From assembly GCF_947072685.1 (NCBI RefSeq), contig NZ_CAMTIK010000011.1, positions 1 to 64,000 on the forward strand: a stretch of DNA of 64,000 nucleotides, in the 5' to 3' direction. A model generated the notes under the pieces. The model saw only the letters and a list, made by a program, of their open reading frames with translations, was not told the DNA's origin and did no database searches. Source of the DNA: an uncultured Cetobacterium sp. (lineage in GTDB: Bacteria; Fusobacteriota; Fusobacteriia; Fusobacteriales; Fusobacteriaceae). Of this stretch, positions 1 to 64,000 are shown in pieces. The position numbers were made by a program, and so were the translations under genes. Every line of letters begins with the position of its first letter. The stretch's first letter is position 1.

Positions 1-58
1 TATATAATCATACCACAGCATTTAAAGTTTGTCAACAAAGTTTTTTTATTTTTATAAA

Positions 59-91
59 AAAAGGAATGTTTATCTAAAAACATTCCTTTTT
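59..91 (-). terminator. Rho-independent terminator of the DUF1576-like gene
   Basis: An inverted repeat (AAGGAATGTTT / AAACATTCCTT) lies just after the stop codon of the minus-strand membrane protein gene. It is followed on that strand by a run of T. The remaining bases 1-58 hold no recognisable gene. Confidence 0.8.
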
Positions 92-101
92 ATAAAATGG
101 T

Positions 102-1439
102 TTATTCTTCTTTTTCGTAGAGTTGTTCCTCTGTTTTTCTTATCAAATCATGTAAACTTTTTTGTCTTTGAAGATACTTTGCTTTTCTTTTACTTGCACT
201 TTCTTTAGCTGTATTTATTATAGGTAATAAGAAACCTGCTACTATTCCTGCAGAAAATCCATTGTTATATAGATTAAGCCCTCCATGAATAACACCTATA
301 CTTTGAACTACGGCTATATGAAATATTCCAGCTACTATTCCCCAAAACACTCCATATACTCCAGCCACTGGCGCTAATGAAGTTCCAAACAATCCTGACA
401 AAGCTATTGTAAAACCATCGGTTTTACTTCCAAATTGACCAAGATATACACCTAGTAATATGGGAACTATATTATATATTGTTTTTCCATATGCGGAAAA
501 TCCAACTATCGTTAAAATTCCAGCTAATAGAGGTCCATTTAATGTCTGTCCTAAAAGGATAGGATATAACATCGCCACAAATCCCATTATTCCCATATTT
601 ATAAAAGTTAATCCATATCCATACTTCACTACAAAATCACTTTTTAATCCGTTATCTTTAAGTAAATTCCGATAACCTGAAAAACTTTTATTGTTTATAT
701 AAAATCCTATCACTATTAAAGAAATGAATACTAAACTTGAAATAATTTTCAATTTCAAATCGTACTCTATAGATATTATTCTTTGAGGAACCACGACAAA
801 TTGATAAAGTTTTAATACTGAAGCTATCACCGCACCTAAAATTCCACCAGTAAAACCTAAATTATATAAATTAAACCCTTCATGAAACCCAGCCATTTTT
901 TTAGCTAATGGAGTTACTATAAAACCTATTAAAATTCCTAAAACAATTGCATTTATATATGCGTATTCACTCAAAACATGTATGTTAAAAGCCACTTCAC
1001 TTATAAACGGTGCCAAAGCACTTGTAAAAGATATTGTTACAATTAAATCTTTAAACTCTATATGCTCATATTTTGAATATAAGATTCCACCAACATAAAA
1101 AGGTAATATATTTAAAATATTTTTTCCAAAAAATGAAAACCCGAAAACTGTAAAAAATGAAGCTATTGCTATTCCGTTCAAAGGTGTACCTAACAACCTC
1201 ATAAGTGTATAGTTAAAAATAAATATTAGAAACGCATTCAAGAATGTAGCTCCTATTCCTCCTATAACTAAAAAGTCTGTTATTAAAACTGTTGGTGATG
1301 TTAGAATTTTGACAAATCCTTCCAACACATTTTCTTGCCCTGTAAAAACAAAATAAACAAATAAGCAAAACATAAACACAGCTAAAACTTCTGTTAATAT
1401 CCAAGCTTTTTTACTCCTATCCCCTTTAAAATTATCCAA
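102..1439 (-). CDS. DUF1576-like integral membrane protein with internal duplication
   Basis: Polytopic membrane protein of about 445 residues, made almost entirely of hydrophobic segments. Two related halves are visible: an HEGFNLYNLGFTGG motif near residue 185 and an HGGLNLYNNGFSAG motif near residue 390, which suggests an inverted- or tandem-repeat transporter fold. It resembles the DUF1576 family, whose function I do not know. The longest frame begins with a TTG at 1454, but GAGGGGTGG lies inside that extension and points to a TTG start at 1439. It is divergent from psuK-psuG with a 150-bp shared upstream region, so a role in pseudouridine or nucleoside uptake is possible, but this is only inference from position. 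Confidence 0.7.
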   Translation of the reverse strand: MDNFKGDRSKKAWILTEVLAVFMFCLFVYFVFTGQENVLEGFVKILTSPTVLITDFLVIGGIGATFLNAFLIFIFNYTLMRLLGTPLNGIAIASFFTVFGFSFFGKNILNILPFYVGGILYSKYEHIEFKDLIVTISFTSALAPFISEVAFNIHVLSEYAYINAIVLGILIGFIVTPLAKKMAGFHEGFNLYNLGFTGGILGAVIASVLKLYQFVVVPQRIISIEYDLKLKIISSLVFISLIVIGFYINNKSFSGYRNLLKDNGLKSDFVVKYGYGLTFINMGIMGFVAMLYPILLGQTLNGPLLAGILTIVGFSAYGKTIYNIVPILLGVYLGQFGSKTDGFTIALSGLFGTSLAPVAGVYGVFWGIVAGIFHIAVVQSIGVIHGGLNLYNNGFSAGIVAGFLLPIINTAKESASKRKAKYLQRQKSLHDLIRKTEEQLYEKEE

Positions 1440-1468
1440 ATTACCACCCCTCAAGTCTTTTTATTAAA

Positions 1469-1497
1469 ATTTTAATCTTTTTTCCAGTAAAAATCAA
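1469..1497 (-). promoter_or_regulatory. Sigma-70-type promoter for the DUF1576-like gene
   Basis: On the minus strand, TTGATT (1492-1497), a 17-bp spacer and TAAAAT (1469-1474) lie 30 bp upstream of the proposed start. The spacing is ideal and the hexamers are near consensus. Confidence 0.6.
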
Positions 1498-1516
1498 TTT
1501 TTTTATCTGAATTTCA

Positions 1517-1580
1517 TTGACTTTTATACACTCTAATGATATCATTAAACAAATGTTTAACAATATAAACAAATGTTTAA
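1517..1580 (+). promoter_or_regulatory. psuK promoter with two tandem palindromic operators
   Basis: TTGACT (1517-1522), 17 bp, TATCAT (1540-1545) form a sigma-70-type promoter. Immediately at and downstream of the -10 box are two copies of the dyad TTAAACA-AA-TGTTTAA: 1545-1560 (complete) and 1565-1580 (its first T is replaced by A). They are exactly 20 bp apart, about two helical turns, and cover the expected transcription start, the usual place for repressor operators. A ribosome binding site (AAGGAGAGA) follows directly before the psuK ATG. Confidence 0.75.
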
Positions 1581-1592
1581 TAAGGAGAGACT

Positions 1593-2678
1593 ATGACAAA
1601 TAGGGAACAAGAGATTCTTAACTGGATTCAAGAAAATCCTTTCATATCTCAAGCTGAACTTGCTGAAAAAGCTAATATTGCACGTTCATCTGTAGCTGTA
1701 CATATTTCTAATTTAATAAAAAAAGGTAAAATCATTGGTAAAGGATATATTATACAAAAAACACCATTTATCAGTGTTATAGGAGGAACAAATATCGATA
1801 TTTCGGCTACTTCCTACTCACCTTTAAAAGACTACGATTCAAATCCCGGAAAAGTTAATACATCTTTTGGTGGGGTTGGAAGAAATATAGCTGATAATCT
1901 TTCAAGACTTAATCAAGATGTTGAATTAATAACTGTTTTGGGGGATGATTTTAACAGTGATGAAATCAAAAAGAATTGTAAAGTTTTAGGAATAGCTATT
2001 TCTAACTCTCTTACTATTAAGAACTCGCCAACATCTACATATCTCTCTATCTTAAACGAGAATAAAGATATGAAAATTGCTATATCCGCAATGGATCTCT
2101 ATGAAAACCTTACAATTGAATATATAAAATCAAAAAAAGAACTTATTGAGGAGTCACAACTTTGTATTATAGATACAAACATTCCCAAAGAAACAATTGA
2201 ATTTATATTAAACAATATTAAGACTCCTATTTTTCTAGATTGTGTTTCTACAACAAAAGCTTTAAAAATAATTGATTTAGTCGGAAAAATCCATACAATC
2301 AAACCAAACAAATTAGAAGCCGAAGCCATTTCAGGTATAAAAATTACAGATTCTGCTTCTTTGAAAAAATGTGCTGAATTTTTTATAAATAAGGGTGTTA
2401 AGCAAGTTTTTATCTCTTTAGGAGAAGAAGGGGTATTTTTCTCTAATGGTGAAATCTATTCACATCATTCTTCATTTAAAACTGACGTTATAAATACTAC
2501 TGGAGCAGGAGATGCTTTTATGGCTGGTATAGCATATAGTTATATGCAAAATCTTAATATTTTAGAAAGTTGTATCAACGGAATAGCTTGTGCTAGCATC
2601 GCTATATCTAGTGATAAAACAATTAGTGATAATATGAATTTAAAAAATATCAATACTATCAAGGAGGAAAATTTATGA
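1593..2678 (+). CDS. psuK: Pseudouridine kinase with N-terminal winged helix-turn-helix
   Basis: PfkB/ribokinase-family sugar kinase of 361 residues. Residues 1-55 are a winged helix-turn-helix (REQEILNWIQENP, then QAELAEKANIARSSVAVHIS). The kinase domain follows, with the N-terminal GGTNIDIS motif near residue 64, the GGVGRNIADN motif, and the C-terminal anion-hole/catalytic motif NTTGAGDAFMAG near residue 300. The family phosphorylates pseudouridine to pseudouridine 5'-phosphate, the substrate of the next gene product, PsuG. The coding regions overlap by 4 bp (ATGA), so the two are translationally coupled. The fused DNA-binding domain suggests that the kinase also regulates its own operon; the two dyads at 1545-1580 are candidate sites. 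Confidence 0.88.
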   Translation: MTNREQEILNWIQENPFISQAELAEKANIARSSVAVHISNLIKKGKIIGKGYIIQKTPFISVIGGTNIDISATSYSPLKDYDSNPGKVNTSFGGVGRNIADNLSRLNQDVELITVLGDDFNSDEIKKNCKVLGIAISNSLTIKNSPTSTYLSILNENKDMKIAISAMDLYENLTIEYIKSKKELIEESQLCIIDTNIPKETIEFILNNIKTPIFLDCVSTTKALKIIDLVGKIHTIKPNKLEAEAISGIKITDSASLKKCAEFFINKGVKQVFISLGEEGVFFSNGEIYSHHSSFKTDVINTTGAGDAFMAGIAYSYMQNLNILESCINGIACASIAISSDKTISDNMNLKNINTIKEENL

Positions 2679-3595
2679 ATTTAGAAAAATATTTGATTAT
2701 ATCAGATGAGGTAAAAGAGGCTTTAAATAATAATAAACCAATAGTTGCTCTTGAATCAACTATTATATCTCACGGAATGCCTTATCCACAAAATGTTGAA
2801 ACTGCTCTTAAAGTTGAAGATATCGTTAGAGAAAATGGAGCTATACCAGCAACAATAGCTATCTTAAATGGAAAATTAAAAGTAGGATTAAGCAAAGAAG
2901 AAGTGGATTATCTAGGAAAAAAAGGATTAGATGTCACAAAAGCTAGTCGAAGAGATATTCCTGCTATTTTAGCTTCAGAAGCTGATGGAGCTACAACTGT
3001 TGCTTCAACTATGATTATTGCAGCTCTAGCTGGAATAAAAGTTTTTGCTACCGGTGGAATAGGTGGGGTTCATAGAGGAGCTGAAACTACTATGGATATT
3101 TCAGCAGATTTAGAAGAATTGGCAATGACCGATGTTGCTGTTGTTTGTGCAGGAGCTAAATCTATTCTGGATATCGGACTCACTTTAGAGTTTTTAGAAA
3201 CAAAAGGTGTTCCTGTTTTAGGTTATCAAACTAAAGAGTTACCTGCATTTTATACTAGAAAAAGTGGTTTCAGTGTAGATTATAAAATGGACACTCCGGA
3301 GCAAATTGCAAAGACACTCAAAGCTAAATGGGATGTAAATCTAAAAGGAGGAGTTGTTATTGCAAATCCTATCCCAAAAGAGTTTGCTATGGATTTTGAT
3401 ACAATCACCACTGCTATCAATAATGCTGTTGCCGAAGCTGAAGAAAAAGGAATAAAAGGAAAAGAGAGTACTCCATTCCTTTTGGCTAAAGTTAAAGATA
3501 TAACGAAGGGAAAGAGTTTAGAAGCTAATATTGAACTTGTTTTTAATAATGCTAGACTTGCTTCACAAATAGCATCTCACTTTAGTAATTTATAA
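2675..3595 (+). CDS. psuG: Pseudouridine-5'-phosphate glycosidase
   Basis: 306 residues, full length for the family. It carries the characteristic ALESTIISHGMPYPQN motif near residue 26, the GGIGGVHRGAETTMDISADL core near residue 128, and the NPIPKEFAMD motif near residue 230. PsuG cleaves the C-glycosidic bond of pseudouridine 5'-phosphate to uracil and ribose 5-phosphate, the second and last step of pseudouridine salvage. Its start overlaps the psuK stop by 4 bp, and a strong terminator follows, so the transcription unit is just psuK-psuG. Confidence 0.95.
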   Translation: MNLEKYLIISDEVKEALNNNKPIVALESTIISHGMPYPQNVETALKVEDIVRENGAIPATIAILNGKLKVGLSKEEVDYLGKKGLDVTKASRRDIPAILASEADGATTVASTMIIAALAGIKVFATGGIGGVHRGAETTMDISADLEELAMTDVAVVCAGAKSILDIGLTLEFLETKGVPVLGYQTKELPAFYTRKSGFSVDYKMDTPEQIAKTLKAKWDVNLKGGVVIANPIPKEFAMDFDTITTAINNAVAEAEEKGIKGKESTPFLLAKVKDITKGKSLEANIELVFNNARLASQIASHFSNL

Positions 3596-3601
3596 AAAAA
3601 T

Positions 3602-3628
3602 AAAAAAAGTGTCACTGACACTTTTTTT
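3602..3628 (+). terminator. Rho-independent terminator after psuG
   Basis: AAAAAAAGTGTC-act-GACACTTTTTTT is a perfect hairpin with T and A tails. It begins 6 bp after the psuG stop and could work on both strands. Confidence 0.9.
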
Positions 3629-3659
3629 ATTTTTTGTAAATTTCACTAAAAAAACACAT

Positions 3660-3685
3660 AAAAAAAAGGAACTTAAAAGTTCCTT
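3660..3685 (-). terminator. Terminator downstream of tRNA-Gln
   Basis: On the minus strand the hairpin AAGGAACTTTTAAGTTCCTT is followed by a run of eight T. It lies 17 bp past the 3' end of the tRNA. Confidence 0.85.
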
Positions 3686-3702
3686 GAATGATACTGTTTA
3701 AA

Positions 3703-3777
3703 TGGCTGGGGTGGCTGGATTCGAACCAACGCATGACGGAGTCAAAGTCCGTTGCCTTACCGCTTGGCGACACCCCA
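3703..3777 (-). tRNA. tRNA-Gln (anticodon TTG)
   Basis: Read on the minus strand, the acceptor arms TGGGGTG/CACCCCA pair, the anticodon loop is CTTTGAC (anticodon TTG, glutamine), the T loop has GGTTCGAATCC, and CCA is encoded at the 3' end (3703-3705). The 75-nt cloverleaf is complete. Confidence 0.95.
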
Positions 3778-3824
3778 ACATCGTTTAGATAATATCATTT
3801 TTTTATCATTTTGTCAATGGTTTT

Positions 3825-4130
3825 TTATTCTTCTACAATTTCTACTACTTCTACCGGTGTTATTTCTTGCGACATAACTTCTTGATACTTAGCTATAACA
3901 CTATCTGTTATTTCTTTTCTTAACTCAGGTGTTATTGGATGAGCTATATCCTTATATTCACCGTCTGGCATTTTTCTTGAAGGCATAGCAACAAACATTC
4001 CTTTTTGACCATCAATTACTTTTAATCCATGTATTACAAAACATTCTTCAAAAGTAACATCTGCATAAGCTTTTAACTTAAGTTCGTTTTCATTTTTCAC
4101 TGTTCTCAATCTAACATCTGTAATTTTCAT
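3825..4130 (-). CDS. spoVG: SpoVG family RNA/DNA-binding regulator
   Basis: 101 residues matching the SpoVG family along the whole length: MKITDVRLR at the start, the central GLKVIDGQKGMFVAMPSRK signature, and DIAHPITPELR. SpoVG proteins bind nucleic acid and act as pleiotropic post-transcriptional or transcriptional regulators; the name comes from sporulation in Bacillus, but the family is widespread in non-sporulating bacteria. A Shine-Dalgarno sequence (AAGGAAGGTG) precedes the ATG. It follows ispE by 34 bp, as the end of the mfd-mazG-rqcP-ispE-spoVG run. Confidence 0.95.
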   Translation of the reverse strand: MKITDVRLRTVKNENELKLKAYADVTFEECFVIHGLKVIDGQKGMFVAMPSRKMPDGEYKDIAHPITPELRKEITDSVIAKYQEVMSQEITPVEVVEIVEE

Positions 4131-4164
4131 TCTAAATGCACCTTCCTTATGATTTAGTAGTTTT

Positions 4165-5022
4165 TTATTTAAAATTGCAAAGAAATATCTCGCAACTTTT
4201 AAATCTTTGTTTTACATTACAAAATATCTTATCAATATCCTTTAATAAAAATCCATAGTATGCACTTCCACTTCCTGACATATAAAATCTTATGCCCTCT
4301 ATATCTTCCAATTGTTTTTTAAATTCTTGTGTTCTTTCATCCCCCAATAGAAGGGCTTCTTCTAAATTATTTTCAATTTTATCTTGAAATAAACTTAAAT
4401 CTCCACTCTCTAGTCCTCTAATTATCTCACTTATATCTGCCATTTTGGGAACTTTTATTTTTTTTATCTCTTTATAAGCTAACGCTGTTGAAATTCCAAA
4501 ATTAGGTTTTATTATAACAATTGGTATTTTCACATTATTTTTGATAACCTCTATTTCTTCACCAATCCCTTTAACTCTAGATGGCTCATTTATAATAAAA
4601 AATGGAACATCTGCACCTATATTTTTTCCAATCTCTATTAATTCATTTATGCTGAACGGTTTTTTATGGTAATCATTCAATATATTTAGAAAAAATGCGC
4701 CATCTGAACTCCCACCACCTAAGCCTGCTTGATGTGGTATTCTCTTTTCTAAAAAGATGTCTATTTTTAATGGCGTAATCCCTAGTTTATTATAAAACTC
4801 CTTATATACTTTATACAAGATATTACTTTCATCTGTTGGAATATCCTTTTTATTTGTTTTTATTGTTAAAGATCCAGTTTCATTAAAAATTTTCCCTTCT
4901 AAAATATCGCTCAAATCGACTGGAAGCATAGTCATATCTAAAAGATGATAACCATTTTCTAAAACTCCTTCTATGTTTAGTCCTATATTTATTTTAGCGT
5001 TTGGAAATACTTTAAACTCCAT
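4165..5022 (-). CDS. ispE: 4-diphosphocytidyl-2-C-methyl-D-erythritol kinase
   Basis: GHMP-superfamily kinase of 285 residues with the ATP-binding glycine/serine loop PHQAGLGGGSSDGA near residue 91, an N-terminal NAKINIGLNI motif, and the C-terminal MSGSGSAYYG motif. It phosphorylates CDP-methylerythritol in the non-mevalonate isoprenoid pathway. Another gene of this pathway, ispF, lies at 62.7 kb in the same window. Its ATG overlaps the rqcP stop (TAATG), so the two are coupled. Confidence 0.95.
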   Translation of the reverse strand: MEFKVFPNAKINIGLNIEGVLENGYHLLDMTMLPVDLSDILEGKIFNETGSLTIKTNKKDIPTDESNILYKVYKEFYNKLGITPLKIDIFLEKRIPHQAGLGGGSSDGAFFLNILNDYHKKPFSINELIEIGKNIGADVPFFIINEPSRVKGIGEEIEVIKNNVKIPIVIIKPNFGISTALAYKEIKKIKVPKMADISEIIRGLESGDLSLFQDKIENNLEEALLLGDERTQEFKKQLEDIEGIRFYMSGSGSAYYGFLLKDIDKIFCNVKQRFKSCEIFLCNFK

Positions 5023-5312
5023 TAAAATAGGTCCTCCTCACTATCCAAATCAACGATGATTCCTCTACTGTCCAAAAGCTCCACTAGTTCTGAAGTTCTA
5101 TTTTTTGAAACATTCCCTTCAGGAACTTCTAAAATTTTAAATTTAAAATATTTATTATAATATTCTAACTCTAATTCCATACCAACTTTTACTTCTGAAC
5201 TTGCTTTGACAATTTTTCCATTGAGTTTAGCTTTTCCGCCATCAACCACAACTTTAGCAATTGGTCTTCTTTTTATTATTCTACTCACTTTTAAAAATTT
5301 ATCTAATCTCAT
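5022..5312 (-). CDS. rqcP: S4-domain RNA-binding protein RqcP (YabO/Hsp15-like)
   Basis: 96 residues starting MRLDKFLKVSRIIKRRPIAK, the typical S4 RNA-binding opening of YabO/RqcP and Hsp15. In Bacillus, RqcP helps ribosome-associated quality control (alanine tailing of stalled chains with RqcH) by binding the 50S-tRNA complex. A longer frame starts with a TTG at 5366, but that TTG is part of a promoter -35 box, and a strong AGAGGAGAGAT Shine-Dalgarno sequence stands 1-10 bases before the ATG at 5312, so I use the shorter start. The mazG-rqcP order is as in Bacillus. Confidence 0.9.
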   Translation of the reverse strand: MRLDKFLKVSRIIKRRPIAKVVVDGGKAKLNGKIVKASSEVKVGMELELEYYNKYFKFKILEVPEGNVSKNRTSELVELLDSRGIIVDLDSEEDLF

Positions 5313-5334
5313 ATCTCTCCTCTTGATTGGTACT

Positions 5335-5366
5335 ATTATATATACCTTATTTTTTTCAGATGTCAA
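5335..5366 (-). promoter_or_regulatory. Sigma-70 promoter for rqcP-ispE-spoVG
   Basis: On the minus strand a perfect TTGACA (5361-5366) is followed by a TATATATAAT tract. TATATA at 5337-5342 gives an 18-bp spacer, and TATAAT at 5335-5340 gives 20 bp. It lies between mazG and the rqcP start, giving the downstream genes a promoter of their own. Confidence 0.75.
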
Positions 5367-5384
5367 TAGTTTAAAAAAATATTT

Positions 5385-6137
5385 TTATTTTTTTGCCTCT
5401 TCCCACAATTTATCCATAACATCTAAAGATGACATTTTTAAATCACAGTGAGATTCCACATATCTAAATCTTTTGTCAAATTTGTCCGAAGCTTGATTTA
5501 AGCAAATTTCTGGATTGATATTTAGATGTCTTGCTAAATTAACTAATGCAAAAAACAGATCTCCTAATTCTTCCTGTGCCTTTTTTGTATCATTTAAAAT
5601 AATCTCATCCCTTAACTCTTGAATTTCTTCTTCGACTTTATCTATAACACCATGAATTTCTAACCAATCAAACCCTACTTTAGATGCTTTTTTTTGAAGT
5701 TTTTCAGCTCTTAAAAGAGCAGGAAAATTTTTTGGTACACCATCTAAAACTGATTTTCTATTTTCATGTTCCTTTTCTTCACTTTTTATTCTCTCCCAAT
5801 TGATTAATACTTCACTTGAATTCGAAGCCATATTTTTACTCATAAAAACATGAGGATGTCTCCTAATCATCTTTTCTGAAATTCCATCTATTACATCATT
5901 TATTGAAAATTTATTTTTTTCTTCTGAAATATTAGATTGAAATACTATCTGTAATAATAAATCTCCTAATTCACTTTTTAAATTATCCCCTCCTTCATCC
6001 ATTGCTTCTAAAACTTCATATGTTTCCTCTAAAAGATGAGGTTTCAACGTTTCTAATGTTTGTTCTCTATCCCAAGGACACCCGTCAGGACTTCTTAATT
6101 GTTTTATAAGATTTACAAAATTTTGAAATTTATCCAT
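5385..6137 (-). CDS. mazG: Nucleoside triphosphate pyrophosphohydrolase MazG
   Basis: 250 residues with two MazG alpha-helical pyrophosphatase domains. The first, near residues 15-110, has LRSPDGCPWDREQT and the metal-binding EETYEVLEA...ELGDLLLQ pattern; the second is in the C-terminal half, with KVEEEIQELRDE...EELGDLFFALVNLAR. It hydrolyses NTPs/dNTPs to monophosphates and is thought to clean up non-canonical nucleotides. The start codon directly follows the mfd stop (TAAATG), so it is co-transcribed with mfd. Confidence 0.95.
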   Translation of the reverse strand: MDKFQNFVNLIKQLRSPDGCPWDREQTLETLKPHLLEETYEVLEAMDEGGDNLKSELGDLLLQIVFQSNISEEKNKFSINDVIDGISEKMIRRHPHVFMSKNMASNSSEVLINWERIKSEEKEHENRKSVLDGVPKNFPALLRAEKLQKKASKVGFDWLEIHGVIDKVEEEIQELRDEIILNDTKKAQEELGDLFFALVNLARHLNINPEICLNQASDKFDKRFRYVESHCDLKMSSLDVMDKLWEEAKK

Positions 6138-8894
6138 TTATTCTTCCTCTCCTTCATACCATTTTAAAAATTCTAATATTTCTCCTCTATAATATATTCC
6201 ATCATCTTTAGGTGAATATTTCGCTTTTTTTAACTCTATTAAACTTACAATCTTTTCAAACTGAATGTGCTCATTGTCAAATTTAATAAATATTTCTGAA
6301 TCTAGCTTTGAAATTTCAACTATTCCTAATTTTTTAGCCAATATTTTTATTTTTAAATAATTTAATAAATTTTTGGCTTCTTTTGGTAACTCCCCAAATC
6401 TATCTATTAATTCAATTTCAAGCTCTTTTAAAGTATCTACATTTTTCACATCTACCAATCTTCTATATATAAGTAGGCGTTCATCTCCTTCAATATAATT
6501 TTTAGGAAGATAGGATTCATCTTCTAAAAATATTTTTATTTCTTTTGTTTCCTCTTTTTCTCCTCTTACTTTGGAAATCTCCTCTTTTAAAAGTTTTGTA
6601 TATAAATTATAACCAAAGGTCTCAAGAGCTCCGTGTTGTTTTTCACCCAGAATTTCACCCGCTCCTCTAATTCTCATATCTTCTAAAGATAATTTGAATC
6701 CTCCTCCTAAATTCCCAATTTCTTTAAGACTACTTTTTCTTTGATCTGCCTTTTTCCCTAGCTTTTTATCTTTATCTATAACCAGATAACAGTATCCCTT
6801 TCTTTTCCCTCTACCCACTCTTCCTCTCAATTGATATATTTGAGATAACCCTAGTTTATCAAATCCTTCTATTAATATGGTATTGGCATTTGCAATATCT
6901 ATTCCATTTTCTATAATTGTTGTGCTTAGAAGTACGTCTATATCTCCAGAATCAAAAGATTTCAATTTTTCTTTTATGTGTTTAGCCGACATTTTCCCGT
7001 GGATATATTCTATTGATACAAATTTAGGTAAAATATTTTTCAATTCATTTAATTTCTCTTCCATCCGTTTAACTTTATTAAAAATATAGAAAACTTGTCC
7101 TTCTCTAGAAATTTCTTTCATAATTACTTCTCGAATTTCTTTTTTATCCTCATTAATAAATGTTGTTTCTACTGGAACTCTTCCTTCCGGAGCTGTCTCT
7201 ATTACAGAAATATCTCTTATACCCAATAATGCATAATTTAAAGTTCTCGGGATTGGAGTTGCAGTTAATGTCAACATGTCGACATTTGTTCTCATTTTCT
7301 TTAATTTTTCTTTAGCTTTTACTCCAAACTTTTGCTCTTCATCAACTATTACTAATCCTAAATCTTTTACTTTTACATCTTCTGAAAGAAGTCGATGAGT
7401 TCCAATTATAATATCTACACTTCCACTCAATATTTTTTTTAAAATTTCTCTTTGTTCTTTATCACTATTTAGTCTACTCAAAAGCTCTACCACTATAGGA
7501 TAGCTTTCATATCTTTCTATAAATCTTTCATAGTGTTGTTGAGCTAAAACTGTTGTTGGAGCTATAAATAAAACTTGTTTTCCATCCATAATAGCTTTAA
7601 ATGCTGCTCTTATAGCAACCTCTGTTTTTCCATAACCAACATCTCCACATACAATTCTATCCATAACCTTTGACGATTCCATATCTCTTTTTACATCTTC
7701 AATCGCAATTTTTTGATCTCTTGTTTCTATATATGGAAATTTTTCTTCAAACTCTTCTTGCCAAACTGTATCTAGTGAAAATTTAAATCCTAAATTCAAA
7801 GCTCTCTTAGCTTGAATTTTCACTATCTCTTTTGCAAACTTAAGCATATCTTTTTCTAACTTTTCTCTTCTTTTCTTAAATCCTCTTCTACCAAGATTAT
7901 AAAGTTCAGGTATATTTTCAGGGTCAACTAAAAACCTTTCTATTTTATTTAGTCCTTCTATTGGAACAAATAGGCGGTCTTCATCAGCATACCTAATAGC
8001 TAAGTAATCTTTTCCATTTATTTCTTCTATTCCAAGATATATTCCAACCCCATAATTTTCATGAATTATATAATCACCTTCTCTAATTTGAGATGTGTTT
8101 TCATATTTTATTCCACCTTTTGAAAAAGCAACTCTTTGTTTTTGATTATTTCCTTCACTTTTTATTACATCTATTTTTTTTGCTTCTTTTTCTAGTAACT
8201 CATAAATTTGTTTGTATTTTTTTTCGTTTTCTCTATCCCTTATAATGGCTTCTTCAATTTTATAGCTCACTATTTCAATATTTTCCAAATATATATCAAT
8301 ATTTTTATTTTTTTTAAATCGCTCTATTAAATCTAAAAAATTTATAACATTTGTTTTATTTTTGTTTATATACATTTTTACTATACTTAATCTTTCAAAA
8401 CTTTTCTGATCATTATGTGAAAAATATGTTATTCTATCTATTTCATCTCCAAAGTATTCTACTCTTATAGGAAACTCTCCATTAGGTGGAAAAATATCAA
8501 TAATATCGCCACGAACAGAATATTCCATTCTTTCTTCTACTAAATATTTTTTTTCAAATCCATTTTGTTCTAAAATATCAATTAAATTTTTTCTTGTCAT
8601 ACTAGAATCTAATTTTAAAGTTACCATATCTTCATTTAAAGAGTATTGTGATAATATTCCTTCAACTGAAACTAATATAATCACTTTTAAATCAGTTTTC
8701 AACGCATCTATTAGTTCATAATTTATTTTAAAATATTCTTCCTCTTCTTGGAGATCATTTATTTTTATCAGTTTTATGGATTTTTTTTCCCATATTTCAT
8801 TAAAATAAATTTCTAAATTTTTATTAGAAGAAGCTATATAAACAACATTATTTTTATTTTCAGTCAACATTTTAGAAACATCTTTTCTTAACAT
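6138..8894 (-). CDS. mfd: Transcription-repair coupling factor Mfd (short form)
   Basis: 918 residues. Visible in order: the UvrB-like D1b/D2 piece near residue 110 (YSVRGDIIDIFPPNGEFPIR), the RNA polymerase-interacting domain near 272-325 (HENYGVGIYLGIEEINGKDY), the helicase core with Walker A GDVGYGKTE near 416 and Walker B VDEEQ near 515, and the TRCF C-terminal domain from about 780. Mfd removes stalled RNA polymerase and recruits UvrA. E. coli Mfd has about 1150 residues; the missing length lies at the N-terminus and between the UvrB-like part and the polymerase-interacting domain. An AGGAGTT Shine-Dalgarno sequence precedes the ATG. Confidence 0.95.
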   Translation of the reverse strand: MLRKDVSKMLTENKNNVVYIASSNKNLEIYFNEIWEKKSIKLIKINDLQEEEEYFKINYELIDALKTDLKVIILVSVEGILSQYSLNEDMVTLKLDSSMTRKNLIDILEQNGFEKKYLVEERMEYSVRGDIIDIFPPNGEFPIRVEYFGDEIDRITYFSHNDQKSFERLSIVKMYINKNKTNVINFLDLIERFKKNKNIDIYLENIEIVSYKIEEAIIRDRENEKKYKQIYELLEKEAKKIDVIKSEGNNQKQRVAFSKGGIKYENTSQIREGDYIIHENYGVGIYLGIEEINGKDYLAIRYADEDRLFVPIEGLNKIERFLVDPENIPELYNLGRRGFKKRREKLEKDMLKFAKEIVKIQAKRALNLGFKFSLDTVWQEEFEEKFPYIETRDQKIAIEDVKRDMESSKVMDRIVCGDVGYGKTEVAIRAAFKAIMDGKQVLFIAPTTVLAQQHYERFIERYESYPIVVELLSRLNSDKEQREILKKILSGSVDIIIGTHRLLSEDVKVKDLGLVIVDEEQKFGVKAKEKLKKMRTNVDMLTLTATPIPRTLNYALLGIRDISVIETAPEGRVPVETTFINEDKKEIREVIMKEISREGQVFYIFNKVKRMEEKLNELKNILPKFVSIEYIHGKMSAKHIKEKLKSFDSGDIDVLLSTTIIENGIDIANANTILIEGFDKLGLSQIYQLRGRVGRGKRKGYCYLVIDKDKKLGKKADQRKSSLKEIGNLGGGFKLSLEDMRIRGAGEILGEKQHGALETFGYNLYTKLLKEEISKVRGEKEETKEIKIFLEDESYLPKNYIEGDERLLIYRRLVDVKNVDTLKELEIELIDRFGELPKEAKNLLNYLKIKILAKKLGIVEISKLDSEIFIKFDNEHIQFEKIVSLIELKKAKYSPKDDGIYYRGEILEFLKWYEGEEE

Positions 8895-8929
8895 AGGTTA
8901 ACTCCTCTTAAATAAAATTCTTTCATTTA

Positions 8930-8935
8930 ATTATA
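8930..8935 (-). promoter_or_regulatory. Possible -10 box for mfd
   Basis: A perfect TATAAT (minus strand) lies about 36 bp before the mfd start. No good -35 box is seen at the right distance. Confidence 0.4.
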
Positions 8936-8948
8936 CATTATTTTAAAT

Positions 8949-8980
8949 AAAAAAAACGAATATTATATTATAAAATTCGC
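8949..8980 (-). terminator. Terminator of the potassium channel gene
   Basis: A GCGAAT...ATTCGT hairpin with an AT-rich middle is followed on the minus strand by TTTTTTTT, 18 bp after the channel stop codon. It separates this gene from mfd. Confidence 0.6.
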
Positions 8981-8997
8981 TTTTATATTAAATATCT

Positions 8998-9729
8998 TTA
9001 ATCCTTTGAAACTAAAATTCCTGAACCTATTACAAGTCCTAAGATTACGTTTGTTAAAAGTAATCCCGTTATTATTTCAACCACTACTATAAACTGTGAA
9101 AGTGTTGTCAATGGATATATATCCCCATAGCCTACCGTTGTTATTGTTATAAAACTAAAATAGATGTGTTTAAAATAAAACTCAATTTCAGGCAATTCAC
9201 GACTTATTCCATGAAAAACAGGCACCTTATTAAACAAACTAAGTACAGTGTACAACAATCCAAAACTAATAGTGATGGTTATATATGTTGTTATTACAAC
9301 AATTACATCCGATGGCACAACTTTTCTTTTTCGTCTTAAAAAATCAGAGAAAACATACTTTAATATTATTATATGAGATACTATTAATAAAAAAATATTT
9401 ATAAACGCTAGTAAAATAAAGAAATAGTTCAAAGCTTCATTATTCTCTATTTTTAATGATAAATTAATAATTGGAACCAACACAAGATAATAAAAAACTA
9501 AAAAAATTGCTTTTAATGGTCCATCACGAAATAAAAAGTTTTTTTGAGATAAAAAAACTAGTGGCAATATACTAAAAAATATTTTTATAGAACTTAACAT
9601 TGTATCAATAAACTCTATTTTCTTTGATACTATAAGATGAGCAAATATTGAAATTAAAAATGCTATTCCCATAGAATAAAAAGCATTCTTTAAAAAATGA
9701 ATTATTTGCTGTTTTTCATACAACCTCAT
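8998..9729 (-). CDS. Two-pore-helix-type potassium channel (Ion_trans_2)
   Basis: 243 residues with about six hydrophobic segments. Near residue 195 the pore sequence ITTVGYGDIYPLTT contains the K+ selectivity filter TVGYGD, followed by a long inner helix that ends the protein. No RCK/TrkA-N ligand-binding domain follows, so gating is not explained by the sequence. It stands alone between mfd and the citrate operon. The product is confidently a K+-selective channel; the physiological trigger is unknown. Confidence 0.85.
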   Translation of the reverse strand: MRLYEKQQIIHFLKNAFYSMGIAFLISIFAHLIVSKKIEFIDTMLSSIKIFFSILPLVFLSQKNFLFRDGPLKAIFLVFYYLVLVPIINLSLKIENNEALNYFFILLAFINIFLLIVSHIIILKYVFSDFLRRKRKVVPSDVIVVITTYITITISFGLLYTVLSLFNKVPVFHGISRELPEIEFYFKHIYFSFITITTVGYGDIYPLTTLSQFIVVVEIITGLLLTNVILGLVIGSGILVSKD

Positions 9730-9802
9730 ATTCCCTCCATTAAAAATTTATTTAATAGAATATACCAGTTTTTTTATTCTCTCTTTTAAAATTTTAATAA
9801 AT

Positions 9803-9834
9803 AAAAAAGGTGCTAGTCATATTAACTAGCACCT
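9803..9834 (-). terminator. Terminator at the end of the citrate operon
   Basis: A 10-bp stem (AGGTGCTAGT / ACTAGCACCT) with a 7-nt loop and a T run on the minus strand, 27 bp after the citS stop. Confidence 0.92.
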
Positions 9835-9860
9835 CAGATTTAAATTAACTAAAAGCTAAA

Positions 9861-11213
9861 TTATGCAAAGAATCCAAATATCATAGATCCAATAATCAGC
9901 ATCATAGCTCCTCCAACTCTTGAAGAGATTTGAGCAAAAGAGATTAACTCCATTCTATCTGCTGCCCCAAGAACTGCAATATCTCCAGATCCACCTCTAT
10001 TAGCCATACATAGTCCAGCTGTTATAGCTGCTTCCACTGGATAAAACTTCATTTTTTTTGATGCTAACATTATAAATGAAGTTGCTCCTAATACAACCGC
10101 TAGAGCAATCATTAAGTTTCCAAATGATAAAGAGTTTATTATCTCTTGTACATCTGTACCGAATCCTACTGCTCCCATCAATATCCAAATTGTATATTTA
10201 GAGAAGAATGTTTGAACATTCTTTGCTCCAGCTTTTAAAGAAGCAGGAACTACACCTAACATGTTTAATATTATTGAATAAACAACTAGAAATGCCAATC
10301 TATGCATCTCGAACGGTAAATCTAAAGAACTCCAAATTTTTGCAGACATATTTGCAAGCATGAACATAAATCCTGTAAAGATTAATGCTGATGCAAACTC
10401 TTTTTGTCCTACTTTTAGTTGTGGTCCCTCTTCTTCTTTTACAGCTTCTTTTGAATCATCTAGAATCAATTTTCCGTTTCCTGTTAAAGTCGGATACTTC
10501 TTTCCAATCTCTTTTAATAATGCTCCTGTAAATATAGCTATAACGTTAGCTATTGTCAGTATTGAGATTGCAAATGCAAACCAATCTTTAGGGTTTCCAC
10601 CAGTTTTTTGAGCCCACATCTCTGACATTGGAATTGCTCCAGCTCCTGTTCCTCCACCCATTATAGGTAATACATAGTTCATAATAACATCTAATGGTGC
10701 TTTACCAAATAAGAATCCAATTGAAACTCCACCAATTGTTGCTCCTAATACTCCTATTAGAATCAATGGAATGTATCCAGCGATAGATTGGATTAAAGTT
10801 TTTCTATCCACAGTCAAAACAGAACCAACTATTAATGCTGGTATAAATAACTCTAAAAAGTTAACTGGTTGTGATCCATAAAAAACATCTATCGATTTTA
10901 AAACTTTCGCCGGAACTAAGTTATAAGTTCCCATAACTGCTGATGCGAAGAATACTAAAACTGTTCCTCCACCAATATAATCATTCCATAGAGGGATTCT
11001 ATCTCCAATCTCTCCAAATAAAATACCAAATACTGCTAGTATTGTAAATAATGTAAGGAAATTTGATATCATAAATCCTGCTTCCTTACCACCAAAAGGA
11101 ACGTAAACTACTATTGCAACTACTGCCAGTATTACAGCGAACATCTGGATAGATAGTCCACTCCATTTCGTTTCTTTTGGATCAAAAAGTTCTTTAAAAT
11201 TTTTCTTTGCCAT
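9861..11213 (-). CDS. citS: 2-hydroxycarboxylate transporter family citrate:Na+ symporter
   Basis: 450 residues, about 11 hydrophobic segments. It has the two re-entrant-loop signatures of the 2HCT family: GGGTGAGAIPMSEMWA near residue 185 and a second glycine-rich stretch MANRGGSGDIAVLGAADRM near 400. The family includes CitS (citrate/Na+), MaeN (malate/Na+) and CitP. Being last in an operon with citrate lyase and a Na+-pumping oxaloacetate decarboxylase strongly favours citrate uptake driven by Na+. The exact substrate and ion stoichiometry are inferred. Confidence 0.9.
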   Translation of the reverse strand: MAKKNFKELFDPKETKWSGLSIQMFAVILAVVAIVVYVPFGGKEAGFMISNFLTLFTILAVFGILFGEIGDRIPLWNDYIGGGTVLVFFASAVMGTYNLVPAKVLKSIDVFYGSQPVNFLELFIPALIVGSVLTVDRKTLIQSIAGYIPLILIGVLGATIGGVSIGFLFGKAPLDVIMNYVLPIMGGGTGAGAIPMSEMWAQKTGGNPKDWFAFAISILTIANVIAIFTGALLKEIGKKYPTLTGNGKLILDDSKEAVKEEEGPQLKVGQKEFASALIFTGFMFMLANMSAKIWSSLDLPFEMHRLAFLVVYSIILNMLGVVPASLKAGAKNVQTFFSKYTIWILMGAVGFGTDVQEIINSLSFGNLMIALAVVLGATSFIMLASKKMKFYPVEAAITAGLCMANRGGSGDIAVLGAADRMELISFAQISSRVGGAMMLIIGSMIFGFFA

Positions 11214-11258
11214 TTTTCTCCCCTTATTGTAAATTTATATCGTAAAATTTTATTTTAC

Positions 11259-12818
11259 TTACTTTTTTATTTTTCTTACAACATCAACTATGCTGCCATC
11301 TCTGTACTCTACAACTGCAACTACTTCGTTTTCAAACTCAATCTCTTTAGGTTCTCCTACGATAAAGTTTGCAAGCTCTCTTAATTTTTCCATAGTTACT
11401 AATTCTATACCTGCTTGTTGGAATCTTTCTAATAAATCTACTCTTGTTGGATTTACAACTACTCCATAATCCGTTACAACTACATCCACTGTACTTCCAG
11501 GCGTTACAACAGTTGTTACTTTATCTATTATTGTAGGAATTCTTCCTCTTGTTAAAGGCGCCACTATTATTGATACATTTGCTGCCGCAGATGTATCTGA
11601 ATGCCCTCCAGATGCTTCTCTTATTACTCCATCCGATCCAGATATAACATTTACATTAAAATCTTTATCTACTTCTAAAGCACTCAATATAACAAAATCT
11701 AATTTATTTACTGCTGGTGAACAGTTAAATGGATTAGCATAGAAATCTGCACTTACTTCTATATGTTTTTCATTTTTTGCGATTGATTCAACTGCCGCTA
11801 AATCAAAACACTGCGTATCGTATAATTGACCGATTAATCCTTCTTCTAAAAGATCTACGAAAGCTTTTGTTATTCCACCTAAACCATAGCTACACTTTAT
11901 ATTTTTTTTGATTAACTCTTCTCTTATAAATCTTGTTACTGCAAGAGATGCTCCTCCAGAACCAGTTTGCATAGAAAACCCATCATTAAAATATCCAGAA
12001 GATAACATTACATCCAAAACCTTTTTTGCCATCAAAAGTTCCTTAGGATTTGAAGTAAATCTTGTTGCTCCCGACATAATTCCATTTGGATCCCCAATTT
12101 CATCAACAACAACAACGTAATCAACTTGAGTTTGTGGAATACTCATAGGGTTATTTGGATAATCTACTAAGCTATCCGTTATTATTATAACTTTTTCTGC
12201 ATGTTCAGCGTCAACCTTTGCATATCCTAAAGATCCACAAAGAGATTTCCCTCTAACTCCGTTGGCATTACCCATACAATCTGACGATGAAGCTCCTAAA
12301 AATGCTACATCTATTTTTAGATCTCCCTCAACTATAGCTCTTGCTCTTCCTCCGTGTGAACGAATAACAGCAGGATATTCTCCTAAAAGACCATTTGAAA
12401 TTTCAGTAGCAAGATCTCCTCTTAATCCACTTGATTCAAGTCTGTTAACTACACCTGATTTTACATGTTTTACAATGCCTTCGTGAGCTTTAGTGAAAGA
12501 ACTAGCTGCAACTCTAAGATTTTTAAATCCCATCTCTGCTAATTTATCCATTACCATAGGTAATACTTTATCACCATTACGGAAATGGTGGTGGAAAGAT
12601 ATTGTCATTCCATCTTTTAATCCTGATTTTTTTATAGCTTCTTCTAAAGAATTAAGAACCTTAGTTCTTCTGATTGCACCCTTTAACTCTGTTGTATTCT
12701 CATTTGTTGTTCCTTCTGGTTGGTAAGCAAATGGAGAGTTATATGCTTTTCTTTCTTCATATCCTTTTATAGTTTTTAAAAGACTTTCATCAACTCTTTT
12801 ATTCATCATACTACTCAT
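11259..12818 (-). CDS. citF: Citrate lyase alpha subunit (citrate:acetyl-ACP transferase)
   Basis: 519 residues, full length for CitF. It has the CoA-transferase-like features LKDGMTISFHHHFRNGD near residue 68 and GVVVNPTRVDLLERF towards the end. It moves the acetyl group on the acyl carrier (CitD) to citrate, giving citryl-ACP. The first ATG (12818) overlaps citE by 8 bp and sits only 2 nt from the AGGAGG, whereas the ATG at 12809 is 11 nt from it and directly follows the citE stop; either may be the true start. Confidence 0.95.
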   Translation of the reverse strand: MSSMMNKRVDESLLKTIKGYEERKAYNSPFAYQPEGTTNENTTELKGAIRRTKVLNSLEEAIKKSGLKDGMTISFHHHFRNGDKVLPMVMDKLAEMGFKNLRVAASSFTKAHEGIVKHVKSGVVNRLESSGLRGDLATEISNGLLGEYPAVIRSHGGRARAIVEGDLKIDVAFLGASSSDCMGNANGVRGKSLCGSLGYAKVDAEHAEKVIIITDSLVDYPNNPMSIPQTQVDYVVVVDEIGDPNGIMSGATRFTSNPKELLMAKKVLDVMLSSGYFNDGFSMQTGSGGASLAVTRFIREELIKKNIKCSYGLGGITKAFVDLLEEGLIGQLYDTQCFDLAAVESIAKNEKHIEVSADFYANPFNCSPAVNKLDFVILSALEVDKDFNVNVISGSDGVIREASGGHSDTSAAANVSIIVAPLTRGRIPTIIDKVTTVVTPGSTVDVVVTDYGVVVNPTRVDLLERFQQAGIELVTMEKLRELANFIVGEPKEIEFENEVVAVVEYRDGSIVDVVRKIKK

Positions 12819-13710
12819 CTCCTCCTAATTTTACCCCTGCTGCCTTGGCTAGTCTCAATACGTGCTCAGCTCTTTCAATAATTGGTTTATCTACCATTTT
12901 ACCGTCAACTGTAAATACACCTTTATTTTGCTCTAAAGCTTCTCTTGTTGCATCTACTATTTTTTTAGCCTTTTTAATATCTAAATCAGATGGAGTATAT
13001 ACTTTATGAAGTAACTCTATTTGTCTTGGATGAATAAGTGATTTTCCTGAGAATCCCATTTGTTTTATCATTGTAGCTTCTTTTATAAATCCTTCATCAT
13101 TATTTACATCAGAGTATACAGAGTCTAATGGATCGATTCCAGCTGCTCTTGCTGCCATAACAATTAATCCTCTTCCTGTAAATAGCTCTACACCTTCTGG
13201 AGATCTATTTGTTTTTAAGTTAGTTACATAATCTTCTCCACCTATTGCCATTCCTACTAATCTCTTTGATGAAGTTGCTATTTGGTATGCATTTAAAGCT
13301 CCTAATGGACTTTCTATTGCTACCATTAATTTTGTTGTTCCAACAGGAATTCCAGCTTCTTTTTCAATTCTTTCTACATGAGCTTCCACGTCCAAAACAT
13401 CTTTAGGTGTATCTGTTTTAGGAATTCTTATTATATCTGGCTGAGCTCTTACAATAAACTCTAAATCCTCTACTCCATACTCTGTATCTAAAGCATTTAT
13501 TCTTACAACCGTCTCAATATTTAAACTTTTGTATATTGGTCTCATTTTATTGATCATATTGAATACTAAGAATCTAGCTGAATCTTTTTCTGTTACTGCT
13601 ATCGCATCCTCTAAGTCAAACATAATTGAATCTGGTCTATATATATGTACATCTTTTATTACTCCAGGATTATTTCCAGGAATAAAAAGCATCGAACGTC
13701 TTAATTTCAT
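12811..13710 (-). CDS. citE: Citrate lyase beta subunit (citryl-ACP lyase)
   Basis: 299 residues, HpcH/HpaI aldolase superfamily. The typical opening LRRSMLFIPGNNPG, the substrate/metal motif DSIMFDLEDAIAVTEKDSAR near residue 27, and GFSGKSLIHPRQ near residue 214 are present. CitE splits citryl-ACP to oxaloacetate and acetyl-ACP in the cytoplasm. It lies between citD and citF, in the conserved citDEF order. Confidence 0.96.
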   Translation of the reverse strand: MKLRRSMLFIPGNNPGVIKDVHIYRPDSIMFDLEDAIAVTEKDSARFLVFNMINKMRPIYKSLNIETVVRINALDTEYGVEDLEFIVRAQPDIIRIPKTDTPKDVLDVEAHVERIEKEAGIPVGTTKLMVAIESPLGALNAYQIATSSKRLVGMAIGGEDYVTNLKTNRSPEGVELFTGRGLIVMAARAAGIDPLDSVYSDVNNDEGFIKEATMIKQMGFSGKSLIHPRQIELLHKVYTPSDLDIKKAKKIVDATREALEQNKGVFTVDGKMVDKPIIERAEHVLRLAKAAGVKLGGDE

Positions 13711-13719
13711 TTTATCCTC

Positions 13720-14001
13720 CTACTTCCAAGTGAATTTTTGTTGAGCTGCTCTTGTTACAACTGTTTGGATTCTACTTTTGATTACAGGCTCAATAGCCCC
13801 TTTATCATTTACAAATAACTTTGCTGATGTAACTCCTAGCTCTTCTAAGCTTTCTAAGATTACTCTCTTTACATCTTCTCCATATTGACCCATTACAACA
13901 CTTTCCATTTCTAATTCTATTCCGTTTGTATTTGGCTCAAGTATTATGTAAACATCACTTGACTCAAGAGTTCCTGCCACTGCTTTTACTTTGATTTCCA
14001 T
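13720..14001 (-). CDS. citD: Citrate lyase acyl carrier protein (gamma subunit)
   Basis: 93 residues. The conserved AGTLESSDVYIILEP stretch holds the serine that carries the phosphoribosyl-dephospho-CoA prosthetic group. The genes that build and attach this group (citG, citX) and acetylate it (citC) are not in this window. It starts 22 bp after oadB in the operon. Confidence 0.95.
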   Translation of the reverse strand: MEIKVKAVAGTLESSDVYIILEPNTNGIELEMESVVMGQYGEDVKRVILESLEELGVTSAKLFVNDKGAIEPVIKSRIQTVVTRAAQQKFTWK

Positions 14002-14023
14002 TTTCTGGCCTCCAATTTTATTA

Positions 14024-15142
14024 TTATTTAAACATTGCTAGTAACACTCCTGCTGCTACTGCCGAACCTATAACTCCTGCTACATTAGGTCCCATTGCAT
14101 GCATCAATAGGAAGTTACTTGGATTTTCTTCTTGTCCAACCTTTTGAACAACTCTTGCTGCCATAGGTACTGCACTCACTCCTGCTGCTCCAATCATAGG
14201 GTTAATAGTTCCTTTGCTAAGCTTGCACATAACTTTACCAAACATAACTCCTCCTGCTGTTCCAAAAGAAAAAGCAAAAAGTCCTAAAACTATTATCTTT
14301 ATTGTTGCTAAGTTTAAAAATGCTTCTGCATTTGTTGTTGCTCCAACAGTTAATCCAATAAAAATTGTTACAACATACATCAACGACCCTTTAATATGTT
14401 CTACTAAATTAGGAACTAATCCACTCTCTTTAGCTAAATTTCCAAACATTAACATTCCAACCAAAGGAATTGCCGATGGTATTATTAATGTTACTACTAT
14501 TGTTACAACTATTGGGAATAAGATTTTTTCTCTCTTACTTACAGTTCTAAGTTGAGTCATCTTTATCTGTCTTTCTTCTTTAGTTGTTAAAAGTCTAATA
14601 ATTGGCGGCTGTATAACTGGCACTAAAGCCATGTATGAATATGCAGCTACTGCTATTGGTCCTAACATATGTGGTGCTAGCTTTGATGTTAAATATATAG
14701 CTGTTGGTCCATCTGCTCCACCTATAATACCAACTGATGCGGCTTCACTTCCACTTAATCCTAAAAGTGTAGCTCCTATAAATGCCCCAAATATCCCCAG
14801 CTGAGCTGCTGCTCCTAACATTAAACTCTTTGGGTTAGCAATCAATGGACCAAAGTCTGTACTTGCTCCTATTGCTAAGAAGATTAATGGAGGATAAACT
14901 CCATATTTAACTCCCTGATATAATATATTTAATAATCCATTTTTATCCATAATACCTTCACTTATAGGTGCTGGTAAATTTACCAGTAACATTCCAAAAG
15001 CAATTGGAAGTAATAAGTAAGGTTCATATTGTTTTTTTATTGCTAAAAACAGTAGAAATAATGATACTAAAATCATTGTTGCTTGACTTAAAGTCATCAT
15101 CGCTATCCCTGTTGTAGCATACATATTGCTCAAAAACTCCAT
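14024..15142 (-). CDS. oadB: Oxaloacetate decarboxylase beta subunit, Na+ pump
   Basis: 372 residues, highly hydrophobic. It has the family's conserved SIGIIGGADGPTAIYL-type motif (here SVGIIGGADGPTAIYLTSKL near residue 138) with the aspartate used in Na+ transport, plus a second glycine-rich half (GTINPMIGAAGVSAVPMAAR). The subunit decarboxylates carboxybiotin and couples this to Na+ export across the membrane. The same family serves methylmalonyl-CoA and glutaconyl-CoA decarboxylases, but the neighbouring OadA and citrate lyase genes fix the role here. Confidence 0.95.
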   Translation of the reverse strand: MEFLSNMYATTGIAMMTLSQATMILVSLFLLFLAIKKQYEPYLLLPIAFGMLLVNLPAPISEGIMDKNGLLNILYQGVKYGVYPPLIFLAIGASTDFGPLIANPKSLMLGAAAQLGIFGAFIGATLLGLSGSEAASVGIIGGADGPTAIYLTSKLAPHMLGPIAVAAYSYMALVPVIQPPIIRLLTTKEERQIKMTQLRTVSKREKILFPIVVTIVVTLIIPSAIPLVGMLMFGNLAKESGLVPNLVEHIKGSLMYVVTIFIGLTVGATTNAEAFLNLATIKIIVLGLFAFSFGTAGGVMFGKVMCKLSKGTINPMIGAAGVSAVPMAARVVQKVGQEENPSNFLLMHAMGPNVAGVIGSAVAAGVLLAMFK

Positions 15143-15168
15143 CTTAACTCCTTTCTAACTCTTTATTA

Positions 15169-15519
15169 TTAAGCGATTACTGCTATTATTGTTCCACCGT
15201 CTACTGTGTCACCTTTGTTTACTTTTATTGATTCTACTACTCCATCAACAGGCGCTACTATTGGATTTTCCATTTTCATAGCTTCTAACACTAGTAATGT
15301 ATCTCCTGCTTTTACTCTTGTCCCTGGTGTTACCTCTATTGAAACAACCATACCTTGCATAGGAGCTTCAACATTTGTTCCAGTTCCTGAAACTGCTGGT
15401 GCTGGCGCTGAAGATTGTGTTGGTGCTGGTGTTGATATTGTTCCATTTATTTCCGTTACAGATTCTACTTCAACCTCATATACTTTTTCTCCGATTTTAA
15501 CTTTATATACTTTTATCAT
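15169..15519 (-). CDS. Biotin carboxyl carrier subunit of oxaloacetate decarboxylase
   Basis: 116 residues in three parts: a short N-terminal segment (residues 1-27), a Pro/Ala-rich flexible linker ([14 protein letters not shown], residues 32-46), and a biotinyl domain with the biotinylation motif EAMKMENPI near residue 83. In Klebsiella this domain is the C-terminal part of OadA; here it is a separate polypeptide between oadB and oadG, as in glutaconyl-CoA or methylmalonyl-CoA decarboxylases. It shuttles the carboxyl group from OadA to OadB. Confidence 0.93.
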
Positions 15520-15534
15520 TTTTCTAACACTCCT

Positions 15535-15852
15535 TTAATTTAGCTCTTTTATTCCTATTACTCTAACGTTGGCATTCTCTTCTTCTCCTGCCGCTTCTAT
15601 ACATGCTACCATCATAGCTATTTTCATATCTTCACTTGTTATTTTCGATGGATCAAATCTCTCTCTTTGAACTTCTTTAGGTATATCTGCTGATTTTTGT
15701 GCTTTTTTAATATCTGCTACTACTTTCTCTGCTGGTACATATTTAAACAGTGAAAGTACAAAGGCTAATATTGCTAAAATCACAAAAACAACTAACATAC
15801 TTATTAAAGTTATTTCAAGAGAAGTTATAAGTGATATTTGTCCTTTAAACAT
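15535..15852 (-). CDS. oadG: Oxaloacetate decarboxylase gamma subunit
   Basis: 105 residues with one N-terminal membrane helix (about residues 10-35, ITLISMLVVFVILAILAFV) and a cytoplasmic tail. The small OadG subunit anchors the carboxyltransferase to the membrane beta subunit. The tail EDMKIAMMVACIEAAGEEE resembles other OadG/MmdD proteins. It lies between oadA and the biotin carrier gene with gaps of 15-24 bp. Confidence 0.88.
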   Translation of the reverse strand: MFKGQISLITSLEITLISMLVVFVILAILAFVLSLFKYVPAEKVVADIKKAQKSADIPKEVQRERFDPSKITSEDMKIAMMVACIEAAGEEENANVRVIGIKELN

Positions 15853-15876
15853 TCTTATAAATCATTCTCCTTTCAA

Positions 15877-17262
15877 CTAAAAAATTATATTTATGTGTCT
15901 TATCTCTTTTTCTACTTTTGGTTTATTTCTATTTTCTAAATATGGTTTTGCTATTTGTGGGAACATTGCATACATTAAAACATCCTCTGGACATTTCGCT
16001 AAATCTCCAATCTCTTTTTTTAACTCATCATATTCAGGTTTTAATAAGTCTGCAGGTCTTCCAGTAAATACTTTTTCATCACCTATTATTTTAGTTTTTA
16101 CACTTTCTAAAACTGGTGCAGGTGATTTTCCATAAAGTCCTTTTACATAATCTTTTATCTCTTTAGGTACCATCTTATATCTTTCACCTGTTAAAACATT
16201 AAATACTGCTTGTGTTCCAACCATTTGACTCAAAGGAGTCACTAGTGGTGGATATCCTAAATCTTCTCTCACTCTTGGAATCTCTTTTAAAACATCTTCA
16301 TATTTATCAGCAGCTTTTTGTGCCGTCAATTGAGAAACTAAGTTTGATAACATTCCTCCCGGAAGTTGATATTCAAGTATACTTGGCTCTACAAAATATG
16401 CTTGCATATTCAAAACCTTTTCATCTACATATTTTTTTCTAATCGGTTTAAAATATTCAGCAATCTCTTTTAAAAGAGTCAAATCTAACTCTGGATCTCT
16501 TTCTCCACCCTCTAACGTTCTTACCATAGATTCGGTAGCTGGTTGTGCAGTTCCACCCGCAAATGTTGATATTGCCGTATCTATAATATCAATCCCTGCA
16601 TCTATCGCTCTTAGATATAACATACTTGCTATTCCACTTGTTGCATGAGTATGTAGTTCTAACGGTACATTAATTACAGATTTTAATTCTTTTATTAACG
16701 TGTAACCCGTTTCTGGCAATAAAATTCCCGCCATATCTTTTATAACGATTGAGTCAGCACCCATTTCTTCCATCTCTTTAGCTAATTCCTTATAATATTC
16801 AGTTGTGTGAACTGGACTTATTGTATAAGCTATTGATAATTGGCAATGCCCACCATATTTCTTAGTCGCTTCCGCAGCAACCTTTAAATTTCTTGTGTCA
16901 TTAAGAGCATCAAATATTCTGATTATATCTATTCCGTTTTCAATGGATTTTTTTACAAACTCTTCTACAATATCATCCGCATAATGTCTGTATCCTAAAA
17001 GATTTTGTCCTCTTAAAAGCATTTGTAGTTTTGTTTTTTTTGCTCTTTTTTTAATCTCTCTTAATCTCTCCCAAGGATCCTCGTTTAAGAATCTAATACA
17101 AGCATCAAAAGTAGCTCCACCCCAAACTTCTAACGCGTGATATCCAACGCTATCCATTTTTTCTACAATTGGAAGGATCTCTTCAGTTGTTAATCTTGTT
17201 GCTATAAGAGACTGATGTCCATCTCTTAGACAAGTTTCTGTTATTTTAACTTTATTTTTCAA
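15877..17262 (-). CDS. oadA: Oxaloacetate decarboxylase carboxyltransferase subunit (no biotin domain)
   Basis: 461 residues from the TTG at 17262. The family's ITETCLRDGHQSLIATRL motif (metal-binding Asp) is at the start, MLLRGQNLLGYRHYADD near residue 95, and the metal-binding ELHTHATSG near residue 207. It transfers the carboxyl of oxaloacetate to biotin, leaving pyruvate. The protein ends after the conserved PYC_OADA domain and lacks the biotinyl domain, which is a separate gene (15169-15519). A longer frame starts with TTG at 17349, but this is the -35 box of the promoter; GAGGAGG five bases before the 17262 TTG decides the start. First gene of the citrate operon. Confidence 0.93.
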   Translation of the reverse strand: MKNKVKITETCLRDGHQSLIATRLTTEEILPIVEKMDSVGYHALEVWGGATFDACIRFLNEDPWERLREIKKRAKKTKLQMLLRGQNLLGYRHYADDIVEEFVKKSIENGIDIIRIFDALNDTRNLKVAAEATKKYGGHCQLSIAYTISPVHTTEYYKELAKEMEEMGADSIVIKDMAGILLPETGYTLIKELKSVINVPLELHTHATSGIASMLYLRAIDAGIDIIDTAISTFAGGTAQPATESMVRTLEGGERDPELDLTLLKEIAEYFKPIRKKYVDEKVLNMQAYFVEPSILEYQLPGGMLSNLVSQLTAQKAADKYEDVLKEIPRVREDLGYPPLVTPLSQMVGTQAVFNVLTGERYKMVPKEIKDYVKGLYGKSPAPVLESVKTKIIGDEKVFTGRPADLLKPEYDELKKEIGDLAKCPEDVLMYAMFPQIAKPYLENRNKPKVEKEIRHINIIF

Positions 17263-17295
17263 TATATCCTCCTCGGTATTCAGTGTTCCGTATTC

Positions 17296-17349
17296 TGTAT
17301 ACAATTTTTTATCTACAATAAAGTATACAACATTTTTTATAAATGTCAA
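17296..17349 (-). promoter_or_regulatory. Promoter and two GntR-type operators of the citrate operon
   Basis: On the minus strand, TTGACA (17344-17349), a 16-bp spacer and TATACT (17322-17327) form a strong promoter. Two copies of a TTGTATAC motif with a palindromic GTATAC core are present: one over the -10 box (core 17323-17328) and one downstream of the transcription start (core 17297-17302), 26 bp apart. FCD-type GntR regulators commonly bind TTGTATACAA-like sites, and such a gene lies immediately upstream. Confidence 0.75.
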
Positions 17350-17420
17350 ATACTTTTTGTTTATTTTATCGTATAAAAAATTCTGTTTTAGTACATTTTG
17401 ATACTGTTCTGTTCGGAATA

Positions 17421-17450
17421 AAAAAACTAGAGTTTTTTAACTCTAGTTTT
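17421..17450 (-). terminator. Terminator of the gntR gene
   Basis: Hairpin AAAACTAGAGTT-tttt-AACTCTAGTTTT with a T run on the minus strand, 8 bp after the gntR stop. It isolates the bioA-gntR unit from the citrate operon promoter. Confidence 0.92.
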
Positions 17451-17457
17451 CCACTTT

Positions 17458-18111
17458 TTAACCATGCACTTGTTTAATAAGAAACTCCTTTGCTTCCAGC
17501 AAATGTCTTCTATTAACTATTATCGCTTCCTCTTTTTTACCTTCTTTTATTAGAGAAACAATCTCCAAATGATCTCTATGAGCATTTAACCTTCTATCTT
17601 TGCTCTCTGCTGAAATTTTTCTAAATTTTTTCAAATATAAATTCAAATTATTTATCAATGCTATTACTCTTGGCAAATCTGAAATTTTATAAAGAATCTT
17701 GTTAAATTCTGAAAAATATTTAAACACTTCTTGTGATTTTTTTTCATCGTTAACAATTTCATCTACCAATTTTATATTTTCTTCTAATTTTTTTATATCA
17801 TTTTTTGTAACTTTTATAAATAGCTCTTCAAAAATAACTGTTTCTAGAGCCATTCTAATTTTAACAACCTCTTCTACATCTTTTTTTGTAGTTTTTGGTA
17901 CTGTTACCCCACCCTTTTCTCTAGCTTCAACAAGTCCTTCTAACTCCAACATTCTCAATGCTTCTCTCAGAGGCGTTCTGCTTATATTCAATTTTTCGGC
18001 ATACTCCTCTTCCACTATTCTTGTTTCCTCTTTAATATTTCCAGTTACAATTTCACCTTTTAAGTAATCATATACCTGTTCACGTATTGATTTTTTCTTT
18101 TTTATCACCAT
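17458..18111 (-). CDS. GntR-family (FCD domain) transcriptional regulator
   Basis: 217 residues. The N-terminal winged helix-turn-helix (SIREQVYDYLKGEIVTG, then NISRTPLREALRMLELEGLV) is typical of GntR; the helical C-terminal part (residues 80-210) has the FCD pattern with Asp and His residues for metal/ligand binding (HRDHLEIV near 168). FCD regulators usually sense organic acids. Its position directly upstream of the citrate operon and the TTGTATAC sites in that promoter suggest it controls citrate use. It starts 11 bp after bioA and is probably in the same transcript. Confidence 0.9.
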   Translation of the reverse strand: MVIKKKKSIREQVYDYLKGEIVTGNIKEETRIVEEEYAEKLNISRTPLREALRMLELEGLVEAREKGGVTVPKTTKKDVEEVVKIRMALETVIFEELFIKVTKNDIKKLEENIKLVDEIVNDEKKSQEVFKYFSEFNKILYKISDLPRVIALINNLNLYLKKFRKISAESKDRRLNAHRDHLEIVSLIKEGKKEEAIIVNRRHLLEAKEFLIKQVHG

Positions 18112-18122
18112 TTTTTTCCCCT

Positions 18123-19460
18123 TTATTTAAATCTACTTAGATACTCCTCTAATGCTTCTTTAAAAATATCTAGCATTTTATCAATCTCTTCTTCTTTTAT
18201 TATGTATGGTGGCATAAAATAAACTATATTTCCTAAAGGTCTTAAAATTGCCCCTTTTTTTAAAGCTATTTTATATATCTCGTATCCCGCTCTTTCTCCT
18301 GGAATTCCAATCAACTCTATAGCTCCAATAAGTCCTATCTGTCTATATTCTCCTATATTTGGTATATCTTTTAATTTTTCGTTCGATGATTTTCTTAAAT
18401 ACTCACCTTTCTTTTTAATAACCTCTAATATATTTTCCTCTTCAAATATTTTTAATGTTTCAACCGCTATTCTACATCCTATTGGATTTCCAGAGTAACT
18501 GTGAGAGTGTAAAAATGATTTCCCCTCTGAATAATCGGCATAAAAAGCATTATATAACTTATCTGTTATCAATACTATAGACATCGGAAAATAACCAGCT
18601 GTTAACCCTTTTCCTACGCACATTATATCTGGACTAACTCCAGCATGCTCAATAGCAAACATTTTTCCTGTCCTTCCAAATCCCATCGCTATTTCGTCAG
18701 CTATTAAATGAATATTCAATTCTAAAGTTAGCACTCTAAGTTTTTTTAAATATTCAGGTGAATATATCCTCATACCTGCAACACCTTGAACCATAGATTC
18801 AACTATAACTCCAGCTATTTCATTGCTATTTTCTCTTAATTGTTTTTCCATATGTTCAAAGCACTCTGCTTCACAACTCTCTCTTTTTTTTCCATATTCA
18901 CATTCAAAGCAATCAGGTCCCTTAACTTTAATTCCTTCTCTTATTAACGGCTTATAGATATCAGTAAATCTATCCATATTTCCAACCCCTAATGCTCCTA
19001 TTGTTTCTCCATGGTATGCGCCATCTATTGAAACGAATTTTTTCTTTTGAGGATTGCCTGTTTGTGCATGATATTGAAAACTTAACTTTATCGAAACCTC
19101 TGTACTTGAAGATCCGTTGTCTGTAAATATAAGTTTATTCAATCCTTCGGGAGCTACTTTAGTTAACCTTTCTCCTAATTCAACTGCAGCTTCATGCGAA
19201 AAATTCGCAAAAATTATATGTTCAAGTTTGTCCACTTGTTCTTTTATAACTTTATTTATTCTTGGATTACAGTGCCCAAATAAATTTACCCACCAACTTG
19301 AAACACAATCCATATATCTGTTTCCAAATTCGTCCTCTACATAAAGCCCATCTCCCTTAGTTATTATTATTGGTGGAAGATTTTCATAATCCTTCATTTG
19401 AGAACAAGGATGAAATATATGTTCTAAATCTTTTTTTTGTAAATCGCTCAATTTTTCCAT
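18123..19460 (-). CDS. bioA: Adenosylmethionine-8-amino-7-oxononanoate aminotransferase
   Basis: 445-residue class III PLP aminotransferase with the BioA-specific DCVSSWWVNLFGH motif near residue 50, LIADEIAMGFGRTG (PLP aspartate) near 255, and the PLP lysine in CVGKGLTAGYFP near 278. BioA makes 7,8-diaminopelargonate in biotin synthesis. It is the only biotin gene here and stands next to the biotin-dependent oxaloacetate decarboxylase operon. A cysteine-rich segment (CFECEYGKKRESCEAECFE) occurs near residue 187, as in some anaerobe BioA proteins. Confidence 0.92.
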   Translation of the reverse strand: MEKLSDLQKKDLEHIFHPCSQMKDYENLPPIIITKGDGLYVEDEFGNRYMDCVSSWWVNLFGHCNPRINKVIKEQVDKLEHIIFANFSHEAAVELGERLTKVAPEGLNKLIFTDNGSSSTEVSIKLSFQYHAQTGNPQKKKFVSIDGAYHGETIGALGVGNMDRFTDIYKPLIREGIKVKGPDCFECEYGKKRESCEAECFEHMEKQLRENSNEIAGVIVESMVQGVAGMRIYSPEYLKKLRVLTLELNIHLIADEIAMGFGRTGKMFAIEHAGVSPDIMCVGKGLTAGYFPMSIVLITDKLYNAFYADYSEGKSFLHSHSYSGNPIGCRIAVETLKIFEEENILEVIKKKGEYLRKSSNEKLKDIPNIGEYRQIGLIGAIELIGIPGERAGYEIYKIALKKGAILRPLGNIVYFMPPYIIKEEEIDKMLDIFKEALEEYLSRFK

Positions 19461-19514
19461 TTAGATTACTCCTTTCTTAAAAATTATATTAAATAAAAAT
19501 AATCTTTGATGCCT

Positions 19515-19523
19515 ATTATAGCA
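19515..19523 (-). promoter_or_regulatory. Extended -10 promoter for bioA-gntR
   Basis: On the minus strand TGC-TATAAT (extended -10; hexamer 19515-19520) lies 55 bp before the bioA ATG. There is no convincing -35 box, which fits an extended -10 promoter. No BirA-type operator was recognised. Confidence 0.55.
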
Positions 19524-19537
19524 TGATTTTTTTTGCC

Positions 19538-20752
19538 TTACCTACTTTTTCTTTTTCTGCTTGATAAAATACCCAATTCTTCTCGATATTTAGCAATTGT
19601 TCTTCTCTGTATATAAAAATTTTCTCCCTCTAAAATTTTTGCAATTTTTTCATCTGAAAAGGGAGATTTTATATTCTCTTTTTCTACTATTTCTATTATT
19701 TTTTTTTTGATTATCTCTGTTCCTGAGTTCAAAATAATATATTTTTTTAAAGATATTATTTTTGTATCTATTTTTATATATTTATCTTTTATTGCTCTTG
19801 AAACTGTTGACTCATGCAGATTTAATTCAAAAGCGATATCTTTTATTTTTAATGTTTTCAACTCTTTATTTTCAACGACACTCTCTTTTTGATACTCCAT
19901 TATATAGCTAACTATATTCAAAAGTGTCTGCTGTCTTTTCACCACACTTTTTTCTATCGCTATTGCAAATGAAAAATTTGGAGTTCCCTTAAATTTTTCA
20001 TTTAATTTTATTTTTGGTAAATAATCTTCATTTGGCTTTATTACTATATTTTTTTCAATTATTTCGACTAGAAAATCTGGAACAACATATTTTGTATTAT
20101 CATTTACATAATATCCTCTTGCTGGTTTAGGATTTAATCCTCTTATTATTGAGATCTCTTTTTTTACATCCTCTAACGAAATCGAATATTTTAAAGATAT
20201 TTTATTTAAATTTCCAGATGCGACATCTTCTAAATCCTCATCTATTATTGAAAAAATATTTGATTTTTCAATTTTTTTTTCCAAAATTTGGATCTTTAAA
20301 CAATCTTTTAAATCAACTGCTCCAACACCAAGAGGATCTAGTTTTCTTAAATTTTTAAAAGCAATATTGAAAACATCCACCTTTATTTTGCTTGATTTTC
20401 TTAAACTATTTAAATCTCCTAAAATATAACCTCTTTCATCTAAATTATTTATTAAATAGACCATAGCTTCTCTAATATCTTTTTCTATTTTTAAATATCC
20501 GATCTGCTCTTCTAAATAATCTATTAAACTTTCTTCTTCACTTGTTATATTTTCTAAAAAATTTTCACTTTCTTTATTTTTTGAATAATTTTTATTGGAA
20601 TAAACAATTTCAATCGCTGGATTTTTTATCGCTTCTTTTTCTACAAATTCTTTCAACTCTATTGAACTCATTTTTAATATCTTTATCGATAACTTCATTT
20701 CTGTAGTCATCGCAAGTTTTAAATTTTGACTTAAATCTAATCTAAAATCCAT
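19538..20752 (-). CDS. rpoN: RNA polymerase sigma-54 factor
   Basis: 404 residues. The N-terminal activator-interacting region (LDLSQNLKLAMTTEMKLSIKIL) is followed by the core-binding domain, a helix-turn-helix near residue 320 (LNLHESTVSRAIKDKY), and the RpoN box RRTIAKYREELGI near the C-terminus that reads the -24 element. The usual acidic region II is very short. A longer frame starts with GTG at 20767, inside the GTGGGGGAT ribosome binding site; the ATG at 20752 is the likely start. At least one target is in the window: the cysteine desulfidase operon promoter at 38288-38303. Confidence 0.95.
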   Translation of the reverse strand: MDFRLDLSQNLKLAMTTEMKLSIKILKMSSIELKEFVEKEAIKNPAIEIVYSNKNYSKNKESENFLENITSEEESLIDYLEEQIGYLKIEKDIREAMVYLINNLDERGYILGDLNSLRKSSKIKVDVFNIAFKNLRKLDPLGVGAVDLKDCLKIQILEKKIEKSNIFSIIDEDLEDVASGNLNKISLKYSISLEDVKKEISIIRGLNPKPARGYYVNDNTKYVVPDFLVEIIEKNIVIKPNEDYLPKIKLNEKFKGTPNFSFAIAIEKSVVKRQQTLLNIVSYIMEYQKESVVENKELKTLKIKDIAFELNLHESTVSRAIKDKYIKIDTKIISLKKYIILNSGTEIIKKKIIEIVEKENIKSPFSDEKIAKILEGENFYIQRRTIAKYREELGILSSRKRKSR

Positions 20753-20776
20753 AAATATATCCCCCACTTCTATAAT

Positions 20777-20815
20777 AAAAAAATAGCAGAGTTACAATCT
20801 TTAAATCCTCCGCTA
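20777..20815 (-). terminator. Terminator after tonB
   Basis: Minus-strand hairpin TAGCGGAG / CTCTGCTA (one G-U pair) with a 16-nt loop and seven T, starting 8 bp after the tonB stop and before rpoN. Confidence 0.8.
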
Positions 20816-20822
20816 ATATTTT

Positions 20823-21491
20823 TTATCTAACTCTAAATTTAAATTCTTTCTCAAAATAAACTTTTATTCCTTTTCCTTTATATTTTATAGGCTTAAACTT
20901 CCAATATTTAAGAGCCTTTTCAACCTCTTCTTTAAATCCATACCCCATTTCTCCGGCTAAAAAAACTATTTCTGATACTTCTCCGTTTAAATCTACTAAA
21001 AATTTCACTTTTATATTTCCAGATCCTTTATAGCCTATTTTTTTAGCTCTAATTGGATAATTTGGATCTATCTCTTTAATTATTTCAAACTCTACTCCTT
21101 CAGATGAAACAGCTGTGAATACTCCATCTCTCCCTCGAATAAAACGATTTTTATCTTCAAATTCATTATAGACTTTACTCTCTTTTTTAACTTCTTTAAT
21201 TATCTCCTGTTTCTTTATATTTTTTTTTGTTTTCAATTCTTCAGTTTTAACTTTTTTAAATACTTTTTCTTTTTTTGTTTCTTTTTTTTCTACCTCTTTT
21301 TTTTCTACTTCTTCATTTAATTTTTTATTTGTATTTACCTTCTGAGAAGAACTAATTGCTCTTTGATTTTGCACAGAAACTATGATATTTTTTTTTTCTA
21401 CAAACTTTAACTCTTGAGGAGTTAAGTTCTTTATTCCAATTCCAATTATAATAAAATGAATTACAATTGAAAACAGATAAAATTTAGTCAT
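20823..21491 (-). CDS. tonB: TonB-family energy transducer
   Basis: 222 residues: one N-terminal membrane anchor (residues 5-22), a long Lys/Glu-rich periplasmic stretch (about 45-120, KKEVEKKETKKEK...) instead of the usual Pro-rich spacer, and a C-terminal TonB domain (from about 135) with YPIRAKKIGYKGSGNIKVKF and EEVEKALKYWKFKP. It transmits proton-motive force to outer membrane receptors for iron complexes or cobalamin. The start overlaps exbD by 8 bp. Two FecCD-type importers nearby (23.6-30.1 kb) are natural partners, though the outer membrane receptor is not in the window. Confidence 0.9.
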   Translation of the reverse strand: MTKFYLFSIVIHFIIIGIGIKNLTPQELKFVEKKNIIVSVQNQRAISSSQKVNTNKKLNEEVEKKEVEKKETKKEKVFKKVKTEELKTKKNIKKQEIIKEVKKESKVYNEFEDKNRFIRGRDGVFTAVSSEGVEFEIIKEIDPNYPIRAKKIGYKGSGNIKVKFLVDLNGEVSEIVFLAGEMGYGFKEEVEKALKYWKFKPIKYKGKGIKVYFEKEFKFRVR

Positions 21492-21873
21492 AAAAATTCA
21501 ACTCCACTTTATTGACACCTGAATTTTTTAAAATCCCTATAGTTTTTACTATAACTTCATATTTTAAATTTTTATCTGCACTTATCGTGATCTCCTTCAC
21601 TGTTTTTACTCTTATAGGTAACTCCTCTAAAGTCACTTCTATTTTTTCTTTATCTTTTAAAATATAGTAACGTTTATTTTGATCTATTACCAACTCATAG
21701 TTATTCTCTTTAGTTTCAGACGAAATATTTCCATTAGGAAGTTCTAGATTAAAACCACTATATCTATCAAAGGTCGTTACTAGCATAAAAAATATTAGAA
21801 GTAAAAAAACTACATCTATTAAAGGGGTTAAATCTGGTGTTGCTAAACTTCTTCTTTTTGTTCTTCTTTTCAT
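21484..21873 (-). CDS. exbD: ExbD-type biopolymer transport protein
   Basis: 129 residues. Near the N-terminus TPDLTPLIDVVFLLLIFFML contains the conserved membrane Asp that carries protons (LIDVVFLLL), followed by a periplasmic domain. Works with ExbB as the proton channel that energises TonB. It lies between exbB (4-bp gap) and tonB (overlap). Confidence 0.95.
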   Translation of the reverse strand: MKRRTKRRSLATPDLTPLIDVVFLLLIFFMLVTTFDRYSGFNLELPNGNISSETKENNYELVIDQNKRYYILKDKEKIEVTLEELPIRVKTVKEITISADKNLKYEVIVKTIGILKNSGVNKVELNFYD

Positions 21874-21877
21874 TTAG

Positions 21878-22486
21878 CTACCTCTTCACTATATTTACTA
21901 TAAATGTTGCTATTTTTTCTACCTCTAGCCCCATTTTTTCTATTTTTTTATTAAAAATATTATAAGTTATTATTGAAGGAATCGCAATTATTAATCCGCC
22001 TGCTGTTGTCAATAGAGCTTGGGATATTCCACCCGCAATTGCATTTGGATCTCCTGTTCCTGAAATAGCTATTTTTCCAAAGGCTTGAATCATTCCTGTC
22101 ACTGTTCCAAGCAACCCAATCATTGGTGCTGTGTATGCAATGATTCCAAGAAGATATGTATTTTTCTCCAATATATCCATTTCTTCTAGTTCTATCTCCC
22201 TCAATAGCTCATCACTATTTTTGAAATCTTTTGTTTCACAATAACGAGTTAAAAATTTAGTAATAGTTTTTCCTATTACGCCTTTTTCAGTTTTAGAAAA
22301 CTCTATTGCCTCTTTATATTTTCCATCTATTAATAAAATTTTTATTTTTTTCTTAAATTCTGCATTAACATAACTTCGATTATTGACAAAACAATATGTC
22401 CTTTCTAAAATAATCCCTAACGAAACTATAGATAATCCAATTAATACATATAATATCGGTCCACCAGCGTTTATATAACTTATCAT
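21878..22486 (-). CDS. exbB: ExbB/TolQ/MotA-type proton channel
   Basis: 202 residues from the ATG at 22486, which has a clear GGAGGG Shine-Dalgarno sequence; a longer frame from 22549 has none and covers the promoter region (a TATACT -10 box is visible near 22520). Three membrane segments are seen (about 8-28, 108-130, 150-175), with the family motif GLLGTVTGMIQAF and ALLTTAGGLIIAIPS. First gene of exbB-exbD-tonB. Confidence 0.93.
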   Translation of the reverse strand: MISYINAGGPILYVLIGLSIVSLGIILERTYCFVNNRSYVNAEFKKKIKILLIDGKYKEAIEFSKTEKGVIGKTITKFLTRYCETKDFKNSDELLREIELEEMDILEKNTYLLGIIAYTAPMIGLLGTVTGMIQAFGKIAISGTGDPNAIAGGISQALLTTAGGLIIAIPSIITYNIFNKKIEKMGLEVEKIATFIVNIVKR

Positions 22487-22567
22487 TTTCCCTCCAAAAA
22501 TATTGATTTTTCTATATAAAGTATATCTTATCTTATTCACATTGTACATACTAAATAATCAGTAATT

Positions 22568-22606
22568 AAAAAAAGCAAGATTTAGAATCTTTTCTAAATC
22601 TTGCTT
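22568..22606 (-). terminator. Terminator of the Met-rich protein gene
   Basis: Long hairpin AAAGCAAGATTTAGA...TCTAAATCTTGCTTT with T tract on the minus strand, 10 bp after the stop codon at 22616. Confidence 0.92.
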
Positions 22607-22615
22607 TTTTTCTTA

Positions 22616-22987
22616 CTAATTCGTTTTTTCATTTGTTTTTAACATTTCATATCTCATTTTCATTTTTTCTGTTTTCATTTCAGCCTGAATATTTCCTTTT
22701 TCTTTGTTCAATTTCTCTATTGTAGAAAAATCAGGTTTATCCTTAGATGTTTCTTTTAACATTGACAATTTATTTTCTTGAAGTTTAATTCTTCCTGCTT
22801 TTAATTTAGGATTATTTTTCATTTGTTCCATCATCATCATTTTATCTTCACTTGTTTGACAATTCATCATCATTTTATTCCCGTTGTGCATCATACTTCC
22901 GTTATTTTGATGATTTCCGTTTCCTCTAGCCATTGCTGTTGTTCCTAGTCCTATAGCCATCATCGATACTAAAATAAATTTTTTCAT
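22616..22987 (-). CDS. Small exported Met/His-rich protein, Spy/CpxP-like
   Basis: 123 residues. A signal peptide (MKKFILVSMMAIGLGTTAMA, cleavage likely after AMA) is followed by a His/Asn/Met-rich stretch (HQNNGSMMHNGNKMMMNC) and then a charged helical region (residues 50-123). Such composition is seen in periplasmic Spy/CpxP/ZraP-like chaperones and copper- or metal-binding proteins. I cannot assign it to a family with certainty. An isolated gene with its own Shine-Dalgarno sequence (GGAGG) and terminator. Confidence 0.7.
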   Translation of the reverse strand: MKKFILVSMMAIGLGTTAMARGNGNHQNNGSMMHNGNKMMMNCQTSEDKMMMMEQMKNNPKLKAGRIKLQENKLSMLKETSKDKPDFSTIEKLNKEKGNIQAEMKTEKMKMRYEMLKTNEKTN

Positions 22988-23064
22988 TTTTATACCTCCA
23001 CTTGTTATGTTTTTTCTTTATAAACTAATAATAACAAAGTTTTGTGGCTAAATTATGTCATAAT

Positions 23065-23664
23065 TTATTTTTCTGCGACAATTAATTTTAATACATCTTT
23101 CATCATTAAATTTTTAGATGTAACTTTAGAAAACCCAACTTCTTTTATATTATTTTCAGTATCTCTTAGAAGAGATGTACCTATAACTCTTGTAGTAATT
23201 TGATTCAATATCCATAAAAAAATATTTATTATTAAATATCTACTTTTCATATGTTCTAAAAAAATAGCTTTTCCTCCAGGTTTTAATACACGAAAAATCT
23301 CTTTTAAGCCCTTTTTAGGATTGGGAACTGTGCAAAATACACAAGTTGAAACAACTGTATCGAATGTATTATCTAAAAAATTCATCTCTTCAATATTCAT
23401 CTCTTTTAATTTTATATTTGTTAAATGTAAATCTGTTATTTTTTTGTTTGCTAAATTTAACATCTCTTTTGAAAAATCTATCCCTATAATATCTAGATTA
23501 TTCTTGTAGTACTTTAGATTTGCACCACTTCCTATTCCTACTTCTAAAATTTTTCCCTCTGCCAAATCTATTGCTTCTTTTTTAAATTTCCCCATAGGCA
23601 TATTTTCTTCTATTTTATTATACAATTTTGCCCATCGATCATATCCTTTTTTAGGATCTTTCAT
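23065..23664 (-). CDS. Class I SAM-dependent methyltransferase
   Basis: 199 residues with motif I ILEVGIGSGANLKYY near residue 34, motif II IDFSKEML, and the post-motif VVSTCVFCTVPNPKKGLKEIFRVLKPGG, resembling UbiE/phosphatidylethanolamine methyltransferase-like enzymes. Substrate unknown. Its start overlaps the end of the substrate-binding protein gene by 14 bp, with GGAGAAGTGG before the ATG, so it is the last gene of a four-gene ABC importer operon. A methylation linked to the imported ligand is possible but not shown. Confidence 0.85.
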   Translation of the reverse strand: MKDPKKGYDRWAKLYNKIEENMPMGKFKKEAIDLAEGKILEVGIGSGANLKYYKNNLDIIGIDFSKEMLNLANKKITDLHLTNIKLKEMNIEEMNFLDNTFDTVVSTCVFCTVPNPKKGLKEIFRVLKPGGKAIFLEHMKSRYLIINIFLWILNQITTRVIGTSLLRDTENNIKEVGFSKVTSKNLMMKDVLKLIVAEK

Positions 23665-24520
23665 CCACTTCTCCTTTTAATATTTTATAAATATTTTCTA
23701 TCTCATCAAAAACTCTATGAGAAGCTCTCATTATCTCTGTTGAATCTATTAAATAAATTTTTTTATTTTTAAATGCATCTGTTTCCTCTATCAATGGAAT
23801 GCTCTTAATTAACTCTTCTTTTTTATCTATCCCTCTAGTTCCTATTATATATTTTGGATTTTCTTTTAAAATATATTCTGAAGATACTATTGTTTTTTTC
23901 CCATTTTTAGGCAAAATTACCTCTAAGCCTAAGATCTCTAATATTTCAACAGGTAATGAATCTTTCGAGAAAGAGGTGGGCGGAGAATCTGAATATAAAA
24001 TTAAAGCTTTTCCATCAATACTAGATTTTTTTTTAATCAAATCTAACTTATTTGTTAACTCTTTTACTAAATCTAAACTCTCTTTTTCTCTATTGGTAAT
24101 TTTTCCAAGAATTACTATATTTTTTAAAATATCATTCAAACTTCTATTCACAAAAGTTATAGAAGGAATACCAAATTTTTTTAACTCTTCATTCTGATTT
24201 CCCATAACATTGAATATTACTAAATCTGGATTAAAAGAAAGTATTTTTTCTAAAGAAGGTTTTGATACACCGCCTGCTAATGGAAGTTTATTTGTTTTTT
24301 CTTCCGGCCATATTTTTTTATTATGGTTAGCAATAGCCACAATTTTTTCTTCAGCTCCTATTTTATATAGTAATTCAACTGCACCAAAATTATAAACAAC
24401 TATTCTCTTGTACTCTTTTAATGGAATTTTTTCAGTTTTTTCACCCAAAATCATATTATCTTTTATATCTAAAGCAAGCATATTTACCGTTAATACTAAA
24501 AATATAATTAATCGCTTCAT
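23651..24520 (-). CDS. FecCD-type ABC importer substrate-binding protein
   Basis: 289 residues. N-terminal signal peptide (MKRLIIFLVLTVNMLALD), then a two-lobed TroA/BtuF-fold periplasmic binding protein: KRIVVYNFGAVELLYKIGAE near 44, LEKILSFNPDLVIF near 92, NPKYIIGTRG near 230. The superfamily binds iron-siderophores, haem or cobalamin. The ligand cannot be read from sequence. The start overlaps the ATPase gene by 4 bp. Confidence 0.88.
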   Translation of the reverse strand: MKRLIIFLVLTVNMLALDIKDNMILGEKTEKIPLKEYKRIVVYNFGAVELLYKIGAEEKIVAIANHNKKIWPEEKTNKLPLAGGVSKPSLEKILSFNPDLVIFNVMGNQNEELKKFGIPSITFVNRSLNDILKNIVILGKITNREKESLDLVKELTNKLDLIKKKSSIDGKALILYSDSPPTSFSKDSLPVEILEILGLEVILPKNGKKTIVSSEYILKENPKYIIGTRGIDKKEELIKSIPLIEETDAFKNKKIYLIDSTEIMRASHRVFDEIENIYKILKGEVDERS

Positions 24521-25299
24521 AATCTCTCCTTTTTAGGTAAAACAAATATACCGTCCTTTGTTTCCAAGATTTTAGGATCAAAACCATAGACATCTTTTAA
24601 AATATCCTCTTTTATAACTTTTTCTGGTGATCCCGAATACTTAATAATCCCATCTTTTATAAAAAGTATTTTATCACAAAATAATGATGCTAAATTTATG
24701 TCATGAATTACAATCACACCAATTAATTTATCTTCTTTTATTTTTTTCGATAAAATAGCCAACAATTCTAAAGAGTGGTTCATATCTAAAGCAGAGGTTG
24801 GTTCATCTAAAAAAATTACCTCCCCTTTTTGAATAAAAGCTCTTCCTAAAAGAATCTTTTGAAATTCTCCACCACTTAAACTAGTCACCTCTCTATCCAA
24901 ATAGCTTTGAAGCTGCAGTTCATCTATAACCTCTTTCACAACTTTATAATCTGATTCGTCTAACCCTTTGAAGTTATTTTTTATATGTGGAACTCTTCCT
25001 AATTTTAAAAGTTCTAATACATTAAAATTTATATTTTGATTCGATTTTTGAGTTATAAAAGACACTTTTTTTGAAAAATCTAAAATAGAAAATTCTTCCT
25101 GTTTTTTTTCATCCAGATAAATTTGCCCATCCTCCATTTTTAAAAATCCCATCATAATTTTTAAAAGTGTTGACTTCCCACAACCATTGGCTCCTAATAT
25201 TCCAATCAACTCACCTGAATAGAATTGATAATTTATAGATTTTAATATTTGGTTTTTCCCATATGAATATTTCAAATTTTTCAGTTCTATCCTTTTCAT
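24517..25299 (-). CDS. FecCD-type ABC importer ATPase
   Basis: 260 residues with Walker A GANGCGKST near residue 37, the signature LSGGEFQK near 143, Walker B VIFLDEPTSALD near 163 and the switch His (VIHDINLAS). It belongs to the FecE/BtuD/FepC group that energises metallophore or cobalamin import. Overlaps both neighbours by 4 bp (ATGA-type coupling). Confidence 0.92.
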   Translation of the reverse strand: MKRIELKNLKYSYGKNQILKSINYQFYSGELIGILGANGCGKSTLLKIMMGFLKMEDGQIYLDEKKQEEFSILDFSKKVSFITQKSNQNINFNVLELLKLGRVPHIKNNFKGLDESDYKVVKEVIDELQLQSYLDREVTSLSGGEFQKILLGRAFIQKGEVIFLDEPTSALDMNHSLELLAILSKKIKEDKLIGVIVIHDINLASLFCDKILFIKDGIIKYSGSPEKVIKEDILKDVYGFDPKILETKDGIFVLPKKERL

Positions 25300-26291
25300 A
25301 AGTCCGCCTTTTTGCTTTTAAATGCTAAATATATAAAAAATGGGGCTCCAAATATAGCTGTTATAATCCCTATCGGAATTTCCATTGTTGTTGATATCCC
25401 TCTAGATATTGTATCGCAAAGTAAAAGAAATATCCCACCGTAAAACATTGAAAATGGAATCAATTTAATATTACTACTTCCAAAAATCATTCTGACAATA
25501 TGTGGAATAATTAATCCTACAAATCCAATCATACCACTAAAAGCTACTGAAAACCCAATCATAAAAGTGGATACAATAAGAATTCTATATTTAAATTTTT
25601 TAATATCTACCCCTAAGCTGTGTGCTTCTTCATCCGATAATAAAATAATGTCTAACCTATATCTATTTAAATAAAAATATATTAGAGCAAGTACTAAAGG
25701 GATTGATAAAATTAAAATTTTATTCCAGTCTCCTCCTCCTAAATACCCCATTGTCCATACAACAACTCTAAAACTATCCTCTCCAATTAAATACATGGCT
25801 AGGGATATTAAAGCTCTTAAAAAAGCTGATATTGCTATTCCTACAATAAGAAGAGTCGATAAGTTTAAAGTACTTTTTTTCCCATTAGATAATTTAAATA
25901 TTATAAATGAGGTTATAAATGAAAAAGTTGAAGCAAAAATACCATAATAACTTTCTGATAAACCCAATATATAAGCTATTACAGCTCCAAATGTTCCACT
26001 GGCTGAAATACCTATAATATATGGGTCTGCCATTGGATTTCTAAAAAGAGTCTGTGTTACTGCCCCACTACTTCCTAATAACATCCCTATTATTAATGCC
26101 ATTAAAATTCTGGGTAATCTTAATTGCCAAAATATTTTGAATTCAACTGAATTTAAATCCTCTCTTCTTAGAAGAATATTGATTCCCTTAAAAAAATTTA
26201 TTTTATAATTTCCTACGAATAAAGAAAAAATAAATAAACATATCAGAAATACTAAAGATATTATTAAAATATTTTTTTTATTTAGCTTCAC
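25296..26291 (-). CDS. FecCD-type ABC importer permease
   Basis: 331 residues, about ten hydrophobic segments. Family signatures: LRLPRILMALIIGMLLGSSGAVTQTLFRNPMADPYIIG near residues 54-90 and the C-terminal GFVGLIIPHIVRMIFG near 262. Starts with GTG after a GGGGAG ribosome binding site. First gene of the four-gene importer operon; only about 16 bp separate its ribosome binding site from the upstream M23 gene's terminator, leaving no room for an ordinary promoter between them. Confidence 0.93.
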   Translation of the reverse strand: MKLNKKNILIISLVFLICLFIFSLFVGNYKINFFKGINILLRREDLNSVEFKIFWQLRLPRILMALIIGMLLGSSGAVTQTLFRNPMADPYIIGISASGTFGAVIAYILGLSESYYGIFASTFSFITSFIIFKLSNGKKSTLNLSTLLIVGIAISAFLRALISLAMYLIGEDSFRVVVWTMGYLGGGDWNKILILSIPLVLALIYFYLNRYRLDIILLSDEEAHSLGVDIKKFKYRILIVSTFMIGFSVAFSGMIGFVGLIIPHIVRMIFGSSNIKLIPFSMFYGGIFLLLCDTISRGISTTMEIPIGIITAIFGAPFFIYLAFKSKKADL

Positions 26292-26316
26292 TTTTTTCTC
26301 CCCGTTTTATAAAAAT

Positions 26317-26345
26317 AAAATCCCCCTAATTTTTGGGGGATTTTT
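26317..26345 (-). terminator. Terminator of the LysM/M23 peptidase gene
   Basis: Hairpin AAAATCCCCC...GGGGGATTTT with T tail on the minus strand, directly after the peptidase stop codon. Confidence 0.9.
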
Positions 26346-26346
26346 A

Positions 26347-27396
26347 CTATTTTATTTTTAAATAACTCAATGGATTTTTTACTTTTCCATTTTTTCTTAT
26401 TTCAAAATGTAAATGTGGTCCACTTACTCTACCTGTTGCACCACTGAGACCTATTAACTCATCTTGAGATATTTTCTGTCCCTTTTTAACATCTATTTGA
26501 CTTAGATGAGCGTACCTAGTTTCATAGCCATCACTATGTTTTATTATAATTAATTTCCCGTATCCACTTGCTCTCCCAGCATAGCTTACAACCCCATCTT
26601 TTGCTGACATAACTTTTGTTCCAACTTTAGCTCTTAGATCCAGTGCTCCGTGACTCAAAACCTTTTTTAAAACTGGATGTTGTCTTGTTCCATACCCGCT
26701 TGTTATTTGCATGGCCATTAAGGGATTAGAAAATTTACCCAATGTATTTGTTTTGGCATATTCAGTCTTAAAATTATTTAAATATTTCGAAACTTTTGGT
26801 TCTCTTAAAAAGATTTTAGCTCCTATTAAAAGCCTATCTACCTCGTTGTCCTCTTTAATGATTTTAGTCTCTACATCAAATCTTTTTGAAAGACTCTCAA
26901 AGGTATCCCCTTTTTTTACCGAATAAAAAATACCATCCTCTGTTGGAATTTTTATTTTTTTTCCAATTTGTAAAACTCTTAAATTTTGATCCACATTATT
27001 TGCATATATATAATCTGTCTTTATTTTATATTCTTTAGATAAATCTGAAATTGTATCCCCTTTTTTTATAATATATTCCATATTTTCTAAGGCTATTTTC
27101 TCTTCTAAACTTATCTCATCTTCTGTTTTTAAATTTTCTTGTTCTTCTTGTGTTTCCCATTCTTTAGAAATTTGTGTCTCTAAGTCTTTATCTTCATTTT
27201 CTAAATTCGATTCTGATTCTTTAGAGTCCTCTTTCTTCTCTATATTTGCTTGAACAACTTCCTGTTCCTCAGTTTTAACCTCTTGTATTACCTGCTCTTT
27301 TATTAACTTTTCATTATTTAGCTTAATCTCTCTATAAAAGACTGAAATTACTAAAAAGACCAAAAGTAATATTATTATTTTTTTTTCTTTCTTCAT
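26347..27396 (-). CDS. LysM-domain M23 family metallopeptidase
   Basis: 349 residues: an N-terminal membrane anchor (residues 4-22), a Glu/Lys-rich linker (about 35-108), two LysM domains (YIIKKGDTISDLSKEYKI near 112; FYSVKKGDTFESLSKRFDV near 157), and a C-terminal peptidase M23 domain with zinc ligands in SHGALDLRA near 248 and HLHFEIRKNG near 328. Likely cuts or remodels peptidoglycan cross-links in the periplasm, or activates such enzymes (NlpD/EnvC-like). Both zinc motifs (HxxxD and HxH) are present, so it should be catalytically active. Confidence 0.92.
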   Translation of the reverse strand: MKKEKKIIILLLVFLVISVFYREIKLNNEKLIKEQVIQEVKTEEQEVVQANIEKKEDSKESESNLENEDKDLETQISKEWETQEEQENLKTEDEISLEEKIALENMEYIIKKGDTISDLSKEYKIKTDYIYANNVDQNLRVLQIGKKIKIPTEDGIFYSVKKGDTFESLSKRFDVETKIIKEDNEVDRLLIGAKIFLREPKVSKYLNNFKTEYAKTNTLGKFSNPLMAMQITSGYGTRQHPVLKKVLSHGALDLRAKVGTKVMSAKDGVVSYAGRASGYGKLIIIKHSDGYETRYAHLSQIDVKKGQKISQDELIGLSGATGRVSGPHLHFEIRKNGKVKNPLSYLKIK

Positions 27397-27435
27397 AATT
27401 TACCTTTCTTCTCAATTTTTTGTTAATTTGTTTAA

Positions 27436-27443
27436 ATTTTACC
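27436..27443 (-). promoter_or_regulatory. Extended -10 promoter for the M23 peptidase
   Basis: On the minus strand TGG-TAAAAT (hexamer 27436-27441) lies 40 bp before the start codon. No good -35 box at 17 bp. Confidence 0.4.
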
Positions 27444-27493
27444 ATACACCCGTCTTTCAAGTCTAGTTTTATTTTGAATACGATTTTTAACTA

Positions 27494-28243
27494 TTATAAA
27501 AAGATTACAACTGGTTTGTTTGTTTTAGGATGATTTATTATCTCTACATCTATCTCAAATATTGTTTTTATATTATCAGCACAAATAATTTTATCAGGTT
27601 CCCCTTTATATAAAATTTCACCATTTTTTATTGCAAATATATAGTCACAATATTTACTAGCTATATTTATATCATGTATTACAGCTATCACTGTTTTATT
27701 TAAATTTTTAACTAAATCCATTATTTGGTATTGATATCTTATATCTAAGTGGTTTGTTGGTTCATCCAAAAGAAGCACTTCACTTTCTTGAGCTATAGAC
27801 CTAGCTATCAAAACTCTTTGCATCTCCCCACCAGATAATGTTAAAAAATTTTGATTTTTAAACGCTTTCATTCCAACCTTGTTTAGAGCTTCATCAATTT
27901 CATTTTCTGAAGTATCTTTTGAAAAAATTGAGGTTTTTGTATATCTTCCCATCTCTACAATCTCTTTTACAGTAAAATCAAAAGTTATCTTTTGATTTTG
28001 ACTCAATACAGATAATTTTTCCGCTAACCCTTTTACTGAATAGCTATTTAAATCTATATCATCCAATAATATTGTTCCATTTTTAGGTTTAAAATTTCTA
28101 TATATATTTTTTAAAAGTGTACTTTTCCCACAACCATTTTCTCCTATAATCCCTATAAATTTATATTTTTCTATCTCTAATTCAATATTTTTTAATATCT
28201 GTCTTTTATCTATGTCAAAATTTAAGTTTTTTATTTTTATCAT
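27494..28243 (-). CDS. ABC importer ATPase, BtuD/FecE-like
   Basis: 249 residues from the ATG at 28243, preceded by TTTGGAGGATAAA; an apparent TTG start at 28255 is part of this ribosome binding site. Walker A GENGCGKST near residue 33, signature LSGGEMQR near 133, Walker B VLLLDEPTNHLD near 153, and switch His in VIHDINIAS. Last gene of the operon led by the cobalamin riboswitch, so it probably powers uptake of cobalamin, cobinamide or a related tetrapyrrole/metal complex. Confidence 0.9.
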   Translation of the reverse strand: MIKIKNLNFDIDKRQILKNIELEIEKYKFIGIIGENGCGKSTLLKNIYRNFKPKNGTILLDDIDLNSYSVKGLAEKLSVLSQNQKITFDFTVKEIVEMGRYTKTSIFSKDTSENEIDEALNKVGMKAFKNQNFLTLSGGEMQRVLIARSIAQESEVLLLDEPTNHLDIRYQYQIMDLVKNLNKTVIAVIHDINIASKYCDYIFAIKNGEILYKGEPDKIICADNIKTIFEIDVEIINHPKTNKPVVIFL

Positions 28244-28244
28244 T

Positions 28245-29276
28245 TTATCCTCCAAATTTATAGCTATTTTTTCTCAACATATTCATAAAAAATGGAGCTC
28301 CCATCATAGAGGTTATTACTCCGATAGGAATTTCTTGAGTTTTAAATAAAACTCTTGTCACTATATCTGTTCCTGTTAAAAATATAGCTCCTAAAAGTAT
28401 TGAACACGGAATCAATCGTTTATGATTACTTCCTATTAGTCCTCTAGAAATATGTGGAATAACCAGACCCACAAACCCAATTACCCCAGTTGAAGCTACA
28501 ATAAAACCAGTTAGCAATGTAGATATTATAACTATAAATAGCCTCAATCTGCTTACATTAACTCCCAATGTCTCTGCTAGCTCATCCCCTGCAACCAAAA
28601 TATTTAACTCTCTATATTTTATATATGCCAAAATAGTTGAAATTAAAAGCGTTAAAAATAAAGGGGTTATTTGACTCCATCTAGCTCCGGCCAGACTCCC
28701 TGATATCCAAAACATTGCCCCTCTTAATTGCGATTCATTTTTTGCTGTAGTAACCAAAAATGTTGTTATTCCTGAAAAAAATGAAGATACTGCAACACCG
28801 GTCAAAACTAATTTTGAACTTGAATAGCTTCCCTTTCCTGAAAGATAAAATACTAAAAATGCAGTTAACGTTCCAAATATAAAAGCCCCTATTCCTGGAG
28901 AAAATTTTAACCCCATTAATCCACCTATAACTATAGATATAACTGCCCCAGTACTAGCTCCAGAGGATATACCCAATATATAAGGACTCGCTAAAGAGTT
29001 CTTTGTCAGTGCCTGCATCAATATCCCTACCAATGAAAGCCCTGCACCAGATAAAATAGCTAGTAATACTCTTGGTAATCTCAAATTCCAAACAATCATC
29101 TCTGTTGTTTTTTTCCATTCCACTTCAAATATCTCTTTTTTAAATAAATTATTTAATAATATTTTCCAAACATGAAAGGGGGATAACGAAACATTTCCTA
29201 CTGTTATTCCGATTGTTGAAATTAGAAATATAAAAAAAATAGATATTATTATTATATTTTTATAATTGTTCTTCAT
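28245..29276 (-). CDS. ABC importer permease, BtuC/FecCD-like
   Basis: 343 residues, about ten membrane segments, with LRLPRVLLAILSGAGLSLVG near residue 66, LASPYILGISSGASTGAV near 92, and GFVGLVIPHISRGLIG near 272, the standard FecCD/BtuC signatures. It pairs with the ATPase (stop and start 1 bp apart) and the binding protein upstream (14-bp gap). Riboswitch control of the operon favours a cobalamin-type ligand. Confidence 0.92.
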   Translation of the reverse strand: MKNNYKNIIIISIFFIFLISTIGITVGNVSLSPFHVWKILLNNLFKKEIFEVEWKKTTEMIVWNLRLPRVLLAILSGAGLSLVGILMQALTKNSLASPYILGISSGASTGAVISIVIGGLMGLKFSPGIGAFIFGTLTAFLVFYLSGKGSYSSSKLVLTGVAVSSFFSGITTFLVTTAKNESQLRGAMFWISGSLAGARWSQITPLFLTLLISTILAYIKYRELNILVAGDELAETLGVNVSRLRLFIVIISTLLTGFIVASTGVIGFVGLVIPHISRGLIGSNHKRLIPCSILLGAIFLTGTDIVTRVLFKTQEIPIGVITSMMGAPFFMNMLRKNSYKFGG

Positions 29277-29290
29277 GCTTTTTTCCCTTT

Positions 29291-30139
29291 CTATTCATAA
29301 AATTTTTGTGACATAAGTTTTATTCCTTCAGCTACTCTCACTCCTGCTGAAAGATAACTCAATGGTACTCTAACAAATTTATTTTCTTTTACAGCCTTAA
29401 GTTCACTTATTGGTGATCTTTCTTTTAAAAATTTTATTTTATCTTGATATGAATTATCTCCATAATCAACGATTATTATTATATCTGGATTTTTTTCTAA
29501 AATATTTTCCCAATTTCCAGCTCCAAAACTAAAATTTGAATCTGCAAATATATTTTTTCCACCGGCTATCTCAATCATCTGATTTGCTATTCCACTTCCA
29601 CCAATAGTATATGGAATATTTTCTTGGCTATCATATGCAAATACTTTTACAGCCCTATTAATATTTTTATTTTCAATTTTTTTAATCTCCATTTTCAATC
29701 TTTCAACCAAATTTTTTGCATTAATTTCTACTGAAAATTTTTCACCCAAATACATTATATCGCTATAAATATCATCTATATTTTTACTATCTTGGGATTT
29801 TGTAAAATAAACTTCTATTCCATTTTCATTTAATTCTTCTAAAGTTCCCAAATATTTTTTAGTAGCTATAGATTTCCAGCCTATTAAAAAATTGGGATTT
29901 AAAGAATAAAACAACTCTTTTGTAGGAGCTTTATTTGATAATATTGGAATTTTTTCATACTTTTCTTTTAACTCTGGTAAAATTTCATCATCTAAAAAAG
30001 CTGTTCCTATCATTTGATCTTCAGCACCAATAGAAAGAAGTATCTCAGTAGCAAACTGAGATGTCGAAACTGCTCTTAGCCTTTCCTTGGCTATTATTGT
30101 ACTAAATATTAGAATATATATACATATTATTTTTTTCAT
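29291..30139 (-). CDS. ABC importer substrate-binding protein, BtuF-like
   Basis: 282 residues from the ATG at 30139 (AAGGAGAAT before it). Signal peptide MKKIICIYILIFSTIIA, then a BtuF/TroA-type fold: VSTSQFATEILLSIGAEDQMIGT near 24, ELFYSLNPNFLIGWKS near 74, and the C-terminal ILEKNPDIIIIVDYG near 225. Lies directly downstream of two CbiK-type chelatases in the riboswitch operon, and so may bind cobalamin or a corrinoid precursor. Confidence 0.88.
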   Translation of the reverse strand: MKKIICIYILIFSTIIAKERLRAVSTSQFATEILLSIGAEDQMIGTAFLDDEILPELKEKYEKIPILSNKAPTKELFYSLNPNFLIGWKSIATKKYLGTLEELNENGIEVYFTKSQDSKNIDDIYSDIMYLGEKFSVEINAKNLVERLKMEIKKIENKNINRAVKVFAYDSQENIPYTIGGSGIANQMIEIAGGKNIFADSNFSFGAGNWENILEKNPDIIIIVDYGDNSYQDKIKFLKERSPISELKAVKENKFVRVPLSYLSAGVRVAEGIKLMSQKFYE

Positions 30140-30184
30140 AATTCTCCTTTCAATAAAAAAGTGGGAGAACAAATTCTCCCCTTT

Positions 30185-31030
30185 TTAATGACTACTTCTC
30201 TCCCCTTTTGCATAATCCGCTTTTTTTTTCAGAATATCTTTAGGTAAATTATTTTCTAAGTTTTTAGCTTTTTCTATAAATATATCCTGAATTTTTTTCA
30301 TTTCTCCCAAACCTCTTAAATCTAAAGTAACTTCATATCCCTCATTTTCTAGAGTATTTTTCCAATCTTCTGCAATGTCATTCTTCGCATGATCTCCTGC
30401 AACAAACATGAGAGGTTTTAAAATAATTTTATTTTTACCATCTCTTTTTAATTGTTTTATTACATTTTCAGCTGTTGGGTACCCTTCAACTGTTCCTACG
30501 TATAGAGGTAAATTTAAATCTCTTGCAACATAATCTAACATAGGATAAGCTGAAGTTGCTGAATGCTCAGTACCATGTCCCACCAAAACAACAGCTTCAT
30601 CATCTAATAGGTTTCCTGACTCTTGAGAAAGAACTTTTACAACTTCAAAATAGTCTTCAGGTGAAGTTAATAGTGGTGTCCCTATCCTTATATCATCAAA
30701 ACTTTCTGCTACCTGTTCCACTTCTCTTTTTAGTGCTTCCATTTCAGTCCCATTTATTATATAAGTAGGTTGAATTATTATATGGCTATAGTTATCTTTT
30801 TTAAGCTTCTCTAGCATTTGAGAAGTATTTAAATTCTCTATACCTTTTCTTGATAATATTCTATTTATTATTCTTGATGTATAAATTTGAAAAAAATCTA
30901 ATTTTGTGAACTCTTTAGATATTTTTTCATTTATAATATCAATCGTTTTTTCTTTCGTATCTTCATGAGTTGTTCCAAAATGTGCAACTATAATTGCACC
31001 TTTTTTCATATTTTTATAAAAATCCATCAT
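30185..31030 (-). CDS. cbiK: Sirohydrochlorin cobaltochelatase, cytoplasmic CbiK-type
   Basis: 281 residues. CbiK fold with the N-terminal AIIVAHFGTTHEDTKEKTID motif, a first catalytic His in VGHGTEHSATSAY (near 148) and a second in VAGDHAKNDIAEDW (near 211), matching the two His of Salmonella CbiK. It inserts Co2+ into sirohydrochlorin in the anaerobic B12 pathway. There is no signal peptide. Of two adjacent ATGs, 31027 has the better spacing to AGAGG. It follows a related exported gene by 22 bp. Confidence 0.92.
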   Translation of the reverse strand: MMDFYKNMKKGAIIVAHFGTTHEDTKEKTIDIINEKISKEFTKLDFFQIYTSRIINRILSRKGIENLNTSQMLEKLKKDNYSHIIIQPTYIINGTEMEALKREVEQVAESFDDIRIGTPLLTSPEDYFEVVKVLSQESGNLLDDEAVVLVGHGTEHSATSAYPMLDYVARDLNLPLYVGTVEGYPTAENVIKQLKRDGKNKIILKPLMFVAGDHAKNDIAEDWKNTLENEGYEVTLDLRGLGEMKKIQDIFIEKAKNLENNLPKDILKKKADYAKGERSSH

Positions 31031-31051
31031 TACCTCTTTTTATTTTTATTT

Positions 31052-31960
31052 TTACCCCTTTGAATATGCTTCTTTTTTTTCTACTATATCTACAGGTTTA
31101 TATTTTTCTAATATTTTCGCATTTTCTATAAATATATCTTGAACTTCTTTTATTTCTCCTAAAGGAATCAGTTTTACACGTACTTTATATCCTGCTTTTT
31201 CTAAATTTTCTTTCCAATCTTCAGCTATATCATTTTTAGCATGATCTCCTGCTACAAACATCAGTGGCATTAATATCACTTCTTTTTTCTCATCTTTTTT
31301 CAATTGTTTATTTACTGTTTCAAATGTTGGATATCCTTCAACAGTTCCAACATATAATGATTTATCCATATCTTTAGCCATATAATCAAACATTGCATAA
31401 GCTGAAGTTGCTGAATCATGGGTTCCATGCCCTACCATGACAATCGCTTCATTTTTTTTAAGTTTTCCTGCAGCTTTTGTCACTGCCAGTATTGTATTTT
31501 TATATTGTTCTGGATTTGTTAATAATGCTGAACCAACTCTTATTTCTTTAAAATCTTTATCAAATTTTTGTACTTCTTTTTTTATCGATTCCATTTCAAT
31601 ACCATCAATTATATTTGTTGGCTGAATAATTATATTTTCGTAACCTTGTTTTTTTAAAGAATTTAATACCTGTGTTGTATTATATTTACTTATTCCTTGA
31701 TTTTCAAATAATCTTTTATTAATAATTCTTGAAGTGTAGGCTTCGAAAACATCCGCTTTTCCTTCAAAAGCTTTAATAGCTTTTTGATTTATTGAATTAA
31801 TTGTTTTTTCTCTTGTATCCCCATGGGTTGTTCCAAAGTGTGTCATTATTACAGCACTTTTCCCACCGTTATAAAAATTTGATTTCACATAGCTTTCATT
31901 TTCAGATGAAAAGCTTAAAATTGAACTTAAACAAAATAATGACAAAAATATTTTCTTCAT
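31052..31960 (-). CDS. cbiK: Exported CbiK-type chelatase (periplasmic)
   Basis: 302 residues, a paralogue of the next gene but with an N-terminal signal peptide (MKKIFLSLFCLSSILSFSSE). The catalytic His are kept: VGHGTHDSATSAY (near 178) and VAGDHAKNDIAEDW (near 238). A periplasmic CbiK (CbiK-P) is known from Desulfovibrio; its in vivo role may be haem/iron or cobalt related. First gene after the cobalamin riboswitch. Why a chelatase would work outside the cytoplasm is open; it could charge or recycle metal-free corrinoid/porphyrin before import by the ABC system downstream. Confidence 0.9.
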   Translation of the reverse strand: MKKIFLSLFCLSSILSFSSENESYVKSNFYNGGKSAVIMTHFGTTHGDTREKTINSINQKAIKAFEGKADVFEAYTSRIINKRLFENQGISKYNTTQVLNSLKKQGYENIIIQPTNIIDGIEMESIKKEVQKFDKDFKEIRVGSALLTNPEQYKNTILAVTKAAGKLKKNEAIVMVGHGTHDSATSAYAMFDYMAKDMDKSLYVGTVEGYPTFETVNKQLKKDEKKEVILMPLMFVAGDHAKNDIAEDWKENLEKAGYKVRVKLIPLGEIKEVQDIFIENAKILEKYKPVDIVEKKEAYSKG

Positions 31961-31983
31961 AAAAAAACCTCCCTACTTTTAAT

Positions 31984-32036
31984 AAAAAAATTAAAAATTC
32001 GAGAGAAGAGCAAAAAATATATAGATTCTCTTCTCT
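31984..32036 (-). terminator. Riboswitch expression-platform terminator
   Basis: On the minus strand, AGAGAAGAG (32028-32036) pairs with CTCTTCTCT (32002-32010) across a 17-nt loop and is followed by AT-rich sequence with T runs. It lies between the cobalamin aptamer and the first gene, as expected for premature termination when B12 is bound. Confidence 0.75.
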
Positions 32037-32044
32037 GTCCTCGC

Positions 32045-32211
32045 AGAATTTTGTTAATGGCAGGTCTCCTGACTCGGCTTCGTCCTACTTGTAGCCCTTC
32101 CCAAAGTTTATTACACTTCAGTGGTTTATCTACTTTCGTCATCCTTACAGTGGCGGGACCGTTTGAGATTTTCACTCAATTCCCTTTTAATCGAATTGAA
32201 CCATAACACTT
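32045..32211 (-). promoter_or_regulatory. Cobalamin (B12) riboswitch
   Basis: Read on the minus strand, the region has the conserved parts of the cobalamin aptamer in order: CGGTCCCGCCACTGTAA, GGGAAGGGCTAC, and the B12 box in CCGAGTCAGGAGACCTGCC. It stands upstream of the two CbiK genes and the BtuFCD-like importer, so the operon should be switched off when cobalamin is plentiful. The short reading frame crossing this region is not a gene. Confidence 0.96.
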
Positions 32212-32223
32212 TAAATATAGTTA

Positions 32224-32252
32224 ATATTATCATTTTATCGTGCAAATTTCAA
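32224..32252 (-). promoter_or_regulatory. Promoter of the riboswitch operon
   Basis: Minus strand TTGAAA (32247-32252), 17 bp, TAATAT (32224-32229); transcription would start a few bases before the aptamer. Confidence 0.65.
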
Positions 32253-32314
32253 TCAAATTATGCAAATAATATAACATAATCATCTATTTTTTATATTATA
32301 TATAATACAAGTTA

Positions 32315-32344
32315 TTGACTTTTTTATATAAAAACAGTTATTAT
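32315..32344 (+). promoter_or_regulatory. Promoter of the ABC exporter gene
   Basis: TTGACT (32315-32320), 18 bp, TATTAT (32339-32344), 30 bp before the start codon; AAGGAGT ribosome binding site follows. Confidence 0.65.
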
Positions 32345-32373
32345 TAAGTAAAAATTATATAAGGAGTTCATTC

Positions 32374-34086
32374 ATGAAAAAAACAACTTGTCATACTCTC
32401 ATGTTTTATTTAAAAAAGGAGAAAAAATTACTTTTTCTTTTTTTAAGCATTCGATTACTTATGACTGCTATTGATATATATTCTCCACTCCTAATTAAAA
32501 ATTTAATTGATAATGCCTTACCATCTAAAAATATAAATCTACTATTAAAATACTCTATCATTTTAATATTTTTATATATTTTTAGATTGGGAATGGCTGT
32601 AAACTCTCAATCTAATGGAAAGTTAATGGGAAGTACAATTAAGGAAAGTATGCGAAATGATTTAATGAAAAAATTAACTAATCAGCCTTTAGAATTTTTT
32701 AAAAAAAATAAAAGTGGAGATATAATTTCTAGAGTTATCAATGATTTAGATAGTGTTTCAACTCTTTGTCATAGAGGATTAGAAGATTTTATATTTTCTG
32801 TTATTACAATAATTGCCTCAATCTTTATAATGGTCAATTTTGATTTGAAACTTTCTCTTATAACTTTATTTCCTCTGCCTATAACACTTTTTTTTGTATA
32901 TAGAGAAAATAAAAAGATGAAAGCTGGGCACAGAAGTGTTCGTAAAAACTCAGGTATATTGTCTGCTAATTTACATGATATTTTGAGAACAATATCTTTT
33001 CTAAAAGATAATTGTTTAGAAATATTTGCTGAAACTAAATTTATAGAAAAAAATCATAAACTTCTTGAAAGTGAAAAAAGGAATATGATTCCTTCTAGCT
33101 TAATTGTTTCCGGTGTCACTTTCTACTCCAATATAACCCAGCTCATTATTATTTTAGCTGGAGGGTATCTTTATATAAAAGATGGTATTACTATGGGAAT
33201 TATCCTATCATTTTTACTTTTAGTTGATAGATTTAGATTGAGAATTATGAGAATGGTTGGGCTGGTTGATATCTATCAAAAAGGTATTTCTGGTGTCAAC
33301 CGATTTTCAGAAATTATAAACTTAGATGACCCGAAAGATGGTGCTTTTGAGCTTAATAAAAAAATAGAGAATATTGAGTTTAAAAATGTGTCATTTGCTT
33401 ATGACGATAAAATAATTTTAAATAATTTTAATTTAAAAATTACAAGTGGAGAAAAAATTGCAATGGTTGGTGAAAGCGGAATAGGGAAAAGTACTACTGC
33501 AGCTCTTCTAAAAAAAGCTCTCATTCCTACTTCTGGACAAATTTTCATAAATGAAATCCCACTGCAAGATATTACATTTAAAAGTTATTCAAATAAGTTA
33601 GGAATTGTAGATCAAAGTGACTACATCCTAAATACATCATTACTTGAAAACATAACAATAGTAAAAAAAGACTATACAGAAGAACAATTGACATTTGCCG
33701 TTTCAAAATCTTATGTCAATGAAATTTTTGATAAATTTCCAGAAGAAGAAAACTCCTTGATCGGTGAAGGCGGTATTCATTTAAGCTCTGGTCAAAAACA
33801 GAAGATTGCTATGGCACGACTATTTTTAAAGAATCCAGACTTAATTCTTTTGGATGAGGCTACTAATGCACTTGACATAATCAATGAAAAATCCATTCTT
33901 AAAAATATAAAAGAGCAATACAACGACAGAATAATTATTGCTATAACTCATAGATTAAGTATTCTTGAAGATTTTGATAAAATTTATGTATTAGGCGAAG
34001 ACAATATTGTTGAATCAGGTTCTTTTGAAGAACTTATAAACCTTAAAGGTAAATTTTATAAACTTTACAATGGTATCAGAGAATAA
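32374..34086 (+). CDS. ABC exporter (fused membrane and ATPase domains)
   Basis: 570 residues: a six-helix ABC transporter membrane domain (about 15-300; FFKKNKSGDIISRVINDLDS coupling motif near 104) followed by an ATPase domain with Walker A GESGIGKST near 367, a variant signature LSSGQKQK near 468 and Walker B LILLDEATNALD near 490. It is a half-transporter that should act as a homodimer or with a partner. Substrate unknown. Divergent from the cobalamin riboswitch operon, with its own promoter and terminator; apart from psuKG and the nifX-like pair it is one of few plus-strand genes left of 46 kb. Confidence 0.9.
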   Translation: MKKTTCHTLMFYLKKEKKLLFLFLSIRLLMTAIDIYSPLLIKNLIDNALPSKNINLLLKYSIILIFLYIFRLGMAVNSQSNGKLMGSTIKESMRNDLMKKLTNQPLEFFKKNKSGDIISRVINDLDSVSTLCHRGLEDFIFSVITIIASIFIMVNFDLKLSLITLFPLPITLFFVYRENKKMKAGHRSVRKNSGILSANLHDILRTISFLKDNCLEIFAETKFIEKNHKLLESEKRNMIPSSLIVSGVTFYSNITQLIIILAGGYLYIKDGITMGIILSFLLLVDRFRLRIMRMVGLVDIYQKGISGVNRFSEIINLDDPKDGAFELNKKIENIEFKNVSFAYDDKIILNNFNLKITSGEKIAMVGESGIGKSTTAALLKKALIPTSGQIFINEIPLQDITFKSYSNKLGIVDQSDYILNTSLLENITIVKKDYTEEQLTFAVSKSYVNEIFDKFPEEENSLIGEGGIHLSSGQKQKIAMARLFLKNPDLILLDEATNALDIINEKSILKNIKEQYNDRIIIAITHRLSILEDFDKIYVLGEDNIVESGSFEELINLKGKFYKLYNGIRE

Positions 34087-34116
34087 AAAAGCGAACTCTA
34101 TTTGAGTTCGCTTTTT
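34086..34116. terminator. Bidirectional terminator
   Basis: AAAAAGCGAACTC-tattt-GAGTTCGCTTTTT, a 13-bp perfect stem with A and T tails, between convergent genes (ABC exporter on plus, symporter on minus). Confidence 0.93.
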
Positions 34117-34122
34117 CTATAA

Positions 34123-35553
34123 TTATTCTTCGTCTGAAGAGTTTGCATCATTTCCTGCATTCATATCTTGATATACATCGTGATTTAGTCCACCTAAACT
34201 CTTATCCACCATTAATGCATTTGTTACTGATCCAATTACATTTAACATTGTTCTTGGCATATCTATAATTGGGTCTATTGCTAATATTGGATTTATTAAT
34301 GGGAACATTGCTGCTAATCCTGTTCCAGATAGTGCCACTGAAGCAGCCATAGTTGCTGTTCCTGGAATTCCTGCTATTCCTAAAGAACTTATTGCAACAA
34401 CTATTATTGACATAACTACAAGCGTTGCATCCACTGTATGACCACTCATATTTGTTACAAATATTATTGTTAGTGCTGGGAATATTCCTGCACACCCTTG
34501 CATTCCTGCTGTTGTTCCAAAACTTGCTACAAAACTTGCTGTTGATTCACTAACACCTAATTTGTTTGTAAGCGTCGATATTGTTACTGGTAAACAACCA
34601 ACACTTGATCTAGATGTAAATGCTAAAATCATTAATGATATACATTTTTTTACATATGTTAATGGATTTAGTCCAAATAACGATACCGCTAACATTTGAA
34701 TTACAAACATTATAGCAGTTGCTAAATATAGAACAGCTATAAATTTACCTACTTCAGCTATAGCACCAATACCTTTTTGAGCTATTGTATTCGCCAAAAG
34801 AGGTACTACCGCCAATGGCATCCATCTGATTATACTCATTGCCATAGATACGATTATCTTTTGTCCAGCATTGATTAAATCAAAGAATGGTTTTACAACA
34901 GCCATATATTTTTTAGACATTCTTTTAGCTGCAACTCCAACTATTGCAGAGAAAATAACAAGTCCTACTATATTAAGCTTAACCATTGCCTCAACTGGAT
35001 TTGAAGGGATTAAAGCTTTTAAAGTATCAACTATATTGCTTACTTCTCTCATCTTTCCTGTTCCATGATCTGTCACAAGATGAACTCCTGATGCCGCAAT
35101 TTTTCCAACTTCAAATACATTTCCTAAAACTAATCCTACTCCTACTGAGATTGCTACCATTATTAAAGTTATAACTAAACTTCTTTTAACTAAATCTCCA
35201 AGCTTAGCATCTTCATTCATATTTATAATTACATGAATTATAGATACCATCACCAATGGAATTACTAACATTCTAATTAATGATATAAATCCGCCACCAA
35301 GTAAGCTATACCATAGAGTTGTCTCTCTTACAAATTTTAAATCCATTGGATTTGTAGGGAATCCCGCTACAAATTGTATTCCTAATCCTAAAATCAAACC
35401 AATAATTGTTGCTATCATTACCTTTGCGGAAAAATTAAATCTCTTTTTTGGCAACATATTTATTAGATATAAAATAACTAATAACGCTCCTAAAAAAGCC
35501 ACTGTTTTCCATTCACTAATCATTAAAAATTGTTCAAAAAATACATTGTTCAT
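34123..35553 (-). CDS. Dicarboxylate/amino acid:cation symporter family, probable cystine transporter
   Basis: 476 residues with the DAACS (SLC1-like) architecture: about eight membrane helices and the serine-rich re-entrant loop AFTSRSSVGCLPVTISTL near residue 313, followed by SFGTTAGMQGCAGIFPAL. The family takes up glutamate, dicarboxylates or L-cystine (TcyP). Because it is the last gene of an operon with cysteine desulfidase and a disulfide reductase-like enzyme, L-cystine is the best guess for the substrate. The residues that decide substrate cannot be settled by eye. Confidence 0.85.
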   Translation of the reverse strand: MNNVFFEQFLMISEWKTVAFLGALLVILYLINMLPKKRFNFSAKVMIATIIGLILGLGIQFVAGFPTNPMDLKFVRETTLWYSLLGGGFISLIRMLVIPLVMVSIIHVIINMNEDAKLGDLVKRSLVITLIMVAISVGVGLVLGNVFEVGKIAASGVHLVTDHGTGKMREVSNIVDTLKALIPSNPVEAMVKLNIVGLVIFSAIVGVAAKRMSKKYMAVVKPFFDLINAGQKIIVSMAMSIIRWMPLAVVPLLANTIAQKGIGAIAEVGKFIAVLYLATAIMFVIQMLAVSLFGLNPLTYVKKCISLMILAFTSRSSVGCLPVTISTLTNKLGVSESTASFVASFGTTAGMQGCAGIFPALTIIFVTNMSGHTVDATLVVMSIIVVAISSLGIAGIPGTATMAASVALSGTGLAAMFPLINPILAIDPIIDMPRTMLNVIGSVTNALMVDKSLGGLNHDVYQDMNAGNDANSSDEE

Positions 35554-35589
35554 TTTTGTTCTCCTATTTTTATATTTTTAAAAAATTTA

Positions 35590-36933
35590 TTATTTAGCTA
35601 CATTTCCTGCTACATTCATTACGTCCCACGTTCTTGCAAAAGGTGGTGCATAACAGAAATCCATCATTCCCAATTCATCTACGGTCATTTTTGCATAGAT
35701 TGCTGTTGCTAAAGAATCCACTCTTAAAACAGCTCCTTTTTTACCTGCAATCTGTCCACCTAAAAGTATTCTTGTCTTGGCATCATATATAAGCTTTACA
35801 AAAATGTCCTCTCTTCCTGGATAATAATTTGTTTGATTTTTATCTTTTATGAATACTGTCTTATAATCAATTTCCATTTTTATTGCTTCTGCTTCTGTGA
35901 TTCCAGTTCTTCCAGCCTCAACTTCCATTACTTTTACCGCTGCTGATCCTAAAGTCCCTTGGAACGTTGTTTCCATACCTGCCAAATTTTCTCCAACAAC
36001 TCTACCTATTTTATTAGCTGTTGTTGCCAACGGAATATATACATTTTCATTTCTAACAAGATGTGGTACAGTTGCACAATCCCCTGCCGAATAAATAGAA
36101 TCTATACTTGTTCTTCCTTGATTATCTATAATCAAAGCACCATTTCCTAACATCTCAATTCCTGTTTCTTTTAAAAAGGCAGTGTTTGGTCTAACGCCTG
36201 TTGAAACAACAACTATATCTGCACTATATTGCCCTTTGTTTGTTTTTACTCCCACTACTTTCCCATTCTCTTCGATAATCTCTTCAACTATCTCTTCTAA
36301 GTGCAAGTCTACACCTTCATGACTTCTAATCTCTTCTTCCATTACATCTGTAATCTCTTTATCAAAACTTTCTAATAAAACTCTATCACCTAATTGAATT
36401 ATTCTAACACTTCTTTTTCCTAAGTGTTTAGCAGCTTCAGCAACCTCTAACCCTATATATCCAGCTCCAACAATAACAATATCTTGATTTTCCTCTTTCA
36501 AAATCTCCTCTTTTAGAACTATCCCATCAGTATAATCTTTTAATGTGTAAACTCCATTTGATTTAATGTTTTTTATAGGAGGCATTATCGCATGAGCTCC
36601 TGTCGCTACCATTAATTTATCATAAGAATCTGTAAAAATCTCTCCGTTTTCAAGATTTTTTATAGTCACTTCTTTTTTAGTTATATCAATCTCTATAACC
36701 TCATGCTTTATTTTTATATTCATTCCTGCCTCTATAAATTTTTCAACAGGTCTTGCTATCATATTGCATGGATTTTCAAAAAAGTTACCAACATAATATG
36801 GAAGCCCACATGCTCCCCACGATACAATTTCTGTCTTTTCATATATTACTATTTCAGCTTTTTTATCCAATCTACTTGCTTTAGCTGCCGCTGACATTCC
36901 AGCAGCAACTCCACCTATAATTATTATTTTCAT
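35590..36933 (-). CDS. CoA-disulfide reductase/NADH oxidase-like flavoprotein
   Basis: 447 residues, single-cysteine FAD/NAD(P)H disulfide reductase family. FAD-binding IIIGGVAAGMSAAAKASR at the start, active-site Cys in SWGACGLPYYVGNF near residue 43, NAD-binding VIVGAGYIGLEVAEAAK near 152, and the FAD site SIYSAGDCATVPH near 282. Members act as CoA-disulfide reductase, NADH oxidase or NAD(P)H polysulfide reductase. Between the desulfidase and the cystine transporter, a role in reducing cystine, CoA disulfide or polysulfide is plausible. Confidence 0.88.
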   Translation of the reverse strand: MKIIIIGGVAAGMSAAAKASRLDKKAEIVIYEKTEIVSWGACGLPYYVGNFFENPCNMIARPVEKFIEAGMNIKIKHEVIEIDITKKEVTIKNLENGEIFTDSYDKLMVATGAHAIMPPIKNIKSNGVYTLKDYTDGIVLKEEILKEENQDIVIVGAGYIGLEVAEAAKHLGKRSVRIIQLGDRVLLESFDKEITDVMEEEIRSHEGVDLHLEEIVEEIIEENGKVVGVKTNKGQYSADIVVVSTGVRPNTAFLKETGIEMLGNGALIIDNQGRTSIDSIYSAGDCATVPHLVRNENVYIPLATTANKIGRVVGENLAGMETTFQGTLGSAAVKVMEVEAGRTGITEAEAIKMEIDYKTVFIKDKNQTNYYPGREDIFVKLIYDAKTRILLGGQIAGKKGAVLRVDSLATAIYAKMTVDELGMMDFCYAPPFARTWDVMNVAGNVAK

Positions 36934-36960
36934 TTTCTCACCCTAATCCTTTTCCATTTT

Positions 36961-38241
36961 TTAATTATTTAACATTATTTTTAATACAACTTCGTCTGTT
37001 TTTACTAATCCTTCATGTGCTAAAACTTTTATATTTGCTAATGTTGACTCCACGTTCTTACCAACAATACCTTCACCATATTCAAAATTTTTCTTTTTCT
37101 TTGATAGATAATAAGAATCGAAAGCCATTCCTATTGAACTTGCTATTTTTGTAGCACAAGAACTTTTTGCTCCATCACAAAGCATTCCAGATAATGTTGC
37201 TAATGTTGTTTCAATAGCTGATTCTATTCTATCTAAAGGCATCCCATCTAAAAACGATAGCGCTCCTGCAACTCCTCCTCCAGCACAAACGACCCCACAA
37301 TATGCAGATAATCTTCCTACATTTGATTTTATATGAATTGTTGTTAAATGTGAGAAAAACAGACCTCTTATCATTTGTTCATACGGTATATTTTTTTCTT
37401 CACAATATTTTATAACTGGCAAAGATGCTGTCATTCCTTGATTTCCACTTCCACTTGTTGTCATTACGGGCATTGAGCAACCATTCATTCTAGCGTCACT
37501 ACCTGCACTTGTAAAACTTATTATTTTATTTTTCAGATCTTTTCCATAAACGCCCTCTTGCATTCCTTCAAGAAGTGTTTTCCCCATAGCAACTCCATAT
37601 TCATTTTTTAATCCTTCTTCAGCAATTGCACTGTTATATTCTATAACTTTTTTAAAAATAGGTTCAATCAAAGTAAAATCTATCGTTTTTGCTAAATCAT
37701 GAATTAATTCAACAGTTAAAAAATCCTTGTCCGTCATTGCATTCTCTGTTGTAATTTCATCACAAGAAACACCTTTTATAACCTCACCATTTTTTTCAAT
37801 TTTAACAATGTTTGTATGGTAATCTTTTATTTCAATTGTTACAACATCATTTTTTAAAGTTCCCGTAGCTTTTATGTGGAGCTTTGTATCTCCTTCTATT
37901 TTTCTAGTTGTAACTCTTCCATCCTCTAAATATTTTCTAACATCTTCTAATTTTGTTTTATCAATAGTTGAAATTACCATCAATTCTTTTGTTGAATCTC
38001 CTAAAACTGTTCCCATAGCAACTGCAGCTTCAATCCCTACCATTCCTTCAGAATTAGGAATTTTAACACTTTTTACATTTTTTATTAAATTTCCAGAAAG
38101 AGATACCTCTATTTTATCTGGTATTCCTCCTAATAATGCTGTTACCTTACTCCCGATATATGCTAAAGCAATAGGTTCTGTACATCCCTCTGCTGGTACA
38201 ATCTCCTCATTTAAAATATTCAAAATATCTGTTATCATCAT
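36961..38241 (-). CDS. cyuA: L-cysteine desulfidase (CyuA/YhaM family)
   Basis: 426 residues of the CyuA/YhaM/CdsB family (also called serine dehydratase alpha-like or UPF0597). Conserved cysteines for a [4Fe-4S] cluster are in PAEGCTEPIALAY near residue 20, MNGCSMPVMTTSGSGNQG near 255 and LCDGAKSSCATKIASS near 355. The enzyme converts L-cysteine to pyruvate, ammonia and sulfide. GGGAGG lies 7 nt before the first ATG. First gene of a three-gene operon behind a sigma-54 promoter. Confidence 0.93.
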   Translation of the reverse strand: MMITDILNILNEEIVPAEGCTEPIALAYIGSKVTALLGGIPDKIEVSLSGNLIKNVKSVKIPNSEGMVGIEAAVAMGTVLGDSTKELMVISTIDKTKLEDVRKYLEDGRVTTRKIEGDTKLHIKATGTLKNDVVTIEIKDYHTNIVKIEKNGEVIKGVSCDEITTENAMTDKDFLTVELIHDLAKTIDFTLIEPIFKKVIEYNSAIAEEGLKNEYGVAMGKTLLEGMQEGVYGKDLKNKIISFTSAGSDARMNGCSMPVMTTSGSGNQGMTASLPVIKYCEEKNIPYEQMIRGLFFSHLTTIHIKSNVGRLSAYCGVVCAGGGVAGALSFLDGMPLDRIESAIETTLATLSGMLCDGAKSSCATKIASSIGMAFDSYYLSKKKKNFEYGEGIVGKNVESTLANIKVLAHEGLVKTDEVVLKIMLNN

Positions 38242-38287
38242 AAAAAAACCTCCCTTAAATTATATAAACTATTCACTATATAATATA

Positions 38288-38303
38288 AGCAATTTCTATT
38301 CCA
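38288..38303 (-). promoter_or_regulatory. Sigma-54 (-24/-12) promoter of the cysteine operon
   Basis: On the minus strand TGGAATAGAAATTGCT matches the sigma-54 pattern TGGCAC-N5-TTGCW: GG and GC are exactly 10 bp apart and the TTGCT half is intact. It lies 46 bp before the cyuA ATG. rpoN is in the same window and a sigma-54 activator gene is immediately upstream. Confidence 0.85.
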
Positions 38304-38400
38304 ATATTAAAAATATTTTTGTTTGCTCTTTTTTAAGTTATATTGTTTGTTTTTATCTATTTATTTGATAGTTCTTAACATTATGATTATACTGTATTTT

Positions 38401-38451
38401 CATTTTGAAAAAGTTTTCCAAAACGGAAAATTTATTTTTCATTTTGGAAAT
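38401..38451. promoter_or_regulatory. Probable upstream activator sites for the sigma-54 promoter
   Basis: Three related elements stand about 100-150 bp upstream of the -24/-12 promoter: CATTTTGAAAAA (38401-38412), the palindrome TTTTCC-aaaac-GGAAAA (38414-38430), and CATTTTGGAAAT (38440-38451). This is the usual distance for an enhancer-binding activator. The activator gene ends at the edge of the cluster. Confidence 0.65.
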
Positions 38452-40211
38452 TAAAGGTTATATATTTTTAACTTTCTATACAATGTTGTTAGCCCTATAT
38501 TCATTTTTTCAGCAATTTTTTTCTTTCCTTCTGTATTTTTTCCAAATATTTTCAAACCCTTTTTTATGTAATCTTTTTCTATTTCTTCAAAATCATTTAA
38601 AGTATTAATTTCATCTAAATATATATCTTTACTAATTATATTTTTTTTAGTTTCTTGTATTTTATTTTCAAATAGTTTTTCCGGTATTGTTGTAATACTT
38701 AAAATATCTGTATCATCCGATAGATTAAACATTAATTCCACAACATTTTCTAGCTCTCTTATATTTCCTGGCCAATTATAATTTAAAAATATTTTCTCCA
38801 CATCAATGTCTATAAAATTAATATATTTTGAAGTTATTTTATTGTATTTTTTTATCAAAGTTTTAGCTATAGGTAAAATATCATCCTTTCTATCTCTTAA
38901 AGATATCATCTCAAATGGTATAACTTTTAATCTATAATATAAATCTTCTCTAAATTCTTTTTCTTCTATTTTTCTTTCTAAATTTACATTGGTTGCAGCA
39001 ACAATTCTTATATCCAAATCAATAACTCTATTAGAACCTATTCTAGTTACTTTTCGCTCCTGTATAACCCTTAAAATTTTAGCTTGAAGATAAAGAGGCA
39101 TATCACCTATTTCATCTAAGAATATAACTCCTCCGTTAGCCAATTCAAATTTTCCCATACGTCCATTTTTGTCAGCACCAGTAAAAGCCCCTTTTACATA
39201 ACCAAATAGTTCACTTTCCAAAAGTGATTCTGGAATTGCTGCACAATTGATTACAACAAAAGGTGCTGTTCTTCTATCACTATGATAGTGCAACGATCTT
39301 GCCACCAACTCTTTTCCTGTTCCACTTTCACCGGTTATTAAAGCTGTAGATTTTGATGGTGCTACATGTTTTATTCTTTCTTTTAATTTTTCTGTAAATT
39401 CAGACTCTCCTATTATATCTTTTAAAGAAACAGTATTTGAAGTTTCAATCAACTCTCTAATTCCATTGTTTATTTTATTCATATCATCAAAAATAAAAAT
39501 TTTTTCATTCTTTCCAAAAGATTCAAAAGGTAATATTTTTCCCAAAACATCTAACTCTTTATTTTCTATTTTTAACTTAAAAATTTCTTGCTCCATTAAA
39601 TAATCATTTTGTGAGATTATCTCTATTTTTTTTCCAATGACTCCTTTTTCTAAGTCTATTTTTTTTAAAGCAAAATTATTTGAACTTGTTATTATATTAT
39701 TTTCATTGAACCTCAATACGCCTCTTTGAATAATATTTAAAATTGTAGACAATATATTTTCTCTCTCTGTTTTTTCTAGATTTTCATTATATTCAATATA
39801 TCTTACACTTATAAGTTCTGCCATCTGTTCTACAAAATCTAAATAATTTTTTAAATTTTCTAAAACCCTTTCTTTTTGCTTTTGATCAAAAGATATCAAA
39901 CTTATAAGACCTATTATTTTCCCTTCATATTTAATTGGTGTAGATATTTCTAAACATTCTAAGCAAGAATTTTTTTCAGAACATCCAATACATATCTCAT
40001 CTTCTCTAGGATTTAAAATGACTGTTGTCTCTTTTGTTTCTAACGTTTTTTTATTGGCCCTTCCTTTTATTTTTTCTCCAATTTTTTGCGGTCCACTTCC
40101 TGTAATCCTAATTAAATGCTTATCACATATCCCAACATCCATTGAAAATAGTTTTGATATTGTTTTGGCATATTTTGTTAATTCATCTTTTATAACCAAC
40201 AAACTTGTCAT
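38451..40211 (-). CDS. Sigma-54-dependent transcriptional activator of cysteine catabolism
   Basis: 586 residues. The N-terminal sensor part (1-160) has a cysteine cluster CIGCSEKNSCLEC near 75-90; a PAS-like segment follows (about 160-250). The AAA+ domain has Walker A GESGTGKE near 293, the sigma-54 contact loop GAFTGA near 340, and a Walker B-like GGVIFLDEIGDMP near 357. The C-terminus has a Fis-type helix-turn-helix (GKKKIAEKMNIGLTTLYRKL). It most likely switches on the adjacent cyuA operon; Clostridioides difficile has a comparable pair (CdsR/CdsB). The cysteines could sense thiols, metal or an Fe-S cluster. Confidence 0.9.
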   Translation of the reverse strand: MTSLLVIKDELTKYAKTISKLFSMDVGICDKHLIRITGSGPQKIGEKIKGRANKKTLETKETTVILNPREDEICIGCSEKNSCLECLEISTPIKYEGKIIGLISLISFDQKQKERVLENLKNYLDFVEQMAELISVRYIEYNENLEKTERENILSTILNIIQRGVLRFNENNIITSSNNFALKKIDLEKGVIGKKIEIISQNDYLMEQEIFKLKIENKELDVLGKILPFESFGKNEKIFIFDDMNKINNGIRELIETSNTVSLKDIIGESEFTEKLKERIKHVAPSKSTALITGESGTGKELVARSLHYHSDRRTAPFVVINCAAIPESLLESELFGYVKGAFTGADKNGRMGKFELANGGVIFLDEIGDMPLYLQAKILRVIQERKVTRIGSNRVIDLDIRIVAATNVNLERKIEEKEFREDLYYRLKVIPFEMISLRDRKDDILPIAKTLIKKYNKITSKYINFIDIDVEKIFLNYNWPGNIRELENVVELMFNLSDDTDILSITTIPEKLFENKIQETKKNIISKDIYLDEINTLNDFEEIEKDYIKKGLKIFGKNTEGKKKIAEKMNIGLTTLYRKLKIYNL

Positions 40212-40248
40212 TATTATCTCCCATATAAAATATACTATTTTTATATGT

Positions 40249-40277
40249 ATATTAACAAAAATAACTTATTTCGTCAA
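40249..40277 (-). promoter_or_regulatory. Sigma-70 promoter of the sigma-54 activator gene
   Basis: Minus strand TTGACG (40272-40277), 17 bp, TAATAT (40249-40254), 38 bp before the ATG. Confidence 0.7.
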
Positions 40278-40293
40278 TTTTTAATAAATTATC

Positions 40294-40342
40294 TTGACCT
40301 CATAACAAAAAAATTATATTATCTTATTAATGGCGTATGCCA
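40294..40342 (+). promoter_or_regulatory. Promoter and palindromic operator of the NifX-like/DUF134 pair
   Basis: TTGACC (40294-40299), 17 bp, TATTAT (40317-40322). Just after the expected transcription start is the dyad TGGC-gtat-GCCA (40331-40342), placed as an operator. It is divergent from the sigma-54 activator promoter only 17 bp away. Confidence 0.65.
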
Positions 40343-40363
40343 AAAATATAAAGGGGCGTTTTT

Positions 40364-40726
40364 ATGAAAATTGCAATTGTTACAGAGAATAATAAAGTTA
40401 GTCAACATTTTGGTAAAGCTGAAGGATTTTTTGTTTATGATGGGACAAATAAAACTTACTATGATAGTAACGGCCACGGAGCCATTCCAAAGCAATTGAA
40501 AGAACTCGGTATTCATTTTGTAGCTTGTGGTGGAATTGGTGAGGGGGCTATGAACAATTTAAAAGATATGAATATAAAAGCCTTCACAGGATTAGAAGGA
40601 TTTTGTGATGACATTGCCGATGGGTTTTTTAAACAAATTCTAATTACTGGAAATAGTGGATGCACCGATTCTCAACATTCTCATGAGCATACTACTCATT
40701 CTTGCAATTGTAAGTGCGGAAAATAA
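40364..40726 (+). CDS. NifX/NifB-type iron-molybdenum cofactor-binding-like protein
   Basis: 120 residues with the dinitrogenase iron-molybdenum cofactor fold (NifX/NafY, TM1290-like): MKIAIVTENNKVSQHFGKAEGFFVYD at the start and HFVACGGIGEGAMNNLKDM in the middle; the C-terminal tail is His/Cys-rich (SQHSHEHTTHSCNCKCGK), suitable for metal binding. No nitrogenase genes are present, so it is one of the many non-nif members of the family; the true ligand is unknown. The next gene starts 1 bp after its stop. Confidence 0.88.
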   Translation: MKIAIVTENNKVSQHFGKAEGFFVYDGTNKTYYDSNGHGAIPKQLKELGIHFVACGGIGEGAMNNLKDMNIKAFTGLEGFCDDIADGFFKQILITGNSGCTDSQHSHEHTTHSCNCKCGK

Positions 40727-40727
40727 A

Positions 40728-41171
40728 ATGGCAAGACCAATTAAAATTAGAAATGTTGAATTTATTCCTGTTGAAACTAAATTTATTCCATTGAATAAAA
40801 GGGAATGCGATATAACCTTTAATAACTTAAAAATAGAAGAACTTGAAGCTCTAAGACTTAAAGATTTGGAAAATTTTTCTCAAGAGGAATGTGCTGATAA
40901 AATGAACGTTTCTAGACAAACATTTCAAAATATTTTAAATTTAGCAAGAACTAAAGTCACTGATGCTTTAATAAATGGTCACGGAATTTCGTTAGGTGGA
41001 GGAGATTTCAAAACTCCGCACTGCCAATTTGTGTGTCAATCATGTGGACAAAGTTTTATTCCAACATTAAAAAAAGATTTAGAACACTGCCCTAACTGTA
41101 GTTCTGAAGATATATTTTGTACAAAAACAAAAATTAAATGTAAAAAGGTATGTAAACTAAATATGAAATAG
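40728..41171 (+). CDS. DUF134 helix-turn-helix protein with zinc-ribbon tail
   Basis: 147 residues from the ATG at 40728 (ARPIKIRNVEF, the DUF134 opening). The middle part has a sigma-70-region-4-like helix-turn-helix (FSQEECADKMNVSRQTFQNI near 60); the C-terminal tail carries two CxxC pairs (CQSCGQSF and CPNCSSED) typical of a zinc ribbon. DUF134 genes are often next to NifX-like genes, as here (1-bp gap). Probably a DNA-binding regulator, perhaps acting on the TGGC-N4-GCCA dyad in its own promoter. Function otherwise unknown. Confidence 0.85.
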   Translation: MARPIKIRNVEFIPVETKFIPLNKRECDITFNNLKIEELEALRLKDLENFSQEECADKMNVSRQTFQNILNLARTKVTDALINGHGISLGGGDFKTPHCQFVCQSCGQSFIPTLKKDLEHCPNCSSEDIFCTKTKIKCKKVCKLNMK

Positions 41172-41197
41172 GTTGGTCACCAACCTATTTCATATTT
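41159..41197. terminator. Perfect 19-bp inverted repeat spanning the DUF134 stop codon
   Basis: AAATATGAAATAGGTTGGT and its exact complement are separated by one base (C at 41178). The left arm contains the last codons and stop codon of the DUF134 gene. Probably a bidirectional terminator between convergent genes (alr ends at 41212), although there is no long T run. Confidence 0.65.
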
Positions 41198-41211
41198 AAT
41201 TAAATACTGAA

Positions 41212-42261
41212 CTATATATATTCCCTCTCGATTCTCTCGTTTAAAACAGATAAAAATTCATAATGAGGAACACCTAAATGATTTATGGACTCTTGAAGAT
41301 CATGAAAAATTTCTATTTCATCTCCTATTTTTACTGAATCATCTACTGCTACAAATGAACTATCCATACTTATATGAACTACTTTAAATTTTTTATTATT
41401 GATTATAGACATAATATTTTCACTTCTTTTTGAAAATCCATCACCATAACCTATTCTTATTTTAGCTATTTTGGTATTTTTTTCTAAATTAATCAATTCT
41501 TTTTTTTCATAACCTATATATTTTAAATCTTTCAAATCTTTAATTCCTAAAATTTTTCCACTTAATTTAAATGCTCTTTTTATTTTAGGATCATAATACC
41601 CAATTTCTTGAAGTCCAAAAAGAAGTGTACCACACCTTATATGTGTTGTATCTTTTCCTTCTATTGAAATTATTCCTGCGCTATTCTGTGTATGAATTAT
41701 TTCAAACCTTTCTTTCCCTAATCTTTTTACTATCAATTCAAATTTTTTTTCAATTTCTATCATATCTTCATAGTCAGCCGCAAACAAATGGGTCAATATT
41801 CCTTTAAATTTTAAATTTTTTTCTTTTAGTATTTTTTCTAAGTCATCTATATCTTTTTCAAAAATTCCATTTCTTCCAAAACCAAAATCTATTTTTAAAT
41901 GTAATTGTTCTGACAAAACATCTTTAGACAAAATATTTTTTAAATCATCCAAACTATTAACAACCATCTCTAGATTTGGATTCTCTTTTAATAACTCTAA
42001 ATTTTCTATTGTTTCCAAAATAAGAATTCTAATGTTCTTTAATTTTAAATTTAAAATTTTTTTAGCTTCATATTCTCTTGCTACAGCGAAGTATTCACAC
42101 CCCTCTCTTTTCAAAAGCTTTACAACATTCTCTATTCCGTGTCCATAAGCATTTGCTTTAACAACAGCTATTATCCTTTTGTTTTTTAATTTCTGTAGAT
42201 AGTGATAGTTATGCAAAATATTTTCTTTTTTCACAATTATTTTAAAATCATTTACTCCCAT
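41212..42261 (-). CDS. alr: Alanine racemase
   Basis: 349 residues. The PLP lysine is in IAVVKANAYGHG near residue 37; HTQNSAGII near 195, HIRCGTLLFG near 214, and the C-terminal-domain IGYGDGFSKR near 272 are present. Alr makes D-alanine for peptidoglycan. A TATACT -10 box (42284-42289, minus strand) and AGGGAGGGG ribosome binding site precede the ATG, so it is probably transcribed separately from ptsI. Confidence 0.94.
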   Translation of the reverse strand: MGVNDFKIIVKKENILHNYHYLQKLKNKRIIAVVKANAYGHGIENVVKLLKREGCEYFAVAREYEAKKILNLKLKNIRILILETIENLELLKENPNLEMVVNSLDDLKNILSKDVLSEQLHLKIDFGFGRNGIFEKDIDDLEKILKEKNLKFKGILTHLFAADYEDMIEIEKKFELIVKRLGKERFEIIHTQNSAGIISIEGKDTTHIRCGTLLFGLQEIGYYDPKIKRAFKLSGKILGIKDLKDLKYIGYEKKELINLEKNTKIAKIRIGYGDGFSKRSENIMSIINNKKFKVVHISMDSSFVAVDDSVKIGDEIEIFHDLQESINHLGVPHYEFLSVLNERIEREYI

Positions 42262-42301
42262 AACACCCCTCCCTTTTTTTTATAGTATACTGTAAAAATA
42301 T

Positions 42302-42329
42302 AAAAAGGTGAAACAATGTTTCACCTTTC
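42302..42329 (-). terminator. Terminator of ptsI
   Basis: AAAGGTGAAAC...GTTTCACCTTT hairpin followed by T run on the minus strand, 9 bp after the ptsI stop. Confidence 0.92.
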
Positions 42330-42337
42330 CTCTTGTT

Positions 42338-44083
42338 TTATAATCCAAAATGTTCCTGATTGTATCTGTCTATTTCTGCTAAAATTTCTTCTGTAGTACT
42401 CATTGACATTACTTTTTCAACAAGTTTTTCTGCCGATACTTTATCTATTGCCATTATGTTTTTCTTAACTCTTGCTACCGATATAGCTGACATCGAAAAT
42501 GCATCCAATCCCATTCCAAATAATAATGCTGTCGCTCTAGCCTCACCTGCGAACTCTCCGCACATTGATATTGAAATTCCACCTTCATGGGCTCCATCTA
42601 TTGCCGCTTTTATTGCCGCTAAAACTCCTGGATTATATGTATCATATAGATGAGAAATTCTCTCATTTCCTCTATCCACTGCTAATGTATATTGAGTTAA
42701 ATCATTTGTCCCAATAGAGAAAAAGTCAACCTCTTGTGCAAACCATTTAGCTCTGAATGCTGTCGCTGGAGTTTCAATCATAATTCCTAATTGAATAGCT
42801 TCATCAAATTTAATTCCCTCAGCTCTCAACTCAGATTTACACTCTTCTAATAACTCTTTTGATTTTCTACATTCCTCTATAGAAATTACCATCGGTAACA
42901 TTATTTTTATATATCCAAAAGCAGATGCTCTTAAAAGGGCTCTAAATTGTGTTTTTAGTATTTCTGGTCTATCCAGACATATTCTTAAGGCTCTCCAACC
43001 TAAGAAGGGATTTTCCTCATGTGGCAGCTCCATATATGGTAAAGATTTATCTCCACCTATATCCATTGTTCTAATCGTAACTGGATATGATTTTCCATTC
43101 TCATCTTTCATTGATTCCGCAACTGTTTTATACGCCTCAAACTGTTCGTCTTCTGTTGGAAATCTATCGTTTGCCATAAATAGAAACTCTGTTCTGTAAA
43201 GACCTATTCCATTCCCACCATTTCTTAAAACTCCAGCAACATCTTTTGGAGAACCAATATTTGACCAAGCACCTACAGTAACACCATCTTTTGAAGTGGC
43301 TGTTTTATCTTTTAATTGCTTTAAAAGCTCTTTATCAGCAATAAATAATTCTCTTTTTTTTGAATATTTTTCCAAATCTTCTTCTGTTGGATTTAAAATA
43401 ATATCACCTGTCAAGGCATCAACTATTATGCTCGATTCATTTTCAACTAACTCTGTGATATTTCCTGTTCCAACAACTGCTGGTATCTCTAAAGATCTAG
43501 CCATTATTGATGAATGGGCTGTTTTCCCACCTATATCAGTTATAAAAGCCACAACATTTTTTAAATCTAATTGTGCTGTATCAGATGGTGTTAAATCTCT
43601 TGCTACAACAACAGAGTTCGCTGGAAGAGATGAAAGATCTACTATATCAATTCCAACAATATTATATAGCCATCTTTTTGCTATATCTTTCAAATCTGCT
43701 GCCCTTTCTCTTAGGTATTCATCCTCTAAATTAGCTAACATATCACAATATCCACCGATTCCTTGTTCCAATGCATTTTCTGCTGTTATATGTTCGTCCT
43801 CTATAAGTTCTACCACTTCATCAAAAAGATCCTCATCTTCTAATAGTGTTATGTGACCATCAAATATTGCAGCTTTATCTTCTCCCAGCTTTTTTGCTGT
43901 TTTTTCTCTTATTATTATTAATTGTTCTTTTGTTTTTTCTCTTCCTTCAATTAATTTTTCTTTTTGAACTTCTGTATTTGAACATTCTCCTTTATCAATA
44001 AAAAGTTCTGTTTCTTTGTATAAAAATACTTTTCCTACTGCTACTCCTGGAGATGCATCAATCCCTTTTATAAATTTTCTCAT
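42338..44083 (-). CDS. ptsI: Phosphoenolpyruvate-protein phosphotransferase (enzyme I)
   Basis: 581 residues, full length. The phosphorylated His is in GGKTAHSSIMARSLEIPAV near 190; the PEP-binding barrel has GIGLYRTEFLFM near 292, EENPFLGWRALR near 355, and DFFSIGTNDLTQYTLAVDR near 450; CGEFAGE (catalytic Cys) near 503. It starts the PTS phosphate relay, passing phosphate from PEP to HPr. It follows ptsH by 92 bp. Confidence 0.97.
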   Translation of the reverse strand: MRKFIKGIDASPGVAVGKVFLYKETELFIDKGECSNTEVQKEKLIEGREKTKEQLIIIREKTAKKLGEDKAAIFDGHITLLEDEDLFDEVVELIEDEHITAENALEQGIGGYCDMLANLEDEYLRERAADLKDIAKRWLYNIVGIDIVDLSSLPANSVVVARDLTPSDTAQLDLKNVVAFITDIGGKTAHSSIMARSLEIPAVVGTGNITELVENESSIIVDALTGDIILNPTEEDLEKYSKKRELFIADKELLKQLKDKTATSKDGVTVGAWSNIGSPKDVAGVLRNGGNGIGLYRTEFLFMANDRFPTEDEQFEAYKTVAESMKDENGKSYPVTIRTMDIGGDKSLPYMELPHEENPFLGWRALRICLDRPEILKTQFRALLRASAFGYIKIMLPMVISIEECRKSKELLEECKSELRAEGIKFDEAIQLGIMIETPATAFRAKWFAQEVDFFSIGTNDLTQYTLAVDRGNERISHLYDTYNPGVLAAIKAAIDGAHEGGISISMCGEFAGEARATALLFGMGLDAFSMSAISVARVKKNIMAIDKVSAEKLVEKVMSMSTTEEILAEIDRYNQEHFGL

Positions 44084-44115
44084 AATTTATCTCTCCTAAA
44101 ATTTTATTTTTTAAC

Positions 44116-44145
44116 AAAAAAAAGGATAGAGTTACCCCCATCCTT
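44116..44145 (-). terminator. Weak terminator/attenuator between ptsH and ptsI
   Basis: Minus strand GAAGGAT...ATCCTTTTTTTT with a 12-nt loop lies in the ptsH-ptsI gap. Partial termination here would give more HPr than enzyme I, a common ratio. Confidence 0.6.
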
Positions 44146-44175
44146 CTCACATTCTAAATTATTAATATAAAAGCA

Positions 44176-44439
44176 TTAGTCCTTTAGATTCTCAAGCAGG
44201 TGAGCTAACTTTTCTACCGCTTCATTTTCGTCTTCTCCAGCAGCATGAACTGTTATTTTTGCACCTTTTTTAATTCCTAAAGAAAGTAACTTCAATAAAG
44301 ATGTTCCCTTTACTTTTTTTCCTTCTTCATTTTCCAATTCAATTTGAGATGTAAATGTTTTTGCTAAGCTTACAAACTCATTTCCTGGTCTTGTGTGTAA
44401 TCCTGTTTCATTTTTAATTTGAACTATTTTACTTACCAT
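44176..44439 (-). CDS. ptsH: Phosphocarrier protein HPr
   Basis: 87 residues from the ATG at 44439; a GTG 12 bases earlier is part of the AAAGGTGAG ribosome binding site. The phosphorylated His is in NETGLHTRPGNEF near 15, and the serine that HPr kinase can modify is present in VKGTSLLKLLSLG near 46. HPr carries phosphate from enzyme I to sugar-specific EIIA domains. Confidence 0.96.
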   Translation of the reverse strand: MVSKIVQIKNETGLHTRPGNEFVSLAKTFTSQIELENEEGKKVKGTSLLKLLSLGIKKGAKITVHAAGEDENEAVEKLAHLLENLKD

Positions 44440-44519
44440 ATTCCAACTCACCTTTCTATACTTTAGTTTGATTTAATCTATTAATAAAAAATCAATAAAC
44501 AATTTCCTAATTCTAATAT

Positions 44520-44548
44520 AGAATACTTAATTTTCAAAATTTTGTCAA
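44520..44548 (-). promoter_or_regulatory. Sigma-70 promoter of ptsH-ptsI
   Basis: Minus strand TTGACA (44543-44548), 17 bp, TATTCT (44520-44525), about 80 bp before the ptsH ATG. The rest of 44440-44669 is AT-rich and shows no gene. Confidence 0.75.
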
Positions 44549-44669
44549 TTTTTATTTTGAATTGTTTTTGTATCAAAAAATGTTCATTTTTGAGTCTTTA
44601 ATTTTGTTTTTTATATTAAAACTAATTTTTTATGCACTCTGATTTAACATATTGATCCTTTTGTTAAAT

Positions 44670-46496
44670 TTACTCATTTATTACTCTTTCAATATATTTT
44701 TTTATTGTATTAAAATAGATCTTTTTCGATTTCCTTTTCATTGTCAATAAAAAATTGACATCTATATTTTCCTCTAAAGAACATATTTTTATAGCTTGTT
44801 CTTCTATTTTTAATTTTTCATATTCATCATATTCATCAAATATTTTCAATATATCTGTTGAAATCTCACTGTCATCAATCAATTCTTTTATACTATTTAT
44901 AACAGGTTTTTTTACTGTTTTTCTTGCTTGATTTATTTTCTTTTTACTAATTAATCCCTTTTCTTTAACGATATTATTAAAAAGTGTTAAGTTTTGTTTT
45001 GATACATTATCGTCTTGAGCAAGTAGATTTTTCAGAACACCATTTATATACTGCACAAGTGTTGTTTTTATGTTTGAGTTTAAATTTTTATAAAGAATTT
45101 TTAAAACCTCTATAAGAACTATTTCTCCCTCTTCTATAAAAATTTTCTTAATTTTAGTATCGGTTCTCTTATCCCAAGCTTTTAAAACATACATATTTTT
45201 TTTAGCTTTTTGAATGTTTTTTATTATTTCTTCAGGATAATCATATATAGAATCTTTTTTTGTTTCTTTTTTCACAATGTCTGTTCCACTTTTTGTTTTC
45301 TTTTTTTCAGTTTTTTGAACCTCTGTAATTTCTATAATTTCTGCATCTTCAATTTCAGTATCAGTAAAATCTATTTTTTCTACAAATTTTTCTTTGTCTC
45401 TCGAATATGTTATTTCTTTTGTTTTGTTTGTCTTATTAGATTCTATAAAAGATGATACATGACACTCCCCATCTTTTTCTCTATTAAATTTGTATACTAT
45501 ATAGTACGTATCTTCAGCTTTATCTTGATATGATTCATAAAACTCCACATATCCAAGCTCTACTAAAACATCATAAGCTTTTTCGACTCTTTTTAAAACC
45601 TGTTTCATCCTACATAAAACATATGTTTTAGTATCACCGTTTTTATTTATTCTTTCTGTTGTTTGTTCTGTTTTTAAAGGAACTATTGCTGCTATTGTTC
45701 TTAAATTAATTCTATCTTCTCTTTTTTCATATCTAATTTTACTTATATATTTATATATCCTACCCGCTATTGGATCTTTCGCTAAAATTTCCATCAAAGC
45801 TTTTGAGTTATATTTTATGTATCTTTTATCACTTATTTTTTTTCGAATGTTTTTATTTAAAGTTACTCTATAATATATTTTTTTACCTTTTTTTAATTTT
45901 TGATAAGTCAGAAGTTTAAATTCTTCATCTTCAAATTTATATTTCCCCAATTTTGTATGATTTGAAACTATGAATTGATACTCTGTATTTTTTAAATTTT
46001 TTAAAGCCTGTTCAACTTTTGTATAATAAGTTCTATTCATTTTATTTCCTAAAAAACTTACTATAAAATCTGAAATTTCAAACTCTATGTATTCATCCTC
46101 ATCATTTAAATCTTTTTTTGCTTCATATGTTGAAATCAAATAAGTATAGATTTTTTCTTCAAAAATTGATGGTTGAAAAACTTTATCTTTTGAATCTTTT
46201 GCAACTAATGTACAAAACATAGTCACTCCAAGATCTTCAAATGAATATTGAAAATTAACTCTTTTATTTTGTTTTTGAGGAGTAAAGAATGGAAAGACAA
46301 TCATTTCAACTGGAATATTAATAACATTATCTTTTAAATTTAAAAAATTCCCTGTTTCTTTTATAATCACTTCCCTTACTTCAATTTCTGGCAATTGATT
46401 TAATTTAATATCTATTTTTGTTATATCTGTTAATAATGAACCTGTTGAAGATATGTTAAAATTTTCTATTTCTTCCTTTTTCACCTTCTTTTCCAT
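44670..46496 (-). CDS. RepA/RPA-like replication initiator protein at the origin
   Basis: 608 residues from the ATG at 46496 (AAAGGAG ribosome binding site); the frame extends upstream to 46565 but without a ribosome binding site and through promoter sequence. Residues about 40-310 resemble plasmid replication initiators of the RPA/RepA type: VEMIVFPFFTPQKQNKRV, then QPSIFEEKIYTYLISTYEAK, then EISDFIVSFLGNKMNRTYYT, TKVEQALKNLKNTEYQFI, and ILAKDPIAGRIYKYISKIR, in the order of two winged-helix domains. The C-terminal 230 residues are Lys/Glu-rich, helical and not recognised. The gene faces away from rpmH across an array of iteron-like repeats. By position it occupies the place where dnaA is often found. 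Confidence 0.75.
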   Translation of the reverse strand: MEKKVKKEEIENFNISSTGSLLTDITKIDIKLNQLPEIEVREVIIKETGNFLNLKDNVINIPVEMIVFPFFTPQKQNKRVNFQYSFEDLGVTMFCTLVAKDSKDKVFQPSIFEEKIYTYLISTYEAKKDLNDEDEYIEFEISDFIVSFLGNKMNRTYYTKVEQALKNLKNTEYQFIVSNHTKLGKYKFEDEEFKLLTYQKLKKGKKIYYRVTLNKNIRKKISDKRYIKYNSKALMEILAKDPIAGRIYKYISKIRYEKREDRINLRTIAAIVPLKTEQTTERINKNGDTKTYVLCRMKQVLKRVEKAYDVLVELGYVEFYESYQDKAEDTYYIVYKFNREKDGECHVSSFIESNKTNKTKEITYSRDKEKFVEKIDFTDTEIEDAEIIEITEVQKTEKKKTKSGTDIVKKETKKDSIYDYPEEIIKNIQKAKKNMYVLKAWDKRTDTKIKKIFIEEGEIVLIEVLKILYKNLNSNIKTTLVQYINGVLKNLLAQDDNVSKQNLTLFNNIVKEKGLISKKKINQARKTVKKPVINSIKELIDDSEISTDILKIFDEYDEYEKLKIEEQAIKICSLEENIDVNFLLTMKRKSKKIYFNTIKKYIERVINE

Positions 46497-46519
46497 GAAA
46501 ACTCCTTTATATTTTTTTA

Positions 46520-47060
46520 TGTATATAGACAATAATATTTTTTTATAGCTTATATAATATAGCATTTTTTCTGTATATAGACAATAATATTTTATTTTTT
46601 TTTACATCGTTGATTTTATTGACTATATAACTTTTATTTTTTTATAATGCCATTGAAATATAAAAGGTTTTCAATGTGTACATTATCAATAATATTTTTT
46701 ATTTAAATAAACCTATTGATTTTATTGAGCTTTTAATTTTCTTACAATTGTTTTTTCCATTAAAATAAAGCTTTGTTCTTATGTACACTATCATTAATAT
46801 TTTTTATTTTTATAATCCCCTTATTTTTCAATATATTTCATTGCTTTTTTATTTTTATTTGTTTGTAATACCATTGAAAATACTAGGTTTTTTTTAATGT
46901 ATATTATCAATAATATATTTTTATGTATAAAGACCCTTGATTTTATTGACAATATTTACTTTCATCTTATCAAAAAGCATTGAAAATACTAGGTTTTTAC
47001 TTTTGTATATCATCAATAATATTTTTAAATTAATAAATCCTTTAAAATCAAGGCTTCGAA
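46520..47060. repeat. Iteron array, probable replication origin
   Basis: Six 21-bp A repeats, consensus TGTAYATTATCAATAATATTT, lie at 46520-46540, 46572-46592, 46677-46697, 46782-46802, 46898-46918 and 47004-47024, all in the same direction; the first two read TGTATATAGACAATAATA. Four C repeats (CATTGAAAATACTAGGTTTTT type) start 24-26 bp before A3-A6: 46651, 46758 (degenerate), 46872, 46978; the last two are identical over 21 bp. B repeats (TTGATTTTATTGAC) begin 38-39 bp after A: 46610, 46716, 46937, with an inverted remnant near 47043. The module C-A-B thus recurs about every 105-115 bp. The DNA is extremely AT-rich. No protein gene was seen in 46497-47247. Confidence 0.85.
46556..46584 (-). 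promoter_or_regulatory. Promoter of the initiator gene, embedded in iterons
   Basis: Minus strand TTGTCT (46579-46584), 17 bp, TATATT (46556-46561). The -35 box lies inside iteron A2 and iteron A1 (46520-46540) lies in the leader, an arrangement that would let the initiator repress its own gene. Confidence 0.65.
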
Positions 47061-47180
47061 GTATGTTTTTTTTTTATCTCTGTCTGTACATATAACATTA
47101 TACAAAAAACAAAAAACAACTAATATAACAATATTTTTGATTTTAATTTCACATAGAAATTTTTTATTAATAGAATTTAC

Positions 47181-47209
47181 TTGACAAAACTCAATTTTTC
47201 TTCTAAAAT
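47181..47209 (+). promoter_or_regulatory. Sigma-70 promoter of rpmH
   Basis: TTGACA (47181-47186), 17 bp, TAAAAT (47204-47209), 38 bp before the rpmH ATG; AGGAGGTG ribosome binding site follows. Confidence 0.85.
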
Positions 47210-47247
47210 ATTTATCTGAAATATAGATATTTTTAGGAGGTGAAAAA

Positions 47248-47382
47248 ATGAAAAGAACTTACCAGCCAAATAACAGAAAATACAAGAAGGATCATGGGTT
47301 TAGAGCTAGAATGGCAACTAAAAACGGAAGAAAAGTATTGAAGAGAAGAAGAGCAAGAGGAAGAAAAGAATTATCAGCATAA
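47248..47382 (+). CDS. rpmH: Ribosomal protein L34
   Basis: 44 residues, strongly basic: [20 protein letters not shown], then [18 protein letters not shown], the classic L34 sequence. It is a component of the 50S subunit. First gene of the rightward origin-proximal block rpmH-rnpA-yidD-yidC-khpB-mnmE. Confidence 0.98.
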
Positions 47383-47410
47383 AACCCGGTGATCTATTAC
47401 ACCGGGTTTT
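47381..47410 (+). terminator. Terminator/attenuator between rpmH and rnpA
   Basis: AAAACCCGGTG...CACCGGGTTTT hairpin, 11-bp stem, 8-nt loop, five T. Partial termination would keep L34 in excess over RNase P protein. Confidence 0.75.
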
Positions 47411-47446
47411 TAAAGATTTAAGGACTATTTTAGGGAGTTAAACATT

Positions 47447-47788
47447 ATGATAAATTTAAAAAAAAATAGGGAGTTTCAAATAATTTATAATTCAGGACAA
47501 AAATCATTTGGTTATTACTCTCTTATTTTTTTTAAAGAAAATAATGAGCCAATTAACAGATGTGGTTTTGTCGTTAGTAAAAAAACCGGAAACGCTGTTT
47601 GTAGAAACAGATTGAAAAGATTATTTAGAGAATATTATCGTTTGAATGAAAAAAATTTAAAAGAAGGCTATGATATAATTTTTGTAGCTAAAAGAACAGC
47701 CGGAGAAAAGTTTAAAACTTTAAGTTTCGAGGAGATGAAAAAAGATCTTGATCGTGTTCTTAAAAATTCTAAACTATTTAAAAAATAG
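47447..47788 (+). CDS. rnpA: Ribonuclease P protein component
   Basis: 113 residues with the RnpA signature: [25 protein letters not shown] near 45-70, preceded by [20 protein letters not shown]. It binds the RNase P RNA and helps mature tRNA 5' ends. It follows rpmH as in most bacteria. Confidence 0.97.
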
Positions 47789-47792
47789 TTTA

Positions 47793-48038
47793 ATGCATAT
47801 CTTGAAAAAAATTATCTTAGTCATAATAAGATTTTATCAAAAATATATTTCAATATTTTTGGGGAAAAATTGTATATTCCAACCAACTTGCTCAAAGTAT
47901 ACATACGATGCAATTGAAATTCATGGAATTTTGAAGGGAAGTTATCTAGGAATAAAAAGAATTTTGAGGTGTCACCCTTATTCTCAAGGAGGATATGATC
48001 CAGTGCCACCAGCTAAAAAATGCGGAGGAAAAAAATAA
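47793..48038 (+). CDS. yidD: Membrane protein insertion efficiency factor YidD
   Basis: 81 residues starting [20 protein letters not shown], with the conserved [19 protein letters not shown] and [14 protein letters not shown] motifs. YidD assists YidC in inserting membrane proteins. The ATG at 47793 is 4 bp after the rnpA stop; a start further upstream inside rnpA is possible in frame but unneeded. No strong ribosome binding site, so coupling to rnpA is likely. Confidence 0.94.
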
Positions 48039-48039
48039 G

Positions 48040-48648
48040 ATGGAATTTTTATACAAAATATTCGAACAAATATTGATTTTTTTAAATGGAATAACAGGAA
48101 ATTTTGGATTAGCTATAATTGGTTTAACGATTTTAATTAAATTAATTTTATTACCACTGACATTAAAACAAGATAAATCAATGAAGAAAATGAAGCAACT
48201 TCAACCTATATTAGAACAATATAAGGAAAAATATGGGCATGATAAAAATTTACTAAATCAAAAAACAATGGAATTATATAAAGAAAAAAATGTTAATCCT
48301 GCAGGAGGATGTTTACCTCTAGTTTTCCAATTGCCTATTTTGTGGGCTCTATTTGGAGTTTTAAGAGTGGAAAGAGGAATTGTTCCAGCTGAAGGATTTT
48401 TATGGATGAATTTATTACAACCAGATCCATACTATATTTTACCTGTTTTAAATGGTATAATAGCATTTGTTCAACAAAAGTTAACTGGAACAGACAGTAA
48501 TCCTCAAATGAAACAAATGATGTATATCTTCCCTGTAATGATGATTTTTATTTCTTATAAAATGCCAGCTGGATTACAAATATACTGGTTAACATCAAGT
48601 TTAGCAGGAGTATTACAACAATATTTCATAATGAAAAAAGGAGATTAA
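48040..48648 (+). CDS. yidC: Membrane protein insertase YidC/Oxa1
   Basis: 202 residues from the ATG at 48040, preceded by GGAGGAAAAAAATAAG. It has the five-helix Oxa1 core: GLAIIGLTILIKLILLPLTLKQDKS near 20-45 (with the hydrophilic-groove segment), a cytoplasmic coiled hairpin (MKKMKQLQPILEQYKEKYG), and the NPAGGCLPLVFQLPILWALF motif near 87. There is no large periplasmic P1 domain as in E. coli YidC and no lipobox. Confidence 0.95.
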   Translation: MEFLYKIFEQILIFLNGITGNFGLAIIGLTILIKLILLPLTLKQDKSMKKMKQLQPILEQYKEKYGHDKNLLNQKTMELYKEKNVNPAGGCLPLVFQLPILWALFGVLRVERGIVPAEGFLWMNLLQPDPYYILPVLNGIIAFVQQKLTGTDSNPQMKQMMYIFPVMMIFISYKMPAGLQIYWLTSSLAGVLQQYFIMKKGD

Positions 48649-48657
48649 ATTAAAGTT

Positions 48658-49353
48658 ATGGAAAATATAATCGAAATCAAGGCAAGTAGTAGAGAAGTAG
48701 CTAAAACTAGAGCTATTAAAATATTGGAAGTTGCTGCTGATCAGATTGTTCAAATTATTGAGTTAGAAAAACCTAAATCGTTTTTTGGGTTCTTTGCTAA
48801 AGATGGATTATACAAAATAGAAGTTAGCAGAGATATAAAAAAAGATGAGGTTGAAATTCCAAACGAAAAAGAAGAGACAATCCAAGTTGTAACAAAACCA
48901 ATAGAAGAAAAAAAAGAAACAAGAGAAAAAGAGATTATCTCTTTAGCTCAAGAACTTTTACTTAAAATGGGATTAGACTTACAAGTTGAAGTTTTAAGAT
49001 TAGATGGAAAAAATTGTGTTATCAATCTATTTGGAGAAGATAATGGAATTATTATTGGAAAAAAAGGGAAAACGCTAAATAGTTATGAATATTTATTGAA
49101 TACATTGATCAAAGATGTAAGAATAGATGTTGACGTTGAAGGATTTAAAGAGAAAAGAAATGTCACTTTAAGAGATTTAGCTAGAAAAATGGCTGAAAAA
49201 GCAATGAAAACACCAAAGCCAATTAGATTGAATCCAATGCCACCAAGAGAAAGAAAAATAATTCATGAAGTTGTTAACAAATATTCAGAATTAGATACTT
49301 ATAGCGAAGGAAAAGACCCTAAAAGATATATTGTTATTAGAAAAAAGAAATAG
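48658..49353 (+). CDS. khpB: RNA-binding protein KhpB (Jag/EloR)
   Basis: 231 residues in three parts: the Jag N-terminal domain ([19 protein letters not shown]...[15 protein letters not shown]), a KH domain with [19 protein letters not shown] near 127, and an R3H domain near 195-225 ([19 protein letters not shown]). KhpB binds RNA, often with KhpA, and affects cell elongation and division in Gram-positives. It is 9 bp downstream of yidC, as in many genomes. Confidence 0.95.
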
Positions 49354-49364
49354 GGGTGAGTTAT

Positions 49365-50732
49365 ATGTTTGATACTATTGCTGCCATATCAACTCCTAGA
49401 GGAGAAGGTGGAATAGGAATTGTTAGAATGTCAGGAAGTGATGCCTTATGTATACTAACAAAAATATTTAAACCTATATCAAAAAAAGAAGTAAAAGAAT
49501 TAAAAAACTTTACTATAAACTATGGTCATCTATATGATGGTGAAACTTTAATTGATGAAGTTTTAGTATCTATAATGAAAGGGCCTAACACTTATACAAA
49601 AGAGGATATAGTTGAAATAAATTGTCATGGTGGGTTTTTAATAACAGAAAAAGTATTAGAACTGGTATTAAAAAGTGGTGCTAGAATTGCTGAGATAGGT
49701 GAATTTACAAGAAGAGCATTCATGAACGGTAGATTGGACCTAACTCAAGCGGAAGCTGTTATAGACCTAATTCACGGCAAGACAGATAAAAGTATCTCTT
49801 TATCTTTAAATCAACTGAGAGGTGATTTGAAAGAACAAATAGAGATCTTAAAAAAACAACTTTTGGATGTTTCAGCACATGTAAATGTAGTGCTAGATTA
49901 CCCTGAAGAGGGAATTGATGACCCATTACCAGATGATTTAGTTGATAACTTGCATAGTGTAATAAACACAACAGATACTTTAATCAAATCTTATAATAAA
50001 GGAAAAATGATTAAAGAGGGTGTAAAAACAGCTATAGTAGGAAAACCAAATGTAGGAAAATCTAGTTTATTAAACTCTGTTCTTAGAGAAGAGAGAGCTA
50101 TTGTAACACATGTAGCAGGAACAACTAGAGATATTATTGAAGAGGTTATCAATTTAAACGGAATTCCATTAGTTTTAGTTGATACAGCAGGAATAAGAAA
50201 TACAGATGACTTAGTTGAAAACATTGGAGTTGAAAAATCTAAAGAGTTAATAGATAAAGCTGATTTGATTTTATTTGTTGTAGATAACTCTAGAGAGTTA
50301 GACGATGAAGACATGAAAATTCATGAAAGAATTAATTCTGATAAAGTTATTGGTCTTATAAATAAAACAGATGTTGAATCTAAGCTTGATACGACACCAT
50401 TAACAAAAATAAAAAAATGGATTAAAATATCAGCATTAGAGAAAATTGGAATAGATGCAATGGAAGATGAAATTTACAAATATATTGTATCTGGACATGT
50501 TGAAGATAGTTCAGAAAAGTTAGTGATAACAAATGTGAGACATAAATCAGCATTAGAAAAGACAAAACAGGCTGTTGAAAATATATTTGAAACAATAGAC
50601 ATGGGGTTACCTATGGACTTGATTGCTGTGGATTTAAAAGAAGCGTTAGATTCATTGTCAGAAGTAACAGGAGAAATTAGTAATGAAGATTTGCTAGACC
50701 ACATCTTTAGTAATTTCTGTGTAGGGAAATAA
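49365..50732 (+). CDS. mnmE: tRNA modification GTPase MnmE
   Basis: 455 residues from the ATG at 49365; a GTG at 49356 belongs to the AGGGGTGAG ribosome binding site. N-terminal formyl-THF-binding domain ([22 protein letters not shown]), central GTPase domain inserted in a helical domain ([12 protein letters not shown] near 225, [10 protein letters not shown] near 273, NKTDVE near 340), and C-terminal CVGK with the catalytic Cys. With MnmG it makes the 5-carboxymethylaminomethyl group on wobble uridine. The family start and end are intact. Confidence 0.97.
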
Positions 50733-50739
50733 AGATATG

Positions 50740-50776
50740 TTAGCCACGGATTATTGTCTGTGGCTAATATTTTTTT
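50740..50776 (+). terminator. Terminator after mnmE
   Basis: TTAGCCACGGA-ttattg-TCTGTGGCTAA hairpin followed by TATTTTTTT, 8 bp after the mnmE stop. It ends the rpmH-mnmE block before mnmG. Confidence 0.9.
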
Positions 50777-50790
50777 GACATTTATTTTTA

Positions 50791-50808
50791 TGTATATGGA
50801 CAAAAATA
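50791..50808 (+). repeat. Iteron-like A repeat in the mnmG leader
   Basis: TGTATATGGACAAAAATA matches the first 18 bases of origin iterons A1/A2 at 16 positions and lies between the mnmE terminator and the mnmG start, in the same orientation as the origin copies. Confidence 0.45.
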
Positions 50809-50821
50809 AAGGAGAGAACAA

Positions 50822-52675
50822 ATGAGTTTTAAGTATGATGTAATTGTAGTTGGTGGAGGACATGCTGGAGTGGAAGCAGCATTAGCTAGTGCTAGATTAA
50901 ATAGAAAAACTTTACTTTTTACTTTGTGTTTAGATAATATTGGAATGATGTCTTGTAATCCTTCAATAGGTGGACCAGGAAAAAGTAATCTAGTAGCAGA
51001 AATAGATGTATTGGGTGGAGAAATGGGAAGACACACAGATCAGTACAATCTTCAGTTAAAACATTTAAATACTAGTAAAGGTCCTGCAGCAAGAATAACA
51101 AGAGGACAAGCAGATAAATTTTTGTATAGAACCAAAATGAAGTCTTTATTAGAAAAAACTGAAAATTTAGAAATAATGCAAGATAGTGTTGATGAAATAT
51201 TAGTTGAAAATGGAGAGATTAAAGGAGTAAAAACAGCACTGGGAATTGAATATCTATCAAAAGCAGTTGTTTTAGCAACAGGAACATTTTTACAAGGAAG
51301 AATTGTTATAGGAGATGTAAAATATCCTGCTGGAAGAATGGGAGAAAATTCTTCAGAAAAACTTTCTGAAAGCTTAAAAATTCATGGAATTATAATGGAG
51401 AGATATCAAACAGCAACTCCTCCAAGAATAGACAAAAGAACCGTTGATTTTTCGGTTATGAAGGCATTGTATGGAGAAGAACATCCGAGATATTTTTCAA
51501 TCTATACAGAGAAAGAGAAAAATAGTATTGTTCCAACGTGGCTAACACATACATCTGAAAAAACATTGGAAGTGACAAAGGAGCTGTTGAAATTTTCACC
51601 TATAGTTTCAGGAATTATTGAAACACATGGCCCAAGACATTGTCCGTCATTAGATAGAAAAGTTTTAAATTTTCCTGACAAATATGATCATCAAATATTT
51701 TTAGAATTAGAGTCAAGTGAATCAAATGAGCTGTACGTGAATGGATTGACAACTGCAATGCCACCATTTGCCCAAGAAGCTATGTTAAAAACAATAAAAG
51801 GACTTGAAAATGCAAAAATAATGAGATATGGTTATGCAGTAGAATATGATTATGCTCCAGCATCTCAATTGTATCCAAGTTTAGAAAGTAAAAAAATAAA
51901 AGGGCTTTATTTTGGAGGACAAATCAATGGAACTTCAGGATATGAGGAAGCTGCAACTCAAGGTTTCATAGCAGGAGTGAATGCTGCTAGAAAAACTTTT
52001 GATAAAGAGCCGGTTATATTTGATAGAAGTGAAGGATATATTGGAGTTTTAGTTGATGATATCATTCATAAAAAAACTCCGGAGCCCTATAGAGTTTTAC
52101 CATCAAGATCTGAATATAGATTGACTCTTAGATTTGATAATGGATTTATGAGATTATTAGATAAAGCCGAAGAGATAGGAATCGTTTCAAAAGAAAAGAT
52201 AGAATTTTTAAAAAAATCTAGAGAAAATGTATATAATGAAATCGAAAAAATAAAAGAAACAAAAGTAGCTATGAAGGATGCTAATGATATTCTTGAAAAA
52301 AAAGGAGCAATTCAAAGATTAACAAAAGGTGTTCAAGCAAATGAGTTGTTAAAATTTAAAGAAGTTTCTTACGATGATTTGGCAGAACTGCTTCATATAC
52401 CCGAGTATCCTGAATTTGTAAAAAATCAGATTGAAACTATGATAAAATATGAGATTTTTATAGAGAGAGAAAAGGAACAAATAGAAAGATTTAAAAAATT
52501 AGAGGCTTTATCTATTCCCAAAGAATTTGATTTTTGTCAGGTCACAGGAATATCAAATATTGCTAGAGCTGGATTAAATGATGTAAGACCACTATCTATT
52601 GGTGAGGCGTCTAGAATAAGTGGAGTGACAGGAAATGATATTGCATTACTACTTGCAACCTTAAAAAAACAATAG
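50822..52675 (+). CDS. mnmG: tRNA uridine-5-carboxymethylaminomethyl modification enzyme MnmG (GidA)
   Basis: 617 residues. FAD-binding VIVVGGGHAGVEAALASARL at the start, CNPSIGGPGKSNLVAEIDVLGGEMG near 45 (GidA signature), GYEEAATQGFIAGVNAA near 380, and the GidA C-terminal helical domain (YPEFVKNQIETMIKYE). It forms a complex with MnmE to modify wobble U34. It has an AAAGGAGAG ribosome binding site and probably its own promoter after the mnmE terminator. Confidence 0.97.
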   Translation: MSFKYDVIVVGGGHAGVEAALASARLNRKTLLFTLCLDNIGMMSCNPSIGGPGKSNLVAEIDVLGGEMGRHTDQYNLQLKHLNTSKGPAARITRGQADKFLYRTKMKSLLEKTENLEIMQDSVDEILVENGEIKGVKTALGIEYLSKAVVLATGTFLQGRIVIGDVKYPAGRMGENSSEKLSESLKIHGIIMERYQTATPPRIDKRTVDFSVMKALYGEEHPRYFSIYTEKEKNSIVPTWLTHTSEKTLEVTKELLKFSPIVSGIIETHGPRHCPSLDRKVLNFPDKYDHQIFLELESSESNELYVNGLTTAMPPFAQEAMLKTIKGLENAKIMRYGYAVEYDYAPASQLYPSLESKKIKGLYFGGQINGTSGYEEAATQGFIAGVNAARKTFDKEPVIFDRSEGYIGVLVDDIIHKKTPEPYRVLPSRSEYRLTLRFDNGFMRLLDKAEEIGIVSKEKIEFLKKSRENVYNEIEKIKETKVAMKDANDILEKKGAIQRLTKGVQANELLKFKEVSYDDLAELLHIPEYPEFVKNQIETMIKYEIFIEREKEQIERFKKLEALSIPKEFDFCQVTGISNIARAGLNDVRPLSIGEASRISGVTGNDIALLLATLKKQ

Positions 52676-52691
52676 TACTACGAACAGAAAT

Positions 52692-52739
52692 AAAAACTAT
52701 AAATAAAATGTTTAAAGCATTTATATTTATAGTTTTTTT
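52692..52739 (+). terminator. Terminator after mnmG
   Basis: AAAAACTATAAAT...ATTTATAGTTTTTTT, a 13-bp stem with T run, 17 bp after the mnmG stop. Confidence 0.85.
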
Positions 52740-52776
52740 GTTATTATATATCTATATTTTAAAATGGAGGAAAATT

Positions 52777-53592
52777 ATGATTATAAGTGATTACCATATA
52801 CATAGTGATTTTTCGGGAGATAGTGTTGAAAAATTAGAAAAAATAATCAATAGAGCAAAAGAATTAGAATTAAAAGAGATTGCAATAACAGATCATATGG
52901 ATTTAGATATAATTGATGGAAAAAATGGTTTAAACTTTATATTGGATTTAGATACTTATATTCCTAAATTACAAGAGTTAAAAGAAAGACATAAAAAACA
53001 GTTAGAAATAAAAATAGGAATGGAGTTTGGTATTCAAAAACATTTAGGAAAAAAAGCAAAAGAGATAATAGAAAAATATCCATTTGATTTTATAATTTCT
53101 TCAGTACATAGTGTGGATAGACTGTTATTAGACCAAAATACTTTTTGGGAAGACAAGAGTAGGGATGAGGCTCACGAAAAATATTTTTTTGAAATACTAA
53201 AAAGTATAGAAAGTTACAACAACTTCTGTGTTCAAGGACATCTTGATTTTATTACTAGATATGGTGCTCTTGACAAAAAAGGTTTTATAGACTATATAAA
53301 ATATAGTGATATAATCGATGAAATATTCAAAAAATTAATTGTAAAAAATAAAGGGATTGAAATAAATACATCAGGGATTAGATATATGGAGAATAGATTT
53401 TATCCTTCAGATAAATTAATTAAAAGATACTTTGAATTAGGTGGAGAGATTATAACGATAGGTTCAGATTCACATAAGGCATCGGATATAGGAAAAGATT
53501 TTAAAAGAGCTTACGATTTTTTGCAGAGTATAGGTGTAAGATACATATCTTCCTTTGATAGTATGGAAGCAAGTTTTAAAAAAATAAAATAG
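52777..53592 (+). CDS. PHP-domain phosphatase (histidinol-phosphatase HisJ-like)
   Basis: 271 residues from the ATG at 52777 (GGAGG ribosome binding site). PHP metal motifs: DYHIHSDFSGDS at the start, ITDHMDLD near 38, SVHSVD near 110, QGHLDFITRYG near 154, and IGSDSHKASDIG near 230. The family includes histidinol phosphatase (HisJ/HisK) and other phosphoesterases. No histidine genes are near, so the substrate is uncertain. It ends 20 bp before the pilin operon and may be part of that transcript. Confidence 0.85.
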   Translation: MIISDYHIHSDFSGDSVEKLEKIINRAKELELKEIAITDHMDLDIIDGKNGLNFILDLDTYIPKLQELKERHKKQLEIKIGMEFGIQKHLGKKAKEIIEKYPFDFIISSVHSVDRLLLDQNTFWEDKSRDEAHEKYFFEILKSIESYNNFCVQGHLDFITRYGALDKKGFIDYIKYSDIIDEIFKKLIVKNKGIEINTSGIRYMENRFYPSDKLIKRYFELGGEIITIGSDSHKASDIGKDFKRAYDFLQSIGVRYISSFDSMEASFKKIK

Positions 53593-53612
53593 TTTCTTAA
53601 AAGAAGGTGATT

Positions 53613-54179
53613 ATGAACAAAATAAAAAAAACAAAAGGACTAACTTTTTTGGAAACAATTATAACATTGGTAATTATATCTGGAGTTAGTTTTTTTTTAT
53701 TTATAAAAATATCAAAGGATAATGAAAAAAAAGATTTGGAAAAATCTAGAAGAATTTTTCAAGAACTATTTTTTAGATACTCAAGAAAATCTTTTTATGA
53801 GAATAAAATATTTAAAATAGACATTCATTTAGTTGATAAAAAAGTTGTGATTAAAACCTTCTCTAAAGATGTTTTGGAAGAGATAAAGTTGCCTCAAAAA
53901 ATAAAATATGAAATTATATATGGGAATATGAGACATAGAATTTTTAATATAGAGACAACAAAAAATGGAAATTTAAATAAGGCATTTACTTTATATAATT
54001 TTGGATATAAAGGAGATGTGCAAAATAGAATAGCTTTCTATGTTTTTCAAAAAGAAAAAATTTTAAAAATAAATACTTATTTAAATAATAATATAAAAAA
54101 TATAAATTACGAAAACATTTTAAATTATCACTACTCAGCAGATGGTCAAAATAGAATTGGTTGGATTGAGGAGGATTAA
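53613..54179 (+). CDS. Type IV pilin-like protein (first pseudopilin of the operon)
   Basis: 188 residues from the ATG at 53613; the upstream GTG is part of AGAAGGTGATT. The class III signal KKTKG|LTFLETIITLVII has the prepilin peptidase site after Gly and the Glu at mature position 5, followed by a 20-residue hydrophobic helix. The rest is a soluble domain with no family I can name; probably a minor (pseudo)pilin such as GspH-like. Confidence 0.8.
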   Translation: MNKIKKTKGLTFLETIITLVIISGVSFFLFIKISKDNEKKDLEKSRRIFQELFFRYSRKSFYENKIFKIDIHLVDKKVVIKTFSKDVLEEIKLPQKIKYEIIYGNMRHRIFNIETTKNGNLNKAFTLYNFGYKGDVQNRIAFYVFQKEKILKINTYLNNNIKNINYENILNYHYSADGQNRIGWIEED

Positions 54180-54183
54180 ATTG

Positions 54184-54333
54184 ATGAAAATGAAAAATTT
54201 AAAATTATTATTGTTGAGTATTATTTTAATTAAAGTTGTTGGTCATAATAATTTAAAAATTCAAAAACACATCAGGGTTTCGACTGAAAATTCTAAAAAT
54301 CAATTTAAAGTATTGAAGATAGAAAGGTTGTGA
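54184..54333 (+). CDS. Small hypothetical protein in the pilus operon
   Basis: 49 residues (ATG at 54184, GGAGG eight bases before). MKMKNLKLLLLSIILIKVVGH is a signal-peptide- or anchor-like helix; the tail is basic and ends where the ATPase gene begins. No family recognised. The excellent ribosome binding site and exact fit between the pilin and the ATPase gene speak for a real gene; it could be a small pilus-system membrane protein or a regulatory leader. Confidence 0.6.
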   Translation: MKMKNLKLLLLSIILIKVVGHNNLKIQKHIRVSTENSKNQFKVLKIERL

Positions 54334-54335
54334 AG

Positions 54336-55487
54336 ATGGAAGAGAATATTTATTTTAAAAGGGATATTTTAGAAATAAAAGATATAGAGGAAGAGAATTT
54401 ATATCAAGAGCATATTTTGAAATATATAAATGATTTAGTCCTCTATTCTTTAAAAAATGGTGGATCAGATATTCATTTTGAATCTCGAGAAAAAGATTTG
54501 AGGGTAAGAGTTAGAATAGACGGAACTTTAAAAGAATTTCAAGTTTTTAATAAATCGTTTGGAATAAAGATTTTATCCAAAATAAAAATTTTAACTGAAC
54601 TAGATATAGGGGAGAAAAGATTACCACAGGATGGAAGATTTAAAGGGAAATATGGAGAAGAAGAGATAGATTTTAGAGTTTCTTTTATCCCAACAATTTT
54701 TGGAGAAAAATGTGTAGTTAGAATTTTAATTAACAATGCTTCAAAATTAGACTTAAATACTTTAGGATTTAATAACCAAAATTTAAAAACTATTTATGAG
54801 GCAATTGAAAGAAAAAGTGGTTTATTACTATTTTGTGGACCGACAGGAAGTGGAAAGACAACAACTCTTTACTCCATAATAAATTATTTAAACAAAGAAG
54901 AGGTAAATATAGTGACAATAGAGGATCCAATAGAATATCAATTATTAGGAATTAATCAAATTCAGTGTAAATCAGAAATTGGTTTAAATTTTTCTACAAT
55001 CTTGAGAAGCGTGTTGCGACAGGATCCAGATATAATTTTAATTGGAGAGATTCGTGATTTTGAAACAGCTGAAATAGCTTTAATGGCTTCTTTAACGGGT
55101 CATTTAGTTTTAAGTACCCTACATACGAAAGATTCAATTTCTGCTATAGATAGATTGGTAGGATTTGGAATTGATAAATATACAATTGCCTCAGGTCTTT
55201 CTTTAGTTCAAAGTCAGAGATTAGTAAGAAAAATCTGTAAGATTTGTTTTGGTAAGGATATTAATTGTGAAAAATGTAATGATGGTTTTAAAGGCCGAGA
55301 AGCAGTAGAGGAGATTATATTTTTTAATGAAGAGATTAGAAAAATTTTAATCGAAGAAAACAGTAGTAAAAAATTAAAAGAATACTTAAAAAAAAATAAT
55401 TTTAAAAGCATTTTAGAAAATGGAAAAGAAAAAATAACAAAAAAAATAACGACAGAAAAAGAAATAATTAAAGAGTGTTCGATATGA
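54336..55487 (+). CDS. GspE/PilB-type assembly ATPase
   Basis: 383 residues from the ATG at 54336 (AGAAAGG before it; a GTG at 54330 would be too close). The N-terminal domain is short. Conserved features: GGSDIHFESREKDLRVRVRIDG near 46, Walker A GPTGSGKTTT near 167, Asp box ITIEDPIEYQL near 190, Walker B RQDPDIILIGEIRD near 228, and a four-cysteine zinc site CKICFGKDINCEKC near 300. It powers pilus or pseudopilus assembly. The usual N1 domain that docks to GspL/PilZ partners is missing. Confidence 0.93.
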   Translation: MEENIYFKRDILEIKDIEEENLYQEHILKYINDLVLYSLKNGGSDIHFESREKDLRVRVRIDGTLKEFQVFNKSFGIKILSKIKILTELDIGEKRLPQDGRFKGKYGEEEIDFRVSFIPTIFGEKCVVRILINNASKLDLNTLGFNNQNLKTIYEAIERKSGLLLFCGPTGSGKTTTLYSIINYLNKEEVNIVTIEDPIEYQLLGINQIQCKSEIGLNFSTILRSVLRQDPDIILIGEIRDFETAEIALMASLTGHLVLSTLHTKDSISAIDRLVGFGIDKYTIASGLSLVQSQRLVRKICKICFGKDINCEKCNDGFKGREAVEEIIFFNEEIRKILIEENSSKKLKEYLKKNNFKSILENGKEKITKKITTEKEIIKECSI

Positions 55488-56641
55488 ATATATACACCTA
55501 TCGAGGCTTTGATTCAACAAAACAAATATTTCAAGAATCTATTCTTGCTAAAGATAAAGTTGAGTTTGAAAATTATTTAAAAGTAGAAAATAAAAAATTA
55601 ATGCAAGTAGTGAGTATAAAAAAATTTAAAAAATTGAAAGAAAATGATTTGAAAAATTTTTATTTAAATTTAGGGCGACTTTTAAATGCAGGAATACCGA
55701 TAAAAAAAGCAATTGAATTTCAAAATGATTCTGTAACAAATATATACTTAAAAGCAAAATATAAAAAAATTTATGATAGATTGAATTTAGGTGAAGATGT
55801 TTTTAAAATATTAAAAGAGGAGGAGATGGTCAATGATGCAGAATTATTAATAGCATATGTAGCTAACAATATAGGAAAAATGAGTGAAGGATTTTTAAAA
55901 ATATCTCAATTAAAAGAAAAAAAACAAAAATTAAAAAAAGAGATACAAACAGCGTTATCGTATCCAATGTTTATTTTATTCGTATCGACAGTAATAATAA
56001 TATTTATATTTTATCTGATTGTTCCTAATTTTATATCGGTATATGAATCCTCACAAAAATCACTCCCAACTTTAACAAAAATAATTATAAATTTATATAG
56101 TATAACATCAAAATACTATCACTTCATACTAATATTTTTAACACTTTCAACAATTTTAACTTGTAAATATTTCAAAAAAAATAATTCATTACTAAAAATA
56201 CCCATTTTAAAATATTTTTTTATAGAAAAATATATAATAAATATTTTAGAAAACATTTCATTGTTATTAAAATCTGGAATCGGAATTGACAAAAGTATAG
56301 ATATCGTTTTGGATACTATAGAAAATAAGTATATCAATCAAAAATTTTTATCATTAAAAAATATAAAAAATGGAAAAAATCTATCCTCAATATTACTTAA
56401 TATTAAAGAGTTTTCTCAATTGGAAATAAATATGATAAAAGTGGGAGAAGAGAGTGGAAAAGTTCCTTCTATGTTAGAGGAGATTGCCAAATATAGACAG
56501 GAGAATTTGAATATAAGAATAAAAATATATCTTAATTTAGCAGAACCAATTTTATTATTGATAATAGGATTAATTATTAGTTGTTTTGTAATTGGATTGT
56601 ATCTTCCAATTTTAAATATGTCAGAAATAATTCAAATCTAG
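55484..56641 (+). CDS. GspF/PilC-type inner membrane platform protein
   Basis: 385 residues from the ATG at 55484, overlapping the ATPase stop by 4 bp (ATGA). Two GspF domains: the first near 60-165 (DLKNFYLNLGRLLNAGIPIKKAI), the second near 260-370 (LENISLLLKSGIGIDKSIDIV, then EINMIKVGEESGKVPSMLEEIA), and three membrane segments. It couples the ATPase to pilin extrusion. Confidence 0.93.
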   Translation: MNIYTYRGFDSTKQIFQESILAKDKVEFENYLKVENKKLMQVVSIKKFKKLKENDLKNFYLNLGRLLNAGIPIKKAIEFQNDSVTNIYLKAKYKKIYDRLNLGEDVFKILKEEEMVNDAELLIAYVANNIGKMSEGFLKISQLKEKKQKLKKEIQTALSYPMFILFVSTVIIIFIFYLIVPNFISVYESSQKSLPTLTKIIINLYSITSKYYHFILIFLTLSTILTCKYFKKNNSLLKIPILKYFFIEKYIINILENISLLLKSGIGIDKSIDIVLDTIENKYINQKFLSLKNIKNGKNLSSILLNIKEFSQLEINMIKVGEESGKVPSMLEEIAKYRQENLNIRIKIYLNLAEPILLLIIGLIISCFVIGLYLPILNMSEIIQI

Positions 56642-56649
56642 GAGGAAAT

Positions 56650-57096
56650 ATGAGAAAAGAAAAAGGATTTAGTGTTATTGAAATTGTTTTGGTACTGGGA
56701 GTTATTGGAATTTTAAGTAGTTTTATTGTTCCGAAAACAAGAGATTATTTAGCTATGGCAAAAGATTCAAAAGTTATAAATACTTTAAACAGTTTACGAA
56801 TGGCTTCGGAGAGTTATTATTTAGAAAAAGGAGAATATGCATTTGAAGGAGAAAATAAAACATTGGTAGATGCCTTACCTAATTTATCAAAATATATGAG
56901 AGATAGTTTGAAAGTTGAAAGTGATAAGATATTGTTAGAAATTGGGGGAAGTAAAAAAATGGAAGAAAGTGAAGAAAGTGTAGTCTACGGAGGAAAAGTA
57001 GAAGTGTATATAGACAATAATAAAGAAATCGTATTAAAACCTTTTGGTGAGGTTGGAAATTTTAATATGAGAGGAGAAGAATGGTCAAAAATGTAA
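56650..57096 (+). CDS. Major (pseudo)pilin, GspG/PilA-like
   Basis: 148 residues (ATG at 56650, AGGAGG before it). Prepilin cleavage site KEKG|FSVIEIVLVLGVIGILSS with Glu5, followed by the N-terminal helix and TLNSLRMASESYYLEKGEYAFEG, which resembles the start of GspG-type major pilins. An 18-bp stretch at 57005-57022 is identical to origin iteron A1/A2. It has the best ribosome binding site of the operon, consistent with high expression. Confidence 0.85.
   Translation: MRKEKGFSVIEIVLVLGVIGILSSFIVPKTRDYLAMAKDSKVINTLNSLRMASESYYLEKGEYAFEGENKTLVDALPNLSKYMRDSLKVESDKILLEIGGSKKMEESEESVVYGGKVEVYIDNNKEIVLKPFGEVGNFNMRGEEWSKM
57005..57022 (+). repeat. Exact iteron A1/A2 match inside a pilin gene
   Basis: TGTATATAGACAATAATA here equals the first 18 bases of iterons A1 and A2 at the origin. 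It encodes part of the pilin's YIDNNK stretch, so it may be either a real extra binding site or a coincidence. Confidence 0.4.
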
Positions 57097-57536
57097 TATA
57101 TATAGCTATTTACTTATGCTTTTTCTTGATAATTAAAAAAGATATAAAAGAAAAAATTATTCCAAATAAATACAATTTACTGCTGCTAATTTTGGGATGT
57201 TTGTTAGGTAAAATAGATTTAACACTTACAAAACAATTGCTTGGAGCTTGTGTATATTCATCGCCATTCATGCTTATTTATGGATATGGAAGTGATCTGT
57301 TAGAAAAAGAATGTCTTGGGTTTGGAGATGTTAAACTAGCCTTTTCTATAGGATCATTGATAGGATATAATGGGTTTTATGGAGTTTTAATATATTTAAA
57401 TTTAACATTTGTTGGAGCTTCATTATTTTATATTGGTTATTATATTTTGAAAAAAGAAAAAATATCTGAAATTGCTCTAGGGCCATTTTTAATTTTTGCA
57501 TATATATTTGAACAGTTTGGGAGTCTATATGTTTAA
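57081..57536 (+). CDS. Prepilin peptidase (A24 family), short form
   Basis: 151 residues, about five membrane helices. Catalytic aspartates are in KKDIKEKIIPNKYN near 21 and the GxGD motif LGFGDVKLAFSIG near 77. The N-terminal methyltransferase domain of PilD is absent, as in TapA/FlaK-like short forms. It cleaves the signals of the pilins encoded around it. Starts inside the pilin gene (16-bp overlap). Confidence 0.9.
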   Translation: MVKNVIYIAIYLCFFLIIKKDIKEKIIPNKYNLLLLILGCLLGKIDLTLTKQLLGACVYSSPFMLIYGYGSDLLEKECLGFGDVKLAFSIGSLIGYNGFYGVLIYLNLTFVGASLFYIGYYILKKEKISEIALGPFLIFAYIFEQFGSLYV

Positions 57537-57861
57537 AAATAAGGGAATAACGTTTATAGAAACACTTGTTTCTTTTGGGATAATTTTGGTTTTAATAAAC
57601 CCAATATATTATGGAACAATTATTTTAAAAAAAAATATGAATAGAATTGAAAGTTATCATATATTAGAAAATGATATGGAGAAAGCTAGAGCATTTTATA
57701 AAAGAAATGGGGTAGAAAGAGAGATGAAAACATTAGAAAAAAACTCTGAACTATCATTAAAAAAAATATTTTTAGAGAATGGATTAGATAAAATTGAGAT
57801 ATTGATAAAAAATAACAGTTTAGAGAGAAAGAGTGTAATATATGTATATAGACAAAAATAA
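57529..57861 (+). CDS. Minor pilin-like protein
   Basis: 110 residues from the ATG at 57529 (TTTGGGAG before it), overlapping the peptidase gene by 8 bp. Cleavage site KNKG|ITFIETLVSFGIILVL with Glu5. The small soluble domain is not recognisable; GspI-like in size and position. Confidence 0.8.
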   Translation: MFKNKGITFIETLVSFGIILVLINPIYYGTIILKKNMNRIESYHILENDMEKARAFYKRNGVEREMKTLEKNSELSLKKIFLENGLDKIEILIKNNSLERKSVIYVYRQK

Positions 57862-58369
57862 AGGGTTCTCTTTTATTGAAATAGTTCTCATGACAACATT
57901 ACTTTCAATCGTTTTTCAAAATTTATATTTATACTTAAATATTTTAAATAAAGAAAAAATTTTATATTCAAAAAAAATGTCTATAAAAATGAAGAGTGAT
58001 CCTATATTTATAAAGATTCAAAATTCTATATATGAATCATTAGACTATAAGATATATGAAAATTATAGACTTCCAAATCAAATAGATTATTCACAAAAAA
58101 GCAAAGATATTGGAAATATATTGATTATTGAAAAGTATTCTTTTATAGGCGAGGATAACTATAGAGATGCTGAAGTATATCATTTTAGTGATGGAGTTGT
58201 AAAAAGTGCTAGAGGTAAGATATCTTCAAAAAATATAGTCCTATTAGAATTAGATTCAATGGAGGATATTTTAAGAAAAATTAATTGTAAAATTTATTTA
58301 GAAGAATTTGGAATTGCGATAAGGGGAAATTTTTTAAATGAAGAATTCAAAAAAGATATTAAAAAATAG
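57842..58369 (+). CDS. Minor pilin-like protein (GspJ-like)
   Basis: 175 residues, overlapping the preceding gene by 20 bp. Cleavage site KNKG|FSFIEIVLMTTLLSIV with Glu5; size and order (after a short pilin, before a GspK-like one) suggest GspJ/PilW-like minor pilin. Its first bases (57843-57860) match origin iteron A1 at 17 of 18 positions. Confidence 0.78.
   Translation: MYIDKNKGFSFIEIVLMTTLLSIVFQNLYLYLNILNKEKILYSKKMSIKMKSDPIFIKIQNSIYESLDYKIYENYRLPNQIDYSQKSKDIGNILIIEKYSFIGEDNYRDAEVYHFSDGVVKSARGKISSKNIVLLELDSMEDILRKINCKIYLEEFGIAIRGNFLNEEFKKDIKK
57843..57860 (+). repeat. Iteron-like A repeat at a pilin gene start
   Basis: TGTATATAGACAAAAATA differs at one base from the first 18 bases of iterons A1/A2. 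It overlaps the start codon region of a minor pilin gene. Confidence 0.35.
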
Positions 58370-58874
58370 AGGAATAGCATTGCCATTGACATTATTTGTT
58401 TTGACAACAATGATTTGGATTTTTTCAATCCATTTAATTTTTTATAAAAATGAAACTGAAAGTGTAATTGAATTAAAAAATTACAATAATAAATATTGGA
58501 ATATTGAAAATTTATCGGATTTAGCAGAATATGAGATTTTTAAAGCTGATCAAGCAGTAAATAAAAATGAATATAGAGATGTTTTAGAGTATTTTGAAGG
58601 GCATGAAAAAATCTGGATAAAACAAAATTTAATTTCAAAAAGTGGATACAGTGTAAACTGGATAAAGAAAAATAATATTTTAATAGAGGGTGAGTTAAAA
58701 CTATCTCCAAATCAAAAAAATATATTAACTATTCAATTAATAAAAAAAGCCAACCTAGAAAATTTAGAGATTCATTTTAAGGTAAATATTTTATATGAAT
58801 ACCAAAAAGGAGAAGTTTCTTTTGAAAAAAGTAGTGAAAGAAAGATTATAGATTTTGGAGTTGAATGCTTATAA
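58338..58874 (+). CDS. GspK/PilX-like pilin without Glu5
   Basis: 178 residues, overlapping the preceding gene by 32 bp. The N-terminus KNRG|IALPLTLFVLTTMIWIF looks like a prepilin signal, but mature position 5 is Leu rather than Glu, as in GspK, the tip pseudopilin. The soluble part is not recognised. Confidence 0.72.
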   Translation: MKNSKKILKNRGIALPLTLFVLTTMIWIFSIHLIFYKNETESVIELKNYNNKYWNIENLSDLAEYEIFKADQAVNKNEYRDVLEYFEGHEKIWIKQNLISKSGYSVNWIKKNNILIEGELKLSPNQKNILTIQLIKKANLENLEIHFKVNILYEYQKGEVSFEKSSERKIIDFGVECL

Positions 58875-59566
58875 TGAAAAAATTAGAAATTAATGAAAGA
58901 GGAATTATTTTATGGGAAAATGACGAAATATTAAATCAAGGAATATATTCGGAAATAAAAGATATTTTATATGAGGTCTATGAAGTGATATCCATATTTG
59001 ATGAGTTGGGAAAAATAAACTTAGATATAAAGATAGATTTAGAAGAAGAAATTTTGATATCGTTGGAAGAGTTGATAAAAAATAAAAAAGGAATATTGGA
59101 AAGTAAAAATAAAAAATCAGCCTTAAAACAGTATTTAATAATCATAATAATTTTACTTTTAGAGATTCTTATAGGGATATTTATTTATTTAAAGTCTGTA
59201 GGAGTGGAAAAAAAAATTATAGCTTTAAAAAATTCTAATATAATTTTAAAAGACGAAATATTTAAAGAAAATCAAATTTTTAGAGAGATTAAACTTGAAG
59301 AACCAGAAAAAGAAGTTTTTATAAAAAATAATATAAGTGATTTATTACAATTTTTTTCAAAAGTGTTTTTTAAGATATCATATATTGAAACACTAGAAAT
59401 AATAGATAAAAAAATTATAATAAAAGGTTATTCTGAAAATTTGAGAGATGTTATTCAAATAAAAAATGATATAGAAAATCATAAATATATAAATAGTTCT
59501 CAATTAGATTTTATCAAAAAAGAGGGGGAGTATATATTTTATTTGATAGAGTTAGAGATAGATTGA
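58874..59566 (+). CDS. PilN/GspL-like bitopic membrane protein
   Basis: 230 residues from the ATG at 58874 (TAATG overlap with the previous stop). A cytoplasmic N-terminal part of about 85 acidic residues, one membrane helix (about 88-110, LIIIIILLLEILIGIFIY), a coiled-coil stretch, and a C-terminal ferredoxin-like region. This is the layout of PilN/GspL. The cytoplasmic part is too short for a full PilM/GspL actin-like domain. Confidence 0.72.
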   Translation: MKKLEINERGIILWENDEILNQGIYSEIKDILYEVYEVISIFDELGKINLDIKIDLEEEILISLEELIKNKKGILESKNKKSALKQYLIIIIILLLEILIGIFIYLKSVGVEKKIIALKNSNIILKDEIFKENQIFREIKLEEPEKEVFIKNNISDLLQFFSKVFFKISYIETLEIIDKKIIIKGYSENLRDVIQIKNDIENHKYINSSQLDFIKKEGEYIFYLIELEID

Positions 59567-60177
59567 AATACAAAAATAAAATATTTCTATTGCAGGTAGT
59601 AATTATCCTAACCGGCATTTATATTCTAATTTTTTTACCATTTTTAAAATTTAACAATCTTAAATTATCCCTGTTAAAATATGAAAAAGAACATTCAGCT
59701 CTTTTAATAAATCAAAAGAAACAAAAAGTTTTAATTCAAGAAGAGAAAGAAAATATTCAAATAAAAAAAGAAAATTTAAAAGAAGTTGAAGATGAAATAT
59801 TTGACTCATCTAGTGAAGGGTTAAGTTTTATAGGTCAAATACTGATTCATTATGATATAGAGCTTTTAGTTATAGGGAGGGAAGACTCTACTTCACTAGA
59901 AAATCTAAATATTAAAAATAAAATATATTTAAATGTTTTAGGAGATGAAAAAGCAATCTATGGGCTAATTAAAGCTATTGATAATGCAGATAAACAGATA
60001 ACAATTTTAAAAGAAGGTATACTTTTAGAAAAAAATGAAAAAAATTTAGAATTAAAAGCGAATATTATGTATATAAGTAAAAATAAAAAAACTGAATTAA
60101 ACTATTCAGGTTATGAAAATGAAATATTTAAGAAAAAAAATAAAAGAGAGATTGGAAAAAAGAGGAGAATATTGTAA
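59563..60177 (+). CDS. PilO/GspM-like bitopic membrane protein
   Basis: 204 residues with a TTG start overlapping the preceding stop (TTGA). One membrane helix near the N-terminus (residues 7-27), a Lys/Glu-rich coiled coil (35-75), and an alpha/beta C-terminal domain (FIGQILIHYDIELLVIGRED, then LNVLGDEKAIYGLIKAID), the PilO layout. It probably dimerises with the preceding PilN-like protein. Confidence 0.75.
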   Translation: MKYKNKIFLLQVVIILTGIYILIFLPFLKFNNLKLSLLKYEKEHSALLINQKKQKVLIQEEKENIQIKKENLKEVEDEIFDSSSEGLSFIGQILIHYDIELLVIGREDSTSLENLNIKNKIYLNVLGDEKAIYGLIKAIDNADKQITILKEGILLEKNEKNLELKANIMYISKNKKTELNYSGYENEIFKKKNKREIGKKRRIL

Positions 60178-61739
60178 TGAATATAAAAATTTTATTTTTA
60201 TTATTTTTAATTCAAGTTAATCTATTTACTATAGAATATTATCCAAAAGAATTAGATATAAAAGAGACTCCTCTTTCAGATGTTTTTGCCCATTTAGCAA
60301 AACATTCAAAATATACAATAATAGGAGATTCGTACATCAATAATTTAAATGTAGATGGTTATTTTAAAAAGGGAACTAGTATAGAAGAGATATTGGAAGT
60401 TTTACAAAAAACTTATGGATTAAATAGAGTGAAAAGCCGAGATACAATTATATTCAGAGGAAGAAAATCTGAGAATAAGGATATGTTGGTAGGAAAAGTT
60501 ATAGATCAAAATACAAATCAAGAGTTAGAGGGTGTAAAAATTGTTTTAAAAAGAGGAGAGAATTTAGAATATTATAGTGGAGAACAAGGTGAGTATATTG
60601 TAGACAATATAGTTATAGGGGCCTATTTTATATCTGTGCTTTCATCTGATTACTCTTATGATGGAGACTTCATAGAGGTAAAAGAGGGGATAAATAGATT
60701 TGATATCTATGTAAGAAAAAAAAATAAAAAAAAATCACAAAATATAGAGGAAGAAAGGCATCAAAAAAACAAAAAAGATGATATAATAGAAAATATTTCA
60801 TTGGAAAATTTAAGTCATACCGAAATAGAAAAAATATTAAAAGAAACATTTGAGGAAAAATTAAAAATATCAACAAGTCCGGGAAATAATTCAATAATTT
60901 TATTTGGAAAAGGAGAGTATATCTATTCTGCTAAGAATCTTATAAAGAAATTAGATAGAAGAAAAAAACAAGTGAGAGTTACTGCTGAAATTATAGATGT
61001 TAAAGAAAATCTTTTTGAAAGTCTTGGTTTTACTTGGGCTTATAACAGCCAAAAGAACTTAACAGAAATAAATAATGGGTTATCTGTTGGAGCTTTAACA
61101 GGAGTATCAGTTGATGGATTGGGAGAAATTTTAGGAAGTTCATTAAATTTTGTAGGAAAATTTAATAATGGAGATGATGTTTTAAGTATGACTCTTAATC
61201 TTCTGGAAACAACACAGGATTTAAAAATAAATGCACTCCCATCAATAATATTATTAAATGGTGAAAGTGGTTTATTAAAAATGATTGAAGAGGTAATAGT
61301 GGGTGAAGAAAAGCAAGAGAGTAATAACAATGATATTGTGAATTACGAACCTATATTTAAAGAGGCAGGAATTATTTTAAAAGTATTGCCACTGATTAAA
61401 GAGGATGAAAGTATTTATCTAGAGATAGACTTAGAAGCAAGTGATTTTAAATTAAAAAAATCATTTAAACCTGACAATGAAAATTCAGGAACATTTAATT
61501 CTGATGGCGGATCAAAAGTATCTAGGAACTTGAAAACGAAAGTTCGACTAAAAAATAAAGATACTATTCTAATTGGTGGATTGAAAAGAAAAATAGATCA
61601 AAAGATAAATAGTAAACTTCCTTTTATAGGAGATGTTCCTGTTGTCGGGAACCTTTTTAAAAATAAAACAAGTAGATTGGAAAATACAGATTTATATATA
61701 AAATTAAAAGCGGAAATAATAGAGGAGAATTTAAGATGA
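60177..61739 (+). CDS. Secretin (GspD/PilQ family) with inserted carboxypeptidase-regulatory-like domain
   Basis: 520 residues (ATG at 60177, GAGGAG before it). Signal peptide (1-17), an N0/STN domain (about 20-95, LDIKETPLSDVFAHLAKHSK), a beta-sandwich like the carboxypeptidase regulatory domain (about 102-180, VGKVIDQNTNQELEGVKIVL and SGEQGEYIVDNIVIGAYFIS), a charged linker, an N1-type domain (208-260, NSIILFGKGEYIYSAKNLI), and the secretin core with VRVTAEIIDVKENLFESLGF and the C-terminal TKVRLKNKDTILIGGL...GDVPVVGNLFK. It forms the outer membrane channel of the machine. The inserted sandwich is unusual for a secretin. Confidence 0.9.
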   Translation: MNIKILFLLFLIQVNLFTIEYYPKELDIKETPLSDVFAHLAKHSKYTIIGDSYINNLNVDGYFKKGTSIEEILEVLQKTYGLNRVKSRDTIIFRGRKSENKDMLVGKVIDQNTNQELEGVKIVLKRGENLEYYSGEQGEYIVDNIVIGAYFISVLSSDYSYDGDFIEVKEGINRFDIYVRKKNKKKSQNIEEERHQKNKKDDIIENISLENLSHTEIEKILKETFEEKLKISTSPGNNSIILFGKGEYIYSAKNLIKKLDRRKKQVRVTAEIIDVKENLFESLGFTWAYNSQKNLTEINNGLSVGALTGVSVDGLGEILGSSLNFVGKFNNGDDVLSMTLNLLETTQDLKINALPSIILLNGESGLLKMIEEVIVGEEKQESNNNDIVNYEPIFKEAGIILKVLPLIKEDESIYLEIDLEASDFKLKKSFKPDNENSGTFNSDGGSKVSRNLKTKVRLKNKDTILIGGLKRKIDQKINSKLPFIGDVPVVGNLFKNKTSRLENTDLYIKLKAEIIEENLR

Positions 61740-62722
61740 AAAAAAGTAGATTAGAAGAGATACTTAATAGTTTTGGAGAGTTAAGAGTAGCGGTAGTTGG
61801 AGATATGATGTTGGATGATTACCTGATAGGAACAGTTGAAAGAATATCACCAGAAGCACCAGTTCCTGTAGTATCTGTAAAAGAGGAAAGATTTGTGCTT
61901 GGTGGTGCAGCAAATGTGGTAAATAATCTTTCAACATTGGGAGCAAAAGCTGTATGTTTTGGTGTTATTGGAGAAGATTTCGACGGAGATAGATTAATTA
62001 ATGAATTGGAAAAAAAATTAATAGAAACATCTGGTGTTGTCAGAAGTACGACAAGACCTACAATAGTAAAAAGAAGAATAATCGGTGGAAATCAACAGTT
62101 ATTAAGGTTAGATTGGGAAGATGCAAGACCAATTTCAGCTGATTTGGAAGAGTTATTAATAAAACAGATAGAAGAAAATTTGGATGGGCTTAATGCCGTG
62201 ATATTATCTGATTATGATAAAGGTGTTTTGACACCAAAGGTTGTTAAAAGAATAATTTCTTTATGTAGAGAAAAAGGAATAATAGTTACAGTAGACCCTA
62301 AACCAAAAAATGCAATGAATTATGTGGGAGCAACTTCTATGACACCAAATAGAAAAGAAGCGATGGAGTGCTTGGGTAAAAAATCATTCGAGGACATATT
62401 GGATATTGGAAGAGAATTAAAAGAGAAACTCCAATTAAATAATTTACTTTTAACAAGAAGTGAGGAGGGAATGAGTTTATTCCAAGAAGATGGTATTATA
62501 AATATACCAACTTATGCAAAAGAAGTCTTTGATGTTACAGGGGCAGGAGATACAGTTATATCTGTATTTACATTAGCTTGCGCAGCAGGTGTAACTTTGC
62601 ATGAGGCTGCTAAAATAGCAAATACGGCTGCAGGAGTTGTTGTTGGTAAGATGGGAACGTCGACAGTGACGAAAGAAGAGATTTTAGATTTTTATAATAG
62701 AATTTATAATGAGTGGAAGTAG
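61736..62722 (+). CDS. rfaE1: D-glycero-beta-D-manno-heptose-7-phosphate kinase
   Basis: 328-residue PfkB-family kinase: VAVVGDMMLDDYLIGTVERI near 18, PVPVVSVKEERFVLGGAANV near 40, and the catalytic DVTGAGDTVISVF near 265. These match the kinase half of HldE (RfaE domain I); the adenylyltransferase half is not fused. It makes heptose 1,7-bisphosphate for lipopolysaccharide core synthesis, so the cell should have an outer membrane with LPS. Its ATG overlaps the secretin stop by 4 bp. Confidence 0.93.
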   Translation: MKKSRLEEILNSFGELRVAVVGDMMLDDYLIGTVERISPEAPVPVVSVKEERFVLGGAANVVNNLSTLGAKAVCFGVIGEDFDGDRLINELEKKLIETSGVVRSTTRPTIVKRRIIGGNQQLLRLDWEDARPISADLEELLIKQIEENLDGLNAVILSDYDKGVLTPKVVKRIISLCREKGIIVTVDPKPKNAMNYVGATSMTPNRKEAMECLGKKSFEDILDIGRELKEKLQLNNLLLTRSEEGMSLFQEDGIINIPTYAKEVFDVTGAGDTVISVFTLACAAGVTLHEAAKIANTAAGVVVGKMGTSTVTKEEILDFYNRIYNEWK

Positions 62723-62731
62723 GAGAATTTT

Positions 62732-63217
62732 ATGATGAGAATAGGAAATGGGTATGATGTTCATAAACTTGTAGAGGGAAGAAAGCTAATTCTAGGTGGG
62801 GTAGAAATACCTCACTATAAAGGTGTTTTAGGGCATTCTGATGGAGATGTTTTAATTCATGCTATAATGGATGCATTGCTTGGTGCTTTAGCTCTAGGAG
62901 ATATAGGACAACATTTCCCAGATACTTCAAATGAATTTAAAAATATTGATAGTATGATTTTATTGAAAAGAGTTTTTGAATTGATAAAGGCGGAGGGGTA
63001 TGTAGTTGGAAATTTAGATTCCGTTATTGTTGCTCAAAATCCAAAATTGAAATTACACTTAGATTTAATGAGAGAAAGAGTTGCGAAAACTTTAGAAACA
63101 AATATTCAAAACATAAGTATAAAAGCAACAACTGAAGAGAAACTTGGATTTACAGGAACAGAAGAAGGAATAAAATCGTACTGCACAGTACTTTTATTGA
63201 AAAAAAACATAAAATAA
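62732..63217 (+). CDS. ispF: 2-C-methyl-D-erythritol 2,4-cyclodiphosphate synthase
   Basis: 161 residues with [21 protein letters not shown] (metal Asp and His), [20 protein letters not shown] near 33 (His), and [17 protein letters not shown] near 132. It forms the cyclic diphosphate of the non-mevalonate pathway. Two ATGs in a row (62732 and 62735); both fit AGGAG. It is 9 bp after rfaE1 and ends the operon. Confidence 0.97.
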
Positions 63218-63233
63218 AAAATCCAAAAAATAG

Positions 63234-63262
63234 TTGCATTAGTGAATAGATTGTGCTATACT
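63234..63262 (+). promoter_or_regulatory. Promoter of the tRNA cluster
   Basis: TTGCAT (63234-63239), 17 bp, TATACT (63257-63262), with transcription expected to start a few bases before tRNA-Val. Confidence 0.8.
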
Positions 63263-63276
63263 AGTGTTGTCTTCAA

Positions 63277-63352
63277 GGAAGCATAGCTCAGTTGGGAGAG
63301 CACCTGCCTTACAAGCAGGGGGTCACTGGTTCAAGTCCAGTTGTTTCCACCA
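63277..63352 (+). tRNA. tRNA-Val (anticodon TAC)
   Basis: Acceptor GGAAGCA/TGTTTCC, anticodon loop CTTACAA (TAC), T loop GGTTCAAGTCC, encoded CCA. 76 nt. Confidence 0.96.
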
Positions 63353-63358
63353 TAATTT

Positions 63359-63435
63359 GGGGGTGTAGCTCAGTTGGTTAGAGCGCATGCCTGTCACGCA
63401 TGAGGTCGCGAGTTCGACCCTCGTCACTCCCGCCA
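63359..63435 (+). tRNA. tRNA-Asp (anticodon GTC)
   Basis: Acceptor GGGGGTG/CACTCCC, anticodon loop CTGTCAC (GTC), T loop AGTTCGACCC, discriminator G, encoded CCA. 77 nt. Confidence 0.96.
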
Positions 63436-63436
63436 T

Positions 63437-63512
63437 GCCCAGATAGCTCAGTCGGTAGAGCAGGGGACTGAAAATCCCCGTGTCGGTGGTTCGATTCCGC
63501 CTCTGGGCACCA
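63437..63512 (+). tRNA. tRNA-Phe (anticodon GAA)
   Basis: Acceptor GCCCAGA/TCTGGGC, anticodon loop CTGAAAA (GAA), T loop GGTTCGATTCC, encoded CCA. 76 nt; only one base separates it from tRNA-Asp. Confidence 0.96.
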
Positions 63513-63527
63513 TTTAATTTAATAGAA

Positions 63528-63602
63528 GGCGACGTCGCCAAGTGGTAAGGCAGAGGTCTGCAAAATCTCTATTCACCAGTTCAAATCTGGTCGTCGCCTC
63601 CA
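63528..63602 (+). tRNA. tRNA-Cys (anticodon GCA)
   Basis: Acceptor GGCGACG/CGTCGCC, anticodon loop CTGCAAA (GCA), T loop AGTTCAAATCT, discriminator T, encoded CCA. 75 nt. Confidence 0.96.
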
Positions 63603-63615
63603 ATTTTAAGATTAT

Positions 63616-63640
63616 AACAGCTTTAGGGCTGTTTTTTTTT
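63616..63640 (+). terminator. Terminator of the tRNA cluster
   Basis: AACAGC-tttagg-GCTGTT hairpin followed by a run of T, 13 bp after tRNA-Cys. Confidence 0.88.
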
Positions 63641-63651
63641 ATTCTTTGTGC

Positions 63652-63657
63652 TATAAT
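63652..63657 (+). promoter_or_regulatory. -10 box of the SLH-protein gene
   Basis: A perfect TATAAT 31 bp before the ATG; the -35 region is occupied by the preceding terminator's T run. Confidence 0.5.
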
Positions 63658-63688
63658 TGAAAAAAAATTAACCATAAAGAGGTAGTGT

Positions 63689-64000
63689 ATGAAAAAAATA
63701 ATTATGATATACTTTATACTAATAGCATTGGTTTATGGACAAGAAAAGCAGTTGATATTTGAAGATGTACCCAAAAATCATTGGGCATATAAAGCTATAG
63801 AAAATCTTGTAAATGAAGGAATAATATCAGAAAATAGTTTTTTATTTAGAGGAGAGTTTCCTGTATCAAGATATAGTTTTGCTGAAGGATTAAATAGATC
63901 TTTTGAAACATTGAATGAAAAAAAAGCAAATAGAGGTGATCTGGTTATATTAGAAAGTTTAGTATATGAATTTTCTAGAGAGTTAACTAGAGTTGGATTT
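63689..64000 (+). CDS. SLH-domain exported protein (cut by the window edge)
   Basis: The first 104 residues are visible. Signal peptide MKKIIMIYFILIALVYG, then an S-layer homology domain: FEDVPKNHWAYKAIENLVNE, then GIISENSFLFRGEFPVSRYS. In Gram-negative bacteria such proteins (for example OmpM/Slp-type) tether the outer membrane to peptidoglycan with the SLH domain and end in a beta-barrel; that part, if present, lies beyond 64000. AGAGGTAG ribosome binding site. Confidence 0.85.
   Translation, partial: MKKIIMIYFILIALVYGQEKQLIFEDVPKNHWAYKAIENLVNEGIISENSFLFRGEFPVSRYSFAEGLNRSFETLNEKKANRGDLVILESLVYEFSRELTRVGF

Follow-up and report, generated by a model that had tools for sequence, protein, structure and literature searches.

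The window, a 64,000-nt stretch of DNA from an uncultured member of the fish-gut-type genus Cetobacterium (assembly size 2.15 Mb), carries on its minus strand a riboswitch followed in order by genes for two CbiK-family chelatases, a Peripla_BP_2 binding protein, a FecCD permease, and an ABC ATPase. We name the chelatase with a predicted signal peptide CbiKx and the one without it CbiKc. The features are as follows.

32042..32220, minus strand: cobalamin riboswitch aptamer (RF00174 covariance model, 106.4 bits; gathering score 31.5)
31975..32048, minus strand: expression platform between the aptamer and the first gene, a terminator-like hairpin followed by a U-run (RNA fold)
31052..31960, minus strand: CbiKx, class-II chelatase of the CbiK family, 302 aa (PF06180, 240 bits; cut-off 26.2)
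31886..31888, minus strand: GTG codon for Val25 of CbiKx, at the site of the putative internal start of Fusobacterium CbiK (codon comparison)
30185..31030, minus strand: CbiKc, class-II chelatase without a signal peptide, 280/281 aa (PF06180, 259 bits; cut-off 26.2)
30163..30180, minus strand: intrinsic terminator behind CbiKc, ahead of the importer genes (in 10 of 10 Cetobacterium genomes checked)
29291..30139, minus strand: ABC substrate-binding protein, Peripla_BP_2, with its own signal peptide (PF01497, 79 bits)
28245..29276, minus strand: FecCD-family permease (PF01032, 320 bits)
27494..28243, minus strand: ABC ATPase of the importer (PF00005, 122 bits)

The aptamer scores well above the gathering threshold; the earlier note had described the locus as a B12-riboswitch operon. 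The hairpin of the expression platform folds at -16.3 kcal/mol (z -2.5), and 4 of 200 shuffles were as good. The same note took the chelatases and the importer for a single operon; the gene order agrees with this, but an intrinsic terminator lies between CbiKc and the importer. This terminator was present in all 10 Cetobacterium genomes checked, with stems that have changed yet remain complementary, so that "one operon" would amount to partial read-through, and expression of the importer is probably weaker than that of the chelatases.

The importer belongs to the same three families as BtuF-BtuCD and likewise has a B12 riboswitch upstream; its parts match the BtuFCD superfamilies but miss every NCBIfam BtuF, BtuC, and BtuD equivalog cut-off. 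The best solved relative of the binding protein is 4n01, and the protein also weakly resembles haem binders. Its listed TTG start at 30172 was rejected as too early, the ribosome site belonging to the ATG at 30139.

The chelatase pair and its genome

The N-terminus of CbiKx reads MKKIFLSLFCLSSILSFS, followed past the predicted cleavage site by SENES; it contains lysines, a hydrophobic core, and small residues at that site, and residues 1 to about 18 are predicted to form a Sec signal peptide (here and throughout, signal peptides were assigned from sequence pattern, and copies called exported or cytosolic are so by prediction). CbiKc begins with MDFYKNMKKG, directly at the domain, and an in-frame stop codon just upstream makes a signal peptide impossible. 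The different N-termini and the whole-domain Pfam CbiK match of each protein bear out the description, in the earlier note, of two paralogous chelatases of which one has a signal peptide. The two copies are 58% identical, and CbiKx keeps the catalytic residues H178, E208, and H240 in its C-terminal half, each with a counterpart in CbiKc. Their best solved relatives are Salmonella CbiK (1qgo), Porphyromonas gingivalis FetB (9b86), and Desulfovibrio vulgaris CbiK (2xvx). Salmonella CbiK (1qgo/2xwp), which is cytosolic and single, scores best for both copies and has the same active-site residues. Catalytic roles of His145 and His207 in the Salmonella enzyme have been described (PMC7689651). Against the NCBIfam equivalog model for sirohydrochlorin cobaltochelatase, the copies reach 207 and 222 bits, below the cut-off of 400; both are members of the CbiK family, not certified equivalogs.

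Both Cetobacterium copies are under purifying selection. The dN/dS of CbiKx against the nearest species is about 0.05, and between genomes G000 and G009 the exported copy has a dN of 0.024 (dS 0.44) versus 0.127 (dS 0.92) for the cytosolic copy.

The genome contains four B12 riboswitches, located at the chelatase/importer locus, a cob operon, a TonB receptor gene with that of a binding protein behind it, and another TonB receptor gene. Named by sequence reading, the genes of the cob operon are cbiP, B, cobC-like, A, C, D, E, T, L, F, G, H, and J. A chelatase gene was not found in this complete operon, nor was any CbiK beyond CbiKx and CbiKc, or any CbiX, found in the genome, absences that depend on the assemblies and on profile sensitivity. 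Given that the genome has no other class-II chelatase and the cob operon has none of its own, CbiKc is likely the cytosolic cobaltochelatase of this operon. HemC, HemD-CobA, and a SirC-like protein are also encoded, which allows cytosolic synthesis of sirohydrochlorin, and CbiKc would be its natural chelatase. The SirC-like protein was considered as a cobalt chelatase in its own right. Asp104 of CysG is needed for cobalt chelation, the D104A variant being inactive (PMC7018833), and three fusobacterial SirC-like proteins have Thr or Ser at this position; its loss weakens that candidate.

Predicted exported CbiK in Fusobacteriota and Bacteroidota

CbiK profile matches occur in 74 of 98 Fusobacteriota genomes, a few of them short CbiX-type proteins, and CbiD occurs in 76 of the same 98; Leptotrichiaceae have the short form only. 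In Cetobacterium, CbiKc heads the importer genes almost throughout. CbiKx is in tandem with it in three species (G000, G009, and G013) and otherwise lies at a separate site, so that in most species the importer is adjoined by CbiKc and not by CbiKx. Members of Fusobacterium (group g4) mostly have a single exported CbiK, whose gene is divergent from a set for binding protein, permease, and ATPase. Genes for TonB/ExbBD, importer, and CbiKx also stand side by side in Fusobacterium, each with its own B12 riboswitch. In Psychrilyobacter (g14), the order is exported CbiK-permease-ATPase-binding protein-cbiC-cbiD and onward, and in G055, which has a locus of this type, the cluster runs on into hem genes, placing CbiKx at the head of a cob-hem cluster. 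A B12-box motif (counts spot-checked with Rfam) directly precedes 31 of 36 exported Fusobacteriaceae copies versus 10 of 30 signal-less ones. The neighbourhood comparison across Fusobacteriota proposed in the earlier note places exported CbiK in B12-riboswitch import loci of several genera.

Thirteen Fusobacteriaceae genomes of at least 97% completeness (G018, G021-G023, G025-G029, G031, G034, G035, and G055) encode both CbiD and HemC, and the only class-II chelatase found in each is a CbiK with a signal peptide; no CbiX was found in them. These genomes also encode HemD-CobA and SirC-like proteins. A CbiX missed through a gap in G055 was discounted, as the 14 kb that follow on the cob contig contain no such ORF. 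By motif count, 42 of 46 exported copies retain the catalytic His/Glu/His. In many of the exported copies the mature N-terminus, past the predicted cleavage site, carries a His; the window CbiKx lacks it.

Cetobacterium CbiKx and CbiKc form sister clades (support 100/99), so the duplication is local. A single clade of all exported copies was rejected (p-AU 6e-41); the signal peptide has therefore changed several times, with eight transitions between the two states on the tree. Gains and losses cannot be told apart by parsimony; linkers still present in signal-less copies, such as EGYIKSNF and DFYK, point to loss in some lineages. A tandem pair of independent origin, with one signal-less and one exported copy, occurs in Propionispora.

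The best genome matches outside the phylum are exported CbiKs of Bacteroidota, at 41–49% identity. HemC is missing in 16 of 17 Bacteroidota genomes, and CbiD is present in all 17. Where CbiD occurs without HemC, the exported CbiK sits between the TonB receptor/binding protein and the corrin genes; in Dysgonomonas macrotermitis (L117), for example, a B12 riboswitch is followed by a TonB receptor, a binding protein, the exported CbiK, cbiH-cbiC, cbiE-cbiT, and cbiG-cbiF. Having corrin genes without HemC, these organisms would need to import the ring. Bacteria known as "tetrapyrrole precursor salvagers", of which P. gingivalis was an early case, have been described (PMC6461909).

A conserved internal GTG in Fusobacterium CbiK

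In nine Fusobacterium species, the linker past the signal peptide reads GGA-GG(A/G)-TAY/TTT-GTG, so that four bases separate a Shine-Dalgarno sequence from the in-frame GTG at residue 29 (GGAGG-N4-GTG); G035 likewise has an internal Shine-Dalgarno sequence and GTG. By synonymous randomization, the chance of such a site is 6–13% per species. CbiK and the three importer proteins of these species together have 50 valine columns that do not vary; V29 is the sole column with one codon throughout, GTG, which is used for 10% of valines. These statistics are not independent, since the nine species are kin and their divergence is only moderate (a median of 33% of shared codons differ). In G019, the signal-peptide codons have been lost and the gene starts at the same GTG, in what looks like use of the old internal Shine-Dalgarno sequence. 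The internal site occurs in 10 of 15 sole exported copies versus 1 of 21 exported copies with a cytosolic companion (Fisher p 1e-4, kinship ignored). Based on this pattern, Fusobacterium CbiK is predicted to be made as an exported long isoform and a cytosolic short one.

Dual initiation does not explain all cases, since four genomes with a sole exported copy (G022, G031, G034, and G055) lack the Shine-Dalgarno-GTG site. An internal start is also absent from Psychrilyobacter and most other exported copies, and a TTG in G060 was treated as chance. The short spacing between the Shine-Dalgarno sequence and the start (4 nt) was counted against dual initiation, and GTG is a weak start codon. In the window, CbiKx has the GTG at Val25 with no Shine-Dalgarno sequence before it, and we do not claim an internal start there. 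Because CbiKx keeps this codon and CbiKc starts within two codons of the same point, just past it, the simplest reading is that the window pair represents such isoforms, split after duplication.

Possible roles of the putative exported chelatase

D. vulgaris has a CbiK pair, CbiKC and CbiKP, of which one is exported. Like the window, it combines two paralogues with a B12 riboswitch that also controls a btuCDF importer, but the window pair is in tandem under one riboswitch, arose within Cetobacterium, and is not accompanied by cbiL. Moreover, both window copies have Glu at the position of His96, a haem ligand of D. vulgaris CbiK, which argues against the same haem site. To our knowledge, the exported CbiK of Desulfovibrio and Porphyromonas has no settled role.

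An importer combined with CbiK under B12 control, to which the earlier note drew attention, is not new: in Desulfovibrio, cbiK-cbiL and btuCDF share one regulatory B12 element (Rodionov et al. 2004, PMC545781). The exported CbiK-family protein IhtB of P. gingivalis, encoded with the IhtA receptor and the IhtCDE importer, is similar (PMC10913741). IhtB/FetB (9b86) is a clear sequence match to CbiKx but a lipoprotein assigned to haem/iron, whereas CbiKx carries an ordinary signal peptide, is preceded by a B12 riboswitch, and is accompanied by a paralogue predicted to be cytosolic. What is new here is that the pair constitutes the only class-II chelatases of a genome whose riboswitch-led cob operon has none. 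New at the level of sequence pattern are the predicted export of the sole class-II chelatase in 13 near-complete Fusobacteriaceae genomes, the conserved internal Shine-Dalgarno-GTG in nine Fusobacterium species, and the predicted exported CbiK at corrin loci of HemC-less Bacteroidota.

These observations are consistent with a B12-riboswitch module of the anaerobic B12 pathway, with a single class-II cobaltochelatase family at work on either side of the inner membrane, an overall explanation that we judge evenly balanced between right and wrong. CbiKc would be the cytosolic cobaltochelatase for the riboswitch-controlled cob operon elsewhere in the genome, and CbiKx, once exported, would belong to the import side of the B12 regulon, together with the TonB receptors, the binding protein, and the FecCD importer; service to synthesis by CbiKc and to import by CbiKx is the most likely division. 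There CbiKx would most likely bind a sirohydrochlorin-type ring insert or retain cobalt, and then pass the cobalt ring to the importer. The pair would be a duplicated, specialized form of a single ancestral gene, and the single Fusobacterium gene still appears to make both isoforms. A division of labour, already raised in the earlier note, is better grounded by the cob operon without a chelatase, the purifying selection on both copies, and the exported CbiK in import loci; its compartments remain predictions.

For CbiKx itself, our preferred role, held tentatively at about a third of full confidence, is periplasmic insertion of cobalt into a sirohydrochlorin-type ring followed by FecCD uptake. 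The data allow for metallation beyond the inner membrane, as the earlier note proposed, and it is favoured by the HemC-less Bacteroidota loci, which would fit cobalt insertion into an imported ring. We know of no exporter for sirohydrochlorin. In the fuller scenario, alternative initiation on one gene supplies both compartments, Cetobacterium has split the two forms into a tandem pair, sirohydrochlorin receives its cobalt from the exported form outside the inner membrane, and the resulting cobalt-sirohydrochlorin enters through the FecCD importer; we consider this possible but less likely than not.

CbiKx could alternatively be a non-catalytic periplasmic binder, acting as a buffer for cobalt or corrinoids, which it would deliver to the importer's binding protein. 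The side-by-side TonB/ExbBD, importer, and CbiKx genes of Fusobacterium, each with its own riboswitch, and the mature N-terminal His of many exported copies would suit such a protein, but the window copy lacks this His, and the catalytic residues are kept in nearly all exported copies, more than a binder needs; we regard this role as unlikely. More unlikely still is an exported tetrapyrrole-binding or dechelating protein for haem/iron uptake, acting like IhtB/FetB outside B12 metabolism. FetB is the second-best PDB match of CbiKx over its whole length, signal peptide included, IhtB sits with a TonB receptor and an ABC importer, and the window binding protein has its weak likeness to haem binders. 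However, the B12 riboswitch directly controls most Fusobacteriaceae exported copies, exported CbiK lies inside corrin-pathway operons in Psychrilyobacter and Bacteroidota, and Glu replaces the D. vulgaris haem ligand His96 in both window copies.

Two further explanations bear on the signal peptide and on the sole-copy relatives, and we give each little credence. If the signal peptide were immaterial and the precursor stayed or worked in the cytosol, the copies would be a dosage pair for B12 synthesis, as the intact active sites, the shared riboswitch, and the signal peptides on sole copies in B12-pathway genomes might suggest; against this, a similar signal-peptide architecture recurs across several genera and phyla, the N-termini of the copies stay distinct, and between G000 and G009 the cytosolic copy is the faster-evolving of the two. 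The sole-copy relatives might instead insert cobalt by another enzyme (SirC-like, unknown, or CobN-type), leaving exported CbiK a role unrelated to synthesis. A SirC-like protein is indeed encoded in the hem operon, but the Asp104 position is lost in the fusobacterial proteins compared, and CbiKx heads the cob-hem cluster of G055.

The survey results make two old puzzles testable: the role of exported CbiK, and the possession of a corrin pathway by P. gingivalis and its relatives, which do not make the precursor. In many B12-pathway Fusobacteriaceae the copy predicted to be exported is the only recognizable class-II cobaltochelatase, and in tetrapyrrole-auxotrophic Bacteroidota such a CbiK stands at the entry of the corrin operon. 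If cobalt-sirohydrochlorin uptake does occur, it would also explain how Bacteroidota unable to make tetrapyrroles use the corrin pathway, and the conserved internal start, if functional, would be an economical way for a single gene to supply metal insertion on either side of a membrane.

The CbiKc-importer boundary and other features of the window

30163-30180, minus strand: intrinsic terminator between CbiKc, the CbiK that lacks a signal peptide, and the importer
23651-26291, minus strand: second FecCD-type importer (permease, ATPase and binding protein)
63277-63599, plus strand: cluster of four tRNA genes

All ten Cetobacterium genomes checked have the terminator that separates CbiKc from the importer, and the changes in its stem are compensatory. 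The second FecCD-type importer is preceded by a LysM/M23-like peptidase gene and lacks a B12 riboswitch.

CbiK loci in Fusobacterium and beyond Fusobacteriota

One Fusobacterium genome (G025; locus L067, 3250-9428) contains four B12 riboswitches within approximately 6 kb, including ones upstream of the exported CbiK, an importer, and ExbB-ExbD-TonB. The only CbiK of G019 (L063, 9923) has no signal peptide and has also lost its B12 riboswitch and its linkage to an importer, and its start codon is the GTG that relatives carry internally. Neither CbiK nor CbiX was found in G020, a Fusobacterium-group genome, though CbiD and HemC are present; this may reflect either an assembly gap or a different chelatase.

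Propionispora encodes a signal-less and an exported CbiK in tandem near three B12 riboswitches (L169, 4964-6840); this pair is independent in origin. In Bacteroidota corrin loci, PepSY-TM proteins adjoin the exported CbiK (L112, 9368-10846; L113; L114; L118).

The mature N-terminus of exported CbiKs

The exported CbiK of the window has no N-terminal His after its predicted cleavage site. In many exported CbiKs (L062, L065, L067, L111, L112, L113, and others), His is the predicted first mature residue (AxA|H); this His is possibly a metal ligand.
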